DNA from: Leptonema illini DSM 21528
GTDB lineage: Bacteria; Spirochaetota; Leptospiria; Leptospirales; Leptonemataceae
Length of the DNA: 64,000 bases
NCBI RefSeq assembly: GCF_000243335.1
Contig: NZ_JH597773.1
Span: forward strand, 2,225,550 to 2,289,549
Direction: 5' to 3'
Notes under the pieces: generated by a model
The model's database searches: none
Told to the model about the DNA's origin: nothing
The model's input: the letters and a program-made list of their open reading frames with translations, nothing else
In this document: positions 1 to 64,000 of the stretch, piece after piece
How positions within the stretch are numbered: the first letter of the stretch is position 1
Layout: every line of letters starts with the position of its first letter
Program-made: the position numbers and the translations under genes

Positions 1-122
1 GTCGCGTTCATACTCCTGTTATCTCCCCATTCCCGCTCAATATTACTATCCCCTTATGCAACCGGGCCGCATAACAGCCTCAAGCCGCCTCCCTCCTTCC
101 ATTTTCCACTTTTCCCTGTAAG

Positions 123-569
123 TTGATCTTCGATCCTGGACGCATGTCGCTTCATCCCGCCCTTGTTCATCTGCCTGTTGCTCTGGCCTTTGTGATGCCG
201 CCTGTGATGATACTGCTTGCCGTTGCCGTCTTCAAGAAGACAATCTCTGAGAAGGCGTGGGTGGTGGCGCCTCTTCTGTCATTGCTGCTCTCGGGCTTTA
301 TCTATGCGGCCATGTACACGGGCTCCGTGGATCGCGAAGAACTGGAAGGCCGTGTCGCCGTTGAGGTGCTGGATGCTCATGAGCAGGCGGCGGAATCGCT
401 TCTTCTTACAAGCCTTGCCTGCTTTCTCTTTGCGGTTTTTGCCATCAAGGGCCGGAACGCTATGATCTTTCGCATCATGTATCTGATCAGCATCCTGTTT
501 CTATCCGGCCTCACGTATCGCACGGTGGAAAAGGGCGCCGGCATCGTGTACGGAGTGCCGGCCCGTTAG
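123..569 (+). CDS. DUF2231-like small integral membrane protein
   Basis: The protein is 148 residues and mostly hydrophobic, with about four membrane segments near residues 14-36, 46-66, 92-110 and 117-133. An N-terminal His-Pro-x-x-Val-His-Leu-Pro motif is typical of DUF2231 membrane proteins, whose function is unknown; some act in redox or haem contexts. The frame opens with TTG at 123, but the ATG at 144 is an equally plausible start and would give 141 residues. Neither has a strong ribosome binding site. It is convergent with the next gene, ending about where that one ends. Family assignment is by motif recognition only. Confidence 0.6.
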   Translation: MIFDPGRMSLHPALVHLPVALAFVMPPVMILLAVAVFKKTISEKAWVVAPLLSLLLSGFIYAAMYTGSVDREELEGRVAVEVLDAHEQAAESLLLTSLACFLFAVFAIKGRNAMIFRIMYLISILFLSGLTYRTVEKGAGIVYGVPAR

Positions 570-1384
570 CATCCTCTGTCGTCGTCGATGCGATCCGTCA
601 TGCGTGAATTCGGGTAAAACGGATCGGCCTGGATAACTCTCAGCTCGTCGTCCGCCGACCTTGAGAACAGGCGCCCGTCAGGGGAGAGGCCTTTATCCAC
701 GTCGATGGCATAGAAGCAGGCAGGGAACGTTGTGGCACGCCCCCGCGCTCCGTCTGCGTCAAAGAGATAGACCGAGCCGGCGCTTTTAACGTAAAGTCGG
801 TCTTTCATAAAGCGAAAGAGTGGCGTGCTTGAACTGCCCGGAACCTCATATGATCCTTCAAGCCTCGCTTTAAGCCGACCGCTCTCATCAAGCCCGGAAA
901 CCCACACAACCGTGCGACCCGACAGAAGGCCAAACACGGCCAGCGTACGCTCAGAGGCGCTGATGGCCAGGATCTCGCCGCTTAAAAGGGACTGCGGCTG
1001 TCCGCCGTTCATGTCGACGACAAAAAGCGTGCGCAGACCGTCCTCTTCAACAAGATAATAGACGCTTGTTCCAGATACGACTAACCCGGACGGCAGAATC
1101 CGTCCGGGGCTTTTGCCGATCTGCTTCGCTTCGGATAACGAAAGAGAGGCCGGCTTCATTGCATAGACGAGGATCTCAGTCGTCGCCGGACCGACAATCA
1201 TCTCCTGACTGAGCGGATTCCACGAGAGTCGGGCCTTATACCGGCTGAGCCCCTCGACAAGCTGCGTATCTCCGTTCCAGGTAGCCGTCGATTCTCGATG
1301 CTCCCGTGGTATCAAAACGCGACAGCTCATCGTAAGATTCACACCCATCAGAATCACGCCGAGCAGAATCAGCCGCTTCATCAT
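566..1384 (-). CDS. Putative lipoprotein, beta-propeller-like
   Basis: This 272-residue protein starts with two Met codons, then a hydrophobic signal and a relaxed spirochaetal lipobox ending in Thr-Met-Ser-Cys at about residue 21. It is therefore probably exported and lipidated. The body has repeated short beta-strand-like segments with Gly-Gly and Ser-Pro-Asp-Gly turns, as in TolB or WD-type propellers, but I do not recognise a specific family. Its ATG overlaps the TGA of the upstream gene by four bases, so the two are probably translated together. Function is unknown. Confidence 0.55.
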   Translation of the reverse strand: MMKRLILLGVILMGVNLTMSCRVLIPREHRESTATWNGDTQLVEGLSRYKARLSWNPLSQEMIVGPATTEILVYAMKPASLSLSEAKQIGKSPGRILPSGLVVSGTSVYYLVEEDGLRTLFVVDMNGGQPQSLLSGEILAISASERTLAVFGLLSGRTVVWVSGLDESGRLKARLEGSYEVPGSSSTPLFRFMKDRLYVKSAGSVYLFDADGARGRATTFPACFYAIDVDKGLSPDGRLFSRSADDELRVIQADPFYPNSRMTDRIDDDRGC

Positions 1385-2598
1385 CCCTGCTCCCGTACCA
1401 TTTTCTCGAGAAATTCAATGCGGCGGCGTTTCTCGTCAGAGTTCCATTCCTCTTTACCGAATTGAGAGGCCTCGTATTCCTGCGTTTCGTGCGGTGCGGC
1501 CATGCGAACGAACTCCCATAGAGGCTCTGTATGATCACCTGAGACCTCTTCGCCCGTTTCAATCGAACGCTGCACCATATCGGGCGTTACCGGGGAGTTA
1601 TTTCTTCGCGCACGCAGCTGACGCACGACATACGGACCGTCCACGCCCTGATCACGCAGGATCTTTCCGAAGAAACGCAGAGCGACGACCTGGCGGCCGG
1701 GCTCGAACTTGCCTTCTAAGCTGGCGGTGGCAAGAAAACGATTCGGATCATTCTTCTCCTGCAGATTGGCCTCGATCAGGTAATAGCCAGCCTTATGAAT
1801 CTGTATCGGCACGCGCACGACAAGATGACCGTCTTCATTGTGATCGGTGATTCCCTGCTGGAATTCGGCGACGACATGGGGCGTGCTGAACCAGCCCACG
1901 CGCTGATTGTGTTCTTTGCCCGCCACGTTGAAAGTGGCTTCCACAAACATATCGCCCCAGTCGGCCTTTGTCGGTCGCACGGTGACCGTGTACATGAGAT
2001 CGCCTTCTTTATCGTCGCCGCCCGATCCGTCGTCGGCCGCATGGATGGCGGGTAACGTCCCGATCTCTTTGCGGTCAAAGATACGATAAACTCGCGTCTT
2101 CAGATTATCGAGCTTCACACGCTCGCCTTTTTCATCCACGCAGAAGAGAAAGACACGATGATCCCCCGTGCCCACCGAAACCGAGGATTCGGAATTCATA
2201 TCACATTTGACGTTCAGGAATTCCGGCGGTTCTTTACAGACGGGCATTCCGTTCTCGTCCTGCGTACAGTCCCGGGCAGGCGTCTTGATGACCGGAAGCG
2301 GTTGTGCTACAATTTTATAGGGCTCAATAAGATCCTTCTGCCAGTCGAAAAGCGGCCGCGAGTCGGGCGGATACTGCGCCCACTGAACGTATCGATTCAA
2401 CGTTTCTCCAGGATCTTCGTTTACAAGAAGAAGCTGGCCGTCTTCGCCCACCGGCGTAAGCGTCGGATCTTTCGGCGAAGCGATCTCGGCCTCTTCAAGC
2501 TTTGAAGGGCCGGGTTCTCTCAAGAGCAAAAGAATTACCGCGACTAAAGCAACGGCAACGGTGATTATTAATGCGACGAAAATGCGTTTCTGGTTCAT
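1381..2598 (-). CDS. Single-pass membrane-anchored exported protein of unknown function
   Basis: The protein has 405 residues: a short basic N-terminus, one hydrophobic segment (about residues 7-27) ending in a run of Leu, then a long hydrophilic domain that should lie outside the inner membrane. Four cysteines cluster around residues 110-155 and could form disulphides. The C-terminal 50 residues are charged and helical. It is the first gene of a two-gene unit with the lipoprotein downstream (4-base overlap). I cannot assign a family. Both genes are probably envelope components. Confidence 0.55.
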   Translation of the reverse strand: MNQKRIFVALIITVAVALVAVILLLLREPGPSKLEEAEIASPKDPTLTPVGEDGQLLLVNEDPGETLNRYVQWAQYPPDSRPLFDWQKDLIEPYKIVAQPLPVIKTPARDCTQDENGMPVCKEPPEFLNVKCDMNSESSVSVGTGDHRVFLFCVDEKGERVKLDNLKTRVYRIFDRKEIGTLPAIHAADDGSGGDDKEGDLMYTVTVRPTKADWGDMFVEATFNVAGKEHNQRVGWFSTPHVVAEFQQGITDHNEDGHLVVRVPIQIHKAGYYLIEANLQEKNDPNRFLATASLEGKFEPGRQVVALRFFGKILRDQGVDGPYVVRQLRARRNNSPVTPDMVQRSIETGEEVSGDHTEPLWEFVRMAAPHETQEYEASQFGKEEWNSDEKRRRIEFLEKMVREQG

Positions 2599-2616
2599 AC
2601 TTTATTCCAACTATCA

Positions 2617-2641
2617 GAAAAAAGGCCGGCTTTCGCCGGCC
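2617..2641 (-). terminator. Rho-independent terminator after the first secreted paralogue
   Basis: On the minus strand a perfect 7-bp stem (GGCCGGC / GCCGGCC) with a GAAA tetraloop is followed by six T residues. It lies directly downstream of the gene ending at 2651. Confidence 0.9.
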
Positions 2642-2650
2642 TGCCGGTAT

Positions 2651-3505
2651 TTACCGACGTCCGTAATCCTTCTTCGCATCGGAATGCGAATGAGACCCGC
2701 CACCCTGGTAAACGGTGTAGTACGGCGTCCATCGGTAATGGTACTTCGTACATGTCTTCAGCCACAGGAAGCCGCAACGATAGGTTTCGCTGAGGCGACC
2801 GTTTCCACGAGTACACGATGTGTCCACGTCGGCAACCTGGTTGATGTTACACAGCGAATGGTTCGCCAGAACTCCATCATCCCTGCCTGGCAAGAAAGGA
2901 CTGGTTAACTTGAGGTAATCCGATCCTTCTCCCGACGTCGTGTAAAGCGTGCGACCGTTGGAATTGTTGTGGTTGAAACCCAGACGGGCTCCGCGCGTGC
3001 TCACGGACTGATCGAGCTCGCCGCCAAGCGTATCGAAACCGAGCCATCCCAGATATGTCGTCGAGATGTCTGCAAGCTCCGAACCGCCCGATGCGTTAGC
3101 CAGAAGCTGAATACGGCTGATATTCACGCCCGACGGATTATTCTGGCCGAAGTAAGCGGCTGCGACCAGGCCTCCCGTCGAATGCGTGTAGATCTCGCAC
3201 GTATTCGAGCCCGTGCAGAACACACGGATTGCATCATGCAGCTGCTTCTGCGCTCCGCATGAGGACCAGCTGTAAGCGCCGCCCGACTTCGTTCCGTCGA
3301 AACCGACGTACCGAACGTCAGACAGGCCCGTTACGGCTCCGCCCCAGTAATTGTTATGATCGGACCTTCCGTCATTCACCGTCGCCAGAGACTGGCAATG
3401 GCTTTTGCCTGAACGTCCGTGCACGAAAAGACGATAGTTAACCGCCTCCACTCCGTGCGCGGCGAAAAGCAGCGCCGCAAGGGTAATGAACCCGAGTTTT
3501 CGCAT
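2651..3505 (-). CDS. Secreted alpha/beta-hydrolase-like protein, paralogue 1
   Basis: This 284-residue protein has a cleavable signal peptide ending at about Val-Glu-Ala (residues 20-22). The frame stays open further upstream, but the ATG at 3505 has a good GGAGG site and matches the length of its neighbour. A Thr-His-Ser-Thr-Gly-Gly motif (near residue 115) resembles the nucleophile elbow of alpha/beta hydrolases such as lipases and PGAP1-like proteins. Asp and His candidates follow, including a His-rich SHSHSD motif near the C-terminus. Conserved cysteines suggest disulphides after export. It is about 86% identical, without gaps, to the gene at 3682-4536, so the pair is a recent tandem duplication. 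Hydrolase activity is inferred from the motif only. Confidence 0.65.
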   Translation of the reverse strand: MRKLGFITLAALLFAAHGVEAVNYRLFVHGRSGKSHCQSLATVNDGRSDHNNYWGGAVTGLSDVRYVGFDGTKSGGAYSWSSCGAQKQLHDAIRVFCTGSNTCEIYTHSTGGLVAAAYFGQNNPSGVNISRIQLLANASGGSELADISTTYLGWLGFDTLGGELDQSVSTRGARLGFNHNNSNGRTLYTTSGEGSDYLKLTSPFLPGRDDGVLANHSLCNINQVADVDTSCTRGNGRLSETYRCGFLWLKTCTKYHYRWTPYYTVYQGGGSHSHSDAKKDYGRR

Positions 3506-3651
3506 TAGTAACCTCCAATATTTTTTTTTACGTGATTGTCTGAGAGGGACCGCGAGCGGACCCTGACCGGATTCAGGCCATGAGCTGTATTGTATAACTC
3601 TTACCGTCACCACAAGAACCGTACACTCTTCTTTTTTGAAGCGGTTCTGAA

Positions 3652-3675
3652 GAAAAAGGCCGCCCGAAGGCGGCC
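3652..3675 (-). terminator. Rho-independent terminator after the second secreted paralogue
   Basis: The minus strand has a perfect 7-bp stem (GGCCGCC / GGCGGCC) with a TTCG loop, then five T residues. It follows the gene ending at 3682, so the two paralogues are probably separate transcription units. Confidence 0.9.
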
Positions 3676-3681
3676 GACGGA

Positions 3682-4536
3682 TCATCGACGGTTATAGTCG
3701 GCCTTCGCATCGGAATGCGAATGAGATCCTCCACCCTGATACACCGTATAGTACGGAGTCCAGCGGTAGTGGTACTTGTAACATGTACTCAGCCAGAGGA
3801 ATCCACACGCATAGGACTCGGTCAGACGACCGTTTCCGCGCGAGCAGGATACCCCCACGTCGGCAACCTGGTTGATGTTGCACAGCGAGTGGTTTGCAAG
3901 AACGCCGTCATCCTTTCCAGGAAGCAGCGGGCTGGTCACGTTCAGGTAATCCGAACCTTCTCCTGAAGTCGTATAGTACGTACGACCGTTGGAGTTATTG
4001 TGGTTAAAGCCAAGCCGGGCCCCGTTTGTGCTCACGGATTGGTCGAGCGCACCGCCAAGCGTGTCAAAACCCAGCCATGCCAGGTAGCTTGTAGAGAAAT
4101 CCGCAAGCTCTGATCCACCGGCAGCACTTGCCAGCAGCTGGATACGACTGATATTCACGCCCGACGGATTATTCTGACCGAAGTAGGCAGCGGCGACAAG
4201 ACCACCGGTCGAATGCGTGTAGATCTCACACGAATTCGAACCTGTGCAGAAGACGCGAACGGCATCATGCAGCTGTTTCTGCGCTCCGCAGGTAGACCAG
4301 CTGTACGCTCCGCCCGACTTCGTGCCGTCGAAACCGACATAACGAACATTGGTGAGCCCCGTTACGGCGCCGCCCCAGTAGTTGTTATGGTCAGATGTTC
4401 CATCGTTGACCGTGGAGAGGGTTTGACAGTGATTTTCGCCCGAACGACCGTGGACAAAAAGTTTGTAGGTAACCGCCTCGACGCCATGAGCGGCGCAGAA
4501 GAGGGCCACAAGGGCAAAATACCCAAGCTTTCGCAT
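3682..4536 (-). CDS. Secreted alpha/beta-hydrolase-like protein, paralogue 2
   Basis: The protein has 284 residues, the same length as the downstream copy and about 40 substitutions away from it. It has a signal peptide ending at Val-Glu-Ala and the same Thr-His-Ser-Thr-Gly-Gly elbow, cysteine pattern and His-rich C-terminus. The ATG is preceded by GGAGG at good spacing. Substitutions are scattered and many are conservative (S/T, K/R), which fits two working copies under purifying selection. It has its own terminator. Substrate is unknown; a secreted lipase or esterase role is possible. Confidence 0.65.
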   Translation of the reverse strand: MRKLGYFALVALFCAAHGVEAVTYKLFVHGRSGENHCQTLSTVNDGTSDHNNYWGGAVTGLTNVRYVGFDGTKSGGAYSWSTCGAQKQLHDAVRVFCTGSNSCEIYTHSTGGLVAAAYFGQNNPSGVNISRIQLLASAAGGSELADFSTSYLAWLGFDTLGGALDQSVSTNGARLGFNHNNSNGRTYYTTSGEGSDYLNVTSPLLPGKDDGVLANHSLCNINQVADVGVSCSRGNGRLTESYACGFLWLSTCYKYHYRWTPYYTVYQGGGSHSHSDAKADYNRR

Positions 4537-4762
4537 GTTGAACCTCCGGACCGACCTTTGAGATTTATGAAGTCTTCTTTATGTTTTTATTATGCACCGC
4601 CGGAGCGGCGAAAAACTTCAAAATCGGTCCTGACCTATCAAGGGATACGCTCACGTAAAGATCAAGAAGAAAAGTGGTGATACAGGTGTCAGATTCAAAA
4701 AAAAAGAGAACACGATTCATTTCGGCTATCGCCGATGATACGAATAAGAGAGCTACATACCA

Positions 4763-5728
4763 ATGAGTCGACAGGCGTTCACTCGATTTAAAAAGCCCAG
4801 CCCGTTTCTGCTGTTTGTTCTCTTCAGCTTTGTAAAACCTGCAACCTTGGTTGCCGCTCCCGAAAGCACGATTCTTATTTCGAACGATTACTTTAAGAAA
4901 ACTGGCGACGCCTATTATACGCGACGTGACTATGAAAGCGCTCATCTGCATTATCTTCATCTCTATCGCATGATTCCCGATGAACAGTCGGCAAGCCGAT
5001 TGTTCCTGAGTTCGCTGCGCCGTGAGGATGAGCGGATGCTCGAAAGCCTGCTCTATCGTCCCCAGCCCGATGCCGGCTTCACGTACTCCTATCTTTCGGT
5101 GTATGCCGCCTTCCGCCTGCAACGCTATGATCTGGCCCGACCGATCATTGAGTCGTTCGAAACTCGCAACGGGACAAAGACAGGTTCAAATCGTTCGGGC
5201 GAAGCCGAATACCGTCGCATGCAATTCCTACGCGGAGCAGAGATCCTTGATCTGCGCCGCTTTGACGACGCCGTGCTCTATTACTCCGAACTCGGCCGCA
5301 TCGACGATGCAACGGGCAAGAGGTCACTGATGCTCGCCGAGGATCTGCGCCAGCATCAGCTGGTGTCGCGAAAGTCGCCCTGGCTTGCCGCCAGCCTATC
5401 GGCCGTTCTTCCAGGCGCCGGACAGGCCTACACCGAACATTACAGCGATGCGACGATGGCCTTTTTCTGGAATCTGACTTTTGTCGGCGGGACGGCCTAT
5501 CTCTACGATCTCGAGCGATCCGCAGATCGTCCCCATACGGGCTCCATCGTTACGGGGATAATCGGACTGATATTCTACGCCTCAAATATTACGGGCGCCT
5601 ACAGCTCTGCACACAGGCGGAACGTCTTTATGGAGCGGCGCTTTGCCGAACATCTGCGTCGCAGCTATTTTTCGACCGACCTTATTGAGCGAGAATCCGG
5701 TATAGAATTTACGAGGCCGCTTGAATAG
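4763..5728 (+). CDS. TPR-like exported protein with C-terminal membrane segment
   Basis: The protein has 321 residues. A signal peptide or anchor (about residues 13-32) is followed by helical TPR-like repeats (residues 40-190, with Tyr/Ala/Leu patterns such as GDAYYTRRDYESA). A C-terminal part contains a Pro-Gly-Ala-Gly-Gln motif and two hydrophobic stretches. The PGAGQ motif before membrane helices is seen in bacterial DUF5683-like and TPR membrane proteins. It is divergent from the paralogue pair, with a 226-base AT-rich gap (4537-4762) in which I see no gene. Probably envelope-associated; exact role unknown. Confidence 0.55.
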   Translation: MSRQAFTRFKKPSPFLLFVLFSFVKPATLVAAPESTILISNDYFKKTGDAYYTRRDYESAHLHYLHLYRMIPDEQSASRLFLSSLRREDERMLESLLYRPQPDAGFTYSYLSVYAAFRLQRYDLARPIIESFETRNGTKTGSNRSGEAEYRRMQFLRGAEILDLRRFDDAVLYYSELGRIDDATGKRSLMLAEDLRQHQLVSRKSPWLAASLSAVLPGAGQAYTEHYSDATMAFFWNLTFVGGTAYLYDLERSADRPHTGSIVTGIIGLIFYASNITGAYSSAHRRNVFMERRFAEHLRRSYFSTDLIERESGIEFTRPLE

Positions 5729-5791
5729 GCAGAAACGCGCTCAATGGGATCGGTCTGGATGCCAGCTGTATGCATGCCAGCCGGATTCTGG

Positions 5792-6586
5792 TTAGCTGAC
5801 GACGGCCGAGCGACGAAAGATACGAATCTCAGAGAAGGTTTCGTTCTGAACGACGACAAGCTCTCTCAAACGCGCCAGCTCCAGAATCGCAAGCACGGTG
5901 ACGACGATAAGCATCCGGCTGACGGCAAGATTCTCGAAGAGATCGAAGAAATCGAATCCGTCGGCTCCGGCAAGAAGCTCTCGAATGCGGGCCATGCGAT
6001 CCTCGACGGCCATCTCTTCGCCAACGATTTCCATGAAGGCTTCGGGCTCGTTCGCTTTCTCGATTCGTCGCATCAGTTTCAGGTAGGCCTCGACAAGATC
6101 TACGACGTCAAGGATCTGCTCTTCGGCCGGCGCCGGAGCGGCTTCTGTTACCGGCGGTCTTGTCAGCATGAAGGCGGTCAGGTCTTCCATCTCGCGAAAG
6201 GCCTCGGCCGCAAGCTGGAAGCGGCGATATTCGAGCAGCTGCTCGATCAGCTCAGGCGGCAGACGCGATTCGTTTTCGGGCTCTTCGAAGCCGGGATCGG
6301 GCAGAAGCGCCCTGCTTTTGTAATAAACAAGGCGTGACGCCATCAGTGCAAAAGAAGAGGCAAGCTCCATGCGTAGGGACCTGGCCCGGTCTATAAAGCC
6401 AAGAAAATCCTCGGTGATGCGATGAATGGAGATATCAAAGATGTCGATGCGATAGGATTCAATGAGCTGCCAGAGCACGTACAGCGGGCCTTCTTCCTCG
6501 CCGGAAGGGCCCACCCAGCGTACGATAAACTCTTCATCGGTGACGTCGTCGGACGTAAGCTGTCCTTCTGAATTCGTTTCTTCCAC
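5792..6586 (-). CDS. scpA: Segregation and condensation protein A (ScpA)
   Basis: This is the kleisin subunit of the SMC-ScpAB condensin that organises and segregates the chromosome. It has 264 residues, near family length. The N-terminal kleisin region (residues 18-110: GPLYVLWQLIE..IDIFDISI, then the ASRLVYYKSRALLP helix that binds SMC) is clear. A charged middle precedes a winged-helix-like C-terminus. It lies 15 bases after cheY on the same strand, so the two are probably cotranscribed. ScpB is not in this window. The stop is convergent with the TPR gene, 60 bases away. Confidence 0.92.
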   Translation of the reverse strand: MEETNSEGQLTSDDVTDEEFIVRWVGPSGEEEGPLYVLWQLIESYRIDIFDISIHRITEDFLGFIDRARSLRMELASSFALMASRLVYYKSRALLPDPGFEEPENESRLPPELIEQLLEYRRFQLAAEAFREMEDLTAFMLTRPPVTEAAPAPAEEQILDVVDLVEAYLKLMRRIEKANEPEAFMEIVGEEMAVEDRMARIRELLAGADGFDFFDLFENLAVSRMLIVVTVLAILELARLRELVVVQNETFSEIRIFRRSAVVS

Positions 6587-6601
6587 GACAGCTGTGCGCG
6601 A

Positions 6602-6961
6602 TCAGGACAGGGCTTTTTGAGCGGCCTGCTGCAGTCTTTCCGGTGGGAACGGTTTCACGACGAAATCTTTCACACCCATTTTGATAGCTCGAGCCAGCAG
6701 ATCTTCCTGCCCGAGAGCCGTTACCATGATAATACGCGCATTCGGATCTTTTTTGAGGATCTCAGAGGCGGCTTCGAGACCGTCTTTTTCGCGCATGGTG
6801 ATGTCCATGGTTACGAGATCAGGTTTCAACGAATCATACATCGTGACCGCCTGATTGCCGTTCTCCGCCTCGCCCACAATCACATGGCCCTGGGACGAAA
6901 GGGCGTCTTTGACCAGCGTTCTCATGAATTTTGCATCGTCCACTACGAGGATTCTTGCCAT
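6602..6961 (-). CDS. cheY: CheY-type single-domain response regulator
   Basis: The 119-residue receiver domain has the acidic pocket Asp8-Asp9, phospho-acceptor Asp53 in VTMDITM, switch Thr81 and conserved Lys103 in VVKPF. With no output domain, it should relay CheA phosphorylation to the flagellar motor switch, or be an accessory CheY. It lies downstream of the cheW-cheA-cheB cluster but is separated by 135 bases with its own promoter candidate, and it is followed by scpA. Confidence 0.9.
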   Translation of the reverse strand: MARILVVDDAKFMRTLVKDALSSQGHVIVGEAENGNQAVTMYDSLKPDLVTMDITMREKDGLEAASEILKKDPNARIIMVTALGQEDLLARAIKMGVKDFVVKPFPPERLQQAAQKALS

Positions 6962-7012
6962 ACGATCTCCAGTTAACCCTTAGTTTCTCTTTTTTTCTGA
7001 CGCCCAGGTCAA

Positions 7013-7041
7013 GTAATAACCGGCGCTCTTATTCCTTGCAA
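7013..7041 (-). promoter_or_regulatory. cheY: Candidate sigma70 promoter for cheY-scpA
   Basis: The minus strand shows TTGCAA, 17 bases, then TATTAC, about 50 bases before the cheY start, in the gap between cheB and cheY. Spacing is ideal. Assignment is by eye. Confidence 0.4.
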
Positions 7042-7096
7042 CTAAAAAAACACCATTCGATACCGGGATCAGAAAAACAACCGTCATTCCTTCCTG

Positions 7097-8125
7097 CTAC
7101 CGCAACTCCAATAAATAATCGGCAATTCCACTGTCAGAAAGAACCCGGTCCACCACACCTTCTTCAATTGCGCGACGATTCATACCAAAAATGATGCTGG
7201 TCGCCTCATCCTGCGCAAGCACGTGGCCGCCGGCCGTATGCAAATCACGCAGGCCGTCCACTCCGTCGCGTCCCATTCCGGTCATGATGATGCCGAGGAT
7301 CCTGCCGCCGAGGGCTTTCTGGGCGCTCCGGACGGTGAAGTCAATCGACGGGCGATGGGCATGAATCGGCGGACTTTCGTCGAGATCGACAATCAGGGTC
7401 TTGCCGTTCTTCTTTACGGCAAGATGCATTCCGCCTCGGGCAACAACGGCCTGCCCTGCATGAAGCTCGCGTCCCGGCTCGGCTTCAAACACGTCGACTC
7501 CTGAGACCGACGAAAGTCTTGAAGCAAAGGCGGCGGTAAACACGGGCGGCATATGCTGAACGACGCAGATCGGCAAAGGAAAGCCTGCAGGTAGCCTGCG
7601 AAAGATGCGGTGAAGGCACTGAGGTCCGCCCGTCGAGCTTCCGATGAGAACAAGGTCAAAATCCTGCAATCGACGCTCCGGACCGATCGGCCGCTTCTCA
7701 ACGATAGAAACGGTAGCAGTCTGTCGACTTGCGATGAGTTCAGAGATTTTCTGCTTTAAGAGGGCCTGAAGCTGGTCGACCATGAAGCCCATATGGGCCG
7801 AAGGCTTCGGCACAAAGTCCAGGGCACCGAGTTCGAGGGCGCGAAACGTCGTATCGGCGCCTTCTCGCGTCAGAACGGAAAGCATGAGAACGGGCGTTTC
7901 GAGCCGTCGGGCCCTCCTTTCTTCCAGAACGCGAATGCCGTCAAGGACGGGCATCTCGACGTCAAGGATGGCCAGATCGGGCTTCAGGCTCTCCATCATT
8001 TCGAGGCCTTCGCGACCGTTCACCGCCTCGCCGATTACCGATACTCCGGGTAGCTCTTCGGCTATGTCCCGGACAATCCGTCGCGATAAGGCGGAGTCGT
8101 CTATCAGGAGTATACGGAAACTCAT
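7097..8125 (-). CDS. cheB: Chemotaxis protein-glutamate methylesterase CheB
   Basis: CheB demethylates chemoreceptor glutamates for adaptation. It has 342 residues: an N-terminal receiver (phospho-Asp55 in AILDVEMP, Lys107) and a C-terminal methylesterase with the catalytic triad visible as Ser164 (IGSSTGG), His191 (VQHMPP) and Asp287 (GMGRDGVDG). Its start overlaps the cheA stop by four bases, so it is translationally coupled to CheA, which phosphorylates it. No cheR is present in the window. Confidence 0.96.
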   Translation of the reverse strand: MSFRILLIDDSALSRRIVRDIAEELPGVSVIGEAVNGREGLEMMESLKPDLAILDVEMPVLDGIRVLEERRARRLETPVLMLSVLTREGADTTFRALELGALDFVPKPSAHMGFMVDQLQALLKQKISELIASRQTATVSIVEKRPIGPERRLQDFDLVLIGSSTGGPQCLHRIFRRLPAGFPLPICVVQHMPPVFTAAFASRLSSVSGVDVFEAEPGRELHAGQAVVARGGMHLAVKKNGKTLIVDLDESPPIHAHRPSIDFTVRSAQKALGGRILGIIMTGMGRDGVDGLRDLHTAGGHVLAQDEATSIIFGMNRRAIEEGVVDRVLSDSGIADYLLELR

Positions 8126-11100
8126 CGAATTCGCTTCACAAGATCCATCAGCTCCGGACGGTTCGGCAACATAAACATGCGGCCGAGAAGCTCTGTGTCC
8201 TCTCTGAGAAAATCTGTACTGATATAGATGAACCGCGAATCTCTGTCGGGATTTTCTTTCGCATCGATATAGCTCAGAAGATCTGACGCCTTACCGTGAA
8301 CGAAGTGCGGCACGGTAGGTGTGATCGCCAGGCTCGTACGGTTCGCCATCTCGTTGAGAAGGCTTGATCCGACGATGTTAGTGAGTTCAGACAGAACGGA
8401 CTGCACGTCTTCAATATTCATGGATCGCTTGTTGCGATCCTGCACCGAGATCCCCATCAGCTCGCCGGCAGCGTTATAGCCCGTCTCTTCGTCGAAGACG
8501 AGCATGAGCAAGGCATAGAAGTCTCCCTCCGTTTCGAGGAAAACGCCGATCAGATCGGTATCAGGCAGATAGCTCTGCAGATCGCCGTAGTGAATCGTCT
8601 GAAACTCAGGAACCGTAACCTCGACGGTAACTCCGAGTAGCTGAGAAAGCACAAGACCGCCGTTGATCATACCCGTATTGATCACCGAGTACAGCCGGTT
8701 ATAGTCCGCTTCTTCAAGATCCTCCGCCGGAGCGACGGACGGAGAAAAGATACGCAAGCCCTGATCCATGCGTTCTTCTTTCTCATGATGAAAAGATTCG
8801 ATGGACTTCTGCACCTGCTCATCGCTGATCACATCGGGCGCCGCTTCAAGGCGGGTCAATACGGTGGAGCTTTCATCTCTCTGCGCGCGAGCATCCTGAA
8901 CTACAGGCTCGGCGGGCTCGGGGCGGGCCGTATAGGCGACGCTCTCCTGAGCGCTCTGCGACTTTTGCTGATCGATGCCGGTCTCTGGCGTCGTCGGTAA
9001 GGCCGGTACAGTGGAAGGCGTCACTTCGGGAGTAACGACCGGCGCCTCCAGGACGGAACCTGGATGAGGGTCATTTTTCGGAGCCTGGTCTCGACGACGC
9101 AGTTTGCGTCCCGACCAGGCAAGCTCCTTCACGCGATCGTTATAGCGACGGATCGCATTGAGCACAAGCTCGGGCTGCGATATCTCGCCGACGGCATGTG
9201 TTCGATTTGCGATCTCCATGAGGCTATGCACGTCGAGTACCATGACGATAGAACCGTCACCCATGAGACATGCGCCGATCAGTCCGTCAACACGACGGTA
9301 GTTCTGTTCGAGAGATTTGATGACGATCTCTTTCTTGCCGATCATCTGATCGACGATGTAGCCGATCTTACGATCTGAAACGCTGGCGATAACGACGGGA
9401 AACTCTTCGTCTTCTTCGCCGTCCGGATTGCCCATCAGTTGACCGAGGCGAAAAACCGGAACGATCTCGTTGCGCAGATTGATAATGCTTTTTCCCTGAA
9501 GTCGCGTGATCTCGGATTTCGTAATGCGGATCGTTTCGACGACATCGGAAAGCGGAAAGGCATAATCCTCGTCTTTAATGCGTACAAGGATGGCCGAGAT
9601 GATGGCCAGCGTCAGCGGGAAGGTGAGAATGAAGGCGCTGCCCTGCCCGGGCGTATTCTGGATCTGCACGGTCCCTTTGAATTCGCCGACCATCTTACGC
9701 ACGACATTCATACCGACGCCGCGTCCGCTGAGATTGCTAACCTGAACGGCCGTCGAGAAGCCCGGCAGAAAGATCATGCTGTAAATCTCGTCGTCAGAAG
9801 GCGAAGAGCCGGCTGCGATCAGCCCTTGCTGTATCGCCTTTTCAAGGATCTTCTGCCTGTTGAGGCCGCGACCGTCGTCCCGGATCTCTACATAAATACT
9901 GTTCCCGCTCTGATAGGCCTTCAGAGTCACATGGCCGATGGCGTCTTTCCCGGCGCGGACTCGCTCCTCTTTCGACTCAATACCGTGATCGAGCGCATTG
10001 CGGATCAGATGCAGCAGAGGATCGTTCAGGGCGTCGATGATATTCTTATCGAGTTCCGTATCTTCCCCTTCGATATGAAGCTCCACGTCTTTGCCGAGCG
10101 AAAGGGCAAGGTCGCGGATGGGACGGTTAAACCTCTGGAATACGATGCCGATCGGAATCATGCGAGTTTTCATGATTCCCGTCTGCAAATCACGAGCGAT
10201 ACGTCCGGCCTGATCGATGCGGGATTTCAGCTCGCCTAACAGTGTCGACTCGCCGAACTCGCCGAGCAGATCTTCGTATATCTTGAGAAGACCTGAGTTC
10301 GTAATCACGAGTTCGCCGACGTTATTCAGAAGATAGTCGATTTTCTCAGATGATACTTTGATGTTACGGGTTTTAAGATGCGTATCCTGCATGCCGACGT
10401 CGATCTTGCGATCGACGGCCATCTGCGCCGTCGGATGCTGCTGATCACCGTTCACCTCAAGTTCGGTCAGATGTACCTCTTCCACCATGTCCACCTGACA
10501 CGTTTTGAAAAGGTTCTCCTTCTTCTCGTCTCCGAAATAAATAAAAAGAAGATGGTTAACGCTCGCTCCTTCTTCGAGAGCCTTCGCCGAAGGCTCTGAC
10601 AGATAGACGGTGCCGATTCGGGCCAGCTTGTTCAGTAACAGAAGAAAGCGCATGTTCTTCATCGGCGCGTCTTCGTCGATGGAAACGTAGCCGTGATAGA
10701 TGGGCTTTTTGCCGGCTGAGCGAGCCAGTTCCGTCTGCTGCTCAGATGTCAGCTGGATGCTGCGGATGGGGGCCTCTTTCACCGACTCCTGTTCATGAAG
10801 AATGTTCGCCGTCCCGGTCGCCTTTGAGTCCCCGGCGCTCTCGGTCGCACCGGTCTGAGTCGGCTGGACGCTTTTCTCGGCTCCCTGAAACTGCTCGATC
10901 TGCGAGATCAAGTCGGAGTAGGCGTCGTCGGGCATATTGCCGGCCTGGATGACGGCCACGGCTTGCTTGATACGGTCCAGGCTTGCGAATAGAAGGTTAA
11001 CCAGATCGGTATTTACGCTGATCGACCCCTCGCGTACTTTCTGGAACAGGTCTTCCATCTTATGAGCAAGTCGCGAAAGGGCGTCAAGACCGACGAAGGC

Positions 11101-11262
11101 GGCCGAAGACTTCAGCGTATGAGCCGATCGAAAGATTTCATTGATGATTTCTGGATCGGAACGGTCTTTTTCGAGAAGAAGCAGGTTGGTGTTAAGATTC
11201 TCTATATGCTCGGCCGCTTCATCGAGGAAGAGTTCTGTATATCGTTCTTTGTTGCCGCTCAT
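8122..11262 (-). CDS. cheA: Chemotaxis histidine kinase CheA fused to a CheC-like domain
   Basis: The protein has 1046 residues, about 350 longer than a usual CheA. The order is: HPt with phospho-His48 (residues 1-105); a P2-like region (about 187-270); P3 dimerisation (300-365); HATPase with N-box at 411-427, DDGRG at 462-466 and GRGVG at 513-517; CheW-like P5 (550-690); a Pro/Glu/Ala-rich linker (700-850); and a C-terminal CheC/CheX-like domain (855-1046). The second CheC helix keeps Glu-Leu-Thr-Asn (959-962), the acid-xx-Asn pattern of CheC phosphatases; the first is degenerate. This suggests a kinase that carries its own CheY-P phosphatase or a CheC-type regulatory module. It overlaps cheW and cheB by four bases each. 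Confidence 0.93.
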   Translation of the reverse strand: MSGNKERYTELFLDEAAEHIENLNTNLLLLEKDRSDPEIINEIFRSAHTLKSSAAFVGLDALSRLAHKMEDLFQKVREGSISVNTDLVNLLFASLDRIKQAVAVIQAGNMPDDAYSDLISQIEQFQGAEKSVQPTQTGATESAGDSKATGTANILHEQESVKEAPIRSIQLTSEQQTELARSAGKKPIYHGYVSIDEDAPMKNMRFLLLLNKLARIGTVYLSEPSAKALEEGASVNHLLFIYFGDEKKENLFKTCQVDMVEEVHLTELEVNGDQQHPTAQMAVDRKIDVGMQDTHLKTRNIKVSSEKIDYLLNNVGELVITNSGLLKIYEDLLGEFGESTLLGELKSRIDQAGRIARDLQTGIMKTRMIPIGIVFQRFNRPIRDLALSLGKDVELHIEGEDTELDKNIIDALNDPLLHLIRNALDHGIESKEERVRAGKDAIGHVTLKAYQSGNSIYVEIRDDGRGLNRQKILEKAIQQGLIAAGSSPSDDEIYSMIFLPGFSTAVQVSNLSGRGVGMNVVRKMVGEFKGTVQIQNTPGQGSAFILTFPLTLAIISAILVRIKDEDYAFPLSDVVETIRITKSEITRLQGKSIINLRNEIVPVFRLGQLMGNPDGEEDEEFPVVIASVSDRKIGYIVDQMIGKKEIVIKSLEQNYRRVDGLIGACLMGDGSIVMVLDVHSLMEIANRTHAVGEISQPELVLNAIRRYNDRVKELAWSGRKLRRRDQAPKNDPHPGSVLEAPVVTPEVTPSTVPALPTTPETGIDQQKSQSAQESVAYTARPEPAEPVVQDARAQRDESSTVLTRLEAAPDVISDEQVQKSIESFHHEKEERMDQGLRIFSPSVAPAEDLEEADYNRLYSVINTGMINGGLVLSQLLGVTVEVTVPEFQTIHYGDLQSYLPDTDLIGVFLETEGDFYALLMLVFDEETGYNAAGELMGISVQDRNKRSMNIEDVQSVLSELTNIVGSSLLNEMANRTSLAITPTVPHFVHGKASDLLSYIDAKENPDRDSRFIYISTDFLREDTELLGRMFMLPNRPELMDLVKRIR

Positions 11263-11786
11263 ACTTCACCGCCTTCTTCGAGCAGGTTCGCTTCAGATTC
11301 GGCCACACGATCTTTAAAAAGCAGGGCAAGATTGAAGATGAGGAATATGAAGTCCGACGTGCGCCCCACTCCGCTCAGATACTCCTGAGAGAAGCCGCGC
11401 AGCTCGGCCCCTTCGATGCTCGATTCCTTGAGCGAAACAACCTCGACGACGGCATCGACCAACAATCCCATGCTTTTATCGTTCACCGAGCAGACGACGA
11501 TGCGACTTGTCGGATGCAGCTCAGCGTATTCATGTCGCAGCGTTTTCAGTACGTCGAGAACGGGAATGATGTTACCGCGAAGATTAATGACGCCAAGCAC
11601 CTCTTCTTCGACGTTCGGAAGTCTTGTTACCGGCAGCGGCTTCAGGATTTCATGGATTTTCAGAAGATCGACGCCGTAAAGGCCGCTCCCGCAACGGAAA
11701 ACGAGGAATTGCACCTCGGCTTCGGCAACGACAGCCTCGGTTTCATCGTCGTTCCAGGAAATGGCATTGAGAGAGTTCTCGGGCAT
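11259..11786 (-). CDS. cheW: Chemotaxis coupling protein CheW
   Basis: CheW bridges chemoreceptors and CheA. The 175-residue protein has a CheW domain at about residues 25-165, with the conserved signatures YGVDLLKIHEIL, VINLRGNIIPVLDV and GLLVDAVVEV. It starts 5 bases after the fau stop and overlaps cheA by four bases, so cheW, cheA and cheB are a coupled set reading on from the zapA-fau region. Confidence 0.93.
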   Translation of the reverse strand: MPENSLNAISWNDDETEAVVAEAEVQFLVFRCGSGLYGVDLLKIHEILKPLPVTRLPNVEEEVLGVINLRGNIIPVLDVLKTLRHEYAELHPTSRIVVCSVNDKSMGLLVDAVVEVVSLKESSIEGAELRGFSQEYLSGVGRTSDFIFLIFNLALLFKDRVAESEANLLEEGGEV

Positions 11787-11791
11787 GATCG

Positions 11792-12379
11792 TTATTCCAC
11801 CGTTCCAGTATCGGTCACGAGCTCATCCAGTTTTACATCATGTGATTGTTCTGGGAAGTGAATTTCTATCAATTCGACGGGCATTGCAGAGACTTTCCGG
11901 CATTTTTTCGCCTGTGCATGCTCGGCGAAGTAGCGATCGAAAAAACCGCCTCCGCGGCCCAGCCGAAAACGATGACGATTGCAGGCCAGCGACGGAACAA
12001 ACATCAAATCTCCGGCATCGGGTACGGCGATGTGCGTTCCCTGCGGCTCAGGAATTTGAAAACGTCCGGGCCGGAGCGGCACGATGATATGCCCCTCGCG
12101 ATAGGCGACAAAATCCATCGAACTGTCGCGAATTACAGGTAGAAAGAGATCGCATGATAAGGCACTCATAACGGAAAGCAGATCGATTTCGTCGCCGATA
12201 GGGGCCGTCAGAAAGACGCGTCCGGAGGCGCTTCTCTCTTGAAGAAATCGTCTGACAAACCCGCCGGCCTGGTCGGCGAGATTCCTGCGACGATGCATGT
12301 CCAGCTCTGCCCAGATTCTACCGGCGAAAAGCCGGGCCGCTTCTTTGGTGATTGGTTCCGCGCTCGCATCGCCAGACAT
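11792..12379 (-). CDS. fau: 5-formyltetrahydrofolate cyclo-ligase
   Basis: This enzyme converts 5-formyl-THF to 5,10-methenyl-THF using ATP. With the ATG at 12379 the protein has 195 residues, the family norm. A GTG at 12409 is the alternative, and the open frame upstream to 12562 has no family-like sequence. The C-terminal half shows the signature VPSLACNRHRFRLGRGGGFFDRYF. Basic residues near the N-terminus (MHRRR) fit ATP binding. zapA precedes it with a 200-base structured gap, the classic zapA-6S RNA-fau arrangement. cheW follows after 5 bases. Confidence 0.88.
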   Translation of the reverse strand: MSGDASAEPITKEAARLFAGRIWAELDMHRRRNLADQAGGFVRRFLQERSASGRVFLTAPIGDEIDLLSVMSALSCDLFLPVIRDSSMDFVAYREGHIIVPLRPGRFQIPEPQGTHIAVPDAGDLMFVPSLACNRHRFRLGRGGGFFDRYFAEHAQAKKCRKVSAMPVELIEIHFPEQSHDVKLDELVTDTGTVE

Positions 12380-12409
12380 GCGCTTTGAGGCGCTCAATTC
12401 ATCGCTCAC

Positions 12410-12437
12410 TTGACATTCTCTGTTTTCTCTGTAATAT
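12410..12437 (+). promoter_or_regulatory. Consensus-like promoter inside the zapA-fau gap, plus strand
   Basis: A perfect TTGACA (12410-12415), 16 bases, then TAATAT (12432-12437), reads away from fau towards zapA. No plus-strand protein gene follows, so it would drive a small or antisense RNA. It may also be chance, because the orientation is opposite to all neighbouring genes. Confidence 0.35.
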
Positions 12438-12600
12438 GGACCGGGGTTCTGCCTCGCTCGTGCTGCTTTTTCCGGACCGTAAAGAATTCCAGAGGGATCT
12501 CGCGTTCGGGCGATGATATCACGCTTTTCGAAGTAGATAGATTCGTTCGATAGAGAACCCACCTATGTAATAGGTCCCCGGGAATTTCAAATAACGGCGA
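12438..12600. ncRNA. Candidate structured RNA (6S-like position) between zapA and fau
   Basis: About 200 bases lie between the zapA stop (12618) and the fau start. Complementary blocks sit near both ends: GGGTTCT at 12444-12450 with AGAACCC at 12554-12560, and CCGGGG with CCCCGG. A perfect small hairpin ACCTAT-GTA-ATAGGT lies near the distal end. In many bacteria 6S RNA lies between these two genes. The strand is undecided: minus fits operon direction, plus fits the promoter at 12410. The 6S call is inference from position and closing-stem potential. Confidence 0.35.
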
Positions 12601-12617
12601 AGGCGGTTCCCCGCTTC

Positions 12618-12953
12618 TCAGAAGCCGTCTCCGACCATGCCTTCGTCGAGCAGGTCGATGAGGTAGCGAGTTTTCTGAACGATCAAAGCCTGATCGGGAG
12701 CCGATGGATCTGAATCGTCGCGCTGCCCGGCTCTTGCCTGCATCAATTCATCGGCGAGATTTAAAGCCACAAGTGTCGCCAGCTTTGCGCGTGTCAGCGA
12801 CGGAGCCTGTGTAGCCAGATCACGCATGCGCTCGTCGACAAGGCGAGCCAACCCGGCAATATACTCCGGATCGGCCCCGTCTCCGCGAACGGTGCAGGTC
12901 TCTCCGTAGATATCGACCCGCACCCGCGAAACCGTGTCGCTTCCCGAGGTCAT
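12618..12953 (-). CDS. zapA: Cell division protein ZapA
   Basis: ZapA bundles and stabilises FtsZ filaments at the Z-ring. The protein has 111 residues. The N-terminal ZapA beta region (VRVDIYGETCTVRG..EYIAGLARLVDERM) and following helix (LTRAKLATLVALNLADELM) match the family. The C-terminal tail forms the usual coiled helix. Its ATG overlaps the TGA of the upstream coiled-coil gene by four bases, which pairs it with a ZapB-like partner. Confidence 0.88.
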   Translation of the reverse strand: MTSGSDTVSRVRVDIYGETCTVRGDGADPEYIAGLARLVDERMRDLATQAPSLTRAKLATLVALNLADELMQARAGQRDDSDPSAPDQALIVQKTRYLIDLLDEGMVGDGF

Positions 12954-13864
12954 GTGTTGCGAGTATCCTCTTCTACGATCAGGAAGTCGTCGTCATCATC
13001 CATATCGAAGATGCCGATATCGTCATCGTCATCGAGCAGGATGTCGTCTTCAAGGGCCAGCGAGCCCTCTTCTTCGGGCGGCGGAGTGAAATCGGCAGTG
13101 GACACTGCCGGCGTTGAAGGAGCGACAGCTACTGCAGCAGGCGCTTCTTCGATGATTTCGATCTCATCTTCGTCGGCGAAGATGACGTCATCGTCTTCAT
13201 CATCGAGGATGATGATATCTTCATCTTCTCCCGCATCAACAGAGGGCTGTGCCCTTTCATAATCGGCCTGCCGTGTAAAACCATGCTCTTCTGAAGCAGT
13301 CGATTCGTTGATAACTGACTCGGGTACAGGCGGAACGGGCGTTGCTCTCTGAAGAGGCAGATCTTCATCTTCGAGCAGAACGATCGATTCGTCATCGCCG
13401 GACTGAATCACAGGGGCCGGTTCATCATCTTCAATGGTGATCAGGTCGTCTTCTTCGGGAATAGCGGCCGGGGTGGCCACCGGTGCAGAGGTCGCTGCCG
13501 GCGCTGCAAAAGAGGCAACCGGCGCCGGCTCAGAGCGAGGAGTGGCTGGAGCGGAATAGGACGAAGTACCCGGGCGGCCTTCCACATCAGAAAGCCGCGA
13601 AAGCATCTCGGTGATGCGTTTCTCAAGCACGGCTTCTTTCTGTTTGAGGTCGTTCAACTCGGCGCCGGTGCGATCCAGCTGATCCTTCAGCGATTGCACG
13701 GTTTTTTCTTTTTCATCAAGGGCAAGCTTCAGCTCGTCATGCTCGCTCCGCAGTCGCTCATTTTCCGTTTCCAGACGTGAGTTCTCAGAGCGGAGATCGC
13801 CGATCAGCTCAAGAGCTCTGACAATCCGGCCCTCAAGTTCATCGAGTTGTTCGAGAGTAATCAT
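12950..13864 (-). CDS. ZapB-like coiled-coil protein with long acidic tail
   Basis: With the ATG at 13864 (AAGGAG site 6 bases upstream) the protein has 304 residues. Residues 1-85 are a heptad-rich coiled coil starting MITLEQLDELEGRIVRALE, similar to ZapB-type division proteins. The remainder is low complexity: Ala/Pro/Val stretches, then clusters of Asp/Glu, ending in runs of up to five Asp. The tail is strongly acidic and likely disordered. Direct overlap with zapA suggests a divisome role, where ZapB-like coils bind ZapA. The acidic tail is unusual and its role unknown. Confidence 0.6.
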   Translation of the reverse strand: MITLEQLDELEGRIVRALELIGDLRSENSRLETENERLRSEHDELKLALDEKEKTVQSLKDQLDRTGAELNDLKQKEAVLEKRITEMLSRLSDVEGRPGTSSYSAPATPRSEPAPVASFAAPAATSAPVATPAAIPEEDDLITIEDDEPAPVIQSGDDESIVLLEDEDLPLQRATPVPPVPESVINESTASEEHGFTRQADYERAQPSVDAGEDEDIIILDDEDDDVIFADEDEIEIIEEAPAAVAVAPSTPAVSTADFTPPPEEEGSLALEDDILLDDDDDIGIFDMDDDDDFLIVEEDTRNT

Positions 13865-13975
13865 TGCAGCTCCTTCAAAAATTCCCGAAAAGGGAGGAGA
13901 GGTTTTCAATACTTTAACGGCAGGTCATCCAGAAACAAGCAGATTTTTTCGTAATGGGATTCAAACGGATCTGGA

Positions 13976-14002
13976 AAACAAAAAAGGGGCCCGAAAGCCC
14001 CT
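13976..14002 (-). terminator. Rho-independent terminator of the infC-rpmI-rplT operon
   Basis: The minus strand shows AGGGGC, a short loop and GCCCCT followed by TTTTTTGTTTT, about 23 bases after the rplT stop. It isolates the ribosomal operon from the division genes downstream. Confidence 0.9.
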
Positions 14003-14024
14003 CTTCGCATCGAGCTGATGAATC

Positions 14025-14372
14025 TCAGCCTTTTTTTGCCGTTTCAACAACCGCTGCAAAAGCGGCCGGATCAACGTAGGCGAGGTCTGCAAGCATCTTA
14101 CGATTCAACTGCACGCCTGTTTTCGCAAGCATGTTGACGAATCGAGAGTAGGAAAGCCCGTGCGGCCGCACTGCGGCATTGATGCGCAGGATCCACAGGC
14201 TTCGCATTTCTCGCTTCTTCTGACGACGACCTACGAAGCCGTTATGACCCGCATGAAGCAGAGCTGCTTTCGCAATTCTGTACAGGCGGTGCCGTGCTCC
14301 GCGGAAGCCTTTCGTTGCTTTCAGGACGCGATTGCGTCGATTTCGATGTACGATTCCGTTCTTCGTTCTCAT
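14025..14372 (-). CDS. rplT: 50S ribosomal protein L20
   Basis: L20 is a 23S rRNA-binding assembly protein. It has 115 residues with the typical basic N-terminus (RRNRVLKATKGFRGARHRLYR) and the conserved YSRFVNMLAKTGVQLNRKMLADLA segment. It is last in infC-rpmI-rplT, 18 bases after rpmI. In many bacteria L20 or IF3 regulates this operon through its leader; I cannot show that here. Confidence 0.97.
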   Translation of the reverse strand: MRTKNGIVHRNRRNRVLKATKGFRGARHRLYRIAKAALLHAGHNGFVGRRQKKREMRSLWILRINAAVRPHGLSYSRFVNMLAKTGVQLNRKMLADLAYVDPAAFAAVVETAKKG

Positions 14373-14390
14373 GGTCTGCCTGTTACACTA

Positions 14391-14588
14391 TCAGGAATAT
14401 GGAAGCAGCCGCTTCACTTCGGCCAGATTCGTTTCATGAATCATGCCGCCCTGCGCCAGTCGTCGCAGTCGTTTCGGGCTCTTCTTTGTCAGAATGTGGT
14501 TCTTGAAGGCACCTGCCTTCTTCACCTTTCCGGTTGCCGTTACTCGGAACCGTTTTGCTGCCGAGCGCTTTGTTTTAATCTTGGGCAT
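14391..14588 (-). CDS. rpmI: 50S ribosomal protein L35
   Basis: This 65-residue, Lys/Arg-rich protein has the L35 signature (MPKIKTKRSAAKRFRVTATG at the N-terminus). It lies between infC and rplT, as in most bacteria, with 33 bases after the infC stop. The C-terminal part (MIHETNLAEVKRLLPYS) also matches the family. Confidence 0.97.
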   Translation of the reverse strand: MPKIKTKRSAAKRFRVTATGKVKKAGAFKNHILTKKSPKRLRRLAQGGMIHETNLAEVKRLLPYS

Positions 14589-14621
14589 GGTTCTATTCCG
14601 ATAGATCTCAATGGTAAAGGA

Positions 14622-15302
14622 TCAGTCCAGATTCTGAACAGGCGCTGCCGGATCAACCGCTTTTTTATCGTTTTGCGCAGCTGGAGCCTTTTCCGGTCCC
14701 GCTTTTTCTGCCTTTTCATACTTTTCAGCCGGCTTATCAGATTTCTCGGGCTTCTTTTTTGCGGCAGCAGCCGGAGCGACTACACAGACGATCTGACGAC
14801 CGTCCATACGCGGAGGAGATTCCGGCGAGGCCAGGCCCTCAACGTCTTTCAGGAAGCGATGCACCAGCGCCATACCGATCTCGGGGTGAGCGATCTCACG
14901 ACCACGAAAGCGAAGAGATACCTTCACCTTATCGCCCTCTTCGAGGAATTCTACGGCACGCTTGCGTTTGATCTCGTAGTCGTGATCGCCGATCTTCGGC
15001 TTGAACTTGATTTCTTTGATCTCGACGACGTGCTGATTCTTCGCCTGAAGTTTTTTCTTCTTCTGCTGATCAAAACGCCATTTTCCAAAATCGATGATTT
15101 TGCATACCGGCGGATCCTGACCTGCTGAGACCTCGACGAGATCAAGTCCGGAATCCTCGGCAAGCCGGATGGCCTCCCTTGTGTCCATTAAATCGACGCC
15201 TTTCCCGTCGATGACCACGCGCACCTTCGGCGTCGTTATCTGCCTGTTGATACGCGGGAGTTTTTCTATCTCCCTGCGAGGGGGTTGAAACCTTTTTGCC
15301 AT
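14622..15302 (-). CDS. infC: Translation initiation factor IF-3 with extended C-terminal tail
   Basis: IF3 dissociates ribosomes and checks the start codon and initiator tRNA. The protein has 226 residues; the conserved N-domain (RINRQITTPKVRVV..) and C-domain (VEIKEIKFKPKIGDHDY, VKVSLRFRGRE) end near residue 180. About 45 extra residues rich in Lys, Ala, Pro and Glu follow. The start is ATG, with GGAGG 7 bases upstream, rather than the rare AUU used for autoregulation in enterobacteria. The 174-base leader (15303-15476) contains a perfect GTCGGC-AAA-GCCGAC hairpin at about 15332-15347 that could be regulatory. Confidence 0.95.
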   Translation of the reverse strand: MAKRFQPPRREIEKLPRINRQITTPKVRVVIDGKGVDLMDTREAIRLAEDSGLDLVEVSAGQDPPVCKIIDFGKWRFDQQKKKKLQAKNQHVVEIKEIKFKPKIGDHDYEIKRKRAVEFLEEGDKVKVSLRFRGREIAHPEIGMALVHRFLKDVEGLASPESPPRMDGRQIVCVVAPAAAAKKKPEKSDKPAEKYEKAEKAGPEKAPAAQNDKKAVDPAAPVQNLD

Positions 15303-15476
15303 CCAGCCTCCTTAGCTGCACCGTTTTCTCAGGTCGGCTTTGCCGACATTCACGGACCTTACATAAAAATTAACATTGTTCCCGGACGTGCAAGCATAAT
15401 TCGCTTACGGACAGCGCTCGTGGCCGATCCCGTTTTTGCAAATGTCAGCCGCTGCATCCTGGCGAAATCTCTACTA

Positions 15477-16733
15477 TCAGTCGAGGCGAAACCTCTCCAT
15501 AGGGAAGGCCTGACACAGTTCCTGCACGCCTGCCGCTACTTTTTTGATATTAGCCTCATCTGTCGGAGCCTCAAGCAGATCGCAGATCAGGTTGCCCACA
15601 CGACGGAATTCCTCGACGCCGAGGCCGCGGGTCGTCAGTGCCGGTGAACCAAAGCGTACGCCGCTTGCCACAGCCGGCGGATTCGGATCAAAGGGGATGG
15701 TGTTCTTATTTGCCGTAATACCCGTATGATGCAGCGCATCTGCAGCCACCGCTCCGGTCAGACCGCGAGAAAAAACGTTCAATAGTACAAGGTGATTATC
15801 CGTTCCGCCGCTGACGACGGCGAATCCACGTGAAAGGAAGGTTTCGGCGAGGGCCTTTGCGTTGGCCTTCACTCTGAGTATGTATTCTTTATACTCGGGT
15901 TTAAGAGCCTCGCCGAACGCGACAGCCTTCGCTGCAATGACGTGCATCAGCGGTCCGCCCTGGATTCCCGGAAAAACCCTGCTGTTCAATGTTTTGCCGA
16001 GATCGAGATCGTTGGTAAGGATCAGGCCGCCTCGCGGTCCGCGCAGCGTCTTATGCGTCGTCGTCGTCACATAATGAGCGACGCCGACCGGCGTCGGATG
16101 CTCTCCCACGGCGACAAGACCGGCAATATGTGCGATATCGGCCATGAGAACGGCGCCGACTTCATCGGCGATCTCACGAAAACGATCGAACTCAAGAACG
16201 CGGGGATATGCCGAGAAACCGGCGATGATCATCTTCGGCTTATGTTCTTTTGCCAGCTTGCGAAGCGCGTCGTAGTCGATGCGATGATCGGATTCACGCA
16301 CACCGTATGAGACGGGCCTGTACAGTCGCCCTGAGAAGTTCACCTTTGAGCCGTGCGTCAGGTGTCCTCCGTGTGAGAGGTCCATTCCAAGGAAGGTATC
16401 ACCGGGTTCGAGGGCGGCGAGGAAAACGGCGGCATTGGCCTGCGCTCCGGAATGGGGCTGGACGTTCGCATACGAGGCGCCGAAGATCTGCTTCGCACGA
16501 TCAATAGCAAGCGTCTCGACGGCATCGGCCTGCTCGCATCCGTTGTAGTAGCGCTTTTCTGGATAACCCTCGGCGTATTTGTTCGTCAGCGTCGAAGAAT
16601 AGGCCTCAAGAACGCTGCGGCTGACGAAGTTCTCAGAGGCGATCATCTCGAGCGAATGCTCCTGTCTTTCATCCTCTTTTACGAGCACGTCGTAAACGGC
16701 CGGATCGGTATCTTTCAAAAAACGCTTTAACAT
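15477..16733 (-). CDS. glyA: Serine hydroxymethyltransferase
   Basis: This PLP enzyme interconverts serine and glycine with THF, feeding one-carbon units to purine synthesis. With the ATG at 16733 (AGGAG upstream) it has 418 residues, the family norm; the frame extends 11 codons further without support. Signatures are [19 protein letters not shown] near the N-terminus and the PLP-lysine motif [14 protein letters not shown]. Also visible are [14 protein letters not shown] and [14 protein letters not shown]. Confidence 0.97.
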
Positions 16734-16824
16734 CTGCTTCTCCTGTTTCCGTAAATATGATTGCACAAGCTATCCCGCAAAAAAGGCCTGTTCGTTTCTT
16801 TGCGGAATAGTCCTCATTCGATAA

Positions 16825-17667
16825 TCATGCCTGCCCTGCTCCGGCCATAGCGGGATGCCCTTCAAGGATCCAGTCAGGCGAAGAGTACATGGTACGCGTT
16901 TTCTGTCGCGCTCTACGAATAATTTCATGCCGGATCGGCTCCGGGCAGAGCGTCGATTCTGTTCCCGTGTAAGACTTGAAGTGCGAAAGCAGCGAATTGT
17001 AGAAGCCCGAAAGATCGAACGTATCGGGAAGATGCATGAGGAATTCATCATGCGATCGGTTCTTTCTGTACTCGGGCTCGGCGGGCGGATGATTGAGAAA
17101 CCGCGAAATAAACGAGATGATATCCTTCTGCACAAGCAGCGTGCCATGATGGACGATCATGCCGTATTTACGGAATTGCGCGTTTCCCGAGATCTTCTTC
17201 TGCAAGCCATGCGGATCCATAACGATATCGGACAGTCCGCGTACTCCGCACTCGATGCCCTGGGCCTCCAGGCTTCGCGTCACCATGCCGAGGAAGACCT
17301 CGTATGAATGCCGCACAGCATACAGGTCGGGATGATGCTCGACGGGCAGGAAGAAGCTGAAGTTCACGTTACCCGGACCGTGCAGCACCGTTCCGCCACC
17401 CGATACGCGGCGGGCGATCATCGGATGCCGCCTCCAGGTTCGTGGATCCATCGTCGGGCGGAACTGTTCGAGAAACTCGGGGCTGATGTTCTTGCGAGCA
17501 TCACATGTTCGGCCGAGCACGATCGTATACGAATTCGACCAGAATCTGATAAAACCGCGCATGCCGAGGTTCCGATACTTTGCGCCGCAGTATTCGGCGA
17601 CGGCATCTTCGATGGCAAGCGATAGATAGGGATTGCGAATCTTCAGATCGGGAAGTTCAAAGATCAT
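16825..17667 (-). CDS. Lipoate-protein ligase A family protein
   Basis: The 280-residue BPL/LPL-fold protein probably attaches lipoyl or octanoyl groups to carrier proteins such as E2 and GcvH. Visible are the RRVSGGGTVLHGPGNVNFSF motif and the catalytic-Lys motif KISGNAQFRKYGMIVHHGTLL. The C-terminal accessory domain of E. coli LplA is absent or very short. LipM-type octanoyltransferase is the alternative. Its ATG overlaps the stop of the ATP-binding regulator upstream by four bases. Confidence 0.8.
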   Translation of the reverse strand: MIFELPDLKIRNPYLSLAIEDAVAEYCGAKYRNLGMRGFIRFWSNSYTIVLGRTCDARKNISPEFLEQFRPTMDPRTWRRHPMIARRVSGGGTVLHGPGNVNFSFFLPVEHHPDLYAVRHSYEVFLGMVTRSLEAQGIECGVRGLSDIVMDPHGLQKKISGNAQFRKYGMIVHHGTLLVQKDIISFISRFLNHPPAEPEYRKNRSHDEFLMHLPDTFDLSGFYNSLLSHFKSYTGTESTLCPEPIRHEIIRRARQKTRTMYSSPDWILEGHPAMAGAGQA

Positions 17668-18152
17668 GATTGGAACCTCTTTTTGACGACGAGCAACGTT
17701 CCGCGACTGCGATCGAAATAATGATAATCCGACAACGAGGTAATCAGGTAGAGGCCCAGACCATCCTGCCTGTACTCGCTCAAATCCTTCCCGGTCAGTT
17801 TATCATTTTTTACGGGAGCAAAGTCGCGAAAACGCATTTCAACAAACGTACGGAAGAATAGCAGATCGATGAATATCGCCCCGTCGGGTCGACCGCCGTA
17901 GGCATGCTTCATGATATTGGTCAGGGCCTCGCCGGCGATCAGCTTCATATCAAAGGCATCGGAACGCGAACAGCCATGCTGCAGGCAGAGTCTGTAGACG
18001 AAATCTCTGACCGGATGAAGGTGCGACGGCAAAGACGGGATTTGCATTCGAATACGATCGGAGCTCTCCTTCGTCGGCACATAACCCGTGCCCTCAAGAA
18101 GAGGATCGAGCCCGGAGCTCTCTTCGGCGATGTCAAATCCTGTCTGCGTCAT
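17664..18152 (-). CDS. RsbW/SpoIIAB-like serine kinase (HATPase_c_2)
   Basis: The 162-residue GHKL ATP-binding protein has the N-box DMKLIAGEALTNIMKHAYGG, a G1-like RDFAPVKND region and a G2-like QDGLGLYLITSLSD loop. This layout is that of anti-sigma-factor serine kinases, which bind a sigma factor or phosphorylate an STAS antagonist. The partner is not in the window. It lies 9 bases after typA and overlaps the lipoate ligase. Confidence 0.82.
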   Translation of the reverse strand: MTQTGFDIAEESSGLDPLLEGTGYVPTKESSDRIRMQIPSLPSHLHPVRDFVYRLCLQHGCSRSDAFDMKLIAGEALTNIMKHAYGGRPDGAIFIDLLFFRTFVEMRFRDFAPVKNDKLTGKDLSEYRQDGLGLYLITSLSDYHYFDRSRGTLLVVKKRFQS

Positions 18153-18161
18153 TCCCTCGGT

Positions 18162-19982
18162 TTAAAGAGCTGCGGCCTTCGCCATCTTCTTTCGTTCGTT
18201 CGGATCGAGGAACTTCTTACGAATGCGAAGGCTTTTCGGCGTGATCTCCACCAGCTCGTCGTCATCAATGAATTCAATACACTGTTCGAGCGTTAGCTGA
18301 CGCGGAGGAACAAGACGGACAGCCTCGTCCGAGCCGCTTGCGCGCACGTTCGTGAGCTTCTTTTCTTTGCACGGATTCACTTCAAGATCGTTCTCTCGCG
18401 AGCATTCGCCGAGAACCATGCCTTTGTAGACCTGAATACCGGGAGGCACAAAAAGAACGCCGCGTTCCTGGATCGCCCAAAGCGCATACGGCACGGCCAC
18501 ACCCTGCTCCATAGAGATCAGGGCGCCGTTCTTACGTCCCTGAATCGGACCGGCATAGAGATCATATTTTAAGAATACCGATGTTACGGCGGCGCTGCCG
18601 CGGCTTTCCGTAATAAGGAAGCTGCGAAAGCCGATCAAGCCACGCGTAGGAATGACGTATTCGATACGCGTCGTTCCGTGAACGGACGTTTCCATGGCGA
18701 CCATCTCGCCTTTACGACGATTCAGTTCCTGAATGATCGTACCGCTGAATTCTTCGGGAAGGTCGATGATGAGCTGCTCATACGGTTCGGTGCGGCGTCC
18801 CTGCTCATCCTTCTTCAAGATCACTTCGGGGCGCGACACCTGAAGCTCGTAGCCTTCACGACGCATCGTTTCGACGAGTACAGAAAGATGAAGATCTCCG
18901 CGTCCCTGCACCTGAAATCGGTCCTTGCGCTCCGGATCTTCAAGCACGCGCATGGCGACGTTCGTCAGCGTTTCGCGAAACAGACGATCGCGAATCTGGC
19001 GTGTCGTTACGAATTTGCCCTCTTTACCGGCAAAAGGCGAATCGTTAACAAGGAAGAACATTGAAACGGTCGGTTCATCGACGCGAATCGGAGCACGCAT
19101 CTCGACGTTCCCCTCGGCGCCAATCGTATCGCCGATGGCCAGTTCTTCAAGACCGGTGATGCCAACGATATCGCCGGCTACGGCCTCCTGCAGCTCAATG
19201 CGATCCATCCCCTCAAAACCGAGGATTTTGGTAATCTTGCCTTTCTTTGTTCCACCCTCGCCGGCGCACTCCACGGCCTGGTTCTTACGAATCGTGCCCC
19301 GGAAAATGCGTCCGATACCGACGCGCCCCATGTAGTCGTCATAGTCGAGGTTCATTACCTGCATCTGCAAGGCGCCGTCGGCGTTGCCCGAAGCGACGGG
19401 AACATGTTTTACAATGACGTCGATCAGCGGCAGCAGATCCTTATCCTCTTTGCCGGCCCGTGCCAGCTCCGTCGATGCGAAGCCGGACTTTGCCGAACAG
19501 TACACGATGGGGAAGTCCATCTGCTCGGGCGTGGCACCCAGCTCGTCAAAGAGATCGAAAACCTTATCGATCACCTTATCGGGAGCGGCAAAATCACGGT
19601 CGATTTTATTGATAACAAGAATGGGGCGATGTCCCATGCGCAGGGATTTATCGAGCACAAAACGGGTTTGCGGCATCGGCCCTTCGACGGCGTCGACCAG
19701 CAACAGACAGCAGTCCGCCATGCCGAGCACTCGCTCCACCTCGCCGCCGAAATCGGCGTGGCCCGGTGTGTCGATGATGTTAATTTTATTCCCCTGGTAA
19801 AAAACCGAGGCATTTTTGGCCCGGATCGTAATCCCTCGTTCTCGTTCGAGGTCCATACTGTCCATGACCCGTTCGCGATCTTCTTTCTGGTTGATCTGCC
19901 CTGTGGCCTTGAGGATTCCGTCAACGAGGGTGGTTTTGCCGTGGTCGACGTGAGCGATAATAGCAATATTCCGGATGTCCAT
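18162..19982 (-). CDS. typA: Translational GTPase TypA/BipA
   Basis: This ribosome-associated GTPase helps 50S assembly and stress adaptation. With the ATG at 19982 (GAAGAAAAG upstream) it has 606 residues; a GTG six codons earlier is less likely. G1 AHVDHGKTT, switch region [12 protein letters not shown]3 [15 protein letters not shown] and G4 NKIDRD are clear, followed by EF-G-like domains and the BipA C-terminal domain ([12 protein letters not shown]-like segment, [15 protein letters not shown]). It heads a probable operon with the RsbW-like kinase and lipoate ligase. Confidence 0.96.
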
Positions 19983-20252
19983 ACTTTTCTTCAGAGTCAC
20001 GTTTTCCAGAGTGCCTCTGCCAGCAAGTCTGAAAAAAAAACGGAGCCTCGGTGTTCTCTCATTAACAGGCGGGCGATTGAAGCCGATTTAGAAAGGAGCT
20101 GTTCCGGAAGCCATCCAGGGTTTTTGCGATAGTATTTCGTGATATTCTCTTTTCTGTCAGATGTAGCATAAGAATATGATCATTTGGAAGGAAGAAACGT
20201 CATAATAATAGGCTGTCTGAGTCGTCGTCGGCTCTGACGAATCGAGGGAAGA

Positions 20253-22841
20253 ATGATCGGGAATCAGAGATATCAATTTCAATGGGCACTTGACGACTCT
20301 TTGAATACGCTGATCCGGCACCGGGGCGATGCCGAACTGTCGAGGGCCGTACGGGAGTGGAAACTTCTGGGGATTGAGCTCGTCCTGCTGGTCGATTCCG
20401 GTCAGGGGATGGCGCTGGAATTTCTGGCGAGAGATATCCTTTTACAGAGCATGTCCGTGCATCTCATGCGCCTTGAAGAGCTTTTTGCTCGAGGAGCGCT
20501 TTCCCGCTTCCGGGATGAACGTACCCTGCTTCTGCATGCAGAATCGAATGAAGGGTTGCAAAAGGCCCTACACCTTGATCCCGTGCTTGACGAGCCTCCG
20601 ATTGTCCTCAAGCCCATAATCACCGACGAGCCCGTGCAGCGACGGGTAGCACCCCACGAAAAGGCTCCCCGTGAAACGCCTCCCGAAGAAAAATCCGCCA
20701 CTTCCGAGAAGAAGGAAGGCGGATCGGTAGTCCCCTTTCCATCGCGCCCGCCAGCTCAAAAAACTCCGGAATCGCATAGTGAACCGGAGCATACAGAGAA
20801 GCCGACCCTTTCGCCTCCTCCAACCGTTCCACACGCAGAAGTTTCTAAAACAGAGAAGCCGACCCTTTCGCCTCCTCCAACCGTTCCGCAGGCAGAAGTT
20901 TCTAAAACAGAGAAACCACCGAAAAAGCCCGAAGTCGCTGCACCGGCTCCACCACCCGCTCCTTCCATAGCGACACGGCAAGCGACACCGATCGCCCGGA
21001 GCGAGATCAAGGTATCGCGCTGGAATATCAAGGTTAAGACCATCGCCCTTCTCTCGGCTCTGATTGTTTCGGCGTTAAGCGCAATGATCTTCTGGGCCAG
21101 CATGGAATTCAGTAACGACGTAGCTCGTGACATCGAAGCCAATGCAACGCAGTTGAACGAGGTCGTCGGGCAGAAGGTACAGGTCATTCTTGAGCAGACC
21201 CGATACAGTGCTAACCTCATCGCAGCGAAGGCAGCCGAATCCGATGCACTGAGTTCCGAAGCCTTCCAGGGGAACCAGGATATCTTCGCGATCATCACGA
21301 CGGAGCCGGTCGCCGATACACTTTCCGTTTCATCGACTCTTCTTAATAAAGAGCAGATGGATCTCAACGGCCTGATTGAGGACGATCTCACTCGTATTAC
21401 CTCGCTCTATGGTTCATCGCTGGTAGCGGCTAAGACGGGAGCAACAACCGTCATGAACGCTTCGACCGGATTCCGCATGCCGCTCATCGTCATGTCTTTT
21501 CCGTCACGAGCTGAAGCCGGCAAGATTCTCGTCGTGGTTGCCGACGCTCGCCGTATCGGCGAGTCCTTTCTCGGCACCGACGCATCGTTAACCTTCATGG
21601 TCGATCGCAACGGAAGCATCGTAGCGCATCCCGATCCGACTGTGGTGCTCGGCGGAATGAGCGTGGCCAACCTGCCCGTTTTTCAAGAGATGATGAAAAG
21701 CACGCTTGATAAGGCGATGATCCGCTACGAATATGAGGGCAAATGGTACAGAGGAGCCTACAAGAAGCTGCCTCTTGCGGGGCTGGGTGTAATCTACACG
21801 ATTGAAGAAGCGAAGGCCTTTGCTCGCGTCGAAGAAATCCGTAACCGAAACCTCTACGTTCTCGGCATCGTACTATCTCTGGCTATACTTGTCGGCTATT
21901 TCTTTGCACGAAGCCTGGCCCTACCACTGCGTGAGCTTGTTGGAGCCACACAGCGCGTTGAGAACGAAGACTACTCCGTCGCCGTAGAGCCACGAAGTGG
22001 CGACGAGGTTGGTGTTCTTGCCGCCTCGTTTAACAAGATGGTGAACGGTCTCGCTGAACGCGAGCGTATGAAAGACGCCTTCGGTCGTTTTGTTAACAAA
22101 GAGGTGGCTGAGCGAGCCATGCGCGGCGAGATCAAGCTGGGCGGTGAGAAGAAAGAATGTGCAGTCTTCTTCTCTGACCTTCGCGGATTCACAGCCATGT
22201 CAGAAAAGCTACAGCCCGAGGAAGTAGTCGAATATCTGAATCGTTACTTCACTCTCATGGTCGATTGTGTTGATAAAAGCCATGGCGTCGTGGATAAATT
22301 CATCGGCGACGCCGTCATGGCCACCTGGGGATCGGTGATCAGTCACGGTAACGATACGGCGAACGCAGTCGACGGAGCCCTGATGATGCGAAAGGCCCTG
22401 ATGGAGTTCAACGTGTACAACGCCGAGCACGGCCTTCCGATCGCCAAATTCGGTTGCGGTATCAATACGGGGGCGGTTATTTCGGGTCAGATCGGCTCTG
22501 AGAAGAAACTTGAGTTCACCGTCATCGGCGACGCCGTAAACCTCGCCTCGCGTATCGAATCGCTTAACAAACCATTTGCGACCGACATCCTCATCTCGCA
22601 GGATGCCTATGATAGAGTCGCCGATTCATTCGACGTCGTAAAGATGCCCGCTATTAAAGTGAAAGGAAAATCGGAGCCGCAAACGATCTACTGCGTCCTC
22701 GGTAGAAAGGATGATCCCGATCGACCGAAGAACCTCGACGAATTGCGCAAAAGAGCCGGCATCGACTGGGGAACGAAGGGCGAGCTCGGTGCCGTGATGG
22801 AAGAGGATAAAGAAGAGAAGTATGAGATTATCCAGGAGTGA
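20253..22841 (+). CDS. Class III adenylate/guanylate cyclase with Cache and HAMP domains
   Basis: The 862-residue membrane receptor cyclase probably makes cAMP. An unrecognised N-terminal domain (1-110) is followed by a Pro-rich linker with a 19-residue tandem repeat (about 181-218), TM1 (262-284), a Cache-like sensor domain (290-530), TM2 (534-552), HAMP (552-605) and a cyclase domain (630-800). Metal-binding Asp642 (FSDLRGFT) and Asp686 (KFIGDAVMA) are present, with Lys752/Thr756 for base recognition and Asn763/Arg767 for the transition state. Lys/Thr fits a class IIIb adenylate cyclase. An unusual point is the long cytoplasmic N-terminus. Its end overlaps the FecR gene by 20 bases. Confidence 0.9.
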   Translation: MIGNQRYQFQWALDDSLNTLIRHRGDAELSRAVREWKLLGIELVLLVDSGQGMALEFLARDILLQSMSVHLMRLEELFARGALSRFRDERTLLLHAESNEGLQKALHLDPVLDEPPIVLKPIITDEPVQRRVAPHEKAPRETPPEEKSATSEKKEGGSVVPFPSRPPAQKTPESHSEPEHTEKPTLSPPPTVPHAEVSKTEKPTLSPPPTVPQAEVSKTEKPPKKPEVAAPAPPPAPSIATRQATPIARSEIKVSRWNIKVKTIALLSALIVSALSAMIFWASMEFSNDVARDIEANATQLNEVVGQKVQVILEQTRYSANLIAAKAAESDALSSEAFQGNQDIFAIITTEPVADTLSVSSTLLNKEQMDLNGLIEDDLTRITSLYGSSLVAAKTGATTVMNASTGFRMPLIVMSFPSRAEAGKILVVVADARRIGESFLGTDASLTFMVDRNGSIVAHPDPTVVLGGMSVANLPVFQEMMKSTLDKAMIRYEYEGKWYRGAYKKLPLAGLGVIYTIEEAKAFARVEEIRNRNLYVLGIVLSLAILVGYFFARSLALPLRELVGATQRVENEDYSVAVEPRSGDEVGVLAASFNKMVNGLAERERMKDAFGRFVNKEVAERAMRGEIKLGGEKKECAVFFSDLRGFTAMSEKLQPEEVVEYLNRYFTLMVDCVDKSHGVVDKFIGDAVMATWGSVISHGNDTANAVDGALMMRKALMEFNVYNAEHGLPIAKFGCGINTGAVISGQIGSEKKLEFTVIGDAVNLASRIESLNKPFATDILISQDAYDRVADSFDVVKMPAIKVKGKSEPQTIYCVLGRKDDPDRPKNLDELRKRAGIDWGTKGELGAVMEEDKEEKYEIIQE
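20793..20920 (+). repeat. 57-base in-frame tandem repeat in cyclase linker
   Basis: Two near-identical 57-base units (20793-20849 and 20850-20906) and the start of a third encode 19-residue Pro/Ser/Thr-rich repeats in the cytoplasmic linker of the cyclase. The copies differ only around PHAE/PQAE, so the duplication looks recent and copy number may vary between strains. Confidence 0.9.
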
Positions 22842-24873
22842 CATCACCTTTACGGCGGTTGCGCTGCTTGTTGCCGCGTTGCTTTCGATGTTGCTGTACC
22901 TTGATCTCAACCGCACGCTTGATGCCGGTGATCGTCAACCTATAGGCAAGATCGTCTTTAAGGAACGGGTCGCTCAGAGGCGGCTTGATCGCGAACCCGT
23001 CTGGGAAAACCTTCGCACCGAGACCCCTGTATATAACCGCGATACAATTCGTACAGAAAATCTATCTGAAGCTGAAATCGTATTAAACGACGGAAGCCGT
23101 ATCGCTCTCGAAGAAAACACGTTGATTGTATTGAATTTTGCAAATAACGAGGCCCTTCTGGATTTCTCATATGGAGGCATTCGCGCCGCCTCCGGCGATG
23201 GTGCCGATCTGAAAGTGCGTTCCGGCGACACCGAAGTGAATCTTGCCGATGCCGAGGCTCGCCTGTCCTCCGACAGTCCCGACTCTCTGCAGCTTGAGGT
23301 CAAGAAAGGTAAAGCCGGTCTACAGCGTGACGGGCAATCAAACGAAATCTCAGAGAATGAAGTGGCCTCGCTGGATGGCAGCGAAATCAAAACACGCCTC
23401 GCTTCTGCAGCGCTTGTCGAACCGGCAGACGGGGAGCGAAGAATTATCGAAAGCGATAAAAGCCGCGTTCTCTTTCGATGGACCGCCGCTAAGCCCTCAA
23501 AGTTTGAGCTTTCGCGAACGCGCGACTTTCGCGCCGTAGTCATGAGTCAGCCAGCTGTGGGCTCAATCGACCTTTCCCTTTCTTCGGGAGTTTATTTCTG
23601 GAGAGTCGTTCCGGCAGACGAACAGCCAACTCCACCGCGCAGCCTGTCCCTTTTACAAAAGCGTGGCGTCGTATTGCATTCTCCTCAGAACGGACGCAGC
23701 CTTCCTGTTCGCGGAACAGAGGCTACGGTACAATTCTCATGGTCGCAGCTCGATCTTGCCAGTTCCTATCAGATCATCGTCTCGCGTGATGCAGCCGGTA
23801 ACGATGTCGTTCGTCAGGAAACGGCACAAACCACTCTGCTCACAATGCCTCTTCCACCGGGTAACTACTTCTGGCGTGTAAAGCCGGTGAGCTCGGTCGC
23901 AGACGCGGTTTCGCCATCGGCTGTAAATTCGTTTGAAGTGAAGCGCCTCGAAAAAATGCCTCCTCCTGTTCCCGTGGCTCCGGCCGGGGCTACACTTCTA
24001 CAACGCGTCGTCGCCGAGAAAGGCATGGTTTTCGCCTATAAATCAACCATTCAGGGAGAGCGTTATACAGTTCAGATTTCATCCGATGCAAAATTCGGCC
24101 AGCCTGTTGTCAGCGAATCGACAACGACAGGATCTCTGCTTCTCAAGCGAAATCTACCGGAAGGCACGTACTACTGGAGAGTGCTGACCGAAGATGGAGA
24201 TCCGTCGGGCGTCTTGAATTTTTCGATACGCAGCCAGACAGAAGTCACTTCGATCTTTCCTGTCGCCGATCGCTCCGTCGTCCTTGAACGCGACGAAGCC
24301 GTCGCAGTGCGCTGGCAGGGATCGGCCGGCATCCCGGGCGGATACCGCCTGGTTATCTCGGCAAACGCCGATCTCAAAGATCCTGTTGTCGACCAGCCTT
24401 CCGCCTCTGAAGGCAGTCAGGTAAAGCTTGGACCGGGCCAGTATTTTTGGAAGGTTATACAGACGGGATCGTCAGGAGAGGCGCTTGGTGAAAGCCGCAT
24501 CGAACGCTTCACCGTTGCCGTTCGACCGCCGAAGGTGATGCCCGTGTATCCGCTGGCTCAGGCACCTGTTGATATGACACAGCAGGAAAACATACTTTTC
24601 CGATGGCAGCCCGTCGCCGGAGCAACGGCCTATCGTTTCAGGCTGTATAGAGAACCTGGCCGCAAGCAGGTATTCGAACAGTTCACGCCCGTCAATCAGC
24701 TCCTGTATACCCGCCTTGATCTTCTGGATACGGGCCTTTTCACCTGGTCGGTAACGGCTCGCACAAAAGGAACGGATGCCGAGAGCGAAGAGACGGTCGT
24801 TCCATTCCGTATCAGCCTGGATCAGGGGCAGAAACCGGAATTCATCAGTCCTGATACGATCTTTGTGAAGTGA
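22822..24873 (+). CDS. FecR-domain membrane protein with Fn3-like repeats
   Basis: The 683-residue protein has one N-terminal membrane helix (about residues 8-27), then a FecR-type domain (35-190) with TPVYNRDTIRTENLSEAEIVL and DGSRIALEENTLIVL. Several repeated 90-100-residue modules follow, each with FxW and YxWRV motifs (FRWTAAKPSKFEL, YFWRVVPADE, YYWRVLTEDG, YFWKVIQTG), so an extracytoplasmic chain of Fn3-like beta domains is likely. It overlaps the cyclase by 20 bases and is followed after 3 bases by another membrane protein. Leptospira-like genomes carry similar FecR proteins of unknown function; regulatory or wall-associated roles are possible. Confidence 0.72.
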   Translation: MRLSRSDITFTAVALLVAALLSMLLYLDLNRTLDAGDRQPIGKIVFKERVAQRRLDREPVWENLRTETPVYNRDTIRTENLSEAEIVLNDGSRIALEENTLIVLNFANNEALLDFSYGGIRAASGDGADLKVRSGDTEVNLADAEARLSSDSPDSLQLEVKKGKAGLQRDGQSNEISENEVASLDGSEIKTRLASAALVEPADGERRIIESDKSRVLFRWTAAKPSKFELSRTRDFRAVVMSQPAVGSIDLSLSSGVYFWRVVPADEQPTPPRSLSLLQKRGVVLHSPQNGRSLPVRGTEATVQFSWSQLDLASSYQIIVSRDAAGNDVVRQETAQTTLLTMPLPPGNYFWRVKPVSSVADAVSPSAVNSFEVKRLEKMPPPVPVAPAGATLLQRVVAEKGMVFAYKSTIQGERYTVQISSDAKFGQPVVSESTTTGSLLLKRNLPEGTYYWRVLTEDGDPSGVLNFSIRSQTEVTSIFPVADRSVVLERDEAVAVRWQGSAGIPGGYRLVISANADLKDPVVDQPSASEGSQVKLGPGQYFWKVIQTGSSGEALGESRIERFTVAVRPPKVMPVYPLAQAPVDMTQQENILFRWQPVAGATAYRFRLYREPGRKQVFEQFTPVNQLLYTRLDLLDTGLFTWSVTARTKGTDAESEETVVPFRISLDQGQKPEFISPDTIFVK

Positions 24874-24876
24874 GAT

Positions 24877-26109
24877 ATGAAAGATAAACTCAAAACATCA
24901 GCAGATCGTAAGGCGAAGATCGCCGGCACCGACCGATTCCATTTCGCTGCCGCCCGTCACAAAGCTCTACCGGGGCTCTGTACTCTCTATGGATTCACTC
25001 TTTTCGCAGTTTTGCCGCTGCTTCTAAGCGGTGCAGGCATCTCGCTTCAGGCTCAACCGACTGAAAAGCAGAGCACAAACGAAAAAACCGAAGAGAAGCA
25101 GACGACGGTGGACGCACCCGCCGAAGGCGAGAATATTTCTATTGATGTGGAATGGAATAAAGTTACCGGAGCTGAGAAGTATCGTCTGGAAATTCGCACA
25201 CCGGCCGGCAAACTCGTCGCCGAAAAAGAAACGACCGACACAAAGGCCACCATCGTTCTGCCGCCCGGAGAATACGAAAAGCGCCTCGGCCTCATCAACA
25301 AGTTCAACAAGCTGTATCTCTGGACGGATTGGAATCCGCTTCGCATCATTCGCGTGCTGCAACCGGGCATGGAGCTGGCCGCGCCGGTCGGCCCCATCCC
25401 CCGCGACGGTGGACGCCGCACCATACGCTTGAAGACCGAAGGTGAAATGCCGCAGACGCGTTACTATCTCGTCGATTCACAGGGAAAAGAACGTTCCGTA
25501 AAAACCGTTCGAAACGGCGATGAGGTATCGATCGATATCGATCCCGATTCTATGCCTCCCGGAGAATATGACCTCGTTATGGAAAACCCCGAAGGCAAGC
25601 GTGACGTAAAGAAAGACATCGTCGTAATCGACCGATCACCGACCGAGAAAGCCGAAATGCGACGCAATAACTTGCGTTATGCGATGCTGATTCCCGGTAT
25701 TCCGCAGCGCGATAGAGGACAGAAGCTGAAAGGAAACGCTCTCATGGTATCGTTCTTCGGCTCGCTGGCCTTTACCGCCTATTCGTATCAGAAGGCGACA
25801 TCGGCCTACAATCGCCTGCAATCCGATCCCGTATATGGTCTTTTCAAAGACTCTACGACGACGGCGGCGCTGAGCAATCAGCTGTCATCGAATCAGGCGG
25901 TGTATCTTGCCGCCCTCGCCGGCTATGATCGCTGGCAGGCCGATACGTCGACCTATAACCGGTATCGAGTCTATTATTATGCCGGGGCCGCTCTGACGGC
26001 GGGACTATACGCCTACCACCTCGTCGACGTCTACCGCTTCGATATCGGCATGACGCGCACGGCATCGGGCGAGCCGGCGATCAGCACCGGCCTTACCTGG
26101 AATTTCTAA
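24877..26109 (+). CDS. Membrane protein of FecR-cyclase cluster, unknown function
   Basis: The 410-residue protein has a hydrophobic signal/anchor at about residues 35-60. A Glu/Lys/Thr-rich linker follows, then beta-rich modules resembling the FecR neighbour (WNKVTGAEKYRLEI, PPGEYEKRL, PPGEYDLVM). A C-terminal region has two hydrophobic segments (about 285-305 and 365-385). It starts 3 bases after the FecR gene, so the three genes are almost certainly cotranscribed. The Fn3-like modules suggest it interacts with the FecR protein. No specific family is recognised. Confidence 0.6.
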   Translation: MKDKLKTSADRKAKIAGTDRFHFAAARHKALPGLCTLYGFTLFAVLPLLLSGAGISLQAQPTEKQSTNEKTEEKQTTVDAPAEGENISIDVEWNKVTGAEKYRLEIRTPAGKLVAEKETTDTKATIVLPPGEYEKRLGLINKFNKLYLWTDWNPLRIIRVLQPGMELAAPVGPIPRDGGRRTIRLKTEGEMPQTRYYLVDSQGKERSVKTVRNGDEVSIDIDPDSMPPGEYDLVMENPEGKRDVKKDIVVIDRSPTEKAEMRRNNLRYAMLIPGIPQRDRGQKLKGNALMVSFFGSLAFTAYSYQKATSAYNRLQSDPVYGLFKDSTTTAALSNQLSSNQAVYLAALAGYDRWQADTSTYNRYRVYYYAGAALTAGLYAYHLVDVYRFDIGMTRTASGEPAISTGLTWNF

Positions 26110-26110
26110 C

Positions 26111-26130
26111 AGGCTGCTGAAAAGCAGCCT
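26111..26130. terminator. Bidirectional hairpin between convergent genes
   Basis: A perfect 8-bp stem AGGCTGCT / AGCAGCCT with a GAAA loop lies between the convergent stops at 26109 and 26132. No long T tract follows on either strand, so termination strength is uncertain. Confidence 0.6.
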
Positions 26131-26131
26131 G

Positions 26132-26539
26132 CTAAAACTGTGTGCGGCGGGAGGGCTGACGTTCAAGAACATCGGCCCGGGCGCTCAGATCTTCGCCGAG
26201 AAGCAGGCGGACGCTCACCGATCGTCCCTCGATGATATCGCCTTCGAGCACGTCGATTTTCACCTGACCGGCCTGCACGTTGCCTTTCATCACCTGAACG
26301 TGCACACCGCGGCTTTTCTCGCCGCGGATGTCGCCTTTCAAATAAACGACCGATACGTTCTTGCAATTGATCAGATCGCCTTCGACGTAATCAAAGTTCA
26401 GATTGCTTCTGGAGATGAGATCTCCTCGATGCACTCGAGGAGATTCGCCTTCGGACTGTTTGCATGCTGCAAACGTAGCGCTCATCGTAAACGCGATCGC
26501 TGCCAGCAGCATCAGCCGCACTGTAGTTTTCTTCTGCAT
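26132..26539 (-). CDS. Small lipoprotein with GD-repeats, possible beta-solenoid
   Basis: The 135-residue lipoprotein has a lipobox Phe-Ala-Ala-Cys at residue 26. The mature part contains about six imperfect 14-17-residue repeats, each starting with Gly-Asp/Asn-Ile/Leu/Val and continuing with alternating Val/Leu residues (GDLINCKNVSVVYLK, GDIIEGRSVSVRLLL). Such short repeats often form a beta-solenoid, as in bactofilins, though this is inference. It is convergent with the FecR cluster and may be an outer-membrane surface protein. No family recognised. Confidence 0.6.
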   Translation of the reverse strand: MQKKTTVRLMLLAAIAFTMSATFAACKQSEGESPRVHRGDLISRSNLNFDYVEGDLINCKNVSVVYLKGDIRGEKSRGVHVQVMKGNVQAGQVKIDVLEGDIIEGRSVSVRLLLGEDLSARADVLERQPSRRTQF

Positions 26540-26557
26540 GGTTTCAGCGCTAAGATA

Positions 26558-27913
26558 TCAGATCTTTCGCACAGCGGCCAGGTTTTTCTGAAGCTCCGCG
26601 TCGCTCATTTCACCGTCGCCCAGCTTACCCTGCAAAAAGGCGTCATACGCCGACATATCAAGATGACCATGACCTGACAGATTGAAAACGATAACCTCGG
26701 ATTTTCCTTCTTCACGGCAGCGAAGCGCCTCACGCATAGCTCCATGAACGGCATGGGTAGATTCCGGCGCCGGAATAATGCCCTGCACCTTAGCGAAAAG
26801 TGCCGCCGAAGCAAAGCAATCGTTCTGTTTCAGAGCGACCGCCTCGATCAGATTCTGATTGAGAGCGTGGCTGATAATGGGCGCGGCTCCATGATATCGC
26901 AATCCGCCGGCGTGGATGGGGCTCGGAATAAAATCATGGCCCAGCGTATGCATGGGCATAAGCGGAGTCATTCCGATCGCATCACCGAAATCATAGGCAA
27001 AGACGCCCCTGGTTAACGTAGGGCATGCGGCGGGCTCGACGGCGACGATGCGCATCGACTCGCCCTTGATCTTACGATTCACAAACGGCAGAACAAAACC
27101 GCCGAAATTCGAGCCCCCTCCGAAAGATGCAAGCAGCACGTCGGGCTTCTCGCCGGCCAGGGCCAGCTGCTTCTCGGTTTCCAGACCGATGATGGTTTGA
27201 TGCAGAACTACGAAGTTCAGAACGGAACCGAGCGAGTATTTCGTATGCTCGTCTTTTACAGCCATCTCAACCGCTTCAGAGATGGCGATGCCGAGCGAGC
27301 CAGGAGAATCGGGCGTTTCGGATAGGATCTTGCGGCCGGCGTCGGTTTCGGTCGATGGAGAAGCGACGACACGCGCCCCGAAAAGCTCCATCATATTCTT
27401 GCGATAGGGCTTCTGATTATAGGATACCTTTACCATGTAGATAAGGCATTCGAGACCGAAGTGGTTGCAGGCAAAGGCAAGGGAGCTACCCCACTGGCCG
27501 GCTCCCGTTTCGGTCGTGATACGGCGCACGCCTTCTTTCTTATTATAGTATGCCTGTGCTACGGCCGAATTCGGCTTATGCGAACCTGTCGGCGATACGC
27601 CTTCGTATTTAAAGTAGATTCGCGCCGGTGTATCAAGGGCCTTCTCAAGAGCTCGTGCTCGAATCAGAGGAGCCGGCCTCCAGAGCCGATAGATATCGAC
27701 GACCTCGCCCGGAATCGAGATCCATCGCTCCTGCGACATCTCCTGCTCGATGAGGGCCTGGGGAAAAAGAGGACCCATATCGGCCGCCGCAATGGGCTGC
27801 CCTGTACCCGGATGCAACGGAGGATGCATCGGATCGGTAAAATCAGCCTGTATGTTATACCAGGCATCAGGCATCTCAGATTCATCAAGATGATAGAACA
27901 GTCTTTCGCTCAT
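26558..27913 (-). CDS. trpB2: TrpB2-type tryptophan synthase beta chain-like protein
   Basis: This PLP enzyme condenses indole with serine to form tryptophan, or acts on an O-phosphoserine-like substrate; TrpB2 enzymes often work without TrpA. The protein has 451 residues, longer than classical TrpB (about 400), as expected for TrpB2. The PLP-lysine motif is [14 protein letters not shown] (Lys at about residue 116), followed by [15 protein letters not shown]. The glycine-rich phosphate loop is [12 protein letters not shown]. It stands alone, with plsX upstream, and no trpA is near. Confidence 0.88.
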
Positions 27914-27982
27914 TGTTACTCCCGCCGAAGGCCTATAAGGCCATTCCTTTTTTTAAGCGCATCTGCGCCGCATGCTCGATTC

Positions 27983-29014
27983 TCAGGAACCGGTCTCTGC
28001 TGTATACTGGATTTCAGATATGCGCTTCTCGATTTTATGATTGATGTCTTTTTCAGCGAAATCCCAGCAGATACGAATGGCGTTTTTAAAGGCCCTCGCA
28101 TTAGAGCTTCCGTGACCGATCACACAGGCGCCGTTCACGCCGAGCAACGGAGCGCCTCCGTATTCGGTATAATCCATGCGGCGTCGGATCTCGGTCAGGA
28201 CGGGCTTCAATAGAAAGGCGCCCGTTTTAGCCAGGCTTGATTCTTCAATACCTTTGATGAGGATGCGAAAGATCGTTGCGGCCAACCCCTCCGTCGCTTT
28301 AAGGACGACGTTACCGACAAAGCCGTCACAGACGACGACATCAACCTGCCTTGGCGTGCCGCCGTACAGATCCCGCCCTTCGATATTGCCCAGAAAATTC
28401 AGATCGAGCTTTTCAAGATCACGGCAGGCCTGCACCGAGACGACGTTGCCTTTCTTGTCTTCTTCTCCGTTCGATAGAACGGCCACAAGCGGCTTCGGCA
28501 CACCGAGAATCTCGCGCGCATACAGCTCGCCCATGATGGCAAATTCCACAAGCCATCGCGCCTTCACGTCGACGTTTGCTCCGGAATCGACAAGAACGGT
28601 CGTGCCGCCATCTTCACGCGGAATGGGCGATGCGATCGCCGGACGGCTTACTCCACGAATCCGCCCCATCTTGAAAAGGGCGGCAGCCATCGTTGCCCCG
28701 GTATTGCCCGGTGAGAAGAAGCCGATAGCCTCTTTGCGTCGTACAAGATCGGCACATACGACGACGGAGGCATCGGGTCGATCTTTTACGGCGCGCGAAG
28801 GGGATTCGTCCATTCCGATCACACCGCGGGCCGGTTCGATGAGAATCATGTCACGATCAAAAGAATAGCCTGCAAGTTGCCGTTCGAGGATTTCAGGGTC
28901 GCCCACAAGAATAACCCGGGCATTGTACTCATGCACGGCCTGCACGGCTCCGTCGACGGCCGGGGCGGGGCCGTGATCGCCGCTCATCGTATCCACTGCA
29001 ACATACACATCCAC
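27983..29014 (-). CDS. plsX: Phosphate acyltransferase PlsX
   Basis: PlsX converts acyl-ACP to acyl-phosphate, the first step of phospholipid synthesis with PlsY. It has 343 residues, near family length. The N-terminal VAVDTMSGDHGPAPAVDGA, GNTGATMAAALFKMGRIRGV and the C-terminal NVVLKATEG segments are characteristic. rpmF, fapR and fabH, common neighbours elsewhere, are absent; murB lies upstream and TrpB2 downstream. Confidence 0.95.
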   Translation of the reverse strand: MDVYVAVDTMSGDHGPAPAVDGAVQAVHEYNARVILVGDPEILERQLAGYSFDRDMILIEPARGVIGMDESPSRAVKDRPDASVVVCADLVRRKEAIGFFSPGNTGATMAAALFKMGRIRGVSRPAIASPIPREDGGTTVLVDSGANVDVKARWLVEFAIMGELYAREILGVPKPLVAVLSNGEEDKKGNVVSVQACRDLEKLDLNFLGNIEGRDLYGGTPRQVDVVVCDGFVGNVVLKATEGLAATIFRILIKGIEESSLAKTGAFLLKPVLTEIRRRMDYTEYGGAPLLGVNGACVIGHGSSNARAFKNAIRICWDFAEKDINHKIEKRISEIQYTAETGS

Positions 29015-29083
29015 AGCAAATCAAGCAGTGGCGATATGTCAACACGGATCAAGCGAGGACCTTGACCACAAGCGTTCAGGGCC

Positions 29084-30145
29084 TTAGCAGCGGGCAAGGA
29101 CGGGCTCGCGCTCCAGCTCGACACCAAACCGTTCTTTTACAGAGTCGACGATCCTATCGGCAAGGGCAAGAAGAGCCTCTGTAGTGCCGCCTCTGTTCAC
29201 AAGGGCCAGGGCGTGGGCCTTCGAGATGCCCACGCCGTTCTCGGTATAACCTCGCACAAAACCGGAGTTTTCCACGAGCCAGGCGGCAGATAGCTTCACC
29301 GTCTCTCCCGATGGATATGCAGGAAGCGACAGCCCGAGACGTGCCGCCCTGTTGCGACATTCTTCAAACTGATCCTCGCTGAGAACGGGATTCGTAAAAA
29401 ACGATCCCGCCGATTTCGAATCGGGGTCAGAGGAATCGACAACCATCGACTTACGTCGGCGAATGGAAAACACACTCGTTCGAAGTAACTGTAGCTCCTC
29501 CTGCCGGTTCGGTCCCCTTCCCTTTTCGTTTGCGAAGGAATCGACGGCCTTTGCAAACGCCTCTTTCAGCTCGGGATAGGAAGGCTCTGGATCTGCTTCG
29601 TATAAACGAAATCTCACCTCGGTAATAATGAGCGGATAACCTCTCTTAAAAGAGCTGTTACGATAAGCAAAGCCGCAATCCGATTTTTCGACAGTCCGTA
29701 TCTCACCCGTCTCAGCATGAACGCCCGTGACGCTAACAATCGTCGACGCAACTTCCTGTCCGTAGGCTCCGACGTTCTGCACGGGCGTCGCACCGGCCAA
29801 TCCGGGAATGCCCGACAGGCTTTCGATGCCCGACAGGCCCGATTCGATCGATCGGGCAACGACGTCATCCCAGACTTCGCCGGCAGCGACAGTCATGTCG
29901 CAACCGGATCGCTCAAGGCCTTTCATTTGAAGATGAATTACAGTGCCGTCGAAGCCGGCGTCGCGAAAGATGGTGTTGCTGCCTCCGCCTAAAACGTAAA
30001 GTGGATGCGCCTTTGCATGAGTCCATGCAAGGGCCTCGCGCAGATCGTCAGTGGAGTAAACAGGAATAAAGAAACGGGCTCGGCCTCCCAGGCCGAGCGT
30101 CGTCAGCGGAGCGAGCGGAACGTCGCGCCGAATATCAATGCCCAC
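29084..30145 (-). CDS. murB: UDP-N-acetylenolpyruvoylglucosamine reductase MurB
   Basis: MurB reduces the enolpyruvyl group of UDP-GlcNAc-enolpyruvate to make UDP-MurNAc for peptidoglycan. The 353-residue FAD enzyme shows LGGGSNTIFRDAGFDGTVI, the flavin/substrate loop PGLAGATPVQNVGAYGQEV, FAYRNSSFKRGYPLI, the catalytic-Ser motif KSAGSFFTNPVL and a C-terminal Glu-containing motif EN.GVGISKAHALALVN. It overlaps mazG by 11 bases on the same strand. Confidence 0.95.
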   Translation of the reverse strand: MGIDIRRDVPLAPLTTLGLGGRARFFIPVYSTDDLREALAWTHAKAHPLYVLGGGSNTIFRDAGFDGTVIHLQMKGLERSGCDMTVAAGEVWDDVVARSIESGLSGIESLSGIPGLAGATPVQNVGAYGQEVASTIVSVTGVHAETGEIRTVEKSDCGFAYRNSSFKRGYPLIITEVRFRLYEADPEPSYPELKEAFAKAVDSFANEKGRGPNRQEELQLLRTSVFSIRRRKSMVVDSSDPDSKSAGSFFTNPVLSEDQFEECRNRAARLGLSLPAYPSGETVKLSAAWLVENSGFVRGYTENGVGISKAHALALVNRGGTTEALLALADRIVDSVKERFGVELEREPVLARC

Positions 30146-31013
30146 GATCCGACTTCACCTTCTGATAGAGTCGTTCGAGAGCGCCCAGGCGCTCCGCTTC
30201 GTTCTCGATACCAAATGGGTTAACCTCTTCGGTGGATGCGGCCTCTTCCAGACGCCGGAATCGCTCGATGAATTTCTCGGTCGATCGGTGAAGCGATCGC
30301 TCTGAGGAAACGGCAAGATGACGGCCGAGATTCACAACGGAGAAAAGCAGATCGCCGAGTTCGTCTTCAATACGGTCCCGGCGCATGTCGCTTAACGGGG
30401 AATCGGTCGCCTCATAAGTAGCGCCAAGCTCGGCCTCAAGCTCGTCGATCTCAGAGCGCAATACGGAAAATATCGATGCAAGGTCGCCTCGCTTCCAGTC
30501 GAAGCCCTTCCGCGAAGCTTTGCTCTGAATCTTATCGGCACGGATCAACGCAGGCAGATGCCCGGTCTTCTCGCCGAAGCGCGGCTCTTCGCCTCTGGCG
30601 CGCTGCTCGCGTTCTTTGAGCTTCTCCCAGTTTTTCAGTATCTCTTTCTGATCAGATGTTTGTAGATCGCCGAATACATGCGGATGGCGAAAGACAAGCT
30701 TATCAGAGACGGCCTCATAGACTTCGGCGGCCCGGAAAAGCCCCTTCTCTTCGGCCAGTCTACAATAGAAGAGGACGAGGAAGGCAAGATCGCCCAGCTC
30801 TTCTTTTAGATTCTCAGGATCGCCCGACTCGACGGCAGCGACGACCTCGCTGGCCTCTTCAAGCAGGCCTTCTTTCATGGAGTGGAAATCCTGGGCGCGA
30901 TCCCACTCACAGCCATCCGGTTCGCGCAGGATGGCCGTAATCTCTTTCAGACGATGGAATGGATCGGCTGCGTTTTGCAACCGGAGGGCCTTTTCAGAGC
31001 CCGGAGCGGTCAT
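30135..31013 (-). CDS. mazG: Nucleoside triphosphate pyrophosphohydrolase MazG
   Basis: MazG hydrolyses NTPs and dNTPs to monophosphates, a house-cleaning and stress function. It has 292 residues, slightly longer than E. coli MazG. Two MazG domains are visible: residues 20-110 (CEWDRAQDFHSMKEGLLEEASEV, EELGDLAFLVLFYCR) and about 165-260 (RKGFDWKRGD, IEDELGDLLFSVVNLGRHL). Its ATG overlaps the TGA of a small upstream gene by four bases. Confidence 0.93.
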   Translation of the reverse strand: MTAPGSEKALRLQNAADPFHRLKEITAILREPDGCEWDRAQDFHSMKEGLLEEASEVVAAVESGDPENLKEELGDLAFLVLFYCRLAEEKGLFRAAEVYEAVSDKLVFRHPHVFGDLQTSDQKEILKNWEKLKEREQRARGEEPRFGEKTGHLPALIRADKIQSKASRKGFDWKRGDLASIFSVLRSEIDELEAELGATYEATDSPLSDMRRDRIEDELGDLLFSVVNLGRHLAVSSERSLHRSTEKFIERFRRLEEAASTEEVNPFGIENEAERLGALERLYQKVKSDRGH

Positions 31014-31177
31014 TTTCCGCCTTTCAGCTCTTTCAGCATCTCCTGACGGCGAGAGAAACGCTCACCGGCATTGAGAGACAGCCACTGTTTTTTCAGGTCG
31101 TCGACCTTAGTTCCCTTTTTCAGAGCATAGCGATTCAGCAGTTTTGCCGTCTTTCCGTTCATCCCGCCAGATTTCAT
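31010..31177 (-). CDS. Small basic protein (about 50-55 residues) coupled to mazG
   Basis: A 55-codon frame (ATG at 31177, or ATG at 31162 giving 50 residues) ends with TGA overlapping the mazG ATG by four bases, the same coupling used throughout this window. The product is Lys/Arg-rich and helical, for example NGKTAKLLNRYALKKGTKVDDL and QEMLKELKGGK. No family is recognised. The amino-acid pattern and exact overlap argue for a real small gene; a ribosome binding site is weak (GGCGGG before the second ATG). Confidence 0.55.
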   Translation of the reverse strand: MKSGGMNGKTAKLLNRYALKKGTKVDDLKKQWLSLNAGERFSRRQEMLKELKGGK

Positions 31178-31189
31178 AAAAAGGCCGCG

Positions 31190-31360
31190 CTGTCAAGTTC
31201 CAACCGCACCCACCTTCGGCCGTGCGGGTGGTGCTCTGTTGTCTGGTTGAGCACCAGGCCCGGCACGCTCCGCTCTCAGGTGGGTGCGGTTGGAACGGTA
31301 TTAGTTGGAAGCGAGAATTGAATGGCCCCAGGCCTGGTTCGAGCCGGTGCGGGTGGAACG
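31190..31360. repeat. Large palindromic element with nested inverted repeats
   Basis: The 327-base gap 31178-31504 has no convincing gene but holds a perfect 19-base inverted repeat. GTTCCAACCGCACCCACCT (31197-31215) matches its reverse complement at 31278-31296. Inside lies TGGTGCTC (31229-31236) / GAGCACCA (31249-31256). A partial further copy, GGTGCGGGTGGAAC, lies at 31346-31359. The whole could form a long hairpin of about 100 bases. It may be a MITE or REP-like element, or an RNA or regulatory structure; which is unknown. Confidence 0.75.
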
Positions 31361-31504
31361 GAACTCCTAGCATGGAGCGATGCAGCCGGAGCTGGCAATG
31401 GTGTATGCAATTAATGTTAGAAAAAAGGCCGGTGACAGGCAATCGGCGGAAAAAATCTACCGGGATTTTTCGAATGGGTCCATCTGATAGTTCACGGGGA
31501 CCGT

Positions 31505-32785
31505 ATGTTGATTCAATCCGAAAAACCTGCCGCTTCAAGAGAGCCTGTATCTCTTCAGCGGAGTCAGAGCAAGCCGAGGCTTTTTATTATCGGCGGGGAT
31601 GCGGCAAGTCGCTCTCTAACCGAGCGGTTGGGCAGAGAAACCGGATTTCATTGCTTTCAAGCCGCCGACGGCCAGCAGGCCCTGCATCTCATAAACCGAC
31701 ATGGAACGGCTGATTGTTATGTTCTGGATTCAAGTCTTCCCGACATCGGCCACGATCTCATCAAGCAGATCCAGGAGGCCGACACGCATCCCGTCATCAT
31801 CATTCAGACTGCCGAATCGCACCCGGAGGAAATCGTTGCGACGATGAAGCTTAACGTCTTCGATTACCTTATCAAACCGCTCAATCCCGATCAACTGAAA
31901 ACCACGCTCATTAGCGGCTGGCAACATAGAAGCGATTTGCTTGCTCGCAAACGACTCGAACAGCAATCCTCGACGAAGCTGCGAACGCACTTACAATGGT
32001 TAACCTACAAAGAACAGAACAAGGCGGAACATGCCCATTCCTATGAAAGAAATCTGATCCATAATCTGATGACTTCGATGAATCAGGGGGCGGGATTCGG
32101 CAGCATTCTGACGATGATCGATTTACTGCGCCTGAAATCACGCAAATCCGATGAAAACCAGTTTATCGTCCCGGCCGACCTTCTCAGCCGGCTTTTCCAG
32201 ATGAGCGACGTGTCGAGAAACCTTCTTAATGGACTCGAATCCATCATTGAAGTCATAGAGCGTCAGTTCAATCTGATGCCGACACAGCTACTGGCCGTGC
32301 AAGAGCATTTTAATCACCTGTATAGAGGGCTTTCAGAGAAGATAACGATCAGGCAGGAGGTGAAGTTCCATAGCAATCCCGAATCGGTCTCTCTGGAGGT
32401 GGATCTAAACAGCGTGGGACTCGCCCTTGAGGAAATGTTGATCAACGCGTTAAAATATACTCCCGATAGCGGGCGAATCGATTGCTACACCCATCAGGCA
32501 AACGGTTATGCCGTTCTATCAGTCATGAATCATGTCGCCGAAGCCGGCAGAATTCCGCGAGACTTTGAGCGCCTTGTCATCGAGCCCTTCATCAGGCTGC
32601 ATCCGCCCGTTGAAGGCATGGAACAGGTAGAACGCTTCGGCCTTGGGCTCGGGCTTTCCGTCGTTAACCATATAGCGAACAAGCATGGCGGGATGTTTTT
32701 GATTCAGGAAGTACGCGATCATATGGACGGCGCCTCGCGCCAGAGAATCCTTGCCGAACTCTTTCTGCCGCTTGCGGATAAATAA
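31505..32785 (+). CDS. Receiver-histidine kinase hybrid
   Basis: The protein has 426 residues. An N-terminal receiver (about 24-145) has phospho-Asp in VLDSSLPD and Lys in LIKPLNPDQL, and it is followed by a helical linker (150-290). A GHKL ATPase domain follows (N-box EEMLINALKYTPDSG at about 310-325, G-box FGLGLGLSVVNHI at about 380-395). No typical H-box is obvious; His184 in NLIHNLMTSM is the best candidate. There are no membrane segments, so it is a soluble signalling protein, probably fed by another kinase through its receiver. It is isolated from other two-component genes. Confidence 0.8.
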   Translation: MLIQSEKPAASREPVSLQRSQSKPRLFIIGGDAASRSLTERLGRETGFHCFQAADGQQALHLINRHGTADCYVLDSSLPDIGHDLIKQIQEADTHPVIIIQTAESHPEEIVATMKLNVFDYLIKPLNPDQLKTTLISGWQHRSDLLARKRLEQQSSTKLRTHLQWLTYKEQNKAEHAHSYERNLIHNLMTSMNQGAGFGSILTMIDLLRLKSRKSDENQFIVPADLLSRLFQMSDVSRNLLNGLESIIEVIERQFNLMPTQLLAVQEHFNHLYRGLSEKITIRQEVKFHSNPESVSLEVDLNSVGLALEEMLINALKYTPDSGRIDCYTHQANGYAVLSVMNHVAEAGRIPRDFERLVIEPFIRLHPPVEGMEQVERFGLGLGLSVVNHIANKHGGMFLIQEVRDHMDGASRQRILAELFLPLADK

Positions 32786-32855
32786 TTCAAACCCGCTCCC
32801 GGCGACTCTAAGGCCGCATCGCTTAAACCTGAAATTCCGGATCGCGGGCGGGCTC

Positions 32856-34475
32856 TCAACTCAGGAACTTGAATTCGTCGTCTGGCGTGCGTACGATCGA
32901 CGTATTCTGACGCGAAGGCGTCCGGTTTTCGGGATAGTCGGTCGTGAAGTGAAGACCGCGGCTTTCATGGCGATGACGCGCCGAAAGAATGATCAGCTTT
33001 GCCACGACGGCAAGATTGCGCAGTTCAAGGATTTTGTTCTGAATGACCGTTCTACGATAGAAATCCATAATCTCATCACAGAGCAGATTCATGCGTCTCA
33101 GGGCGCGATCTAGACGCAGATTGGAGCGCACGATGCCGACATAGTTCCACATAATATGCCGGATCTCGCCGTAGTTATGCTGAACCAGAATCCACTCTTC
33201 AGGGTTATCCAGGCCCTCTTTATTCCAGGGTCGGATCTTTTCTCTGTCGTCGCGAATCGGATTCGCCTTCAGATCGGCGGCGATGCGACTGCCGAATACA
33301 AGGCCTTCAAGCAGACTGTTTGAGGCCAGACGGTTCCCGCCGTGCACACCGGTCGAGGCGACCTCGCCCGCGGCGTACAGGCCCTTCAGGCGGGTGCGGC
33401 CGAAAAGATCGGTTTCAATGCCTCCGCACATATAATGAGCGGCCGGTACGACGGGAATGGGCTGCTTTGAGATATCGATGCCGCGACTGAGACATGTAGC
33501 ATAGATGTTCGGGAATTTATGCATCAGCTCTTCGGCCGGATGATCGCTGACATCAAGCCATACGTGAGGCGAGCCGCTTTTCTTCATCTCGGCGTCGATC
33601 GCTCTTGCGACGATGTCTCGGGGGGCGAGCTCTTTGCGTTCGTCGTATTCATGCATGAATGGACGCATCTCATAGCTGAGAAGCCTGCCGCCGAAACCGC
33701 GCATCGCCTCGGTGATCAGGAAAGAACGCCGTCCGGGATCATAGAGACAGGTCGGATGAAACTGATAGAACTCCATGTTAGAAACGACGGCGCCGGCCTT
33801 GTAGCCGAGAGCGACACCGTCTCCCGTAGCCACCTCGGGATTCGTGTTGTGCAAATAGACGTGCCCTGCTCCGCCGGTAGCCAGAATGGTCGCCCTGGCC
33901 CTGATTACGAAGATCTCCCATGTTTTGCGGTTATACACGTAGGCGCCGAAGCAGGCCGGCTCTTCTGCGCCCGGATTACCGCCTTCAAGATGATAACGCG
34001 TGATCAGTTCCACGGCGGAGTGGTGTTCGAGGATCTTCACGTTCTTGCTGCGCACGGCGTCGGCGAGAACCAGCTCAACCTCTTTCCCTGTAAGATCGCC
34101 GGAATGAACGATGCGATTATGCGAATGACCGCCTTCGCGGTGCAGATCCAGCTCTCCGCCGGGCCCTGTTTCAAAACGAGCGCCCAGCTCGATGAGTCGG
34201 CGAATATGATCGGGCCCCTCCGTAACAAGCACCCTGACCGCTTCGGGGTCGCAGAGCCCGGCCCCGGCATCAAGCGTATCGCGAATATGACTCTCAAACG
34301 AATCGGTGGCGGCCAGCACAGAAGCGATGCCGCCCTGCGCATAGGCCGTATTCGATTCGACGAGATCGGCCTTCGTTACGAGAACGACCGATCCAAGGTC
34401 GGCAAGCTGATAGGCCGTATACAGCCCCGTTACGCCGCTTCCGAGGATCAGGAAATCGCAACTCAGCTCAGCCAT
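32856..34475 (-). CDS. nadB: L-aspartate oxidase NadB
   Basis: NadB oxidises L-aspartate to iminoaspartate, the first step of de novo NAD synthesis, using FAD. It has 539 residues, the family length. The N-terminal FAD dinucleotide motif LGSGVTGLYTAYQLA, the AYAQGGIASVLA segment and the HREGGHSHNRIVH motif are characteristic, with MCGGIETDLFGRTRLKGLYA further on. nadA and nadC are not in the window. It starts 5 bases after the S41 protease gene. Confidence 0.96.
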   Translation of the reverse strand: MAELSCDFLILGSGVTGLYTAYQLADLGSVVLVTKADLVESNTAYAQGGIASVLAATDSFESHIRDTLDAGAGLCDPEAVRVLVTEGPDHIRRLIELGARFETGPGGELDLHREGGHSHNRIVHSGDLTGKEVELVLADAVRSKNVKILEHHSAVELITRYHLEGGNPGAEEPACFGAYVYNRKTWEIFVIRARATILATGGAGHVYLHNTNPEVATGDGVALGYKAGAVVSNMEFYQFHPTCLYDPGRRSFLITEAMRGFGGRLLSYEMRPFMHEYDERKELAPRDIVARAIDAEMKKSGSPHVWLDVSDHPAEELMHKFPNIYATCLSRGIDISKQPIPVVPAAHYMCGGIETDLFGRTRLKGLYAAGEVASTGVHGGNRLASNSLLEGLVFGSRIAADLKANPIRDDREKIRPWNKEGLDNPEEWILVQHNYGEIRHIMWNYVGIVRSNLRLDRALRRMNLLCDEIMDFYRRTVIQNKILELRNLAVVAKLIILSARHRHESRGLHFTTDYPENRTPSRQNTSIVRTPDDEFKFLS

Positions 34476-34480
34476 CGTGT

Positions 34481-36334
34481 TCAGGGAGCGGCGCCGCTTT
34501 TCATCGCCTTCAGATACGGCAGAGCCCGGATCAACATAGCATCAGGTTTCACCGCATCTTTTTCATGCCCTTTGAGAAAGTTCTCGGCGGCCTGTGATTC
34601 GGCTGCGGCAAGCTGCTTCAAACGTTCAATCCAGGCCCGACGCGCCGGATCTTCTTTTTTCTGCTGGAGCTCGGGCAGGTGCTTCCACATATCCTCTTCG
34701 CGAAAACGCACGGGATAGGAGCCGTCAACCTCGTCTGAAACCTTGATATCGGGCTCAACGCCAAAGACCTGGATCGTATAGTTATTGGGCGCATAATAAC
34801 GAGCCGTCGTCACCTTCACGATAACGGAGTCCACGGGGCGCAGGGATTGCACAGAGGCCTTGCCGAAGGATCGCTCTCCGAGAATCAGCGCGGCGTTATG
34901 ATCTTGTAGAGCTGAGGCTACGATCTCGCTGGCCGAAGCTGAGCCAGCATTAATGAGCACGATGATGGGCACGTCCTTGCTGTTCACAACGAGCCTTCTT
35001 TCACGGCTCTTACGACGGGCCTTCTCTTCTCTCGAACGAATCTCGACGACGACGGTGTTATCGGGCAGGAACAGCCCGCCCACGTTGATCGCCTCTTCGA
35101 GATCGCCGCCCGGATTCCCGCGCAGATCAAGGATGATACCATCCAGCCGTCCGTCGGCCTTTTCAAGCAGCTGGTAGTATTCATGCCTGATCAATTCAGA
35201 AGGTCGCTTTTTATCGAAAAGAAACGACGATATCTTGATGATACCGACTCGCATCGGCATAAAATCCTTATACGGTAGATCAAGCAGATAGTTCGACGAT
35301 ACGGCCTTCTGCTCGATCTTCGCACGCTTGATGCGAATGGATATTTGCTCGACCTCCGTCGTCCTTTCCACATCGAGAACGACGGCCGTATCTTTCTTTC
35401 CACGTATGCGTTTGACGACTTCAGAGAGATTCAGGTTTTCAATGCTCTTTCCATCAACCTTGCGAATGATATCGCCCGCTCGCAATCCGGCCTTTAACGC
35501 AGGCGATCCAGGAAGCGGAGTCTCGACGATCACATCGCTGGAGCCGCCTCCGCGAAGAAGGGCGCCGATACCCTCAAAAGACGAATCCTCGGATTCTTTG
35601 CGCATCTTATCCCACGACGTATTATCGATCACGGCGCTATGCGGGTCCATGTTCTGCAAGAATCCGTTTGCAGCGGCGAAATAAACGTAGTGCATGCCAA
35701 ACGGCGTATCGGCATAAGGATTTTCGCCCTCAAACGTAGAAGGCAGCTCTTTGTAGCTGTCAAGGTTCGCCTCTATCCACGTCATAACGCGAAGGAAGTC
35801 ATCGCGAGAGAACTTCACGGAATCCCATGCCGTTTCCAGTTCCTTCTGTTCTTTTTTCAGCTGATCGCGAAACTTTTCGGCCTCGGCGTTTTTCTGCGCC
35901 TGCGTCATCGTCTTGCGACGGGCCTTTTCGCGGGCCTCTATGGCCTTGCGGCGTTTTTCAAGCTCTTTATAGTCGGGCACGATGATAACAAAGGCATCGT
36001 CGGCGCTGATCTTTATCTTCTTTCCTGGAATCTGACGTTCGGGAGCGACAATCTCGGGCATACGCGAATAGAACGACTCGGGCATCATGAGAAGGCCTGC
36101 CGGCAGGGTCTTGAAGGCCTCTTCGGCGGCCCCGATGTAGCAGCGCCGGGCTACGACCATCTCGGGATCGAGATAGTTGGAAAGGGCGTGCTCAACAACG
36201 CGATCAAAATTATCCTGCGAGAATCCCTGCGGAACCTCTTTACTCTGCGCCGGATCACATCCGCAGAAGCCGGCGTACAGCAGTAGAGCCATCGAGGCCA
36301 GGATTTTTGTGAATTTCGGTATTCCACGTTTCAT
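34481..36334 (-). CDS. Carboxyl-terminal processing protease (S41), probable lipoprotein
   Basis: The 617-residue exported serine protease cleaves C-termini of periplasmic proteins. The N-terminal signal ends in a Phe-Cys-Gly-Cys region (residues 23-26) that may be lipidated. A charged coiled region (120-170) precedes a PDZ domain (about 250-325: GSPALKAGLRAGDIIRKVDG) and the S41 core with the catalytic Ser in INAGSASASE (465-469) and Lys492 in RSFGKASVQ. It lies just upstream of nadB on the same strand. Confidence 0.92.
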   Translation of the reverse strand: MKRGIPKFTKILASMALLLYAGFCGCDPAQSKEVPQGFSQDNFDRVVEHALSNYLDPEMVVARRCYIGAAEEAFKTLPAGLLMMPESFYSRMPEIVAPERQIPGKKIKISADDAFVIIVPDYKELEKRRKAIEAREKARRKTMTQAQKNAEAEKFRDQLKKEQKELETAWDSVKFSRDDFLRVMTWIEANLDSYKELPSTFEGENPYADTPFGMHYVYFAAANGFLQNMDPHSAVIDNTSWDKMRKESEDSSFEGIGALLRGGGSSDVIVETPLPGSPALKAGLRAGDIIRKVDGKSIENLNLSEVVKRIRGKKDTAVVLDVERTTEVEQISIRIKRAKIEQKAVSSNYLLDLPYKDFMPMRVGIIKISSFLFDKKRPSELIRHEYYQLLEKADGRLDGIILDLRGNPGGDLEEAINVGGLFLPDNTVVVEIRSREEKARRKSRERRLVVNSKDVPIIVLINAGSASASEIVASALQDHNAALILGERSFGKASVQSLRPVDSVIVKVTTARYYAPNNYTIQVFGVEPDIKVSDEVDGSYPVRFREEDMWKHLPELQQKKEDPARRAWIERLKQLAAAESQAAENFLKGHEKDAVKPDAMLIRALPYLKAMKSGAAP

Positions 36335-36532
36335 ATCAGGGATTTCTCTTTAAATAGCAATTTGGACGAATGCGGCAATGATCCATCGGCACTTTGATTT
36401 TTCAATTGATTTTTATGACGGTTCGGATGCCGGCCAGGTTCCCTGATAATTCTGGCAGAATGGGCATGATTGTAAAGAAGTGTTCGGCTGCTCCCCTGAA
36501 TTACAGGCTCCTGCCAACCGAAAATAGAACAG

Positions 36533-36697
36533 ATGAGCGAGTTGCAGTCCTTCAGCGCCGAATCCCTGAAAAAAGATACTGTCGTATCGCTGACCCTCTA
36601 CAGGGTGCTCAAAGGCCTCATCAAAGAGGGCTTTGACCTGTACACCGATGCAGAGGGTCGCATCACCTTAATCCGGCGGATGCGCAATCAGCCCTGA
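36533..36697 (+). CDS. Small protein of 54 residues, unknown function
   Basis: An ATG frame of 54 codons encodes an amphipathic, globular-looking product (LTLYRVLKGLIKEGFDLYTD, then ITLIRRM). Its stop overlaps the purL stop by 10 bases on the opposite strand. Hydrophobic spacing and codon use resemble neighbouring genes. No Shine-Dalgarno sequence is evident. The family is unknown, and it could be a chance frame. Confidence 0.4.
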   Translation: MSELQSFSAESLKKDTVVSLTLYRVLKGLIKEGFDLYTDAEGRITLIRRMRNQP

Positions 36698-39024
36698 GCT
36701 GTAGCAAAAACCGGCTTCAACGCTCCTTCATACGCTCTGACCGCGACCTCTGTCTCAACCTGAAACAGGCCAAAGTCAAGGCGTTCGCCGCCGGTGACGC
36801 CGATCTCGATCGCGTTAAGGCCATGCCGGGCCAGCACATCTTTCATAGCAGAAAGCTTTTCGGGCTGTGCGCTAACGATGATGCTGGCCGAGGTTTCTCC
36901 GAAGAAGAGTTTATCAGGACGCCCGACCTTCTTCGCAAGCTCGCCAACAACAGCTTCGGATAACTGAAATCCGACCGACGTTTCAAAATAAGAATTGTAC
37001 GACATTCTGAAGAGCGCCGCGGCCAGGCCTCCGATAGAAAGATCGGCCGCCGACTGCAGCAATCCATTTCGCGAGCTCTCCTGCAAGAAGGCATGAAGCG
37101 CCTTCTCGGTATCGGGGCGCAGTTCCGGGGCGATACCCGCAACGACTGACCTCTTCTGCCACAGGTACTCCGATCCGCCGAAGGTGGGCAGGAAATCTCC
37201 AATCAAGAAGATGCGTTCACCGGATTGCTTGAAAAAGGGGCCGATGGCCTTTTCTACATCGTCAACAAGGCCGACCATGCCGATCGTCGGACAGGGAAGA
37301 ATCGGCCCTTCTTCGCTCTCATTATAGAAAGATACGTTGCCGCCCGTAACGGGAATACCGAGTTCACGACAGGCATCTCCCATGCCTTTGATGCTGCCGG
37401 CGAACATATAATAGTTTTCGGGAATATAGGGATTTGCAAAGTTCAGGCAGTTGGTGATGCCAAGCGGTTCCGCTCCGGTCACCGCGACGTTGCGTGCCGA
37501 TTCATATACGGCAAGGGCAGCGCCGCGCGCCGGTTCGAGATATACGAAGCGCGGATTGCAGTCGGTGCTCACCGCAAGGCCGCGGTGCGTTTCGGGCACG
37601 GGAGAGGCAGCCACACGGGACGGATCATCGGCAAAGTTCGCAAGCTCGATATCTTCCATTAAGATGTTCGGAATACGAATAACGCCGCCATGCCCGCCGG
37701 GGCTCTGCACGCGCACAAGGCCGACCTCCGTATCATACTGTTCATAAACGGGACGCTTTGAACCAATATTCGGCGAGCCCAGTAACTGAAGCAGATCACC
37801 GGCCAGATCTTTCGACTGGGATACCTCGCCGTCGCCGAATCGGGCGACACGGTCGATATGCTCGGGACGACGCTGTTCGCGCACATAGCGTGGCGCTCCG
37901 CCGCCAAGCACAAGCGATTCGGCAGGCATATCGGCGCAGAGCTTTCCGTTATGGAACAGGCGCAGTCGTCCGGATGTCGTCACCGTACCGATGATCTCTG
38001 CGTGAAGATCCCACTTTTCAAAGATACGTCGGATCGTCTCTTCCTGGCCTTTTTTGCCGACGACCAGCATACGCTCCTGCGATTCTGAGAGCATGATCTC
38101 GTAGGCGTTCATACCCGTTTCGCGAAGAGGCACGCGGTTCAGATCGATATCCATGCCGACCTTGCCTTTCGCGCTCATCTCGCTTGTGGAGCAGGAAAGC
38201 CCCGCAGCTCCCATATCCTGGATGCCTTCAAGGGCGTCGGATCGAATCAGCTCCAGCGTCGCCTCAAGCAGAAGCTTCTCTTTAAAAGGGTCGCCTACCT
38301 GAACGGCGCTACGTTTGCTTTCGCTTTCTTCTGAAAGGTCGCGCGAAGCAAAGCTTGCGCCATGGATGCCGTCACGCCCCGTCGTCGCCCCCACATAAAA
38401 AACCGGATTGCCCTCGCCCTTCGCCGTTGCGGTGGCCATGCGGTCGGTACGCGCCACGCCCACCGTCATCGCATTCACCAGGCAGTTTCGCGAATAGGTC
38501 GGATCAAAAAAGGCCTCTCCGCCGGCGACGGCGACTCCGAGGCAGTTGCCATAAAAGGCGATGCCTTCGACGGCCTTTGTGAAAAGATGTCGGTTGCGCG
38601 GCTCGGCAGGAGGCCCGAAGCGCAGCGAGTTCAGCGAACAGATCGGACGGGCGCCCATCGTAAAGATATCGCGCATGATACCGCCCACGCCTGTGGCCGC
38701 CCCCTGAAACGGCTCAATCGCCGTCGGATGGTTATGCGACTCGATCTTGAAAACGACGGCCAGACCGCCCCCGATGTCGATGGCGCCTGCATTCTCTTCG
38801 CCCGCCGTGGCCAGGTTTCGCGAGCCCTCGGTCGGTAAGGTCTTCAGCTGTAGAATGGAATTTTTATAACTGCAATGCTCCGACCACATGCCGGAGTAAA
38901 CGCCGAGCTCCGTAACGGTGGGAATACGCCCGAGGAAGCCTTTGATGCGCTCGAATTCTTCTTCGGTCAGGCCATGCTCGAGGGCATCCTGAAGGGTGAT
39001 CTCTTTTTCCGTGTAAAGCTCCAT
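36688..39024 (-). CDS. purL: Phosphoribosylformylglycinamidine synthase PurL
   Basis: PurL makes FGAM from FGAR, glutamine and ATP in purine synthesis. It has 778 residues, the Bacillus-type small PurL that works with separate PurS and PurQ, which are not here. Motifs are TELGVYSGMWSEHCSYKNS with the catalytic His, FKIESHNHPTAIEPFQGAATGVGGIMRDI and GGEAFFDPTY. purH and purN lie about 3-6 kb further along on the same strand but are separated by unrelated genes. Confidence 0.95.
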   Translation of the reverse strand: MELYTEKEITLQDALEHGLTEEEFERIKGFLGRIPTVTELGVYSGMWSEHCSYKNSILQLKTLPTEGSRNLATAGEENAGAIDIGGGLAVVFKIESHNHPTAIEPFQGAATGVGGIMRDIFTMGARPICSLNSLRFGPPAEPRNRHLFTKAVEGIAFYGNCLGVAVAGGEAFFDPTYSRNCLVNAMTVGVARTDRMATATAKGEGNPVFYVGATTGRDGIHGASFASRDLSEESESKRSAVQVGDPFKEKLLLEATLELIRSDALEGIQDMGAAGLSCSTSEMSAKGKVGMDIDLNRVPLRETGMNAYEIMLSESQERMLVVGKKGQEETIRRIFEKWDLHAEIIGTVTTSGRLRLFHNGKLCADMPAESLVLGGGAPRYVREQRRPEHIDRVARFGDGEVSQSKDLAGDLLQLLGSPNIGSKRPVYEQYDTEVGLVRVQSPGGHGGVIRIPNILMEDIELANFADDPSRVAASPVPETHRGLAVSTDCNPRFVYLEPARGAALAVYESARNVAVTGAEPLGITNCLNFANPYIPENYYMFAGSIKGMGDACRELGIPVTGGNVSFYNESEEGPILPCPTIGMVGLVDDVEKAIGPFFKQSGERIFLIGDFLPTFGGSEYLWQKRSVVAGIAPELRPDTEKALHAFLQESSRNGLLQSAADLSIGGLAAALFRMSYNSYFETSVGFQLSEAVVGELAKKVGRPDKLFFGETSASIIVSAQPEKLSAMKDVLARHGLNAIEIGVTGGERLDFGLFQVETEVAVRAYEGALKPVFATAQG

Positions 39025-39194
39025 ACAGATCCAGACCGTCGGCCGGGCGAAGCCTGTCGAGGCAGAATCAGGAAGAGGGGGCGCTATTTTGCATCAGGGC
39101 GGATGAGGAATCGATTCGCCATCGATTCAGGCCAGGCCGCAGGGGGCGCATGGGGCCGCATCGATTCGCAGGAAAATAGAAATCTGAATTTTTT

Positions 39195-39225
39195 TTGAGA
39201 AATGCAGTGTGACGCAGACTATATA
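39195..39225 (+). promoter_or_regulatory. Candidate promoter giving a near-leaderless transcript
   Basis: TTGAGA (39195-39200) is followed after 19 bases by TATATA (39220-39225), only 6 bases before the ATG at 39232. If used, the transcript would begin at or next to the start codon. The spacer is long for sigma70, so confidence is low. Confidence 0.3.
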
Positions 39226-39231
39226 AGGCGT

Positions 39232-39672
39232 ATGAAACAGGAAGATAGCTCACCATCCTTCTCTCGTTCCGATGAAACGGCCGCCTTTGCCGATGTCTAC
39301 TTTCTGACCGGGCAGCCCTTTTTCGAAGAGACGGCCAGCGCCTCGCTGCCGGCCGAGCACACCATCACTCCGGAATCGTGGCAGACCGTGCAGATCTGGC
39401 CGTTGCATTTTTTCGTAAAAGGGCATGGCTATGTGTCGGCACATCTTGCCTTTGACGTACACCGGCAGTGTTTCGCCTATCTGGAAGCAGCCGATGAACG
39501 TTCCGTTCCTCTCCTTGAACGTATCTACGAAGAAGCGGATAATGATGAATCAGACGAAGAGCGTGAGCTATTCGATCAGATCGGCCTGCTTTTAGAAACG
39601 GCTGAGGCACGCATCGAAAACGGTCGGCTGACTGCCGGTCAGGTCGTCTACAGCGAAGACCACGTTCGATAA
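39232..39672 (+). CDS. Small acidic cytoplasmic protein, tandem paralogue A
   Basis: With the ATG at 39232 (AAGG upstream) the protein has 146 residues. A central conserved block (SWQTVQIWPLHFF, FDVHRQCFAYLEAADERSVPLLERIYE) is shared with the next gene (SWQTVRVYPLHFF, HDVHRNEFAYLQPADDRSLPFLERLF). The C-terminus is acidic and helical. No signal or membrane segment is seen. The family is unknown; the two genes are an ancient tandem duplication with about one third identity. Confidence 0.6.
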   Translation: MKQEDSSPSFSRSDETAAFADVYFLTGQPFFEETASASLPAEHTITPESWQTVQIWPLHFFVKGHGYVSAHLAFDVHRQCFAYLEAADERSVPLLERIYEEADNDESDEERELFDQIGLLLETAEARIENGRLTAGQVVYSEDHVR

Positions 39673-39701
39673 TTGTCCCGGGTCGATGGTAAAAGGGGTG
39701 T

Positions 39702-40115
39702 ATGCAACACCCCGAATCCACGAACGATCTCTCAGCCGACGACGTTTTCTTCTACGTCGGAGTCCCGTATTTCGATGAATGTACAGACGACGATTCATGG
39801 CAGACCGTACGCGTGTACCCTTTGCACTTCTTTACCGGTGAAGTCTGCCGTTTCTCAGTGCTGTATGCTCACGACGTTCACCGCAATGAGTTCGCCTACC
39901 TGCAACCGGCCGACGACAGATCGCTTCCATTCCTGGAGCGGCTCTTCTCGTATGTGCTTTCCCGGGCCACCGATGCCGCTATGCCCGTCAGTCGACGTGA
40001 AAGCGAACTCTTTGAAACGGTGAGTGACCTGCTTGATCGGGCCGAGCAATGCATAGAGGCCGATAGCCTGCATGCCGGATGTGTGGTTTCGGCTGCGGTC
40101 GATCAATCGGCCTGA
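39702..40115 (+). CDS. Small cytoplasmic protein, tandem paralogue B
   Basis: The protein has 137 residues, with AAGGGG before the ATG. It shares the block around FYVGVPYFDE, DSWQTVRVYPLHFF and HDVHRNEFAYLQPADDRSLPFLERLF with its upstream paralogue, 29 bases away. Its last 13 bases overlap the end of the convergent GGDEF/EAL gene. The context hints at a link with cyclic-di-GMP signalling, but that is only proximity. Function unknown. Confidence 0.6.
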   Translation: MQHPESTNDLSADDVFFYVGVPYFDECTDDDSWQTVRVYPLHFFTGEVCRFSVLYAHDVHRNEFAYLQPADDRSLPFLERLFSYVLSRATDAAMPVSRRESELFETVSDLLDRAEQCIEADSLHAGCVVSAAVDQSA

Positions 40116-42364
40116 AGCCCGCTCTGCATCATGGCGAGTGCCGCTGCCTCGGGCACAGCCGGACTGAAGAGGAATCCCTGAATCTCATCACATCCCATAG
40201 AAGCAAGACGCTCCCTTTGTTCGGGCGTCTGCACTCCTTCTGCCACTGTGCGAAGACCGAGGTGACGGCCGAGTCCGATGATCGTTTCAACGATATGCCT
40301 GTTGCGTTCATCCTGTTCGAGCTTTTCGACAAACGAACGATCGATCTTCAGAGTATCGATCGGATACTCCTGTAGATATCGAAGCGAGGAATAGCCTGTT
40401 CCAAAATCGTCAAGGGCAAGCGAAAAACCGGCCCGATCCAGCTGACGCAGAATATCAAGCGTCTGCTCGCCCGTTTTCATGGCAATGGTTTCGGTAATCT
40501 CAAGCTCGATGCAGGAACGATTTTCACTCACGATAGAAAGGAGCTTATGCACGAAGCCGGGCTGGAAAAATTGTCGACCTGAAACGTTCACCGAAATCGT
40601 AAAGTTATCCATGTCGAGGCCGAGGCCGCGCCATTTGCGCGTCACTCTCTCGGCCTCGCGAATAACCCATTCGCCGAGTGGAAGAATCAGGCCCGATTCC
40701 TCAGCTATCGGTATAAAGCGATCCGGTCCGATCATGGCCTTTTCGGGATGATTCCAGCGTAACAATGCCTCAAAGCCCGTAATGCGACCCGTGAGCAGCT
40801 CGACCCTCGGCTGAAAGTGAAGTTCAAAATGCTCCTCTTTAAGGCTGCGTCGCAGCTCATTCTCGGTATGCATCGATTCATGCCGGTCCATCGCCATCGA
40901 GAAGCTGGCCTTCGTATTCCGCCCCATCTCTTTCGCTCGATAGAGAGCGATGTCGGCGTTCTTAATGAGAGACTCAGCGTCTTCTCCGTGGTCTGGATAC
41001 ACGCTGATGCCGATTGATGTCGTGAGATGCAACTCATAGTCGCCGACACGAAATGGCATGGCCATGGCAGTGAGTATCTTATCGGCGACAAAGCCCGCAT
41101 CTGTTGCTTGAGAAAGATCCGAAAGCAACACAAGAAATTCATCTCCGCCGGAACGGGAAACGGTATCGTCTGAACGCAGAATCTCTCGAAGGCGATCTGC
41201 AACAGCTGAAAGAAGCCCGTCGCCCACACCATGCCCGAGCGTATCGTTAATATTCTTGAAGCGGTCCAGATCGAGAAAAAGAACGGCAAGCACGGTACCG
41301 CTTCGCCGACAGTGGGCAATCGCCTGATTCAGTCGATCCAGAAATAAAATGCGGTTCGGCAACTCTGTCAGCGAATCATAGAAGGCCTGACGCCGTATCA
41401 TGGCGTCAACGGCGCGTCGCTCGGTGATATCGGTGAATGAGGTAACGACGGAATGCGGCAGTTCTTCCTCCCCTTTAAAAAGAGGCTGTGAATTGATCGA
41501 TATCCAGTGCTGGCTCCCGTCTCTATGATGCACTCCCATAATGACGTTATGCAGAGGAGCGCCGGTTCTGAGAGTTACCATCGCCGGATGCTCTTCTCCA
41601 GGGAAGGGTGAGCCGTCTTCTCGAATCGCACGCCAGACAGGATCGACGGATTTGCGTCCCATCATCTCATCATCGGTCATACCGAGTATCTCTTCGGCGC
41701 GACGATTATGCGCGGTAATGATCCCCTGCCTGTCCTGTACTACGATGCCTTCATCAAGAGCGGCGATGACCGATCGATAACGCTCTTCGGCGAGGCGACG
41801 CACCGAAACCTCGCTGCGCAGTCTGTCCACAGTCCGGCGCATGAAGCGATCCGAAAAATCGTGAACGAAATACGTCAGAAAAAAAAGAATACTGGCGAAG
41901 ATGAGAAAGACGAAATCGCCATGTCGATACACGGGCTCGGGCAGCATGCCCCATCGTTCGATGAGCCACATGAAGAGGCCGGATAACGAGGACAGAAAAG
42001 CGATCAGGGCAGCGACGCGACCGCCCAACAATAAACCCGCGAAAAATATGATAATGAAAAAGGCGGCAAAGCCTGGCGACTTAACTCCGCCCGATGTGAG
42101 ACTGATGGCGACGGCAAGCAGCTGAAGATTGAAGACGAGAATCCAGGAGGCAATCGTTACCTGGCCCCGCTTTAATAAAAGGGACACCGGCAGCAACGGC
42201 CCCAGCATGAAGACTCCGATAACGACGTATCTCCAGACAAGACCCGTAACATAACTGAGCAGAGGCAGCATCAACATCGAGAAGACGATGAGACTGATGA
42301 TGACGCGCTGAAGCAAACGTGCGCGACGTCGCTCTTCCTCGGTCAGCAAACGAAATCTTTGCAA
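40103..42364 (-). CDS. Membrane PAS-GGDEF-EAL protein (c-di-GMP turnover)
   Basis: The 753-residue inner-membrane protein makes and/or breaks c-di-GMP. Five to six hydrophobic helices (about 20-175) form a membrane sensor. A PAS domain (about 200-320) comes next, then GGDEF (about 335-490) with an intact SGGDEF active site. The EAL domain (about 500-745) has intact EALLRW and DDFGTGYSS, so both activities are possible. It is convergent with the small paralogue pair (13-base overlap). Confidence 0.93.
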   Translation of the reverse strand: MQRFRLLTEEERRRARLLQRVIISLIVFSMLMLPLLSYVTGLVWRYVVIGVFMLGPLLPVSLLLKRGQVTIASWILVFNLQLLAVAISLTSGGVKSPGFAAFFIIIFFAGLLLGGRVAALIAFLSSLSGLFMWLIERWGMLPEPVYRHGDFVFLIFASILFFLTYFVHDFSDRFMRRTVDRLRSEVSVRRLAEERYRSVIAALDEGIVVQDRQGIITAHNRRAEEILGMTDDEMMGRKSVDPVWRAIREDGSPFPGEEHPAMVTLRTGAPLHNVIMGVHHRDGSQHWISINSQPLFKGEEELPHSVVTSFTDITERRAVDAMIRRQAFYDSLTELPNRILFLDRLNQAIAHCRRSGTVLAVLFLDLDRFKNINDTLGHGVGDGLLSAVADRLREILRSDDTVSRSGGDEFLVLLSDLSQATDAGFVADKILTAMAMPFRVGDYELHLTTSIGISVYPDHGEDAESLIKNADIALYRAKEMGRNTKASFSMAMDRHESMHTENELRRSLKEEHFELHFQPRVELLTGRITGFEALLRWNHPEKAMIGPDRFIPIAEESGLILPLGEWVIREAERVTRKWRGLGLDMDNFTISVNVSGRQFFQPGFVHKLLSIVSENRSCIELEITETIAMKTGEQTLDILRQLDRAGFSLALDDFGTGYSSLRYLQEYPIDTLKIDRSFVEKLEQDERNRHIVETIIGLGRHLGLRTVAEGVQTPEQRERLASMGCDEIQGFLFSPAVPEAAALAMMQSGLQAD

Positions 42365-42386
42365 GGCCTCTGCTCACTCTCACTCA

Positions 42387-43955
42387 TCAATGACGGAAAT
42401 GCCGCATGCCCGTAAAGACCATGGCGATGCCCTGTTCATCGGCGGCGGCGATCACCTCTTCATCACGCACAGATCCGCCTGGCTGGATAACGGCCTTTGC
42501 ACCGGCCTTCGCCACGACATCAAGTCCGTCACGGAACGGGAAGAAGGCGTCAGAGGCCACACATGATCCGGAAAGGTCGAGGCTATTACGAGCGGCCTTC
42601 GATGCCGCTATCTCGGCGGCATCCACACGGCTCATCTGTCCGGCGCCAATTCCAAGGCTGGCCTTTTCATTCGTGAAGACGATGGCGTTCGACTTCACAT
42701 ACTTCACGAGCCTCCAGGCAAAATTCAGGCCGCTCCACTCCGCCTCGGTGGGCTTGCGCTTCGTCGGCACCGTCCAGGTAGAACGATCGCTGTAGCCCAC
42801 ATCCATATCTTCAAAGAGCATACCGTCCATCACCTGACGGAATTCTTTACGCGGAGATAGGAATCGCTGCACATCATCCACTTTCAAAACACGCAGATTC
42901 TTTTTATCGGCGAAGAACTTCAGCGCCTCATCGCTATAGGCCGTAGCGATCACGCATTCGGCGAACTGTTCGTTGATCAACTTCGCCGTCTTTTCATCAA
43001 GCAGTCCGTTTACGGCGATAATGCCGCCAAAGGCGCTGACCGGATCGCATTTACGCGCTTCGATAAAGGCGTCGGCGATGTTCTGAGCATCAGACGCGAA
43101 GGCAGCGCCGCAGGGATTGAGATGCTTGACGATAACGACGCCGTGGCCCGGCAGAGAAAGCGAGCATTGAAAGGCGGCGCTCAGATCGAGCAGGTTGTTA
43201 AACGAAAGCTCTTTGCCCTGAATCTGCTCGAAGCCTTCGCGAAGATCGGGTCGACGGGCCACATCGAGCACAGGACGGTAATACGCCGCCTTCTGATGCG
43301 GATTCTCGCCGTAGCGAAGCGGCATCACCTTTTCATAGGTGCGCGTGAGGAGGGCGGGCTCTTCTTCGCCGGTCTGCTGATTAAACCAGTCGGCGATCAT
43401 GGCATCATACGAGGCCGTCTGATTGAAGACCTTAGCTGCAAGGCGCCGCGACGTTACGATGTCGATGCCACCCTTCTCTTCGATCTCTTTTGTAAGCATT
43501 CCATAGTCGGATGGATCGCAGACGACGGCCGTAAAGGGATGATTCTTCGCCGCCGAGCGCAGCATCGACGGGCCGCCGATGTCGATATTTTCGATGCAAT
43601 GATCGGCGTCCGCTCCGGAAACGACCGTCTTCGCAAACGGATAAAGGTTGATAACGACTAAATCGATCTTTTCGATACCGTGCTTCTTCATCGCCTCGAC
43701 GTGATCGGCGATATCGAGACGGCCGAGCAGACCGCCATGTACCTTCGGATGAAGCGTCTTCACGCGGCCGTCCATCATCTCGGGGAATCCCGTCAGGTCG
43801 TCGATCGATCGAACGGCTAACCCTGCGTCGGCAAGCGCCTTCATGGTGCCGCCTGTAGAAACAAGCTCGACTCCGCGCTGAGCAAGGAAGCGGGCCAGAT
43901 CGACGACGCCCGTCTTATCAGACACGGAAAGAAGCGCTCTTTTTACCTGAATCAT
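42387..43955 (-). CDS. purH: Bifunctional AICAR transformylase/IMP cyclohydrolase PurH
   Basis: PurH performs the last two steps of IMP synthesis. It has 522 residues. The N-terminal MGS-like cyclohydrolase (1-190: [37 protein letters not shown]) and C-terminal transformylase ([29 protein letters not shown]) are complete. purN lies directly upstream on the same strand (42-base gap), forming a two-gene purine unit. Confidence 0.97.
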
Positions 43956-43997
43956 AATAATCTCCAGAATTGAATTCTAATTTATTGGAATAGATAA

Positions 43998-44618
43998 CTA
44001 CTCTTCGCGCCCGGGCAGGATTACGACGCGCCGATCATCAAAGCGCAGGCGTCCTTCGCAGAAAAGCGAAACCGCCTCTATATACGACTCATGCTCCACC
44101 GAACGGATCAGCGCCGTCAGCTGCGCCTCGTCGGCGCCTTCGGGCACGCTCACGGCGCGCTGCACGACGATCGGCCCGGAATCGAGGCCTTCGTCGACGA
44201 AATGCACGGTGCATCCCGACACCTTAACGCCATACTCAAGGGCCTGGCGCTGCGCATGCAGTCCAGGGAAGGCAGGCAGCAACGACGGATGAATATTCAA
44301 TATGCGGTTCGGATAACTGCGCACGAAATCATCGTCGAGAATGCGCATATAGCCGGCGGCGACGATAAGATCGGGTGCATAATCGGCCACGGCCTTTGCA
44401 AAGGCCTGGTCGTACTCTTTTCGAGATGCAAACGATTTATAGTCGACAACCGTGCACTCGATGCCCGCCTCATGAGCGGCCTCTTCGGCTCCCGTATGCG
44501 GACGGTCGACGACCAGTCCGACAAACTCAGCCTCGAAGATGCGTCCTTCTGCGGCCGCTTCCAGAAGCGCCCGGAAATTCGTTCCTTTTCCTGAAGCCAG
44601 TGCGACGATCCGCGCCAT
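43998..44618 (-). CDS. purN: Phosphoribosylglycinamide formyltransferase PurN
   Basis: PurN transfers a formyl group from 10-formyl-THF to GAR. With the ATG at 44618 it has 206 residues, the normal length; an upstream in-frame ATG at 44651 adds 11 unlikely Pro/Arg-rich residues. Signatures are IVALASGKGTNFRALLEA, the catalytic NIHPSLLPAFPGLHAQRQAL and GCTVHFVDEGLDSGPIV. It is coupled with purH downstream. Confidence 0.96.
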   Translation of the reverse strand: MARIVALASGKGTNFRALLEAAAEGRIFEAEFVGLVVDRPHTGAEEAAHEAGIECTVVDYKSFASRKEYDQAFAKAVADYAPDLIVAAGYMRILDDDFVRSYPNRILNIHPSLLPAFPGLHAQRQALEYGVKVSGCTVHFVDEGLDSGPIVVQRAVSVPEGADEAQLTALIRSVEHESYIEAVSLFCEGRLRFDDRRVVILPGREE

Positions 44619-44692
44619 AGGTCCAGGATTCCGTCGCAGAGGAGGCGGCAAAGCGGAAAACAGCGTCGCTTATTGTATTGACAATCGCCCCC

Positions 44693-45103
44693 TCAATCAT
44701 AAAAGCGAATCGTCATTACGGTGCGACCGATGGCCTCAGCCGTATCGGCATCTGGAAGAGCGTCGCTATTCCAGAGCATGAGAAGCATCTTATCGCCTTT
44801 GACGATGCAGTTCACAAGCCAGAAGCGATCGTCTTTCATGAACTCGCAGGCAGCCGCCTGTAATCCGGACGGCAGATCAAAGACGGCGACGCGATCGGTA
44901 TCGAGCGTCAGGCCATGCCTTTCGAGATAGGCGCCGAGCTGCTCGATCGGATTAAACGGCGTCCCTTCGGGCTCGCGAAAGGCCGCCGCCTGCAGTGCGC
45001 CGATGCCGTCGGGGTCGAAGAAGCAGGGCACGTTCTCGATGATTTCCATCTCCCAGGTATCGGAGTATTCGAGGTCAAAGAAGGTTCCACGGAAGCGTTT
45101 CAC
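44693..45103 (-). CDS. Conserved hypothetical cytoplasmic protein
   Basis: The 136-residue soluble protein has no signal or membrane segment. It begins MKRFRGTFFDLEYSDTWEME and looks like a small alpha/beta fold, with alternating hydrophobic strands and a final TVMTIRFYD strand. I recognise no family with confidence; the pattern resembles DUF-type PsbP/stress-related small proteins. It is divergent from the alpha/beta hydrolase gene with about 25 bases between starts. Confidence 0.5.
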   Translation of the reverse strand: MKRFRGTFFDLEYSDTWEMEIIENVPCFFDPDGIGALQAAAFREPEGTPFNPIEQLGAYLERHGLTLDTDRVAVFDLPSGLQAAACEFMKDDRFWLVNCIVKGDKMLLMLWNSDALPDADTAEAIGRTVMTIRFYD

Positions 45104-45127
45104 GATAGGGACATTTTAATTGACCTC

Positions 45128-46420
45128 ATGCAGAGATCAAAACGAATCAGAATTATGTCGGGAAATCGTCCGGGGCCGCTTACCGTTCTTCTGACCTTTG
45201 TCATCCTGGCCGGCGGGGCGGCGATGGCGGGCGGATTCGCCTTCTTTCTTGCTCTACTGGTCTCGGTGCTCATCCTTCTTTATCCGCTGCTTCTGCCGCT
45301 CTGGAAGAAGCTCTATGGCCTGCCCGATACGGCCGACCAGGTTTTCTATGCCCGCACCGAAGACGGCTGGTATCTTGCCCTGCACTACCATGAGCCGCGT
45401 GTTCCGCTGAAAGGCGCCCTTCCCGTTCTGCTCGTGCATGGCATCGCCACGAACAAATCGGGCGTCGACCTCGACGAGTATCATAGCGTCGCCTGTTATC
45501 TTAAGTCGCGCGGATTTCCCGTTTTCGCCGTCAGCCTTCGCGGAGCGGGCCTGTCGCATCGTAAGCAACGCTATGCGCGCAAAGAGCGCTTCACGTTCGA
45601 CGATCATGTGCGTCTTGACGCTCCGGCGATGATACGACGCGTCATTGAACTGACCGGAGCGCCGGCTTTAAACTGGGTCGGCTACTCGATGGGAGGCATG
45701 ATCGGCAACGCCTTCTGCGGCTCCGATTCTCCCGAGGTCAAATACGTTCAATCCCTTGTTACGATCGGCAGCCCCGGAAAGGCCGACCATGTAAAGGGAT
45801 TGCTCATGGATCGACTTGTGAAGCATCCCTGGGTGAAGCATATTCTGCCGCTGCAACCGGGATCGGCCGTGCTTGCCCCTCTCGGAGGCTGGATTCAAAC
45901 CCCCATCGATCGCATTCTGTACAATCCCGAAACGGTGCGTCGCCGTACCGTTCAGCTAATGCTGCAGAACGCCATCACTGAGGTTAACCAGGGCCTGCTT
46001 GACGAGATGGCGCGCTGGGTGCGCGAAGGGAACGAGTCGTCCAACGACGGCCTGATCGAGTACAGGCGCAGCTACGAGCGAATACGATGTCCGACGCTGA
46101 TGATTGCCGGCGCCGGCGATCATATCGCTCCGCCCATTCAGGTGCGCTTCGCCTTCGAAAAATGCGGATCGCGCACGAAGAAATTCATACTGGCCGGTAA
46201 ACGCCAGGGATACGAACATGACTACTGCCACATCGGGCTCGTCATGGGTGAAGATGCGCCCGACGAGGTATTCCCGCAGATCGTTCTATGGCTTGAAGAA
46301 CACGGCGTCGTCAGGCAGAGTAAGGTCAAAACCTGGGTGGAGAGGATAAAACAGAACCTCTCTTTGCGTAAAGCTCTGAAAAAACCTTCGCGCCCTATCA
46401 AACGAAAAACTGAAAGATAA
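45128..46420 (+). CDS. Membrane-anchored alpha/beta hydrolase
   Basis: With the ATG at 45128 the protein has 430 residues (an ATG at 45155 gives 421). N-terminal hydrophobic stretches (about 15-60) form a membrane anchor. The hydrolase fold shows an oxyanion HGIATNKS motif, the nucleophile Ser in WVGYSMGG, a likely Asp in AGAGDHIAPP and a His near EHDYCHIG. A basic C-terminal tail follows. The substrate may be a lipid or ester. It lies 15 bases before the SGNH lipoprotein gene, so the two hydrolases are probably cotranscribed. Confidence 0.75.
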   Translation: MQRSKRIRIMSGNRPGPLTVLLTFVILAGGAAMAGGFAFFLALLVSVLILLYPLLLPLWKKLYGLPDTADQVFYARTEDGWYLALHYHEPRVPLKGALPVLLVHGIATNKSGVDLDEYHSVACYLKSRGFPVFAVSLRGAGLSHRKQRYARKERFTFDDHVRLDAPAMIRRVIELTGAPALNWVGYSMGGMIGNAFCGSDSPEVKYVQSLVTIGSPGKADHVKGLLMDRLVKHPWVKHILPLQPGSAVLAPLGGWIQTPIDRILYNPETVRRRTVQLMLQNAITEVNQGLLDEMARWVREGNESSNDGLIEYRRSYERIRCPTLMIAGAGDHIAPPIQVRFAFEKCGSRTKKFILAGKRQGYEHDYCHIGLVMGEDAPDEVFPQIVLWLEEHGVVRQSKVKTWVERIKQNLSLRKALKKPSRPIKRKTER

Positions 46421-46435
46421 CACGGTAATACAACG

Positions 46436-47278
46436 ATGAAAAAATCCATCCTTCCTGGCGCCCTTTTATACCTCTTTGCCGCCTGCACGACCCCGTATAC
46501 GCACCTCAGAGGGGCGCCCGGCACGGATTACTTCAGGCCGGAGTTCGCCTGCAAGAAAGGAGCTCTCCCTAAAGAACAGGATGCCCTGTACCTGCTCATG
46601 CGCGAGAAGCTGCGCACGGCGGCGTTTCGTGCTCCGGTTTCAGAGTCGCCGTTTATGGTCATCGCCGGCGAGTCGACGGCCGCTCTTTTTGATGAACGCA
46701 TCTATAAAAAGGAATTATCTGAATTCACGATTCTGAATCGCGCCATCGGCGGCGAGACGACGCCTCTTTTGCTTTCGGCCATGGATCAGGATATTATCGC
46801 ACTGCGTCCGAAGGTTATCTTTATCTCCATCGGCGGCAACGATATTATGGGCGGACGATGTCTGAGCGAGATTCGCGAGAACGTGCGGCTGTTTCTCTTC
46901 AAGGTGCGCACGCAGCTTCCCGAAACGCACGTCATCCTCGCCGGTGTTCCGCCTGTTCTCTCGTGGAAGGTAAACAGCGTCACTCCGTATTTCAATGCCA
47001 TGATGGCCGATCTTGCAAAAGAATCCGGGCCGAAGGTCGAGTACTTTGATCTGTGGCAGATCCTCGCCGATCCTGATCGCCCCGTTTTGCAGCAGCGCTT
47101 TGCCGTCTTAATTCATCCACAGCTCACGTTCATGCAGCGTATGATGGGGAACAAAGAACAGGATCTTATCGAGTACGATCGCATTCATTTTAACGAATAC
47201 GGTTATATCGAAATTGCCCGCCACCTGAAGCCCGTTCTCACTCGCATTCGCGAATCACAGGAGAAGCCGGCTAAATAG
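46436..47278 (+). CDS. SGNH/GDSL-type hydrolase lipoprotein
   Basis: The 280-residue protein has a lipobox Phe-Ala-Ala-Cys (Cys17). SGNH motifs are visible in order: the Ser block AGESTAALF, the Gly block, the Asn block GGNDIMGG and a C-terminal DRIHFNEYG with the Asp/His pair. SGNH enzymes remove acyl or acetyl esters from lipids or sugars. It is coupled with the membrane alpha/beta hydrolase and convergent with an outer-membrane protein gene. Confidence 0.85.
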   Translation: MKKSILPGALLYLFAACTTPYTHLRGAPGTDYFRPEFACKKGALPKEQDALYLLMREKLRTAAFRAPVSESPFMVIAGESTAALFDERIYKKELSEFTILNRAIGGETTPLLLSAMDQDIIALRPKVIFISIGGNDIMGGRCLSEIRENVRLFLFKVRTQLPETHVILAGVPPVLSWKVNSVTPYFNAMMADLAKESGPKVEYFDLWQILADPDRPVLQQRFAVLIHPQLTFMQRMMGNKEQDLIEYDRIHFNEYGYIEIARHLKPVLTRIRESQEKPAK

Positions 47279-47330
47279 CGGCCGGCTCAATAAAAGCGGG
47301 TAAAATGACGGCCGGGCCCGGAGCAGGGCC

Positions 47331-48443
47331 TCAAAACACCATGCGTACGCCGGCGCTGGCCGAATAGACCTCTCTATTCCCGGCCGCATCGACGAAGATC
47401 TTCAAGAACGGGATATTGAGTTCAAGACCGAGCGACGCGAAGGCCTGTGTCGGTCGACTCGGACCGCCCGCCCCTTTCATCGTCAGATCAAGATAGGAAT
47501 CGGGCAACGTCACTCCGAGTAAGGCCGCATAGTCGTTATCGGCATAAGCGCGGCCGTAGCGCTTTAGCTCGAGATTCGAGCTTCCCTTTGCCCAGGCCAC
47601 TCCGCCACCAAGCGACAGGCGAAAGAGATAGAGAAACTGAAATCCGGTTCTTATGCTGACGGGAAAAACGTCCATCTTCGAGCTGTAGGTGATGCGATCC
47701 TCGGCGTTCCAGATGATCGTAGTCCCCGATCCTGCCTTCACCTTCACCTTTGAATTGGCACGCGTGTATTCCAGCTTCTGCTCCACGCGGTTATAACCGA
47801 CGCCTAACGACATTCCCGTAAATGCAAACCAGAAAGCGCCGCGATCGCCGCCTTCCATGAGATGATAACGCAGCTCGCCGCCGATGGATTTAGAGAAGCC
47901 GCCGTAGTCTTCATCCTTCTTCGGTTTTGCAAACTCTTTCATGTCAGAAAGAGACATATTGAGCCCGGAAACATAGAAGTCAAAGCGATGAAGCGAAAAG
48001 GGCGATGTTGACGACCAGTCATGCGGCTCTCCCGAGAACATATAGCCGACGTTGAACCCTATGAAGATGCGCGGAACGACAGCGAACCCTCCGGACGGCA
48101 TATCTTCAAGCAGGCCATAGTCAGGCACATAGACGTTCAGCTTGCGTTGCTCGGTGGCGCCGGCAACGATCTGCGTTCCGATCGTAAACTCTCTGAGATT
48201 AACGACTCCAGACGGAGATAGATGCACGCCAGCCATTACAGAGGCGTCGGACATATCTTTGAGTATTTCATTCAGATACTGTGTTTCCAGCGAATGGAAT
48301 ACCTGATCAAGCTGTGCATTATTAATCGGAAGCGACGAACAGGCCGCTCCTGAGCAAATCAGCTGCGCCTGCAATCCGGAAAGCGGAAACATCACGACAC
48401 CCAGTAGCGGGCCCAGCAGTATCCATCGAAGCTTCATTCTCAC
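47331..48443 (-). CDS. Predicted outer-membrane beta-barrel protein
   Basis: The 370-residue protein has a cleavable signal ending near Leu-Gln-Ala (residue 26). It has many alternating hydrophobic/hydrophilic beta strands with aromatic girdle residues and ends in Val-Phe, the typical C-terminal Phe of BAM-assembled barrels. Two cysteines follow the signal. It resembles leptospiral predicted outer-membrane adhesins in overall style, but I do not recognise a named family. Confidence 0.65.
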   Translation of the reverse strand: MRMKLRWILLGPLLGVVMFPLSGLQAQLICSGAACSSLPINNAQLDQVFHSLETQYLNEILKDMSDASVMAGVHLSPSGVVNLREFTIGTQIVAGATEQRKLNVYVPDYGLLEDMPSGGFAVVPRIFIGFNVGYMFSGEPHDWSSTSPFSLHRFDFYVSGLNMSLSDMKEFAKPKKDEDYGGFSKSIGGELRYHLMEGGDRGAFWFAFTGMSLGVGYNRVEQKLEYTRANSKVKVKAGSGTTIIWNAEDRITYSSKMDVFPVSIRTGFQFLYLFRLSLGGGVAWAKGSSNLELKRYGRAYADNDYAALLGVTLPDSYLDLTMKGAGGPSRPTQAFASLGLELNIPFLKIFVDAAGNREVYSASAGVRMVF

Positions 48444-48539
48444 GTCCTGTTGTCCTCTTCTTTATCAGACAGTTAGAATCTCTGATTTTCCGTAAAAAAA
48501 ACTGCTGTCCGCTCGAAAAAGCCCGAGGCGCTATATATC

Positions 48540-48950
48540 TCAATCGCTTTTCTGAACGGCCAGATCAGCGCCATCACATGCCTTCAACGTTTCAAGCACC
48601 TGAACAAAATCCTCGTAGATGACGGCCCGATCCACGCGCAAAAGAACCCTCCTCTTCTCAGTACACAGATCGAGAAGCTGCTTGCGATGTGCGGTCAGGT
48701 CGGCCAGCGGAAAGCGCTCGCTGCTCTCACCGTATTTGAGGAAGACCTCCTGATTCGACGAAAGCTCGACCAGCAACGCCGGATCATTGCCCGCTTCTTC
48801 ATCCCTGGTATTCACCTCGGGAAGCCGGAGATCAAGATAGTTCTCGGGCTTCAGATTGAGCGAGATCATCAGAAAAAGCAGCAGGATAAAAAGCACATCG
48901 AGCAGAGAGTTGAGCGAAATACCTGCCTCTTCTTCAGGCCAGCGCTTCAT
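48540..48950 (-). CDS. exbD: ExbD/TolR-type biopolymer transport protein
   Basis: With the ATG at 48950 the protein has 136 residues: a short cytoplasmic N-terminus, one membrane helix (about 12-30: SLLDVLFILLLFLMIS) with the conserved Asp used for proton flow, and a periplasmic domain. It overlaps the exbB-like gene by four bases. Together they form the proton-driven motor that energises TonB or Tol systems; no tonB or tolA is adjacent. Confidence 0.85.
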   Translation of the reverse strand: MKRWPEEEAGISLNSLLDVLFILLLFLMISLNLKPENYLDLRLPEVNTRDEEAGNDPALLVELSSNQEVFLKYGESSERFPLADLTAHRKQLLDLCTEKRRVLLRVDRAVIYEDFVQVLETLKACDGADLAVQKSD

Positions 48951-49414
48951 CGCCTCTCGCCTTCGGATCGACGGCGCAGGGCCGCTCGCTCCGCCTTTTC
49001 GAAAAGGTCGCGAAACACAAAATGCAGCGCCGTTCCGGGAATGGCCATCGCCAGACCGACGACGGTCGTGATCAAGGCCTGATTGATGCCGCGCGCAAAC
49101 GTATCGGGGCTGATGTTCTGGGCCACCTCCATATCGGCGAAGGCAGCCTGAATGCCGGTTACCGTTCCGAAAAGGCCGAGCAGCGTCGCAATACCGGCCA
49201 GGCGGTTCATCCAGAGGATGGCGCTCCGATACGGAAAAACCCATCGATCGAGAAAATCCTCCGTCGACTCATCGGCAGAGGCATACAGGTCGGGTGAAAG
49301 ATGTCTTAGCTTGAAAAACCCGGAAAGCACATAGAGGATCAGGGCAAGATAGATCAAAGAACATAAGGCAAGCGGCACCATGACGGGCCCGCCTTTCATC
49401 AACCAGGTCAGCAT
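48947..49414 (-). CDS. exbB: ExbB/TolQ/MotA-family proton channel
   Basis: With the ATG at 49414 the protein has 155 residues. Three membrane helices (about 10-30, 75-95, 115-135) and the conserved loop ATLLGLFGTVTGIQAAF with the TVVGLAMAIPGTAL helix mark the family. It is short for TolQ. Paired with ExbD by a four-base overlap. An alternative start at 49399 gives five fewer residues. Confidence 0.88.
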   Translation of the reverse strand: MLTWLMKGGPVMVPLALCSLIYLALILYVLSGFFKLRHLSPDLYASADESTEDFLDRWVFPYRSAILWMNRLAGIATLLGLFGTVTGIQAAFADMEVAQNISPDTFARGINQALITTVVGLAMAIPGTALHFVFRDLFEKAERAALRRRSEGERR

Positions 49415-49498
49415 CGGAGTAATTTCACAGGGCGCGCCGACGGGCAAAGCAATATTTCCTCGACAGAGCGACAATCTCTATAAATATAGTGAAGATAG

Positions 49499-49993
49499 AT
49501 GCAGGAGGAGCCATCCCAGACGCCAGACGGGGAGACGCTTCTGGAAACGGTTCGTTCAAACGACGAATCTGACACAGAGGCCTTCGCTCATCGTCTCTTC
49601 TCCCGCTATTTACTCGATCTGCCCGGCGCCGTGCTGCTACTCGACGGAGATCTGGGTGCCGGAAAGACTGCGTTCTGCAGAGCTCTCGGTCGCTTGCTTG
49701 CCATCGACGAGCCCGTAAACAGCCCGACGTTCAACCTCCTGCACCAGCACAGCGGAAAAAAAGGCGTCCTCTGCCATTACGACCTCTATCGTATCTCAGA
49801 GATGGAGCTTGAGGAGCTGGAGTTCCCCGATCTCTGGGCAGACGTCGTCGATCAGCGATTCACCATTCATGCCATCGAATGGTGGAGGCGTGCCGGATCG
49901 ATTCATTCCCGACTGCCGGTGTTCCGGATCGAGCTGGAGTTTCATCCGCCCGAAGAACACCGGACCATCCATCTTTACAGGAGAAACGCTTGA
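49499..49993 (+). CDS. tsaE: tRNA t6A synthesis ATPase TsaE
   Basis: TsaE supports the TsaBD complex that makes N6-threonylcarbamoyladenosine at tRNA position 37. It has 164 residues, near family length. Walker A GDLGAGKT, the switch-like SPTFNLLHQH segment and a HYDLYRI motif are characteristic. Its TGA overlaps the TTG start of tsaB, so the two are coupled. Confidence 0.93.
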   Translation: MQEEPSQTPDGETLLETVRSNDESDTEAFAHRLFSRYLLDLPGAVLLLDGDLGAGKTAFCRALGRLLAIDEPVNSPTFNLLHQHSGKKGVLCHYDLYRISEMELEELEFPDLWADVVDQRFTIHAIEWWRRAGSIHSRLPVFRIELEFHPPEEHRTIHLYRRNA

Positions 49994-50670
49994 ACTGTCT
50001 GGTTATCGACTGCTCCACACGCTGGATCATTTGCGGCATTCATTCGCTGCATGACGGCGCCGTTATTCCTGGAGCAGAGATCCGGCTGGAGGCTCCGCGC
50101 GAAAGCTCGACTCGCCTCGTGGCCGAAATCGGAGCACTGGTCAAGCGGACGGGATTGCGTCCCGACTACATCCTGAGCGCCCTCGGTCCCGGTTCCTTTA
50201 CCGGATTGCGCATCGGCGTGACGACGGCCCGCGATCTGTCGCAGCTGTGGAATATTCCCGCCGCCGGCATCGACACGCTTACGCTGTATGGATGGGCCGT
50301 CAGAGAGCATGACTCGATAGAGGAACCTTTCGCCCTTCTTTTCGACGGCAGACAGAAGCGCTACTATACGAAGAAGATCACCAACGATCTTTTCACGACT
50401 CGCGATGAGATCATCGTCGACCTTGATCCGCTCGAATTCGAAAGCATCGGTCTTTCGCAGGTTTATGTCGATGATCCCTCTTCGCTTTCCTTACCCGAAC
50501 GGGTGCGGATACGAACGATACCGCCAGAGGCGTTAACCGCTCGCTCCTTTTTTGAAACGGCCCTGAAGCTGGATGCCTTTCATCCGGAGAAGAGCTGGAA
50601 GGATCTGATTCCGGTATATATTCGTGATAATCCCGCCCGCCCCAACCAACCGGCATCGGCCGCTCAATAA
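49990..50670 (+). CDS. tsaB: tRNA t6A synthesis protein TsaB
   Basis: TsaB is the scaffold partner of the TsaD kinase-like enzyme. The start is TTG at 49990 overlapping the tsaE stop (TTGA), with AGGAG about 7 bases upstream; this yields 226 residues. The N-terminal LVIDCSTRWIICGI strand and the conserved LGPGSFTGLRIGVTTARDLS segment identify the ASKHA-fold family. rnr follows after 3 bases. Confidence 0.92.
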   Translation: MNCLVIDCSTRWIICGIHSLHDGAVIPGAEIRLEAPRESSTRLVAEIGALVKRTGLRPDYILSALGPGSFTGLRIGVTTARDLSQLWNIPAAGIDTLTLYGWAVREHDSIEEPFALLFDGRQKRYYTKKITNDLFTTRDEIIVDLDPLEFESIGLSQVYVDDPSSLSLPERVRIRTIPPEALTARSFFETALKLDAFHPEKSWKDLIPVYIRDNPARPNQPASAAQ

Positions 50671-50673
50671 AAC

Positions 50674-53004
50674 ATGAGAACAGACCAATTACTACAGTAC
50701 CTTGAAAAACATCAGGGCAAAGAAATCAGCAAGAAAGAGATCGAACGCCTGACGGCGAAAAAAGACCGACGAAAAGGACGCCTGCGCGGATTCTTCGACG
50801 TTCCCGACACCGACGAGGTGCTTGAAGATCTCGCCTCTCTCGGCCTCATCAAACGCGAACGAAACTCGTATCTCGTACGCAAGCCTTTTTTGATCGAGGC
50901 GAAGGCGAGCATGAATCCGGCCGGCCTCATCTTCGCCATGCCGCGGCTTTCTGCCCGCGAGAAAGATAAAGTGCGCGATCTCTTTATTCCGCCGGCAAAA
51001 GGCGCCGGAGCGCTTTCCGGAGATATCGTCGCCGTAAGACTCGTCGATCGCAAGAAGGATCGCTTCGAAGGCGAGGTGATCTCAGTCGTCAAGCGCGCAC
51101 GACGCTTTCATCGTTTTCGCGTGCTCACCGTCGGTAAAGACGGCATGACGCCCGGCGTGCTTCTTGATATGCCGGGCAAATTCACCTCGCTTATCAATCT
51201 GAAAGGATTGCCCGCCGATACGCGATCCCGTATCAAAACCGACACCGTACTCATCGTAGAGCTTCGCGGTCGTAACGTTCGTTACCAGAACGCCTTCTTT
51301 CATGAGGCAAGCTTCGTGCGCTTCGAAGATGAAACGGAGTTCGACCTCGACTTCGATCGCATTCTCTTAAAATATGATCTTGATCCGGCGTATGCCGATC
51401 TGCCCTTCCCTGCCATAGATCCCGACGACCAGAAGCAGGTTCCCGACTGGAAAAAGCGAAAGGATCTGCGCAAGCTTTACACGATCACCATCGACGGCGC
51501 CGATTCGAAAGACTTTGACGACGCCCTGAGCCTTGAGATCGTATCAAAGCGAAAATGGCGGCTCTACGTTCATATTGCCGACGTTTCCTTCTACGTGCAG
51601 AAAGGCAGCCCTCTTGATGAAGAGGCGCTTTCGCGTTCGACGTCCTATTACCTGGCAAACAGAGTCGTGCCGATGCTTCCGCCCGAGCTCTCTGAAAATC
51701 TCTGTTCGCTTGTCGCCGATCATAACCGGCTCGCCGTCACCGCCGAGATGGAGATTGATCCGGCTACGGGACGTATTAAATCGTCGACCTTCTATCGCTC
51801 GATCATCAGAGTCGATAAGCGTTATACATACGATATCGCCGAAACGAGGCTCGATCGCGAAGACGGGCCCGATGCCGATCCGATCCTGCCGGCGCTCTGG
51901 CAGCTGGCGCAGAAACAGAAGGCCGATCGTATGAAGATGGGCCGGATCGATCTTGAAATCGCCGAGCCTAAATTCAAGTTCGGCGAACAGGATCGCGTCA
52001 TCGCCATCGAAACGAGAGCACGCCTTCGATCGAGCATGTTGATCGAAGAATGCATGCTTTCGGCGAATACGGCCGTCGCCGCTTTTTTAAAGAAGAAGAA
52101 GGCTCCGACGCTGTACCGCATCCATTCGACGATGGATGAAACGAAGCTCGAAACGCTGAACGCCTTCTTTGATATCTATAATATCGACTGTCGTCTGGAT
52201 GATACAGACCCGGCTTCACTACAGGAAGCGCTTGAAATCGCCCGCGCAAAGGGGCCGCTTGAAAGCCGTATCTTCAATATGTTGCTTCTTCGTTCCTTCA
52301 TGCAGGCGCAGTACAGCCCCGAGCCCGTCGGCCACTGGGGCCTGGGATTCGAAGACTACTGTCACTTCACCTCGCCCATACGACGTTATCCAGACCTCGT
52401 CGTGCATCGCTCTCTTGTGAATCTGATCGAGAAGAAAAAGCCCGCCTACGTCGACGATGAGATGGATGTGCTCGCTCTGCAAACCAGCGAGAAGGAGCGC
52501 CACGCCATGGAGGCGGAGCGCGATATGTGGAAGCTGAAGCTCATCCGCTTTATCGAGCAGAGCGGACGTACGGAGTTCCACGGATTCTTAACAGGCTTCA
52601 GGCCCGATCTCGTCTACCTCGAACTCGAAGAATGCCCCGTCGAGGGCATCGTGCCGGCCATGCATCTGAGCTCCGAAGGCGAGCTTGTGCTGCCCGACCC
52701 GTTCTCTGTGTATATCAAGCGCCTTTCGCGGCCGGCCTTTCTTGGAGAGCGCTGGAAGCTTGAACTGGATCGTATCGACACCGAGGCGCTGCGGCTTTAC
52801 TTCAAGCCGGTCTGGGGAACGGAAGAGCGCGCCCTCGGCCGTTCACCGAACCAGAAGAATCAGGGCCAGAATCGCAGAGGCCCGCGCAATCAGAATGGCC
52901 AGAGTAACGGAAATCGCAACGGGCGTCAGAACAATCGAAGACGAAACGATTCCCGCGGCTCAAAGGATTCGCGAGGCCCACAGTCTGGAGAACGTCGGCG
53001 CTGA
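50674..53004 (+). CDS. rnr: Ribonuclease R with Asn/Arg-rich C-terminal tail
   Basis: This 3'-to-5' exoribonuclease degrades structured RNA. It has 776 residues. A winged-helix N-terminus (1-70) and cold-shock domains precede the RNB core with its metal-binding motif TIDGADSKDFDDAL, and an S1 domain (about 640-720) follows. The tail (about 725-776) is low complexity, rich in Asn, Gln, Gly, Arg and Ser, and probably disordered and RNA-binding. It is downstream of tsaE-tsaB. Confidence 0.95.
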   Translation: MRTDQLLQYLEKHQGKEISKKEIERLTAKKDRRKGRLRGFFDVPDTDEVLEDLASLGLIKRERNSYLVRKPFLIEAKASMNPAGLIFAMPRLSAREKDKVRDLFIPPAKGAGALSGDIVAVRLVDRKKDRFEGEVISVVKRARRFHRFRVLTVGKDGMTPGVLLDMPGKFTSLINLKGLPADTRSRIKTDTVLIVELRGRNVRYQNAFFHEASFVRFEDETEFDLDFDRILLKYDLDPAYADLPFPAIDPDDQKQVPDWKKRKDLRKLYTITIDGADSKDFDDALSLEIVSKRKWRLYVHIADVSFYVQKGSPLDEEALSRSTSYYLANRVVPMLPPELSENLCSLVADHNRLAVTAEMEIDPATGRIKSSTFYRSIIRVDKRYTYDIAETRLDREDGPDADPILPALWQLAQKQKADRMKMGRIDLEIAEPKFKFGEQDRVIAIETRARLRSSMLIEECMLSANTAVAAFLKKKKAPTLYRIHSTMDETKLETLNAFFDIYNIDCRLDDTDPASLQEALEIARAKGPLESRIFNMLLLRSFMQAQYSPEPVGHWGLGFEDYCHFTSPIRRYPDLVVHRSLVNLIEKKKPAYVDDEMDVLALQTSEKERHAMEAERDMWKLKLIRFIEQSGRTEFHGFLTGFRPDLVYLELEECPVEGIVPAMHLSSEGELVLPDPFSVYIKRLSRPAFLGERWKLELDRIDTEALRLYFKPVWGTEERALGRSPNQKNQGQNRRGPRNQNGQSNGNRNGRQNNRRRNDSRGSKDSRGPQSGERRR

Positions 53005-53036
53005 GATGAGTATCCGTTCCGATGCTGCTATTGCGC

Positions 53037-53267
53037 TTAAGGAGCCCAGGGAACGATCGGCAGAGCCGTTTGTTCCCTGCATTTCTGTCTCTCCTGTATC
53101 GATTCCAGACACAACAATAGTCCTGCGTCGGCAAGCTCCTGGCGGGAACTGAACAACACGGCCACAGAGCACATATCGTTTGCGTCCGCCTCCTGATAGC
53201 AAAGGCTTCGCGGGCTACTGCATGCCGTCATAGCCACAGAGACAAGCAGTAACCTGTAAAAGGACAC
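53037..53267 (-). CDS. Small Cys-rich lipoprotein, unknown function
   Basis: The 76-residue protein starts with GTG at 53267, with GGAG at ideal spacing, only 2 bases after the stop of the ion-channel gene. The N-terminal signal ends in the lipobox Ala-Met-Thr-Ala-Cys (Cys16). Further cysteines (SLCYQEADANDMC, LLLCLESIQERQKC) suggest disulphides. The coupled position suggests it is translated with the channel. No family recognised; a real gene is likely given start, signal and spacing. Confidence 0.6.
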   Translation of the reverse strand: MSFYRLLLVSVAMTACSSPRSLCYQEADANDMCSVAVLFSSRQELADAGLLLCLESIQERQKCREQTALPIVPWAP

Positions 53268-53269
53268 GA

Positions 53270-55219
53270 CTACTCCATCTCTTCGGCTAACGTAATCAAG
53301 AAGTCGGCCGACGTCAGTTCGAAGATACGGCTTTTCGGCGGATTGATATAGATTCCGTGGTTGCCGTTTCCGTTATGTTCTTCGGCACTGATACGAACTC
53401 CAAAGCAGGATTCGCCGCGCTTTAAAGCGGCGGCACAGAGATCGCCGAAGCTGATACGCGAGGGAATGCTGCTCATATACAGCGAAAGCGGCTTGATGTA
53501 GATCTCGCTGCCTTCGGCTCCGAACAACTCGTCATAGGCCTTGAGCACCTCGGCCTCTTCCGATGCCTGGGCGTATATCTTCGAGACGAATTTATTCGAA
53601 ATAAGGAAGTCGCGAACGCCGACCTCCTGAATCACCTCAATGTTATTTGAATCGGCCACCTCGCTGATGAGCTGCGTGCGCACGTTCTTATTGCCCGAAT
53701 TCTTGAAGTAGTGTCGGAATTCCAGAAGCATCGCAATCGTCGCCGCATCGCGCAGCTCCGGGTCGCCTCCGTCTTCTTTTAAGAGAATGACGTTGTCGTA
53801 GAGTTCGGGCGTCAGCGAGTGCATGGCTGCGGGGTCGTGCAGATCCATCTCCTGAAGCTTCATCTGAATCCCTTCGTGTCGCCCCCTGATCTCTTCGAAT
53901 TCGGCGCGCATCTCGTCGCTCATCCGCGGAACGACGACGACGATCTCTGATCCCGAAGCCAGATAGTCGGAGTATTCGTCGACAATAATCGCCGACTTGC
54001 GGCTCCAGCCAACGATAAGCTGTCGCTCGATCCGTCGCGGAGGAGCGGCGTGCCCTGGCTCGGTCGGCGTCGTCGCCTTGATCGCAGTTTCAAGATACCT
54101 TATATCGGAGTCGTCTTCGGCGATCAGAAGAAGCTCCCATGCGTCATCGATCACCGTGCTCGCCGGAGGATTGGCCACGACTTCGCCGTCGGGCTTGCGG
54201 TATCCAATCACTGAGCTTGTAGCGAAGTGAAAGACGAGGTCGCCGTAGGTTTTCCCGCCCCATCCGCGCGGATTCTTATAATAATAGAATTCGCAGCCTT
54301 CAAAGCCGACAAGGTTATCATAGACAAAGGCGAGGCCCGGAACTCGCGACGTCTGCACCATCAGCTTGGCCAGTAAAGACTGCTCTTCGATTACGTTTAT
54401 CTGAGGAGCGATGCCTCTTGCCAGCTTGCGCTTATTCTCAAGATGAAACTCGGCAAGGATGGGCGGCACGTTCGCCTCACCGGTGCAGGCGATGATGGCC
54501 ATGATCGTTTTCAACACACGGGCATCGGCAAGCTCCTTATCGTCGTGCTCGGCGTCGGCGGCGACGTCGTTCAGAATGATGATGCTTTTCGCGTCGATGA
54601 CGCTCAATCGCTCAAGCGTCTGCACGCTTGATGATACGCCCGATCGCGTGATGATGCGCGTCGACTTCGTATCTTCGATCTGCTCTCTGAAGAAGTCGTC
54701 CATGGCATCCTTCTCTTCAGCCGAAAGAACGACGATGGCCGCATCGCGCTCAGATTCGTTAGCCACGATAAGCTCACGCACGATTTCAAGAACGCGATCG
54801 CCGAAGCCCAGGATCAGCGTATGGCCTTTTTCGACGACCAGGCTGCGTCCTTTGCGCAGATCGTCGAGCTTCGCTTCAAACTGGCTGGTAATAAAGGCGA
54901 CAAGGCTCGAGAAGAGAACAAGGCCAAGAAAGATGGTTATAATGCCCATCACCTTATTCACGACGGAGCTATCTCCGTCTTCGGCGACGGCGCCGGCATC
55001 AGAGATCTGTAAGAAGACGCGCCAGAGCTGATCTGTCAGAGAGCCGACCGTCTCATCGGGCAGCATGAGATTCGCCACAAATCGGATGACGGCCATCAAA
55101 AGAAAAGCCGCAGCAAATAGGGAAAGCAAGGCCAGGAAGATGGAAAGGCCGCCCCCCGACATGAAATTATCGAATCTGTATTGTAATCGGGCGATCAGCC
55201 CCGGCCGTTTCTTCATCAA
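53270..55219 (-). CDS. Castor/Pollux-type ion channel protein with TrkA-like domains
   Basis: The 649-residue protein has two membrane segments (about 26-50 and 92-114) bracketing a pore-like region. A long cytoplasmic part follows with two RCK-like Rossmann domains (near 130-260 and 405-500). Signatures such as GHTLILGFGDRVLEIVREL and the RVPGLAFVYDNLVGFEGCEFY segment match Castor/Pollux (DUF1012) proteins, first known as plant nuclear cation channels. Ion selectivity cannot be read from the sequence. A small lipoprotein gene follows after 2 bases. Confidence 0.82.
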   Translation of the reverse strand: MMKKRPGLIARLQYRFDNFMSGGGLSIFLALLSLFAAAFLLMAVIRFVANLMLPDETVGSLTDQLWRVFLQISDAGAVAEDGDSSVVNKVMGIITIFLGLVLFSSLVAFITSQFEAKLDDLRKGRSLVVEKGHTLILGFGDRVLEIVRELIVANESERDAAIVVLSAEEKDAMDDFFREQIEDTKSTRIITRSGVSSSVQTLERLSVIDAKSIIILNDVAADAEHDDKELADARVLKTIMAIIACTGEANVPPILAEFHLENKRKLARGIAPQINVIEEQSLLAKLMVQTSRVPGLAFVYDNLVGFEGCEFYYYKNPRGWGGKTYGDLVFHFATSSVIGYRKPDGEVVANPPASTVIDDAWELLLIAEDDSDIRYLETAIKATTPTEPGHAAPPRRIERQLIVGWSRKSAIIVDEYSDYLASGSEIVVVVPRMSDEMRAEFEEIRGRHEGIQMKLQEMDLHDPAAMHSLTPELYDNVILLKEDGGDPELRDAATIAMLLEFRHYFKNSGNKNVRTQLISEVADSNNIEVIQEVGVRDFLISNKFVSKIYAQASEEAEVLKAYDELFGAEGSEIYIKPLSLYMSSIPSRISFGDLCAAALKRGESCFGVRISAEEHNGNGNHGIYINPPKSRIFELTSADFLITLAEEME

Positions 55220-55304
55220 TCCGCTCCGCGAAAAATATGATCAACATACCGGAACGTCACTTCTGTCAGTCAATACATTAACGGCCGCACAAAACCTCTT
55301 TACA

Positions 55305-55332
55305 GACTCCCGCCGGTCGACCGACGGGAGTC
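55305..55332. terminator. Long hairpin after the carbonic anhydrase gene
   Basis: A near-perfect 28-base palindrome (GACTCCCG, core CGGTCGACCG, CGGGAGTC) lies about 22 bases after the stop of the carbonic anhydrase. There is no strong T tract, so its terminator role is tentative. Confidence 0.45.
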
Positions 55333-55353
55333 CTCGCCTACAAAACGGCAATA

Positions 55354-56100
55354 TCACATCTTGCTTTCCAGAACGCGACCCTGCATCGGTTGCACGGGCC
55401 GTGCGTTCCCGTTATAAAACTGCTTGCGAAAACGCGAAAGCTGTTCGGGTGAGGCGGTGACCGTTCGTCGCGCCACGCTCCAGAGTACGCCCTCGGAACA
55501 GGGAGGCGTCGTCAGCGATCCTGAGTATTGATAATAGCCCGTTTGCGCGGGAAGCAGTGTAGCCGGCTGAAACGTTGCGGCCAGATCCTTTTCCTGCCCG
55601 GCGGCATCGGGAAACGACTGTAGCAGGGACTCAAGAGCGGCCGATGCCGTGCCTTCCTCGAAAAGCACGCCGATCACGGCAAGTGAGCCGGATGAACTCT
55701 TATGAACAAGATGCACCTCAAGAGGATAGGCGCGCCCGTTGATCTTATGCTCGGACGGCGCATGAAAATGCAACTGCAACAGCTCGTATCTTTGGCCGGC
55801 AATCACGGCGACGCTTGGTGCGGAGTTATTCAGCTGCACGGTATGGCCGTTATTCAACGTCTTCATCGCCGTCGGCTGATACTGAATCATGATATCGGAT
55901 GCGCCGGTCGGTCGCGCCATAAGAGGCTGTATATCAATCGGAGATTGGTTCTTGCCCGTAGAGCAGAGTTTAAAGTCATCCTGTAACTCACCCCATTTCT
56001 CGGGACCGCCATGACCGCTATAACTCCAGTGAGCGTGGTCCTTTGTTCCGTGGCATTGCAGCAAAAGCACTGCAAGCATTGCAATCAACAGTCGTTTCAT
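55354..56100 (-). CDS. Alpha-class carbonic anhydrase lipoprotein
   Basis: The enzyme interconverts CO2 and bicarbonate in the periplasm or at the surface. The 248-residue protein has a lipobox Leu-Leu-Gln-Cys (Cys16). The alpha-CA signature is clear: NQSPIDIQP, zinc ligands in LQLHFHAPSEH and EVHLVH, and the C-terminal GSLTTPPCSEGVLW. It is flanked by the ion-channel gene and a CPBP protease. Confidence 0.93.
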   Translation of the reverse strand: MKRLLIAMLAVLLLQCHGTKDHAHWSYSGHGGPEKWGELQDDFKLCSTGKNQSPIDIQPLMARPTGASDIMIQYQPTAMKTLNNGHTVQLNNSAPSVAVIAGQRYELLQLHFHAPSEHKINGRAYPLEVHLVHKSSSGSLAVIGVLFEEGTASAALESLLQSFPDAAGQEKDLAATFQPATLLPAQTGYYQYSGSLTTPPCSEGVLWSVARRTVTASPEQLSRFRKQFYNGNARPVQPMQGRVLESKM

Positions 56101-56174
56101 TCCACGACGCTACGGCCGTCATTTCAAGAAGGCAAGCCGTTTTTACGCTCATCCCCCTTGCCGAATAGCAAACA

Positions 56175-57554
56175 TCAAAACAGCAGCTGCATGAATAGGA
56201 AGGCCAGTCCGTTGACGATCATATGTGTGACGATGGGGGCGACGATTCCAGGACGATGCTCTCGCAGAATGGCAAGTCCCGCTCCAAGTACCGTAAGCTG
56301 AGGCATAAGCACGGCGCTGTATGGATGAATGACAGCGAAAAAGAAGCCGCTGAAAAGCGCTGCAAGAAATCCCTGGAACCGAAAGCGAAAGAAGCCATAG
56401 ACGAAATTCCGAAAGATCACCTCTTCTACGATCGGCGCGATCACAACGGCGAGCAGAAAGACCTCCAGACGATGTCCATCGACATACTGCACGATAGGAT
56501 GCACGGAAGGCACTGCCTCGCCTCCGGCAAGCGTAACGGCAATCAATGTGGCAAGAGCGCCCACGGGAAAGATCACGGCCCAGGCAACGATACCGACACC
56601 GATCTCTTTAAATAAAGACGGCAAAAACGGACGCTGCGTAGGAGCGGTATCATTCTCTGATGAGACCTGATCAAATACGGGAACCCAGAAAAGCCAGCGC
56701 AGCATCTCGGGCCTTGTTTCACTTTTAAAATAAAGAAGGGAGATCAGGAAGGCTGCCGGGATCAAAACAAAATTAAACGGAAGCATCCACTGCTCGCTTA
56801 AAAAGCGCGAAAGGATCATGCCGACCGGAAACATGACGAATAAAAAGAGAATCGCCGTTTCCATGAAAACGGGTTGCTGCGCCGGCTTCACCGTATCAAG
56901 GAAGCGGCCGAAGTATGCCGGCGGTCGGTTAAAGAAGAATCGCACCGCTCCATAAAGCCCCAGAGTGATAATGAAAAGAAAGACGATACTGCCGATGTTA
57001 ATTGCGGTGAGCAACGATGCGGCCTTTTCTTTCACCTTTTTATGCTCTATCGCATAACGCTCGGGATCGTTTCTCTTCAAATAATCCAGAACGGCAAGCT
57101 CCGTCGCCGGCATAGTCAGAATAGCGTCTCCCTCAGATGGTAGAGAACGGTCGGCATAGAGATTCTGAAAGGCTTCTTTATAAGGGCCAAGGCTCTTTTC
57201 ATCATAACCGCCGATGTCTTCGCCGAGATGAGCCAGCACCATTCGCTTCTGCACCTGCACCTCTGGAGTACGAAAGGCCGGCTCACTGTCGATGGATTGT
57301 AACTGCCCGACAATGGCATTCTTGAGAACAGTCTTTTGTTCTTCGGTTTTCGCTTCGTCAATGTTCAGAGCTCCCGCTGCAATGAACTTGAAAAACAGAT
57401 CGCTCTGCGTCTTTGTAAGATCTTCAAGTACGGCACTATCGGTCTTCGGCTCGGGACGCAGAAAGAACGAACCGAATACGGCCAGGAAAAGTATGAGAAA
57501 AGTAACGCTTCTGAGAATGCGGTCAGCGACGGGGGGATCTTTTTCCACTGTCAT
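56175..57554 (-). CDS. CPBP-family intramembrane metalloprotease
   Basis: The protein has 459 residues with about eight hydrophobic helices. The CAAX/CPBP motif PIVEEVIFRNFVYG and a downstream His-containing helix FAVIHPYSA and THMIVNGLAF form the predicted active site. The large extracytoplasmic region (about 35-180) between the first two helices is unusual. Its ATG has GGAG upstream and lies 32 bases inside the end of the PseG-like gene. Confidence 0.85.
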   Translation of the reverse strand: MTVEKDPPVADRILRSVTFLILFLAVFGSFFLRPEPKTDSAVLEDLTKTQSDLFFKFIAAGALNIDEAKTEEQKTVLKNAIVGQLQSIDSEPAFRTPEVQVQKRMVLAHLGEDIGGYDEKSLGPYKEAFQNLYADRSLPSEGDAILTMPATELAVLDYLKRNDPERYAIEHKKVKEKAASLLTAINIGSIVFLFIITLGLYGAVRFFFNRPPAYFGRFLDTVKPAQQPVFMETAILFLFVMFPVGMILSRFLSEQWMLPFNFVLIPAAFLISLLYFKSETRPEMLRWLFWVPVFDQVSSENDTAPTQRPFLPSLFKEIGVGIVAWAVIFPVGALATLIAVTLAGGEAVPSVHPIVQYVDGHRLEVFLLAVVIAPIVEEVIFRNFVYGFFRFRFQGFLAALFSGFFFAVIHPYSAVLMPQLTVLGAGLAILREHRPGIVAPIVTHMIVNGLAFLFMQLLF

Positions 57555-58461
57555 TCCATAACTCCTCGACGGTTCGAACCAGGCTGCGCAGTCCAGGACG
57601 CTCTATCACATCCTTCCTCCATGCCTGCACGTCCACGGAAAGGGAGCGCGCCATGGCGTCGAGAATCATCCCGGCCGTGGTGCCTTCCCGTCGTTCGACG
57701 GACCGGAACCAGCGAGCGCCCGTTTTACGCGACAGATACTCGCTCAGCCGGTCGTGCACGGCCGATCCCGTTTCGAGCAGTACAGGGTTTGCACCAAGCA
57801 CCATCGCCTCCCAGAAGGTCATGCCCGGATACGTCAGAATAATATCGGTATCAAGCAACAGATCAAGATAGCGCGACCTCGTAAGGTAGGCGATCGTCGA
57901 AAGCCCGCCGGGCTTGCCCCCGACTCTTGTATAGAGAACCGAATCGTCCCCCGTCATGGAGGCGTCGATCTCATCGATCATCGTCGCATCCATGAATCCC
58001 TCGGGGCCGGCATAGAACGTTATCCGCGCAGCTCCGGGAAGCGCGGGTCGTCGCGGTCGGGCGATTCGCTCCGTTACCTCATCGTCAAAAAGGATGCGCC
58101 GGAAGATCTCGTCAAAACGATCGTCCAGCTCAGGATGCGGAAGCGTGTCATAAAAGACAATGCCACTATCGGCCGTTTTTCTTCGAGCATGCATGTTATC
58201 GATCGCAAGCACCCGAGTATCGCCAAAGGCTCCGGGGTCCATGTCTCTCGCATCAAGGATCAAGAGATCGACCGGCTCTGCGGCGACGATCTGCCTGGCC
58301 TGCTCTTCATCGTCGGCGATCATTCGCAGATGGCAGGGCATGCCCTTTTCATCGAGATGGCGCTTCAGCCTTTCCATACGCACCCTGTGCCCTGCTCCGG
58401 AATCAAGAGCAAGGATAAGGATGCGACGATCAGCCCCTGTCGAAACGTAGTTGTTCCACAT
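57523..58461 (-). CDS. PseG-like nucleotide-sugar hydrolase/glycosyltransferase
   Basis: With the ATG at 58461 it has 312 residues. The GT-B-like N-terminus (RRILILALDSGAGHRVRMERL) resembles PseG, which removes UDP from a sugar in pseudaminic acid synthesis, and the C-terminus (TYPGMTFWEAMVLGANPVLLE) resembles GT28-type enzymes. The PseG GxGHxxR motif is partly kept (GAGHRVRM). It overlaps the SpsF-like gene by 32 bases. A glycosylation role is inferred from the SpsF-like neighbour. Confidence 0.65.
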   Translation of the reverse strand: MWNNYVSTGADRRILILALDSGAGHRVRMERLKRHLDEKGMPCHLRMIADDEEQARQIVAAEPVDLLILDARDMDPGAFGDTRVLAIDNMHARRKTADSGIVFYDTLPHPELDDRFDEIFRRILFDDEVTERIARPRRPALPGAARITFYAGPEGFMDATMIDEIDASMTGDDSVLYTRVGGKPGGLSTIAYLTRSRYLDLLLDTDIILTYPGMTFWEAMVLGANPVLLETGSAVHDRLSEYLSRKTGARWFRSVERREGTTAGMILDAMARSLSVDVQAWRKDVIERPGLRSLVRTVEELWNDSGKRSPRR

Positions 58462-59167
58462 CACGATTGCCTTCAAATAAACCAGGCATGGCAAGAAACA
58501 GATCAAGTAAGCCGATCAAGGAATCCTCTTCAAGCCTTTCCGCCACGGCGACCAGCGTATCATAGTCGCGCCGCTCGTCAACGGTCAGACGGGGAAGCGG
58601 GCCGCCATACTGCGTTCGCCTGCGCCAGGACATCATAACGGGCGACGACTCATGCAGCACGGCAAAGCGTTCAGGATGATGCTTGATATGCAGGCTGACA
58701 TGCTCCCGGTGTATATCCTTTTCTTCTGGCGTGTCCGTCATCAAGGCCTGCATCGTGAAAACCTCCACGGCCGCTCCAAGAGGAAGATCGGTAAAAGAGA
58801 ACAGCTCGACGCCGACTTCCTTCATACGATTCAAAGAAAGGACAATATGATCCGGATCCGTAAACGGATTGTCGGCCGTTGCCCGCACGATCACATCAAG
58901 ATGCAAGGCAGTCGCCGCCTTACGATACCGCTCCCGCACATCATGCTCGGGCCCTGTAAGAAAAGGCAGCTTTTTTTCGACAAGATGCCGCCTGAGGTCT
59001 TCATCATCATCGGGAATAAGGAAGTAACATTGAATACCAGAGCGCGCAACTTGAGAGTAAACGCGCTCAACTACAGAGAGGGAAATCCTGAACGGCATCG
59101 GCAAAAAGCATTTTCCCGGCAGGCGGGTGGAGCGGCTTCGCGCCTGTATCAATACGGCGGCTTTCAT
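58430..59167 (-). CDS. SpsF-like cytidylyltransferase (acylneuraminate type)
   Basis: The 245-residue nucleotidyltransferase begins KAAVLIQARSRSTRLPGKCF, the NTP-binding signature of the CMP-NeuAc synthetase/SpsF family. It also has the TADNPFTDPDHI segment and TDLPLGAAVEVFTMQAL. It probably activates a sugar acid or similar sugar as a CMP/CDP derivative. It overlaps the spiro-SPASM gene by four bases and the PseG-like gene by 32, so the three should act together. Confidence 0.82.
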   Translation of the reverse strand: MKAAVLIQARSRSTRLPGKCFLPMPFRISLSVVERVYSQVARSGIQCYFLIPDDDEDLRRHLVEKKLPFLTGPEHDVRERYRKAATALHLDVIVRATADNPFTDPDHIVLSLNRMKEVGVELFSFTDLPLGAAVEVFTMQALMTDTPEEKDIHREHVSLHIKHHPERFAVLHESSPVMMSWRRRTQYGGPLPRLTVDERRDYDTLVAVAERLEEDSLIGLLDLFLAMPGLFEGNRDVEQLRFDRG

Positions 59168-60690
59168 GCGTTAAAGAAATACCAGTCGTCGCATGAGGCA
59201 CATTGCGGCAACACGCTCTCATACTCGCCCTTCATCCATGAGAGATGCAGATTGCGTCGCGACTCAAAGACCGAGAGCAGATCGCTCTCGCGCAGGGTCG
59301 GGCCTCCAGAAAGCTTCTGTCTGCATACAGGCATCTCGCCCTTTGCATTAATAAAGAAATCAAAGGCAAGATGACGGCAGTAATCCCTGTTCAGAGGACT
59401 GAGATCGACGACGTCCAGAGCGGGAAGAGCATCGCCGAAGCGACTGTATTTGCCGATCAGCGGCCGCACCTTATCGGCCGGGAAGCGTTTCATGAAGCCA
59501 TCGAGTTCTTCTTCATTCTCAGGCAGTCGGATCATCTCGGCGCAGACGTTTATCGCAACCGGATTCGCACAGATGGAATCAAGGAAGGAAAGAACGTCAT
59601 TCAGGCGGTCAACTCCCATCCAGCGGCGGTACTGCGCCTGTTTTAATGACGGCAGCCTTACGATCAACGTCATCAGCGACGGCGATCGCTGCGATCCCCC
59701 CGATCGTTCCGATAGATTCCATGCGGCGACTAACGAATCAAGCCGAGATCGAGTGAGGCCCACGCCCGGTGTCTCGATATAAAGAGCCTTCACCACATCG
59801 ATCGCAGAAAGAGCGGCGACAAAGTCATCCAGACCGGCATAGGCGAACGGATCACCCCGTCCGCCCAGACAGACGGTCACATCGTTCTCAAGCCGAAAAG
59901 CACGTAATGATTTCAGGATAAGCGACGCCTGTTCTTCGTCTAACGAATGCTTTTCAGTGGTCGGGTAGACTGTCGGCTGCACGGCCTGCTCCGTCGTGAG
60001 CTCGATCTCCAGATAAGACGGCTGTCGTCCGCAGAGATCCGCTTCAGAACGCACGACATCCGACAGCTGTTCGTGTACAAGGTCTGGGTATTTACGATAT
60101 ACACGAAGGGCACGATCGGCGGAACGGGCGTCCAGACAATCAAGACGCAGGCGATAGGCGCGCAGATCGGGCGTCGCATAATGCAGATCGATATCGACAT
60201 CCTGAATATTGCGAAAGCAGAAGGCTCTCAGCGCCTCAATCGTCGGCTGCTGCATGCCCTCCGGAGGCATATCGGTAAAAAGATCGCCCGATACGATATC
60301 AAACAGGAACCCCGGAACGGCCGTATCGGAGTAAGAATAATGCGTGCGGAACTTCAGATGGCGTTCGAGCATCTGCATGCCCTGCCTGACGTCAAGAAAC
60401 GGCACGATGCCTGGGAAAACGACGGCCACCTCATCAGCAGAGATGCAGCCATGCAGGGCAATCGCAATCGGACCGGAATAAGAACGAACGTTCACAGGGC
60501 CGATCTTCTCGTTGATCGCCGTCGCCAACCGCTCTGCCTGAGATGCGGCTGATACATTGCACAGTATATCAAGTTCCGGTTTATTCGATAGAGCGTGAAT
60601 AAAATCGCCGAGGCGTCTGACAGAAGACGCAAGCAGTTCCTCATGCAGAACGGGAGGCGTTTCCAGACAGAGGATAACCCTGTTCGTCAT
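59164..60690 (-). CDS. Spiro-SPASM protein with inactivated radical-SAM core
   Basis: The 508-residue protein is typical of spirochaetes. Residues 1-180 look like a nucleotidyltransferase fold: YSYSDTAVPGFLFDIVSGDLF resembles the matching loop of the SpsF neighbour. Residues 220-420 match a radical-SAM barrel (EIELTTE.., CLGGRGDPFAYAGL), but the CxxxCxxC cluster is replaced by Gln235, Pro239 and Tyr242 at the exact spacing. The C-terminal SPASM region keeps Cys438, Cys456, Cys497 and Cys500. Without the cluster it is unlikely to cleave SAM; a scaffold or SPASM-cluster role is possible. It overlaps both neighbours by four bases. Confidence 0.85.
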   Translation of the reverse strand: MTNRVILCLETPPVLHEELLASSVRRLGDFIHALSNKPELDILCNVSAASQAERLATAINEKIGPVNVRSYSGPIAIALHGCISADEVAVVFPGIVPFLDVRQGMQMLERHLKFRTHYSYSDTAVPGFLFDIVSGDLFTDMPPEGMQQPTIEALRAFCFRNIQDVDIDLHYATPDLRAYRLRLDCLDARSADRALRVYRKYPDLVHEQLSDVVRSEADLCGRQPSYLEIELTTEQAVQPTVYPTTEKHSLDEEQASLILKSLRAFRLENDVTVCLGGRGDPFAYAGLDDFVAALSAIDVVKALYIETPGVGLTRSRLDSLVAAWNLSERSGGSQRSPSLMTLIVRLPSLKQAQYRRWMGVDRLNDVLSFLDSICANPVAINVCAEMIRLPENEEELDGFMKRFPADKVRPLIGKYSRFGDALPALDVVDLSPLNRDYCRHLAFDFFINAKGEMPVCRQKLSGGPTLRESDLLSVFESRRNLHLSWMKGEYESVLPQCASCDDWYFFNA

Positions 60691-61703
60691 TTCCCCTGAG
60701 GCTCTCCGGGCTTTCGAATAACAAGATTACGCTTTCGCTCTTCGATCCAGCGTTCGAAGGATTCATCGGCTTTATCGTAGAAAAGCTGCATGCGAATCAT
60801 CTCGCGGATCTTCTCAAGAGAAACGGGGCGCTTCCCTTCAAGCAGAACGATGCGATATCGGTTCGTGCTATCGCGAAAGACGGGCGAAACCGCTCCTTGC
60901 GGAAGGTTATACAGCATACCGGCAAGCACGCGGTCTTCACGGGCCAGGTCATCGATGGGGATCCAGAGACGAATGCCGCCGCCGGCCTTAAACGGAGAAA
61001 CGTTCTCGGGAAGCGATCGCGCTACGTCACCGAAACTCGCCGGATTCGCCGATACCTGAGAATGGACCTGGCGAGCACGTTTGTCGATTTCTCGCTCGGC
61101 GGCAATCGTCGGAGCAACAGGAAAAACGATCTCGCGAAAGAGCAGCTCCACGCCGACACGATGAGCGTTCTGTTTATAGAACTTTTCAACCTCTTTTTCA
61201 TCGGGCTGCGGAATCGTCACTTTGATCTGAACGATCTGCTGTCGCACCATCTGATAGCGCAGGCTTTCCTTCCAGAGCCGGAACGAAACCTGCGTTTCGC
61301 GCTCGATGCGCGCCTTGAAGGCCTCTTCATCGGTCTCCTTTGCCATCTCCATGCGACGCTTGATCTCGTTATCAATGCGCTCATCGCTGACGACGATCGA
61401 CTCCTCTTCGGCGACCTGATCGACGATGGATTTTTCAATGAGGAAGTTCTCCACTTCTTTCGGAGTCGCCCGTCCCTGACGGAAGAGCTTCACCAGAGCG
61501 GAGCCGTCTTCGTAATCGATATCGGTGATCGGTCGTGTTCCGACAAGCAGACGAACGGAGTTGATGCGCTCTCCCTCGACGGTGCTCTTATCGAATTTTT
61601 TGATCTGCGCCTGCTTCTCGTCGGCAGAAGAACATGCAGAGGCGAAAAGCGACAGAGCAAGAAAAAGCAGCGATCTGAGAGGCAGCGATAGGAAACGTTT
61701 CAT
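60687..61703 (-). CDS. SurA/PpiC-type peptidyl-prolyl isomerase, lipoprotein
   Basis: The 338-residue exported chaperone has a lipobox Phe-Ala-Ser-Ala-Cys (Cys24). A SurA-like helical N-domain (about 45-170) precedes a parvulin-type domain (about 180-300: RVGVELLFREIVFP, PASFGDVARSLPENVSPFKAGGGI). It should help folding of outer-membrane proteins. It is 2 bases after carA and overlaps the spiro-SPASM gene by four bases. Confidence 0.85.
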   Translation of the reverse strand: MKRFLSLPLRSLLFLALSLFASACSSADEKQAQIKKFDKSTVEGERINSVRLLVGTRPITDIDYEDGSALVKLFRQGRATPKEVENFLIEKSIVDQVAEEESIVVSDERIDNEIKRRMEMAKETDEEAFKARIERETQVSFRLWKESLRYQMVRQQIVQIKVTIPQPDEKEVEKFYKQNAHRVGVELLFREIVFPVAPTIAAEREIDKRARQVHSQVSANPASFGDVARSLPENVSPFKAGGGIRLWIPIDDLAREDRVLAGMLYNLPQGAVSPVFRDSTNRYRIVLLEGKRPVSLEKIREMIRMQLFYDKADESFERWIEERKRNLVIRKPGEPQGK

Positions 61704-61705
61704 GG

Positions 61706-62791
61706 TCAGCGCCGTCCTGCGTAATGGGCGTCGACCATCCGGTAGAAATCGGCGAACATATGCAGCGAATCATGCGGCCCCGGACTCGCCTCAGGATGAT
61801 GCTGCACGCTGATCACGGGCCCCGCCGTGTCGCGAAAGCCTTCGACCGTCTGATCGTTCAGGTTCGTGTAGATGATGTCTAACCCTCCGGCGCCCGTCGT
61901 GTCTACGGCGAAGCCGTGGTTCTGCGCCGTAATCTCGACGCGTCCGGTTCGCACGTCGCGCACGGGCTGGTTACCGCCGCGGTGGCCGAACTTGAGCTTG
62001 TAAGTCTTCCAGTTGCGCGCAAGCCCGAGGATCTGATGACCGAGGCAGATGCCAAAGAGCGGCTTGCCCGAATCCAGAAGCGCACGAGTCGTCGTGATGG
62101 GCGTATGAAGCGGCTCGGGATCGCCCGGACCGTTCGAGAGAAAATAACAGTCGAATCCTTTCAGATCATCAAAGGACGTTCCGGCCGGGAAGACGTGGAC
62201 CTCGAATCCGCTCTCATTCAGGTAACGCAGGATAGCACGCTTTACGCCGAAATCAAGCACGGCGATCTTATAACGTTTGCCCTCGGTCGAGCCGAACACA
62301 TAGGGCTTCGTCGTCGTCACGACCGTCGCAAGATCCTGTCCGGTCATCGACGGAATCGAGCGCACTCGCTCAAGCATCTCTTGATTATAAGCGCCCTGAA
62401 AGATGCCGCCTCGCATCGCCCCTTCGTTGCGCAGAGTAAGAACCAGCTTTCGTGTATCGATGCCTTCGATGCCGGGAATGCCCTGCTCGATCAGGTAGTC
62501 GCCCAGAGACTGCTGCGAGAGATGATTCGAAGGGCGACGCACATATTGCTTCACCACAAATCCGGCGCACTGCACACGACCCGACTGATCATGCAACTCG
62601 TTCACGCCGTAGTTGCCGATCATGGGATAGGTCATCGTCACAATCTGTCCGCAGTAGGACGGATCTGTCAGGATTTCCTGGTATCCGCTCATCGACGTAT
62701 TGAAGCAGACCTCGCCGGTCGACTCCTGAGAGGCTCCAAATGATCGGCCTCGAAATATCAGGCCATTTTCCAGTACAAGAACAGCAGTCAC
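61706..62791 (-). CDS. carA: Carbamoyl-phosphate synthase small subunit CarA
   Basis: CarA hydrolyses glutamine and feeds ammonia to CarB for pyrimidine and arginine synthesis. The 361-residue protein starts with GTG at 62791 (GGAGG is 12 bases upstream). The N-terminal domain (FNTSMSGYQEILTDPSYCGQIV) and class I amidotransferase domain with catalytic Cys in FGICLGHQILGLA and His in VQHHPEASPGP are intact. carB is not in the window. It heads the coupled run that ends with the CPBP gene. Confidence 0.96.
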   Translation of the reverse strand: MTAVLVLENGLIFRGRSFGASQESTGEVCFNTSMSGYQEILTDPSYCGQIVTMTYPMIGNYGVNELHDQSGRVQCAGFVVKQYVRRPSNHLSQQSLGDYLIEQGIPGIEGIDTRKLVLTLRNEGAMRGGIFQGAYNQEMLERVRSIPSMTGQDLATVVTTTKPYVFGSTEGKRYKIAVLDFGVKRAILRYLNESGFEVHVFPAGTSFDDLKGFDCYFLSNGPGDPEPLHTPITTTRALLDSGKPLFGICLGHQILGLARNWKTYKLKFGHRGGNQPVRDVRTGRVEITAQNHGFAVDTTGAGGLDIIYTNLNDQTVEGFRDTAGPVISVQHHPEASPGPHDSLHMFADFYRMVDAHYAGRR

Positions 62792-62834
62792 GGCGCCAGT
62801 TCACCTCCGTCAGGGAGACTGTCAAGCAGGGCCC

Positions 62835-62925
62835 GCCCGCACCCCCTGCGTGCGACGAGGTGACGCGCTCCTGCGTCAATCGTCGCCGCTCCGCACTCCT
62901 GCTCCGCTACGCAGGGGGAGCGGGC
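62835..62925. repeat. Imperfect inverted repeat upstream of carA
   Basis: The 321-base gap 62792-63112 has no gene. It holds GCCCGCACCCCCTGCGT (62835-62851) and its reverse complement at 62909-62925 with one mismatch, enclosing 57 bases. The motif CTGTCAAG precedes it at 62819-62826, as at 31190-31197 before the other palindrome. It could be a carA leader structure, a REP-like element or debris from the adjacent IS element. Confidence 0.6.
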
Positions 62926-63034
62926 AGGCTGGAAAGTGGAACAACGGCAATACCGGTCGGGCCGCTCTGCCCTCCGTGGCTCGCTTTCGGGCGAGAGTGA
63001 AGGGGCTGGAATGGGGGGCACTGGAATAACGGGC

Positions 63035-64000
63035 CCACCCGAGTCTGTCGAAAAACCTGAATCAATTCTGAATTCCCCTGGAAATTACCGGCCGGGTAGA
63101 TTATCGGGGAGCATGGCACGCTACAAACAGCCTGACTCTGATCAGAGCCAGATCGTTATCTTGAATTTCTCGGAGTTGTTTCCGGAGGATCATCCCATCT
63201 CCCGCCTGCTTGAGACGGTCCGGCGGCTAGATCTCAGCCGCTTTGATGCGAGTTACAGGAATGATTCGAAGCAGGGAGGTCGCCCGGCCATGCCGCCCGA
63301 CCGAGTTCTGGCTATCATCATCTATTCATTGTTGTATGGAAACCTTTCCATGCGAGCCCTTGAGCGAGATCTCGGACAGCGTGCAGATTTGATGTATCTG
63401 TCCGGTGGGATGGAGATGGATCATTCAACCCTCGGAAAGTTCCGGCTGAGGCATGCGGCAGCAATTCAGGAATTGTTCACGCAGACAGTGTTCCTCGGTA
63501 TCGAATCGGGATTCATCGATCTGGATACCGTCAGCATTGACAGCACAAAGATCAAGGCCAGTGCAAACAGACGGGATATAGGCACTCGCGAGGAACTTGA
63601 AAGGCGTTACGAGCATCTTGAATCTGTCTGTAAGAAACGCTACGATGAATGGGAGGCATCACAGAACGATGCAGAACAGGAATTACTGGCAAAGAAAATC
63701 CAACAACTGGAGATCCAGAAAGAGAAGCTGTCTCTGGGGCTGGAGTTCTTGAAATCCAGACCTGACCGAAAGCGAGTTCATCTTACAGATCCAGATGCAG
63801 ACTGGCACAAAGACGGATCCAACAGCTTCATCGTGGGTTATTCGGCCCAGAATGCAGTGGATTTCCAGAGTGGCATGATTGTTTATCAGGAAATTGTTAC
63901 GGGACAGAGCGACAGTACATTCACCAGTTCGCTTGTGAACAGAGTTGAGGGCGTAAAGGCGGAGTTCCTTCCCAAAAAAACAGACGAAATCAAATACGTT
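63035..64000 (+). mobile_element. Insertion sequence, left part (IS1182-like), truncated by window
   Basis: The transposase gene and its upstream end, probably near 63035-63060 (GAGTCTGTCGAAAAACC), form an IS of the IS1182/IS5-like DDE type. The terminal inverted repeat cannot be proved because the other end lies outside the window. Confidence 0.6.
63113..64000 (+). CDS. Transposase, 5' part (IS1182 family, DDE type)
   Basis: The first 296 codons run open to the window edge. The N-terminal DUF772-like part (about 10-115) holds GRPAMPPDRVLAIIIYSLLYGN and MDHSTLGKFR. The first catalytic Asp is likely in VSIDSTKIKASANRR (about residue 142). A coiled insert (165-215) and the VGYSAQNAVD segment follow. 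The frame is intact so far, so the element may be active. It sits next to carA, in the gap with the imperfect palindrome. Confidence 0.88.
   Translation, partial: MARYKQPDSDQSQIVILNFSELFPEDHPISRLLETVRRLDLSRFDASYRNDSKQGGRPAMPPDRVLAIIIYSLLYGNLSMRALERDLGQRADLMYLSGGMEMDHSTLGKFRLRHAAAIQELFTQTVFLGIESGFIDLDTVSIDSTKIKASANRRDIGTREELERRYEHLESVCKKRYDEWEASQNDAEQELLAKKIQQLEIQKEKLSLGLEFLKSRPDRKRVHLTDPDADWHKDGSNSFIVGYSAQNAVDFQSGMIVYQEIVTGQSDSTFTSSLVNRVEGVKAEFLPKKTDEIKYV

Follow-up and report, generated by a model that had tools for sequence, protein, structure and literature searches.

In the window, by which we mean the 64,000-nucleotide stretch of the Leptonema illini DSM 21528 genome analysed here, a single open reading frame of 1046 aa was confirmed to encode a complete CheA followed, after a linker rich in Pro, Ala and Glu, by a full-length CheC domain at residues ~849–1046 (Table 1). 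Judging from its sequence and predicted fold, the protein is likely to be a flagellar CheA with a tethered CheC-type CheY-P phosphatase. The CheA–CheC fusion itself is already known in Leptospirae. CheA–CheC/CheX fusions of this class were reported in 2023 by Berry, Andrianova and Zhulin, and the parts of that article used here assign their CheA to class F1 and propose a dual kinase/phosphatase role (PMC10782961). The published fusions share architecture, spirochaete class and proposed role with the protein described here, and they were overlooked in the statement of an earlier, sequence-only reading of this DNA that other bacteria encode CheC, CheX or CheZ separately. The same parts of the article (PMC10782961) do not deal with the state of the active sites, the CheD-contact residue, operon contrasts or fusions outside the class. 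Our analysis adds fusions outside the class, a contrast between operons and the loss of the CheD-contact aspartate in Leptospirales.

Table 1. Features of the cheA–cheC fusion gene and its neighbours (positions in the window)
Feature	Position	Strand	Evidence
cheW	11259..11786	-	Pfam CheW, E 7.3e-33; 4-base overlap with cheA start
cheA–cheC fusion gene	8122..11262	-	1046 aa, ATG start, one ORF
P1/Hpt domain, residues 8–100	10963..11241	-	Pfam PF01627, E 6.6e-20
P2 response-regulator-binding domain, residues 189–267	10462..10698	-	Pfam PF07194, E 2.3e-12
P3 dimerisation domain (H-kinase_dim), residues 300–366	10165..10365	-	Pfam PF02895; placed identically by genome search
P4 ATPase domain (HATPase_c), residues 414–551	9610..10023	-	Pfam PF02518
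P5 CheW-like domain, residues 557–683	9214..9594	-	Pfam PF01584
Linker, residues 689–846	8725..9198	-	16 Ala, 16 Glu and 16 Pro per 158 residues
CheC domain, residues 849–1045	8128..8718	-	NCBIfam NF041093, E 7.6e-15; PDB 1xkr/2f9z; fold search with model (pLDDT 91.6)
Degenerate first CheC site, residues 859–862 (Ser859 replacing Glu, Asn862 kept)	8677..8688	-	TmCheC alignment
Second CheC site, Glu959-x-x-Asn962, sole intact one	8377..8388	-	Invariant in 36/36 fused domains
Gly990, position of B. subtilis CheC Asp149 (CheD contact)	8293..8295	-	Alignment column
cheB	7097..8125	-	Pfam CheB_methylest and Response_reg; 4-base overlap with cheA end
cheY, 119 aa, probable substrate	6602..6961	-	Pfam Response_reg; translation

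A complete CheA with a C-terminal CheC domain

Pfam matched the whole flagellar-type core (P1, P3, P4 and P5) together with the CheY-binding P2 domain, as the sequence-only reading had described for the HPt-P2-P3-P4-P5 set, and a motif check of the translation located the phospho-acceptor His48 within HTLKS of the P1/Hpt domain. The Pro/Ala/Glu-rich linker of that reading was equally evident from its composition. Its C-terminal domain, said to run from residue 855, was roughly in the right place, although the actual start lies earlier, at ~849.

That reading had called the domain CheC/CheX-like and suggested a profile search for CheC similarity. The Pfam CheC profile matched residues 954–988 above its cut-off (E 2.9e-7, 30.8 bits vs 22), and the CheX profile stayed below its own on residues 907–992 (22.3 bits vs 27). 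The NCBIfam model CheC_Thtogales spanned residues 849–1045, with a score below this equivalog's own 250-bit cut-off. Against Thermotoga maritima CheC, the last 200 residues gave a full-length match as a single sequence (E 1.5e-4) and a profile of 36 relatives gave E 3.2e-24; among solved structures, CheC was the top sequence match. A fold search with the confident AlphaFold model of the domain placed three CheC entries first (Z 21.7, 21.3 and 20.2), ahead of FliM middle domains (Z 15–17) and CheX structures (Z 11–14.5). Sequence, profile and model thus agree on a CheC fold over the entire domain length, and profile cut-offs and fold scores ruled out a CheX identity. For the FliM middle-domain profile, the Pfam scan returned no row for the window protein and a sub-threshold row in one relative only (L053).

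One invariant E-x-x-N site

We aligned 36 related fused domains, comprising 27 Leptospirales rows (the window included) and nine from outside the class, with identity to the window domain down to 24%. Glu959 and Asn962 of the second site are among only 11 invariant positions out of 202, and the chance of drawing both catalytic residues as invariant is ~0.003, from (11x10)/(202x201). The single intact Glu-x-x-Asn that had been read at residues 959–962 was found as claimed. All 12 of the more distant fused tails that we aligned carried the motif as well. At the first site, Glu occurs in none of the 36 domains and Asn in 34, and because this site lacks its Glu, we class the window domain as a single-site CheC type rather than a canonical two-site CheC. 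T. maritima CheC (1xkr, 2f9z) shares the full-length fold and the second E-x-x-N site, but it stands alone, has two sites and carries Asp at the CheD interface, whereas the L. illini domain is fused, has one site and carries Gly990. A stand-alone CheC of locus L037 likewise retains the first-site E-x-x-N, unlike the L. illini domain.

Gene neighbourhood and other phosphatase genes

The fusion lies in the same gene run as a canonical cheY, whose translation, read by eye, shows the receiver pocket D8/D9, D53, T81 and K103. In all eight fused loci that reach past cheA (the window, L036 and L052–L057), cheB directly follows cheA. No CheX gene was detected by Pfam among the window ORFs scanned or by BLAST in the seven other fused loci. 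In contrast, BLAST found a CheX ORF at 13 of 16 unfused CheA loci, hand-picked from one search list, in the order cheA-cheW-cheX(-cheY), with two of these also checked against Pfam. The three unfused loci with no CheX downstream were L094, where the contig ends, and L098 and L102, where none turned up in the sequence retrieved; the 16 do not include the four further CheA homologues (L042–L045) that L. illini itself encodes. The CheX of this spirochaetal operon shares its superfamily and presumed task with the fused domain, but it is a separate gene of 153–169 aa and a weaker structural match (Z 11–14.5).

The sequence-only reading had suggested that the fusion explains the absence of cheX or cheZ nearby. 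Neither adjoins the fusion, but the L. illini 3055T genome encodes two further CheX-family proteins with an E-x-x-N motif elsewhere; a search of the L. illini genome for CheZ gave nothing above cut-off. The fusion therefore replaces cheX in the operon and not in the organism, and with these two genes present the fused domain is perhaps not the principal phosphatase. An Rfam scan of the window returned no match.

Distribution of the fusion

Beyond class Leptospirae, the fusion was found under seven family codes, mostly within one supported CheA clade. No fusion was found outside Spirochaetota, in a genome-by-genome search confined to this phylum and a broader contig scan that reaches close relatives only. 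Locus L037, labelled Selenomonadaceae, first resembled a fusion outside the phylum because its match ran over residues 7–1045, but it was rejected since it encodes separate cheA, cheW and two-site cheC genes. On the CheA tree, L058 is placed apart from the main fused clade and several branches are long (L043, L061, L101 and others). At least three changes are required between fused or E-x-x-N-tailed and unfused states, so that a single origin of all such tails is not demonstrated.

The sister orders, which we take to be Turneriella-like, carry tails in L046–L051 and L101. No CheC row exceeded the Pfam cut-off in the five scanned (L046, L047, L048, L050 and L101). Given their matches to the fused CheC profile (hhalign, 97.6%) and to TmCheC (E 2.7e-6), we regard these tails, less surely, as divergent CheC tails.

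Loss of the CheD contact and alternative readings

We assigned the column equivalent to Asp149 of B. subtilis CheC by the Glu+31 spacing, using what we take to be the catalytic residues of that protein (E118/N121), and by the TmCheC alignment. According to the parts of PMC3513319 on which we draw, Asp149 is needed for CheD binding, a D149K variant is described, and phosphatase activity is a minor role of B. subtilis CheC and CheD binding a major one. In our alignment, Asp was present in all nine fused rows from outside class Leptospirae and in none of the 27 Leptospirales rows (Gly in 22, other residues in five), although Glu and Asn of the second site were unchanged in all 27. The Leptospirales fused domain has thus probably lost CheD control, and loss of the Asp with the catalytic pair kept points to a dedicated phosphatase rather than a CheD sink. 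Natural variation in Leptospirales would in this way uncouple phosphatase activity from CheD control, the two established functions of CheC.

The chief alternative is that the fused CheC mainly regulates CheD or senses CheY-P, with phosphatase activity secondary; at high CheY-P, CheC would draw CheD from the receptors, as in B. subtilis. Besides the balance of roles in B. subtilis CheC and the Asp retained outside the class, this reading gains from the presence of CheD in 67/67 fused genomes vs 144/229 others, a comparison uncorrected for kinship and confounded by genomes without chemotaxis. The L. illini genome itself gave three CheD matches. A genome counted as fused when its match had E no higher than 1e-15 and its frame at least 880 aa; three short frames from outside the class that passed the E-value (G216, 526 aa; G183, 317 aa; G198, 193 aa) were thereby excluded, as was every weaker row. 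With the Asp replaced in all 27 Leptospirales rows and the catalytic residues constant, we consider this alternative unlikely.

Still less probable is a silent or merely structural role, in which the domain would be a remnant that lacks phosphatase activity and serves for docking, much as the FliM middle domain does. The fold shared with FliM middle domains, the dead first site and the separate CheX-family genes would fit such a remnant, and a FliM-like docking module is retained as a weak rival, but the sequence is closer to CheC than to FliM, and the constancy of Glu and Asn extends from the 36 aligned domains to the E-x-x-N of the further divergent tails. A false merger of two genes through sequencing error, for which a stand-alone cheC near cheA-cheW elsewhere (such as the 216-aa gene in L037) offers a precedent, is ruled out and practically inconceivable, since independent genomes carry the fusion in a single stop-free frame (69 rows with E no higher than 1e-125; the frame has 971–1203 aa in 67 of them and 861 and 886 aa in the remaining two).

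Proposed mechanism and comparison with known systems

Given the probable loss of CheD control in Leptospirales, a dedicated phosphatase is the best reading of the fused domain. On its domain content, the kinase half would phosphorylate His48 and pass the phosphoryl group to CheY, and the CheC domain, on its ~160-residue linker, would bind CheY-P. As described for CheC, CheX and FliY in the portion of PMC3035606 cited here, Asn orients the water and an acidic residue pairs with the receiver Lys; by analogy, Asn962 would enter the CheY active site and orient the attacking water, and Glu959 would pair with Lys103. Having lost the Glu of its first site, the fused domain would act through one site only. 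An invariant E-x-x-N could also serve CheY-P binding more than turnover. Source and sink of CheY-P would then be co-located in one array.

More tentatively, and with rather less confidence than in the function itself, we suggest that the flagellar CheY-P phosphatase of Spirochaetes may take either of two alternative forms, a CheA-fused CheC in cheW-cheA-cheB-cheY, within a single supported CheA clade that extends far outside the published class, or a separate cheX in cheA-cheW-cheX-cheY. The single-site, CheD-free domain of Leptospirales might then be a built-in dedicated off-switch that holds CheY-P source and sink at 1:1 within the arrays at both cell ends. With a response-regulator phosphatase on the kinase itself, the ratio and location of CheY-P making and removal are fixed, and spirochaetes must coordinate motors at both far ends of a long cell; the fusion renders this question of motor coordination testable through a two-residue mutant.

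In E. coli, the short form of CheA brings CheZ to the receptor array, through a non-covalent link and with a phosphatase unrelated to CheC. CheA3 of Rhodobacter sphaeroides is a chemotaxis kinase with its own response-regulator phosphatase, as proposed here, although its phosphatase region is not known to be related to CheC. This protein is cited as a bifunctional kinase-phosphatase in the sections of PMC10782961 considered here.

Architecture of the fused CheA

By Pfam, the product of the cheA–cheC ORF contains, in order, Hpt, P2, H-kinase_dim, HATPase_c, CheW and CheC domains, with a linker of 158 residues (Ala 16, Glu 16, Pro 16) separating CheW from CheC. In the profile search of the C-terminal region against CheC and CheX that the sequence-only reading had proposed, the CheC row (residues 954–988) exceeded its Pfam cut-off, the CheX row fell below its own, and the NCBIfam T. 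maritima-type CheC model spanned residues 849–1045. A profile built from 36 fused domains matched the PDB sequences of T. maritima CheC (E 3.2e-24), Haloarcula CheC (1.8e-17) and FliY (9.1e-14). When the AlphaFold model of residues 845–1046 (mean pLDDT 91.6, pTM 0.87) was aligned with VIA-align, CheC structures ranked highest (Z 21.7, 21.3 and 20.2), followed by FliY (18.4), FliM (15–17) and CheX (11–14.5), and the Foldseek ranking was consistent. Given these profile matches and this fold ranking, the domain is therefore CheC-type, and the proposed full Hpt-P2-P3-P4-P5 kinase with a C-terminal CheC-like domain was borne out.

Coordinates of the fused gene and related loci
Feature	Locus	Coordinates	Strand	Remarks
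cheA–cheC ORF	window	8122–11262	minus	1046 residues
zapA-to-scpA run	window	5792–12953	minus	
zapA-to-scpA run	L036	6579–13341		
cheW-to-scpA run	L052	3–5500		
CheX-family protein	L003	1399–1860	minus	153 aa; GEIAN; NCBIfam CheX model E 2.2e-15; ~82 kb away
CheX-family protein	L004	1147–1857	plus	236 aa; AEFAN; E 1.5e-6; elsewhere in genome
cheB-cheA-cheW and separate two-site cheC	L037	6501–11324		labelled Selenomonadaceae

The fusion is real in every detail and already known, because it has been published: the available part of PMC10782961 describes CheC/CheX fusions with F1 CheAs in the class Leptospirae and suggests a dual kinase/phosphatase function for them. Our literature search, which took in few subscription papers, found no experimental study of a CheA–CheC fusion. 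The main-text parts of PMC10782961 available to us do not mention fusions beyond the class, the contrast in operon layout, the single site or the loss of the CheD contact described here, which does not in itself prove these points new.

A single intact site

Glu959 and Asn962 were unvarying in an alignment of 36 fused domains, whereas the first site lacked Glu in all 36 and kept Asn in 34, confirming the earlier claim of one intact Glu-x-x-Asn site. All 12 of the more distant tails, taken from sister orders and from further lineages, kept the motif as well. In the CheC/CheX/FliY mechanism, as set out in the accessible part of PMC3035606, Asn orients the water and an acidic residue pairs with the receiver Lys; the operon CheY has such a Lys (K103, identified by eye from the translation). 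The protein is thus likely to be a kinase with a tethered CheC-type predicted CheY-P phosphatase. Asp952, Ser955 and a third Asn, Asn970 (eight residues beyond the catalytic Asn), were also invariant (36/36).

Distribution in Spirochaetota

A search with the window's CheC domain found matches in 95 of the 296 genomes of the phylum at E 0.001. Counting matches at E 1e-15 or better with a frame of at least 880 aa, 67 genomes were taken as fused: 19 of 22 in the family of L. illini and all 8 in the order's other family, while a further 40 lay beyond the class, spread over seven family codes (f12, f23, f31, f35, f39, f41 and f46). The kinase core alone matched 270 of 296 genomes. Its best 69 rows (E 1e-125 or better) had frames of 971–1203 aa in 67 cases and of 861 and 886 aa in two, while the much weaker rows among the matches listed mostly had frames of about 800 aa. 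In a tree of 61 CheA cores, 27 fused rows from inside and outside the class, including the window, formed one clade (support 100/97); the fused L058 and the divergent tails fell outside it.

CheA tails of the sister orders (L046–L051 and L101) were very divergent but CheC-like, with E-x-x-N kept; Pfam mostly missed them, giving one sub-threshold CheX row (L048). In L046–L051, cheY adjoins this CheA.

Operon context and CheX

In the window, cheW overlaps the start of cheA, and cheB its end, by 4 bases each, and cheY follows cheB. All eight fused loci extending beyond cheA (the window, L036 and L052–L057) have cheB directly after it. CheX was found neither among the window ORFs scanned nor by BLAST in the other seven, of which L036 is apparently the same genome as G085, whereas 13 of 16 unfused CheA loci carried a CheX ORF after cheW; loci for this contrast were hand-picked from the kinase-core match list. 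Against a clean alternative of fusion or cheX, L060 and L104, both from genome G002, have a CheC-like tail plus a downstream CheX ORF.

The fusion had been offered as a possible explanation for the lack of cheX or cheZ nearby. The local absence of cheX fits the clade-level alternative, but the L. illini genome (4,522,760 bases; three contigs, of which the first has 4,325,094) encodes two stand-alone CheX-family proteins, each with an E-x-x-N motif, and so is not without CheX. Both genes lie away from the che cluster. CheZ gave no match over cut-off in this genome. It has five CheA homologues, with a CheC Pfam row only in the window CheA; the other four are L042, L043, which has two CheW stretches, L044 and L045. 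FlaA, a family not known outside spirochaetes, had three matches over cut-off, and NCBI taxonomy places the organism in Spirochaetota, Leptospiria.

Cell-division and chromosome genes flank the che genes, in the order zapA, 5-FTHF cyclo-ligase, cheW, cheA, cheB, cheY, scpA. This entire run is kept in L036, and its cheW-cheA-cheB-cheY-scpA part in L052 and L053, outside the class. The arrangement in L037 possibly pictures the pre-fusion state.

The CheD contact position

The most interesting remaining point is that natural variation sets the phosphatase function of CheC apart from its CheD role. According to the available part of PMC3513319, D149 of B. subtilis CheC sits at the CheD interface, and the D149K protein no longer binds CheD but retains normal phosphatase activity; of the two roles, CheD binding matters more in this CheC. 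The equivalent position, site Glu+31 and the Asp of TmCheC in the alignment, was Asp in the stand-alone CheC of L037 and in all nine fused rows lying outside the class, but in none of 27 Leptospirales rows, which had Gly in 22 (Gly990 in the window CheA) and other residues in five; by alignment column, Gly becomes 23 through one gapped row and Asp stays at 0. The 12 more distant tails were mixed, with Asp in two of seven from sister orders and four of five from other lineages. CheD itself had three matches in the L. illini genome and was present in 211 of 296 phylum genomes.

Follow-up and report, generated by a model that had tools for sequence, protein, structure and literature searches.

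The spiro-SPASM gene of Leptonema illini lies on the minus strand of the window, as the 64,000-nucleotide stretch of DNA analysed here is called, in a run of four genes ordered PPIase, spiro-SPASM, SpsF and SpsG-like (Table 1). The first two junctions are 4-nt overlaps, and at the second of these the start of SpsF overlaps the stop of spiro-SPASM. The first-pass annotation had placed the gene in a tightly coupled operon, and the overlaps on either side of it, with PPIase and with SpsF, bear this out. The match of the protein to TIGR04321 is full length (profile positions 3-510 of 510), which makes it a member of the spiro-SPASM family. The SpsG-like gene was identified by its fold, as neither Pfam nor NCBIfam named it usefully; one of its homologues matches the PseG profile TIGR03590 at 4.1e-8.

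Table 1. Features of the spiro-SPASM locus of L. illini (positions in the window)
Feature	Position	Strand	Details and basis
SurA-like PPIase lipoprotein gene, directly upstream	60687..61703	-	TIGR04142, 211.9 bits, below the cut-off of 250
spiro-SPASM gene	59164..60690	-	508 aa, ATG start; TIGR04321, 460.2 bits against a cut-off of 250
Degenerate SpsF/cytidylyltransferase-like domain, residues 1-220	60031..60690	-	Fold and hhalign
Radical-SAM partial barrel, residues 222-430	59401..60027	-	BtrN fold match
Lost CxxxCxxC site, residues 235-242 (Q235, P239, Y242)	59965..59988	-	Sequence and family profile against BtrN
GGRGDP, residues 276-281, SAM-binding GGE-type motif	59848..59865	-	Sequence
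Twitch domain, residues 431-508 (C438/C456/C497/C500)	59167..59400	-	CX12GX4C...CX2C
SpsF-like cytidylyltransferase, ARSRSTRLPGK intact	58430..59167	-	PF02348, 4.2e-16; 6oew, 2.5e-13
SpsG/PseG-like GT-B protein, GxGHxxRM motif	57523..58506	-	Model pLDDT 82; MurG, Z 18.8

Similar neighbours recur in other spirochaetes. A PPIase-type cluster occupies the -1 position in 69 of 166 loci, and SpsF/SpsG-type genes, counted as one cluster that merges the SpsF and SpsG families and an intervening gene, stand just downstream in 141 of 166. This holds for 52 of 67 loci in which the radical-SAM CxxxCxxC motif is missing (motif-less) and for 89 of 99 in which it is intact. In Bacillus subtilis, the synthesis of legionaminic acid requires SpsG, and SpsF is needed to transfer the product to the spore surface (PMC7439481). 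An ATP-grasp ligase gene lies downstream, at +3 or +4, in 45 of 166 loci (for example L104:14668-16248). In Treponema putidum, spiro-SPASM is followed by a 317-aa protein, without a Pfam match, that looks like a GT2 glycosyltransferase, and then by an 880-aa ORF (L124:12332-14971) that joins SpsF (CTP_transf_3, 1.3e-29), an SpsG/PseG-like part and a class I methyltransferase; the same fusion arrangement was seen in a 1.14-Mb genome (L173). The motif state showed no link to the downstream GT2-like gene or to the methyltransferase domain (Fisher p = 1.0 each).

Elsewhere in the window, inspection by eye found a probable alpha-carbonic anhydrase lipoprotein (55354-56100, minus strand) and a probable CASTOR/POLLUX-like RCK protein (53270-55219, minus strand) downstream of the operon. 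The carA gene is at 61706-62791 (minus strand), and a DDE/IS1182-type transposase-like frame by it (62936-64000, plus strand; also by eye) runs past the window end.

Domain architecture and the missing motif

An AlphaFold2 model built from a 54-sequence alignment (mean pLDDT 88.2, pTM 0.89) predicts a radical-SAM partial TIM barrel at residues ~222-430. Residues 220-508 of the model match BtrN (4m7t) with Z 21.3 and an rmsd of 2.6 over 229 of 246 residues at 15% sequence identity, followed by SuiB (Z 20), SkfB and MoaA (Z 18). BtrN, the 2-deoxy-scyllo-inosamine dehydrogenase, is also the top PDB profile match (4.6e-18), and it shares with spiro-SPASM a four-Cys Twitch site and, putatively, action on a sugar-like substrate. 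Unlike the L. illini protein, BtrN has its catalytic cysteines and carries no nucleotidyltransferase domain.

Compared to BtrN, the L. illini protein has lost the cysteines that would hold the catalytic cluster. The lead-in E230-L231-T232-T233 and the following P243 are kept, and Gln, Pro and Tyr stand at 235, 239 and 242, the columns that line up with the BtrN catalytic CxxxCxxC in a profile of 54 relatives. None of the 13 cysteines of the protein fall at CxxxCxxC spacing, and the barrel holds no other conserved three-Cys set. Within its own family, no cysteine column is conserved besides the four Twitch cysteines, and no His or Asp is conserved across residues 226-260 as a replacement ligand; E228 and E230 are conserved there. 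The first-pass annotation had described a radical-SAM scaffold whose three cysteines were replaced at exact spacing, with the GGxGDP motif and Cys 438, 456, 497 and 500 still in place, and in all of this the fold, the flanks and the remaining motifs agree with it. Neither outcome that would have spoken against it was seen, since no intact CxxxCxxC stands elsewhere in the chain and the model does have the barrel.

The name of the C-terminal domain has to be changed. The first-pass annotation called its cysteines SPASM, but the spacing C438-X12-G451-X4-C456 and C497-X2-C500 follows the Twitch pattern CX9-15GX4C...CX2C, as the two domains are defined by Cys pattern (PMC6231123). The seven-Cys SPASM motif (CX9-15GX4C-gap-CX2CX5CX3C-gap-C) is absent; there are only four conserved C-terminal cysteines, and the chain ends 8 residues past C500. 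From this pattern, one auxiliary Fe-S cluster site is predicted. A laboratory counterpart of the natural loss is the C16A/C20A/C23A triple mutant of BtrN, in which the three radical-SAM cysteines are replaced and the auxiliary [4Fe-4S] cluster is retained (PMC9012708).

The N-terminal region was described earlier as a sugar-nucleotide domain attached in front. The fusion itself stands: 6oew, a cytidylyltransferase from Leptospira, matches modelled residues 1-227 with Z 16.9 over 218 aligned residues, consistent with a cytidylyltransferase fold, and hhalign relates the domain to SpsF at 99.0% (E 5e-18). The domain is, however, degenerate. Compared to SpsF-type cytidylyltransferases such as 6oew and B. 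subtilis SpsF, it lacks the P-loop-like nucleotide-binding signature RxxSxRLPxK, which the neighbouring SpsF retains as ARSRSTRLPGK, and is fused to a radical-SAM/Twitch region. Among spiro-SPASM homologues, 3 of 167 have the form [AS]RxxSxR and 0 of 167 have R[LF]PxK; among SpsF ORFs, [AS]RxxSxR is present in 117 of 165. The domain therefore probably does not itself make a sugar nucleotide. Two catalytic sites can thus be recognised as degenerate in the L. illini protein, which lacks both CxxxCxxC and the SpsF signature.

Recurrent loss of the motif and what is retained

Homologues were drawn from 60 graded relatives, 80 named genome loci and ~59 further genomes across genera. The motif was kept in 99 of 167 distinct homologues (~59%) and missing in 68, a proportion (41%) that does not give the frequency in the phylum because the sample is non-random. 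The L. illini protein matches TIGR04321 over its full length (460 bits) and differs from this ~59% in the loss. No motif-less homologue (0 of 68) carries CxxxCxxC elsewhere in the chain. In its own GTDB family the motif is missing in all 18 members in the tree; the sister family retains it. Turneriella, T. putidum (L124), the 1.14-Mb genome of the Treponema family (L173) and four members of family f14 (L053, L170, L181, L187) are also motif-less. Partial losses were found as well: the first Cys alone is gone in L117 and L122, and it alone is left in L126, L141 and L147.

A maximum-likelihood tree of 163 proteins, with the motif columns left out, requires at least 21 changes of state, or 23 if losses alone are allowed. 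CxxxCxxC was taken as the ancestral state, since it is found in the radical-SAM superfamily at large. After all branches with SH-aLRT < 95 were collapsed, 11 losses remained, and this is the figure to trust since the tree was a quick one under a single-matrix model. L. illini and at least ten other spirochaete lineages have thus lost the radical-SAM cysteines independently, and the question raised earlier of whether the loss is universal across spirochaetes is answered: it is recurrent, not universal.

Nearly everything else is kept. In proteins that have the motif, 31 columns are conserved at 95% or more. Of these, the three motif cysteines drop to 0.06, 0.03 and 0.04 in proteins without it, and the others stay mostly at 0.85-1.00. 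E306, K414, P432, R180 and the Twitch cysteines are at 0.96-1.00, D429 too is retained, and G279 of GGRGDP is kept in 90% of motif-less homologues; the most relaxed columns are Q385 (0.71), Q413 (0.68) and T505 (0.75). The four Twitch cysteines are intact in 163 of 164 homologues, so that the auxiliary-cluster site was rightly described as preserved; the cluster itself is predicted, and the activity that the first-pass annotation gave to this domain is putative. Close pairs inside motif-less clades have dN/dS of 0.08-0.27, and intact pairs fall in the same range (0.06-0.21). These low values show that the genes are not decaying, and together with the intact length they rule out a pseudogene. 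The protein can do without the radical site, but not without its fold, its Twitch cysteines or the degenerate SpsF domain. Since the motif was lost in many lineages with nearly all else kept, radical chemistry cannot be the essential job of spiro-SPASM.

Flagellin glycosylation and the possible role of the protein

Co-occurrence was studied in 80 genomes, each at least 90% complete. Spiro-SPASM was present in 60. Flagellin and Maf (PF01973) accompany it in all of these, and a strong NeuB match in 59; the exception (G070) has a short one of 36 profile positions. Among the 20 genomes without spiro-SPASM, Maf is missing in 19 and SpsG in all 20. Eight of them (family f38) have flagellin without Maf or NeuB, and nine (f49) and two (g94) have neither flagellin nor Maf. 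The remaining genome, G316, lacks spiro-SPASM and SpsG but carries Maf, NeuB and flagellin; its assembly is in 170 contigs, where a gap is possible. The Fisher p for spiro-SPASM against Maf, 2e-17, counts as about four independent loss events rather than 20 points because the genomes are related. In L. illini, the NeuB and Maf genes are not adjacent to spiro-SPASM. By strong association, spiro-SPASM is linked to flagellin glycosylation with nonulosonic acids (NulO).

Family f38 (G114 and others) has flagellin but no spiro-SPASM, SpsG, Maf or NeuB. This pattern suggests joint loss of the entire gene set for NulO flagellin glycosylation; these genomes appear to be Borrelia-like.

Similar genes co-occur with spiro-SPASM and in the flagellin NulO systems of Campylobacter and Aeromonas (NeuB, SpsF/SpsG or PseF/PseG, Maf), for which we know of no radical-SAM/Twitch component. 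The FlaB glycan of Treponema denticola is a NulO of pseudaminic configuration. The FlaBs of this species bear a 450.2-Da glycan without which filaments are not assembled (PMC9481697). T. putidum, a close relative of T. denticola, belongs to a motif-less lineage. In Aeromonas, Maf proteins are involved in the transfer of NulO sugars to flagellin (PMC4065374).

We lean towards spiro-SPASM being a platform subunit of spirochaete NulO flagellin glycosylation, with a radical step that is dispensable and repeatedly lost and a Twitch site that is kept. In such a subunit, which would partner SpsF/SpsG, the degenerate SpsF-like domain, fused to the BtrN-like radical-SAM/Twitch domain, would bind SpsF or a CMP-sugar. 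Proteins with an intact CxxxCxxC would probably also carry out a radical step on a sugar, for which BtrN-type oxidation is the closest model and which may have been the ancestral reaction. In Leptonema and many other lineages this step would have been lost, and the protein would persist for a non-radical role, perhaps structural or regulatory, that still needs the four-Cys Twitch site.

The main rival to the preferred platform mechanism is a non-radical, cluster-dependent reaction, in which the Twitch cluster is a working centre for electron transfer or non-radical sugar chemistry and the motif-less proteins are enzymes, not scaffolds. To our knowledge, no enzyme works from a Twitch cluster in such a way. 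The four Twitch cysteines are the most conserved feature of the whole protein, and E306, K414, D429 and P432 likewise survive the loss of the motif; however, the corresponding site of BtrN is fully ligated by its four cysteines and has a very low potential (PMC9012708, PMC6231123), and structure or electron transfer therefore fits better than substrate binding. This reading appears unlikely as it stands. The broader proposition that the essential function of the family is a non-radical, auxiliary-cluster-dependent step of NulO flagellin glycosylation, with radical-SAM chemistry an optional addition repeatedly discarded, may be entertained only tentatively, being a little less doubtful.

The degeneration of two domains at once in the L. 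illini lineage, the operon with SpsF and the family-wide purifying selection would also suit a wholly non-catalytic adaptor for flagellin or SpsF, its four cysteines binding zinc or a purely structural cluster. The Cys spacing and fold, however, match an Fe-S Twitch domain, and pocket residues distant from the cysteines remain conserved, so that we regard such an adaptor as improbable. Far less credible is an intact radical-SAM partner giving the radical in trans, with spiro-SPASM as its substrate-binding half. The L. illini genome encodes ~20 Radical_SAM matches that could serve, but no second spiro-SPASM copy was found in it, the conserved neighbourhood contains no radical-SAM gene, and for the two operon genes compared, content did not differ with motif state (p = 1.0).

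Spiro-SPASM is a phylum-wide, named protein that has apparently had no dedicated study. In the literature open to search without subscription, no paper found names TIGR04321 or spiro-SPASM, and none joins the SPASM domain, radical SAM and a spirochete; the viral contigs searched held no relatives. In many species, annotation pipelines that presume radical-SAM activity for spiro-SPASM proteins would be in error, and a motif-less copy was found even in a 1.1-Mb Treponema-family genome. Auxiliary clusters of radical-SAM enzymes are normally viewed as assisting the radical site. Here the radical site was removed many times and the auxiliary site kept, which makes an independent auxiliary role directly testable in natural mutants, and spiro-SPASM gains a likely place in flagellin glycosylation.
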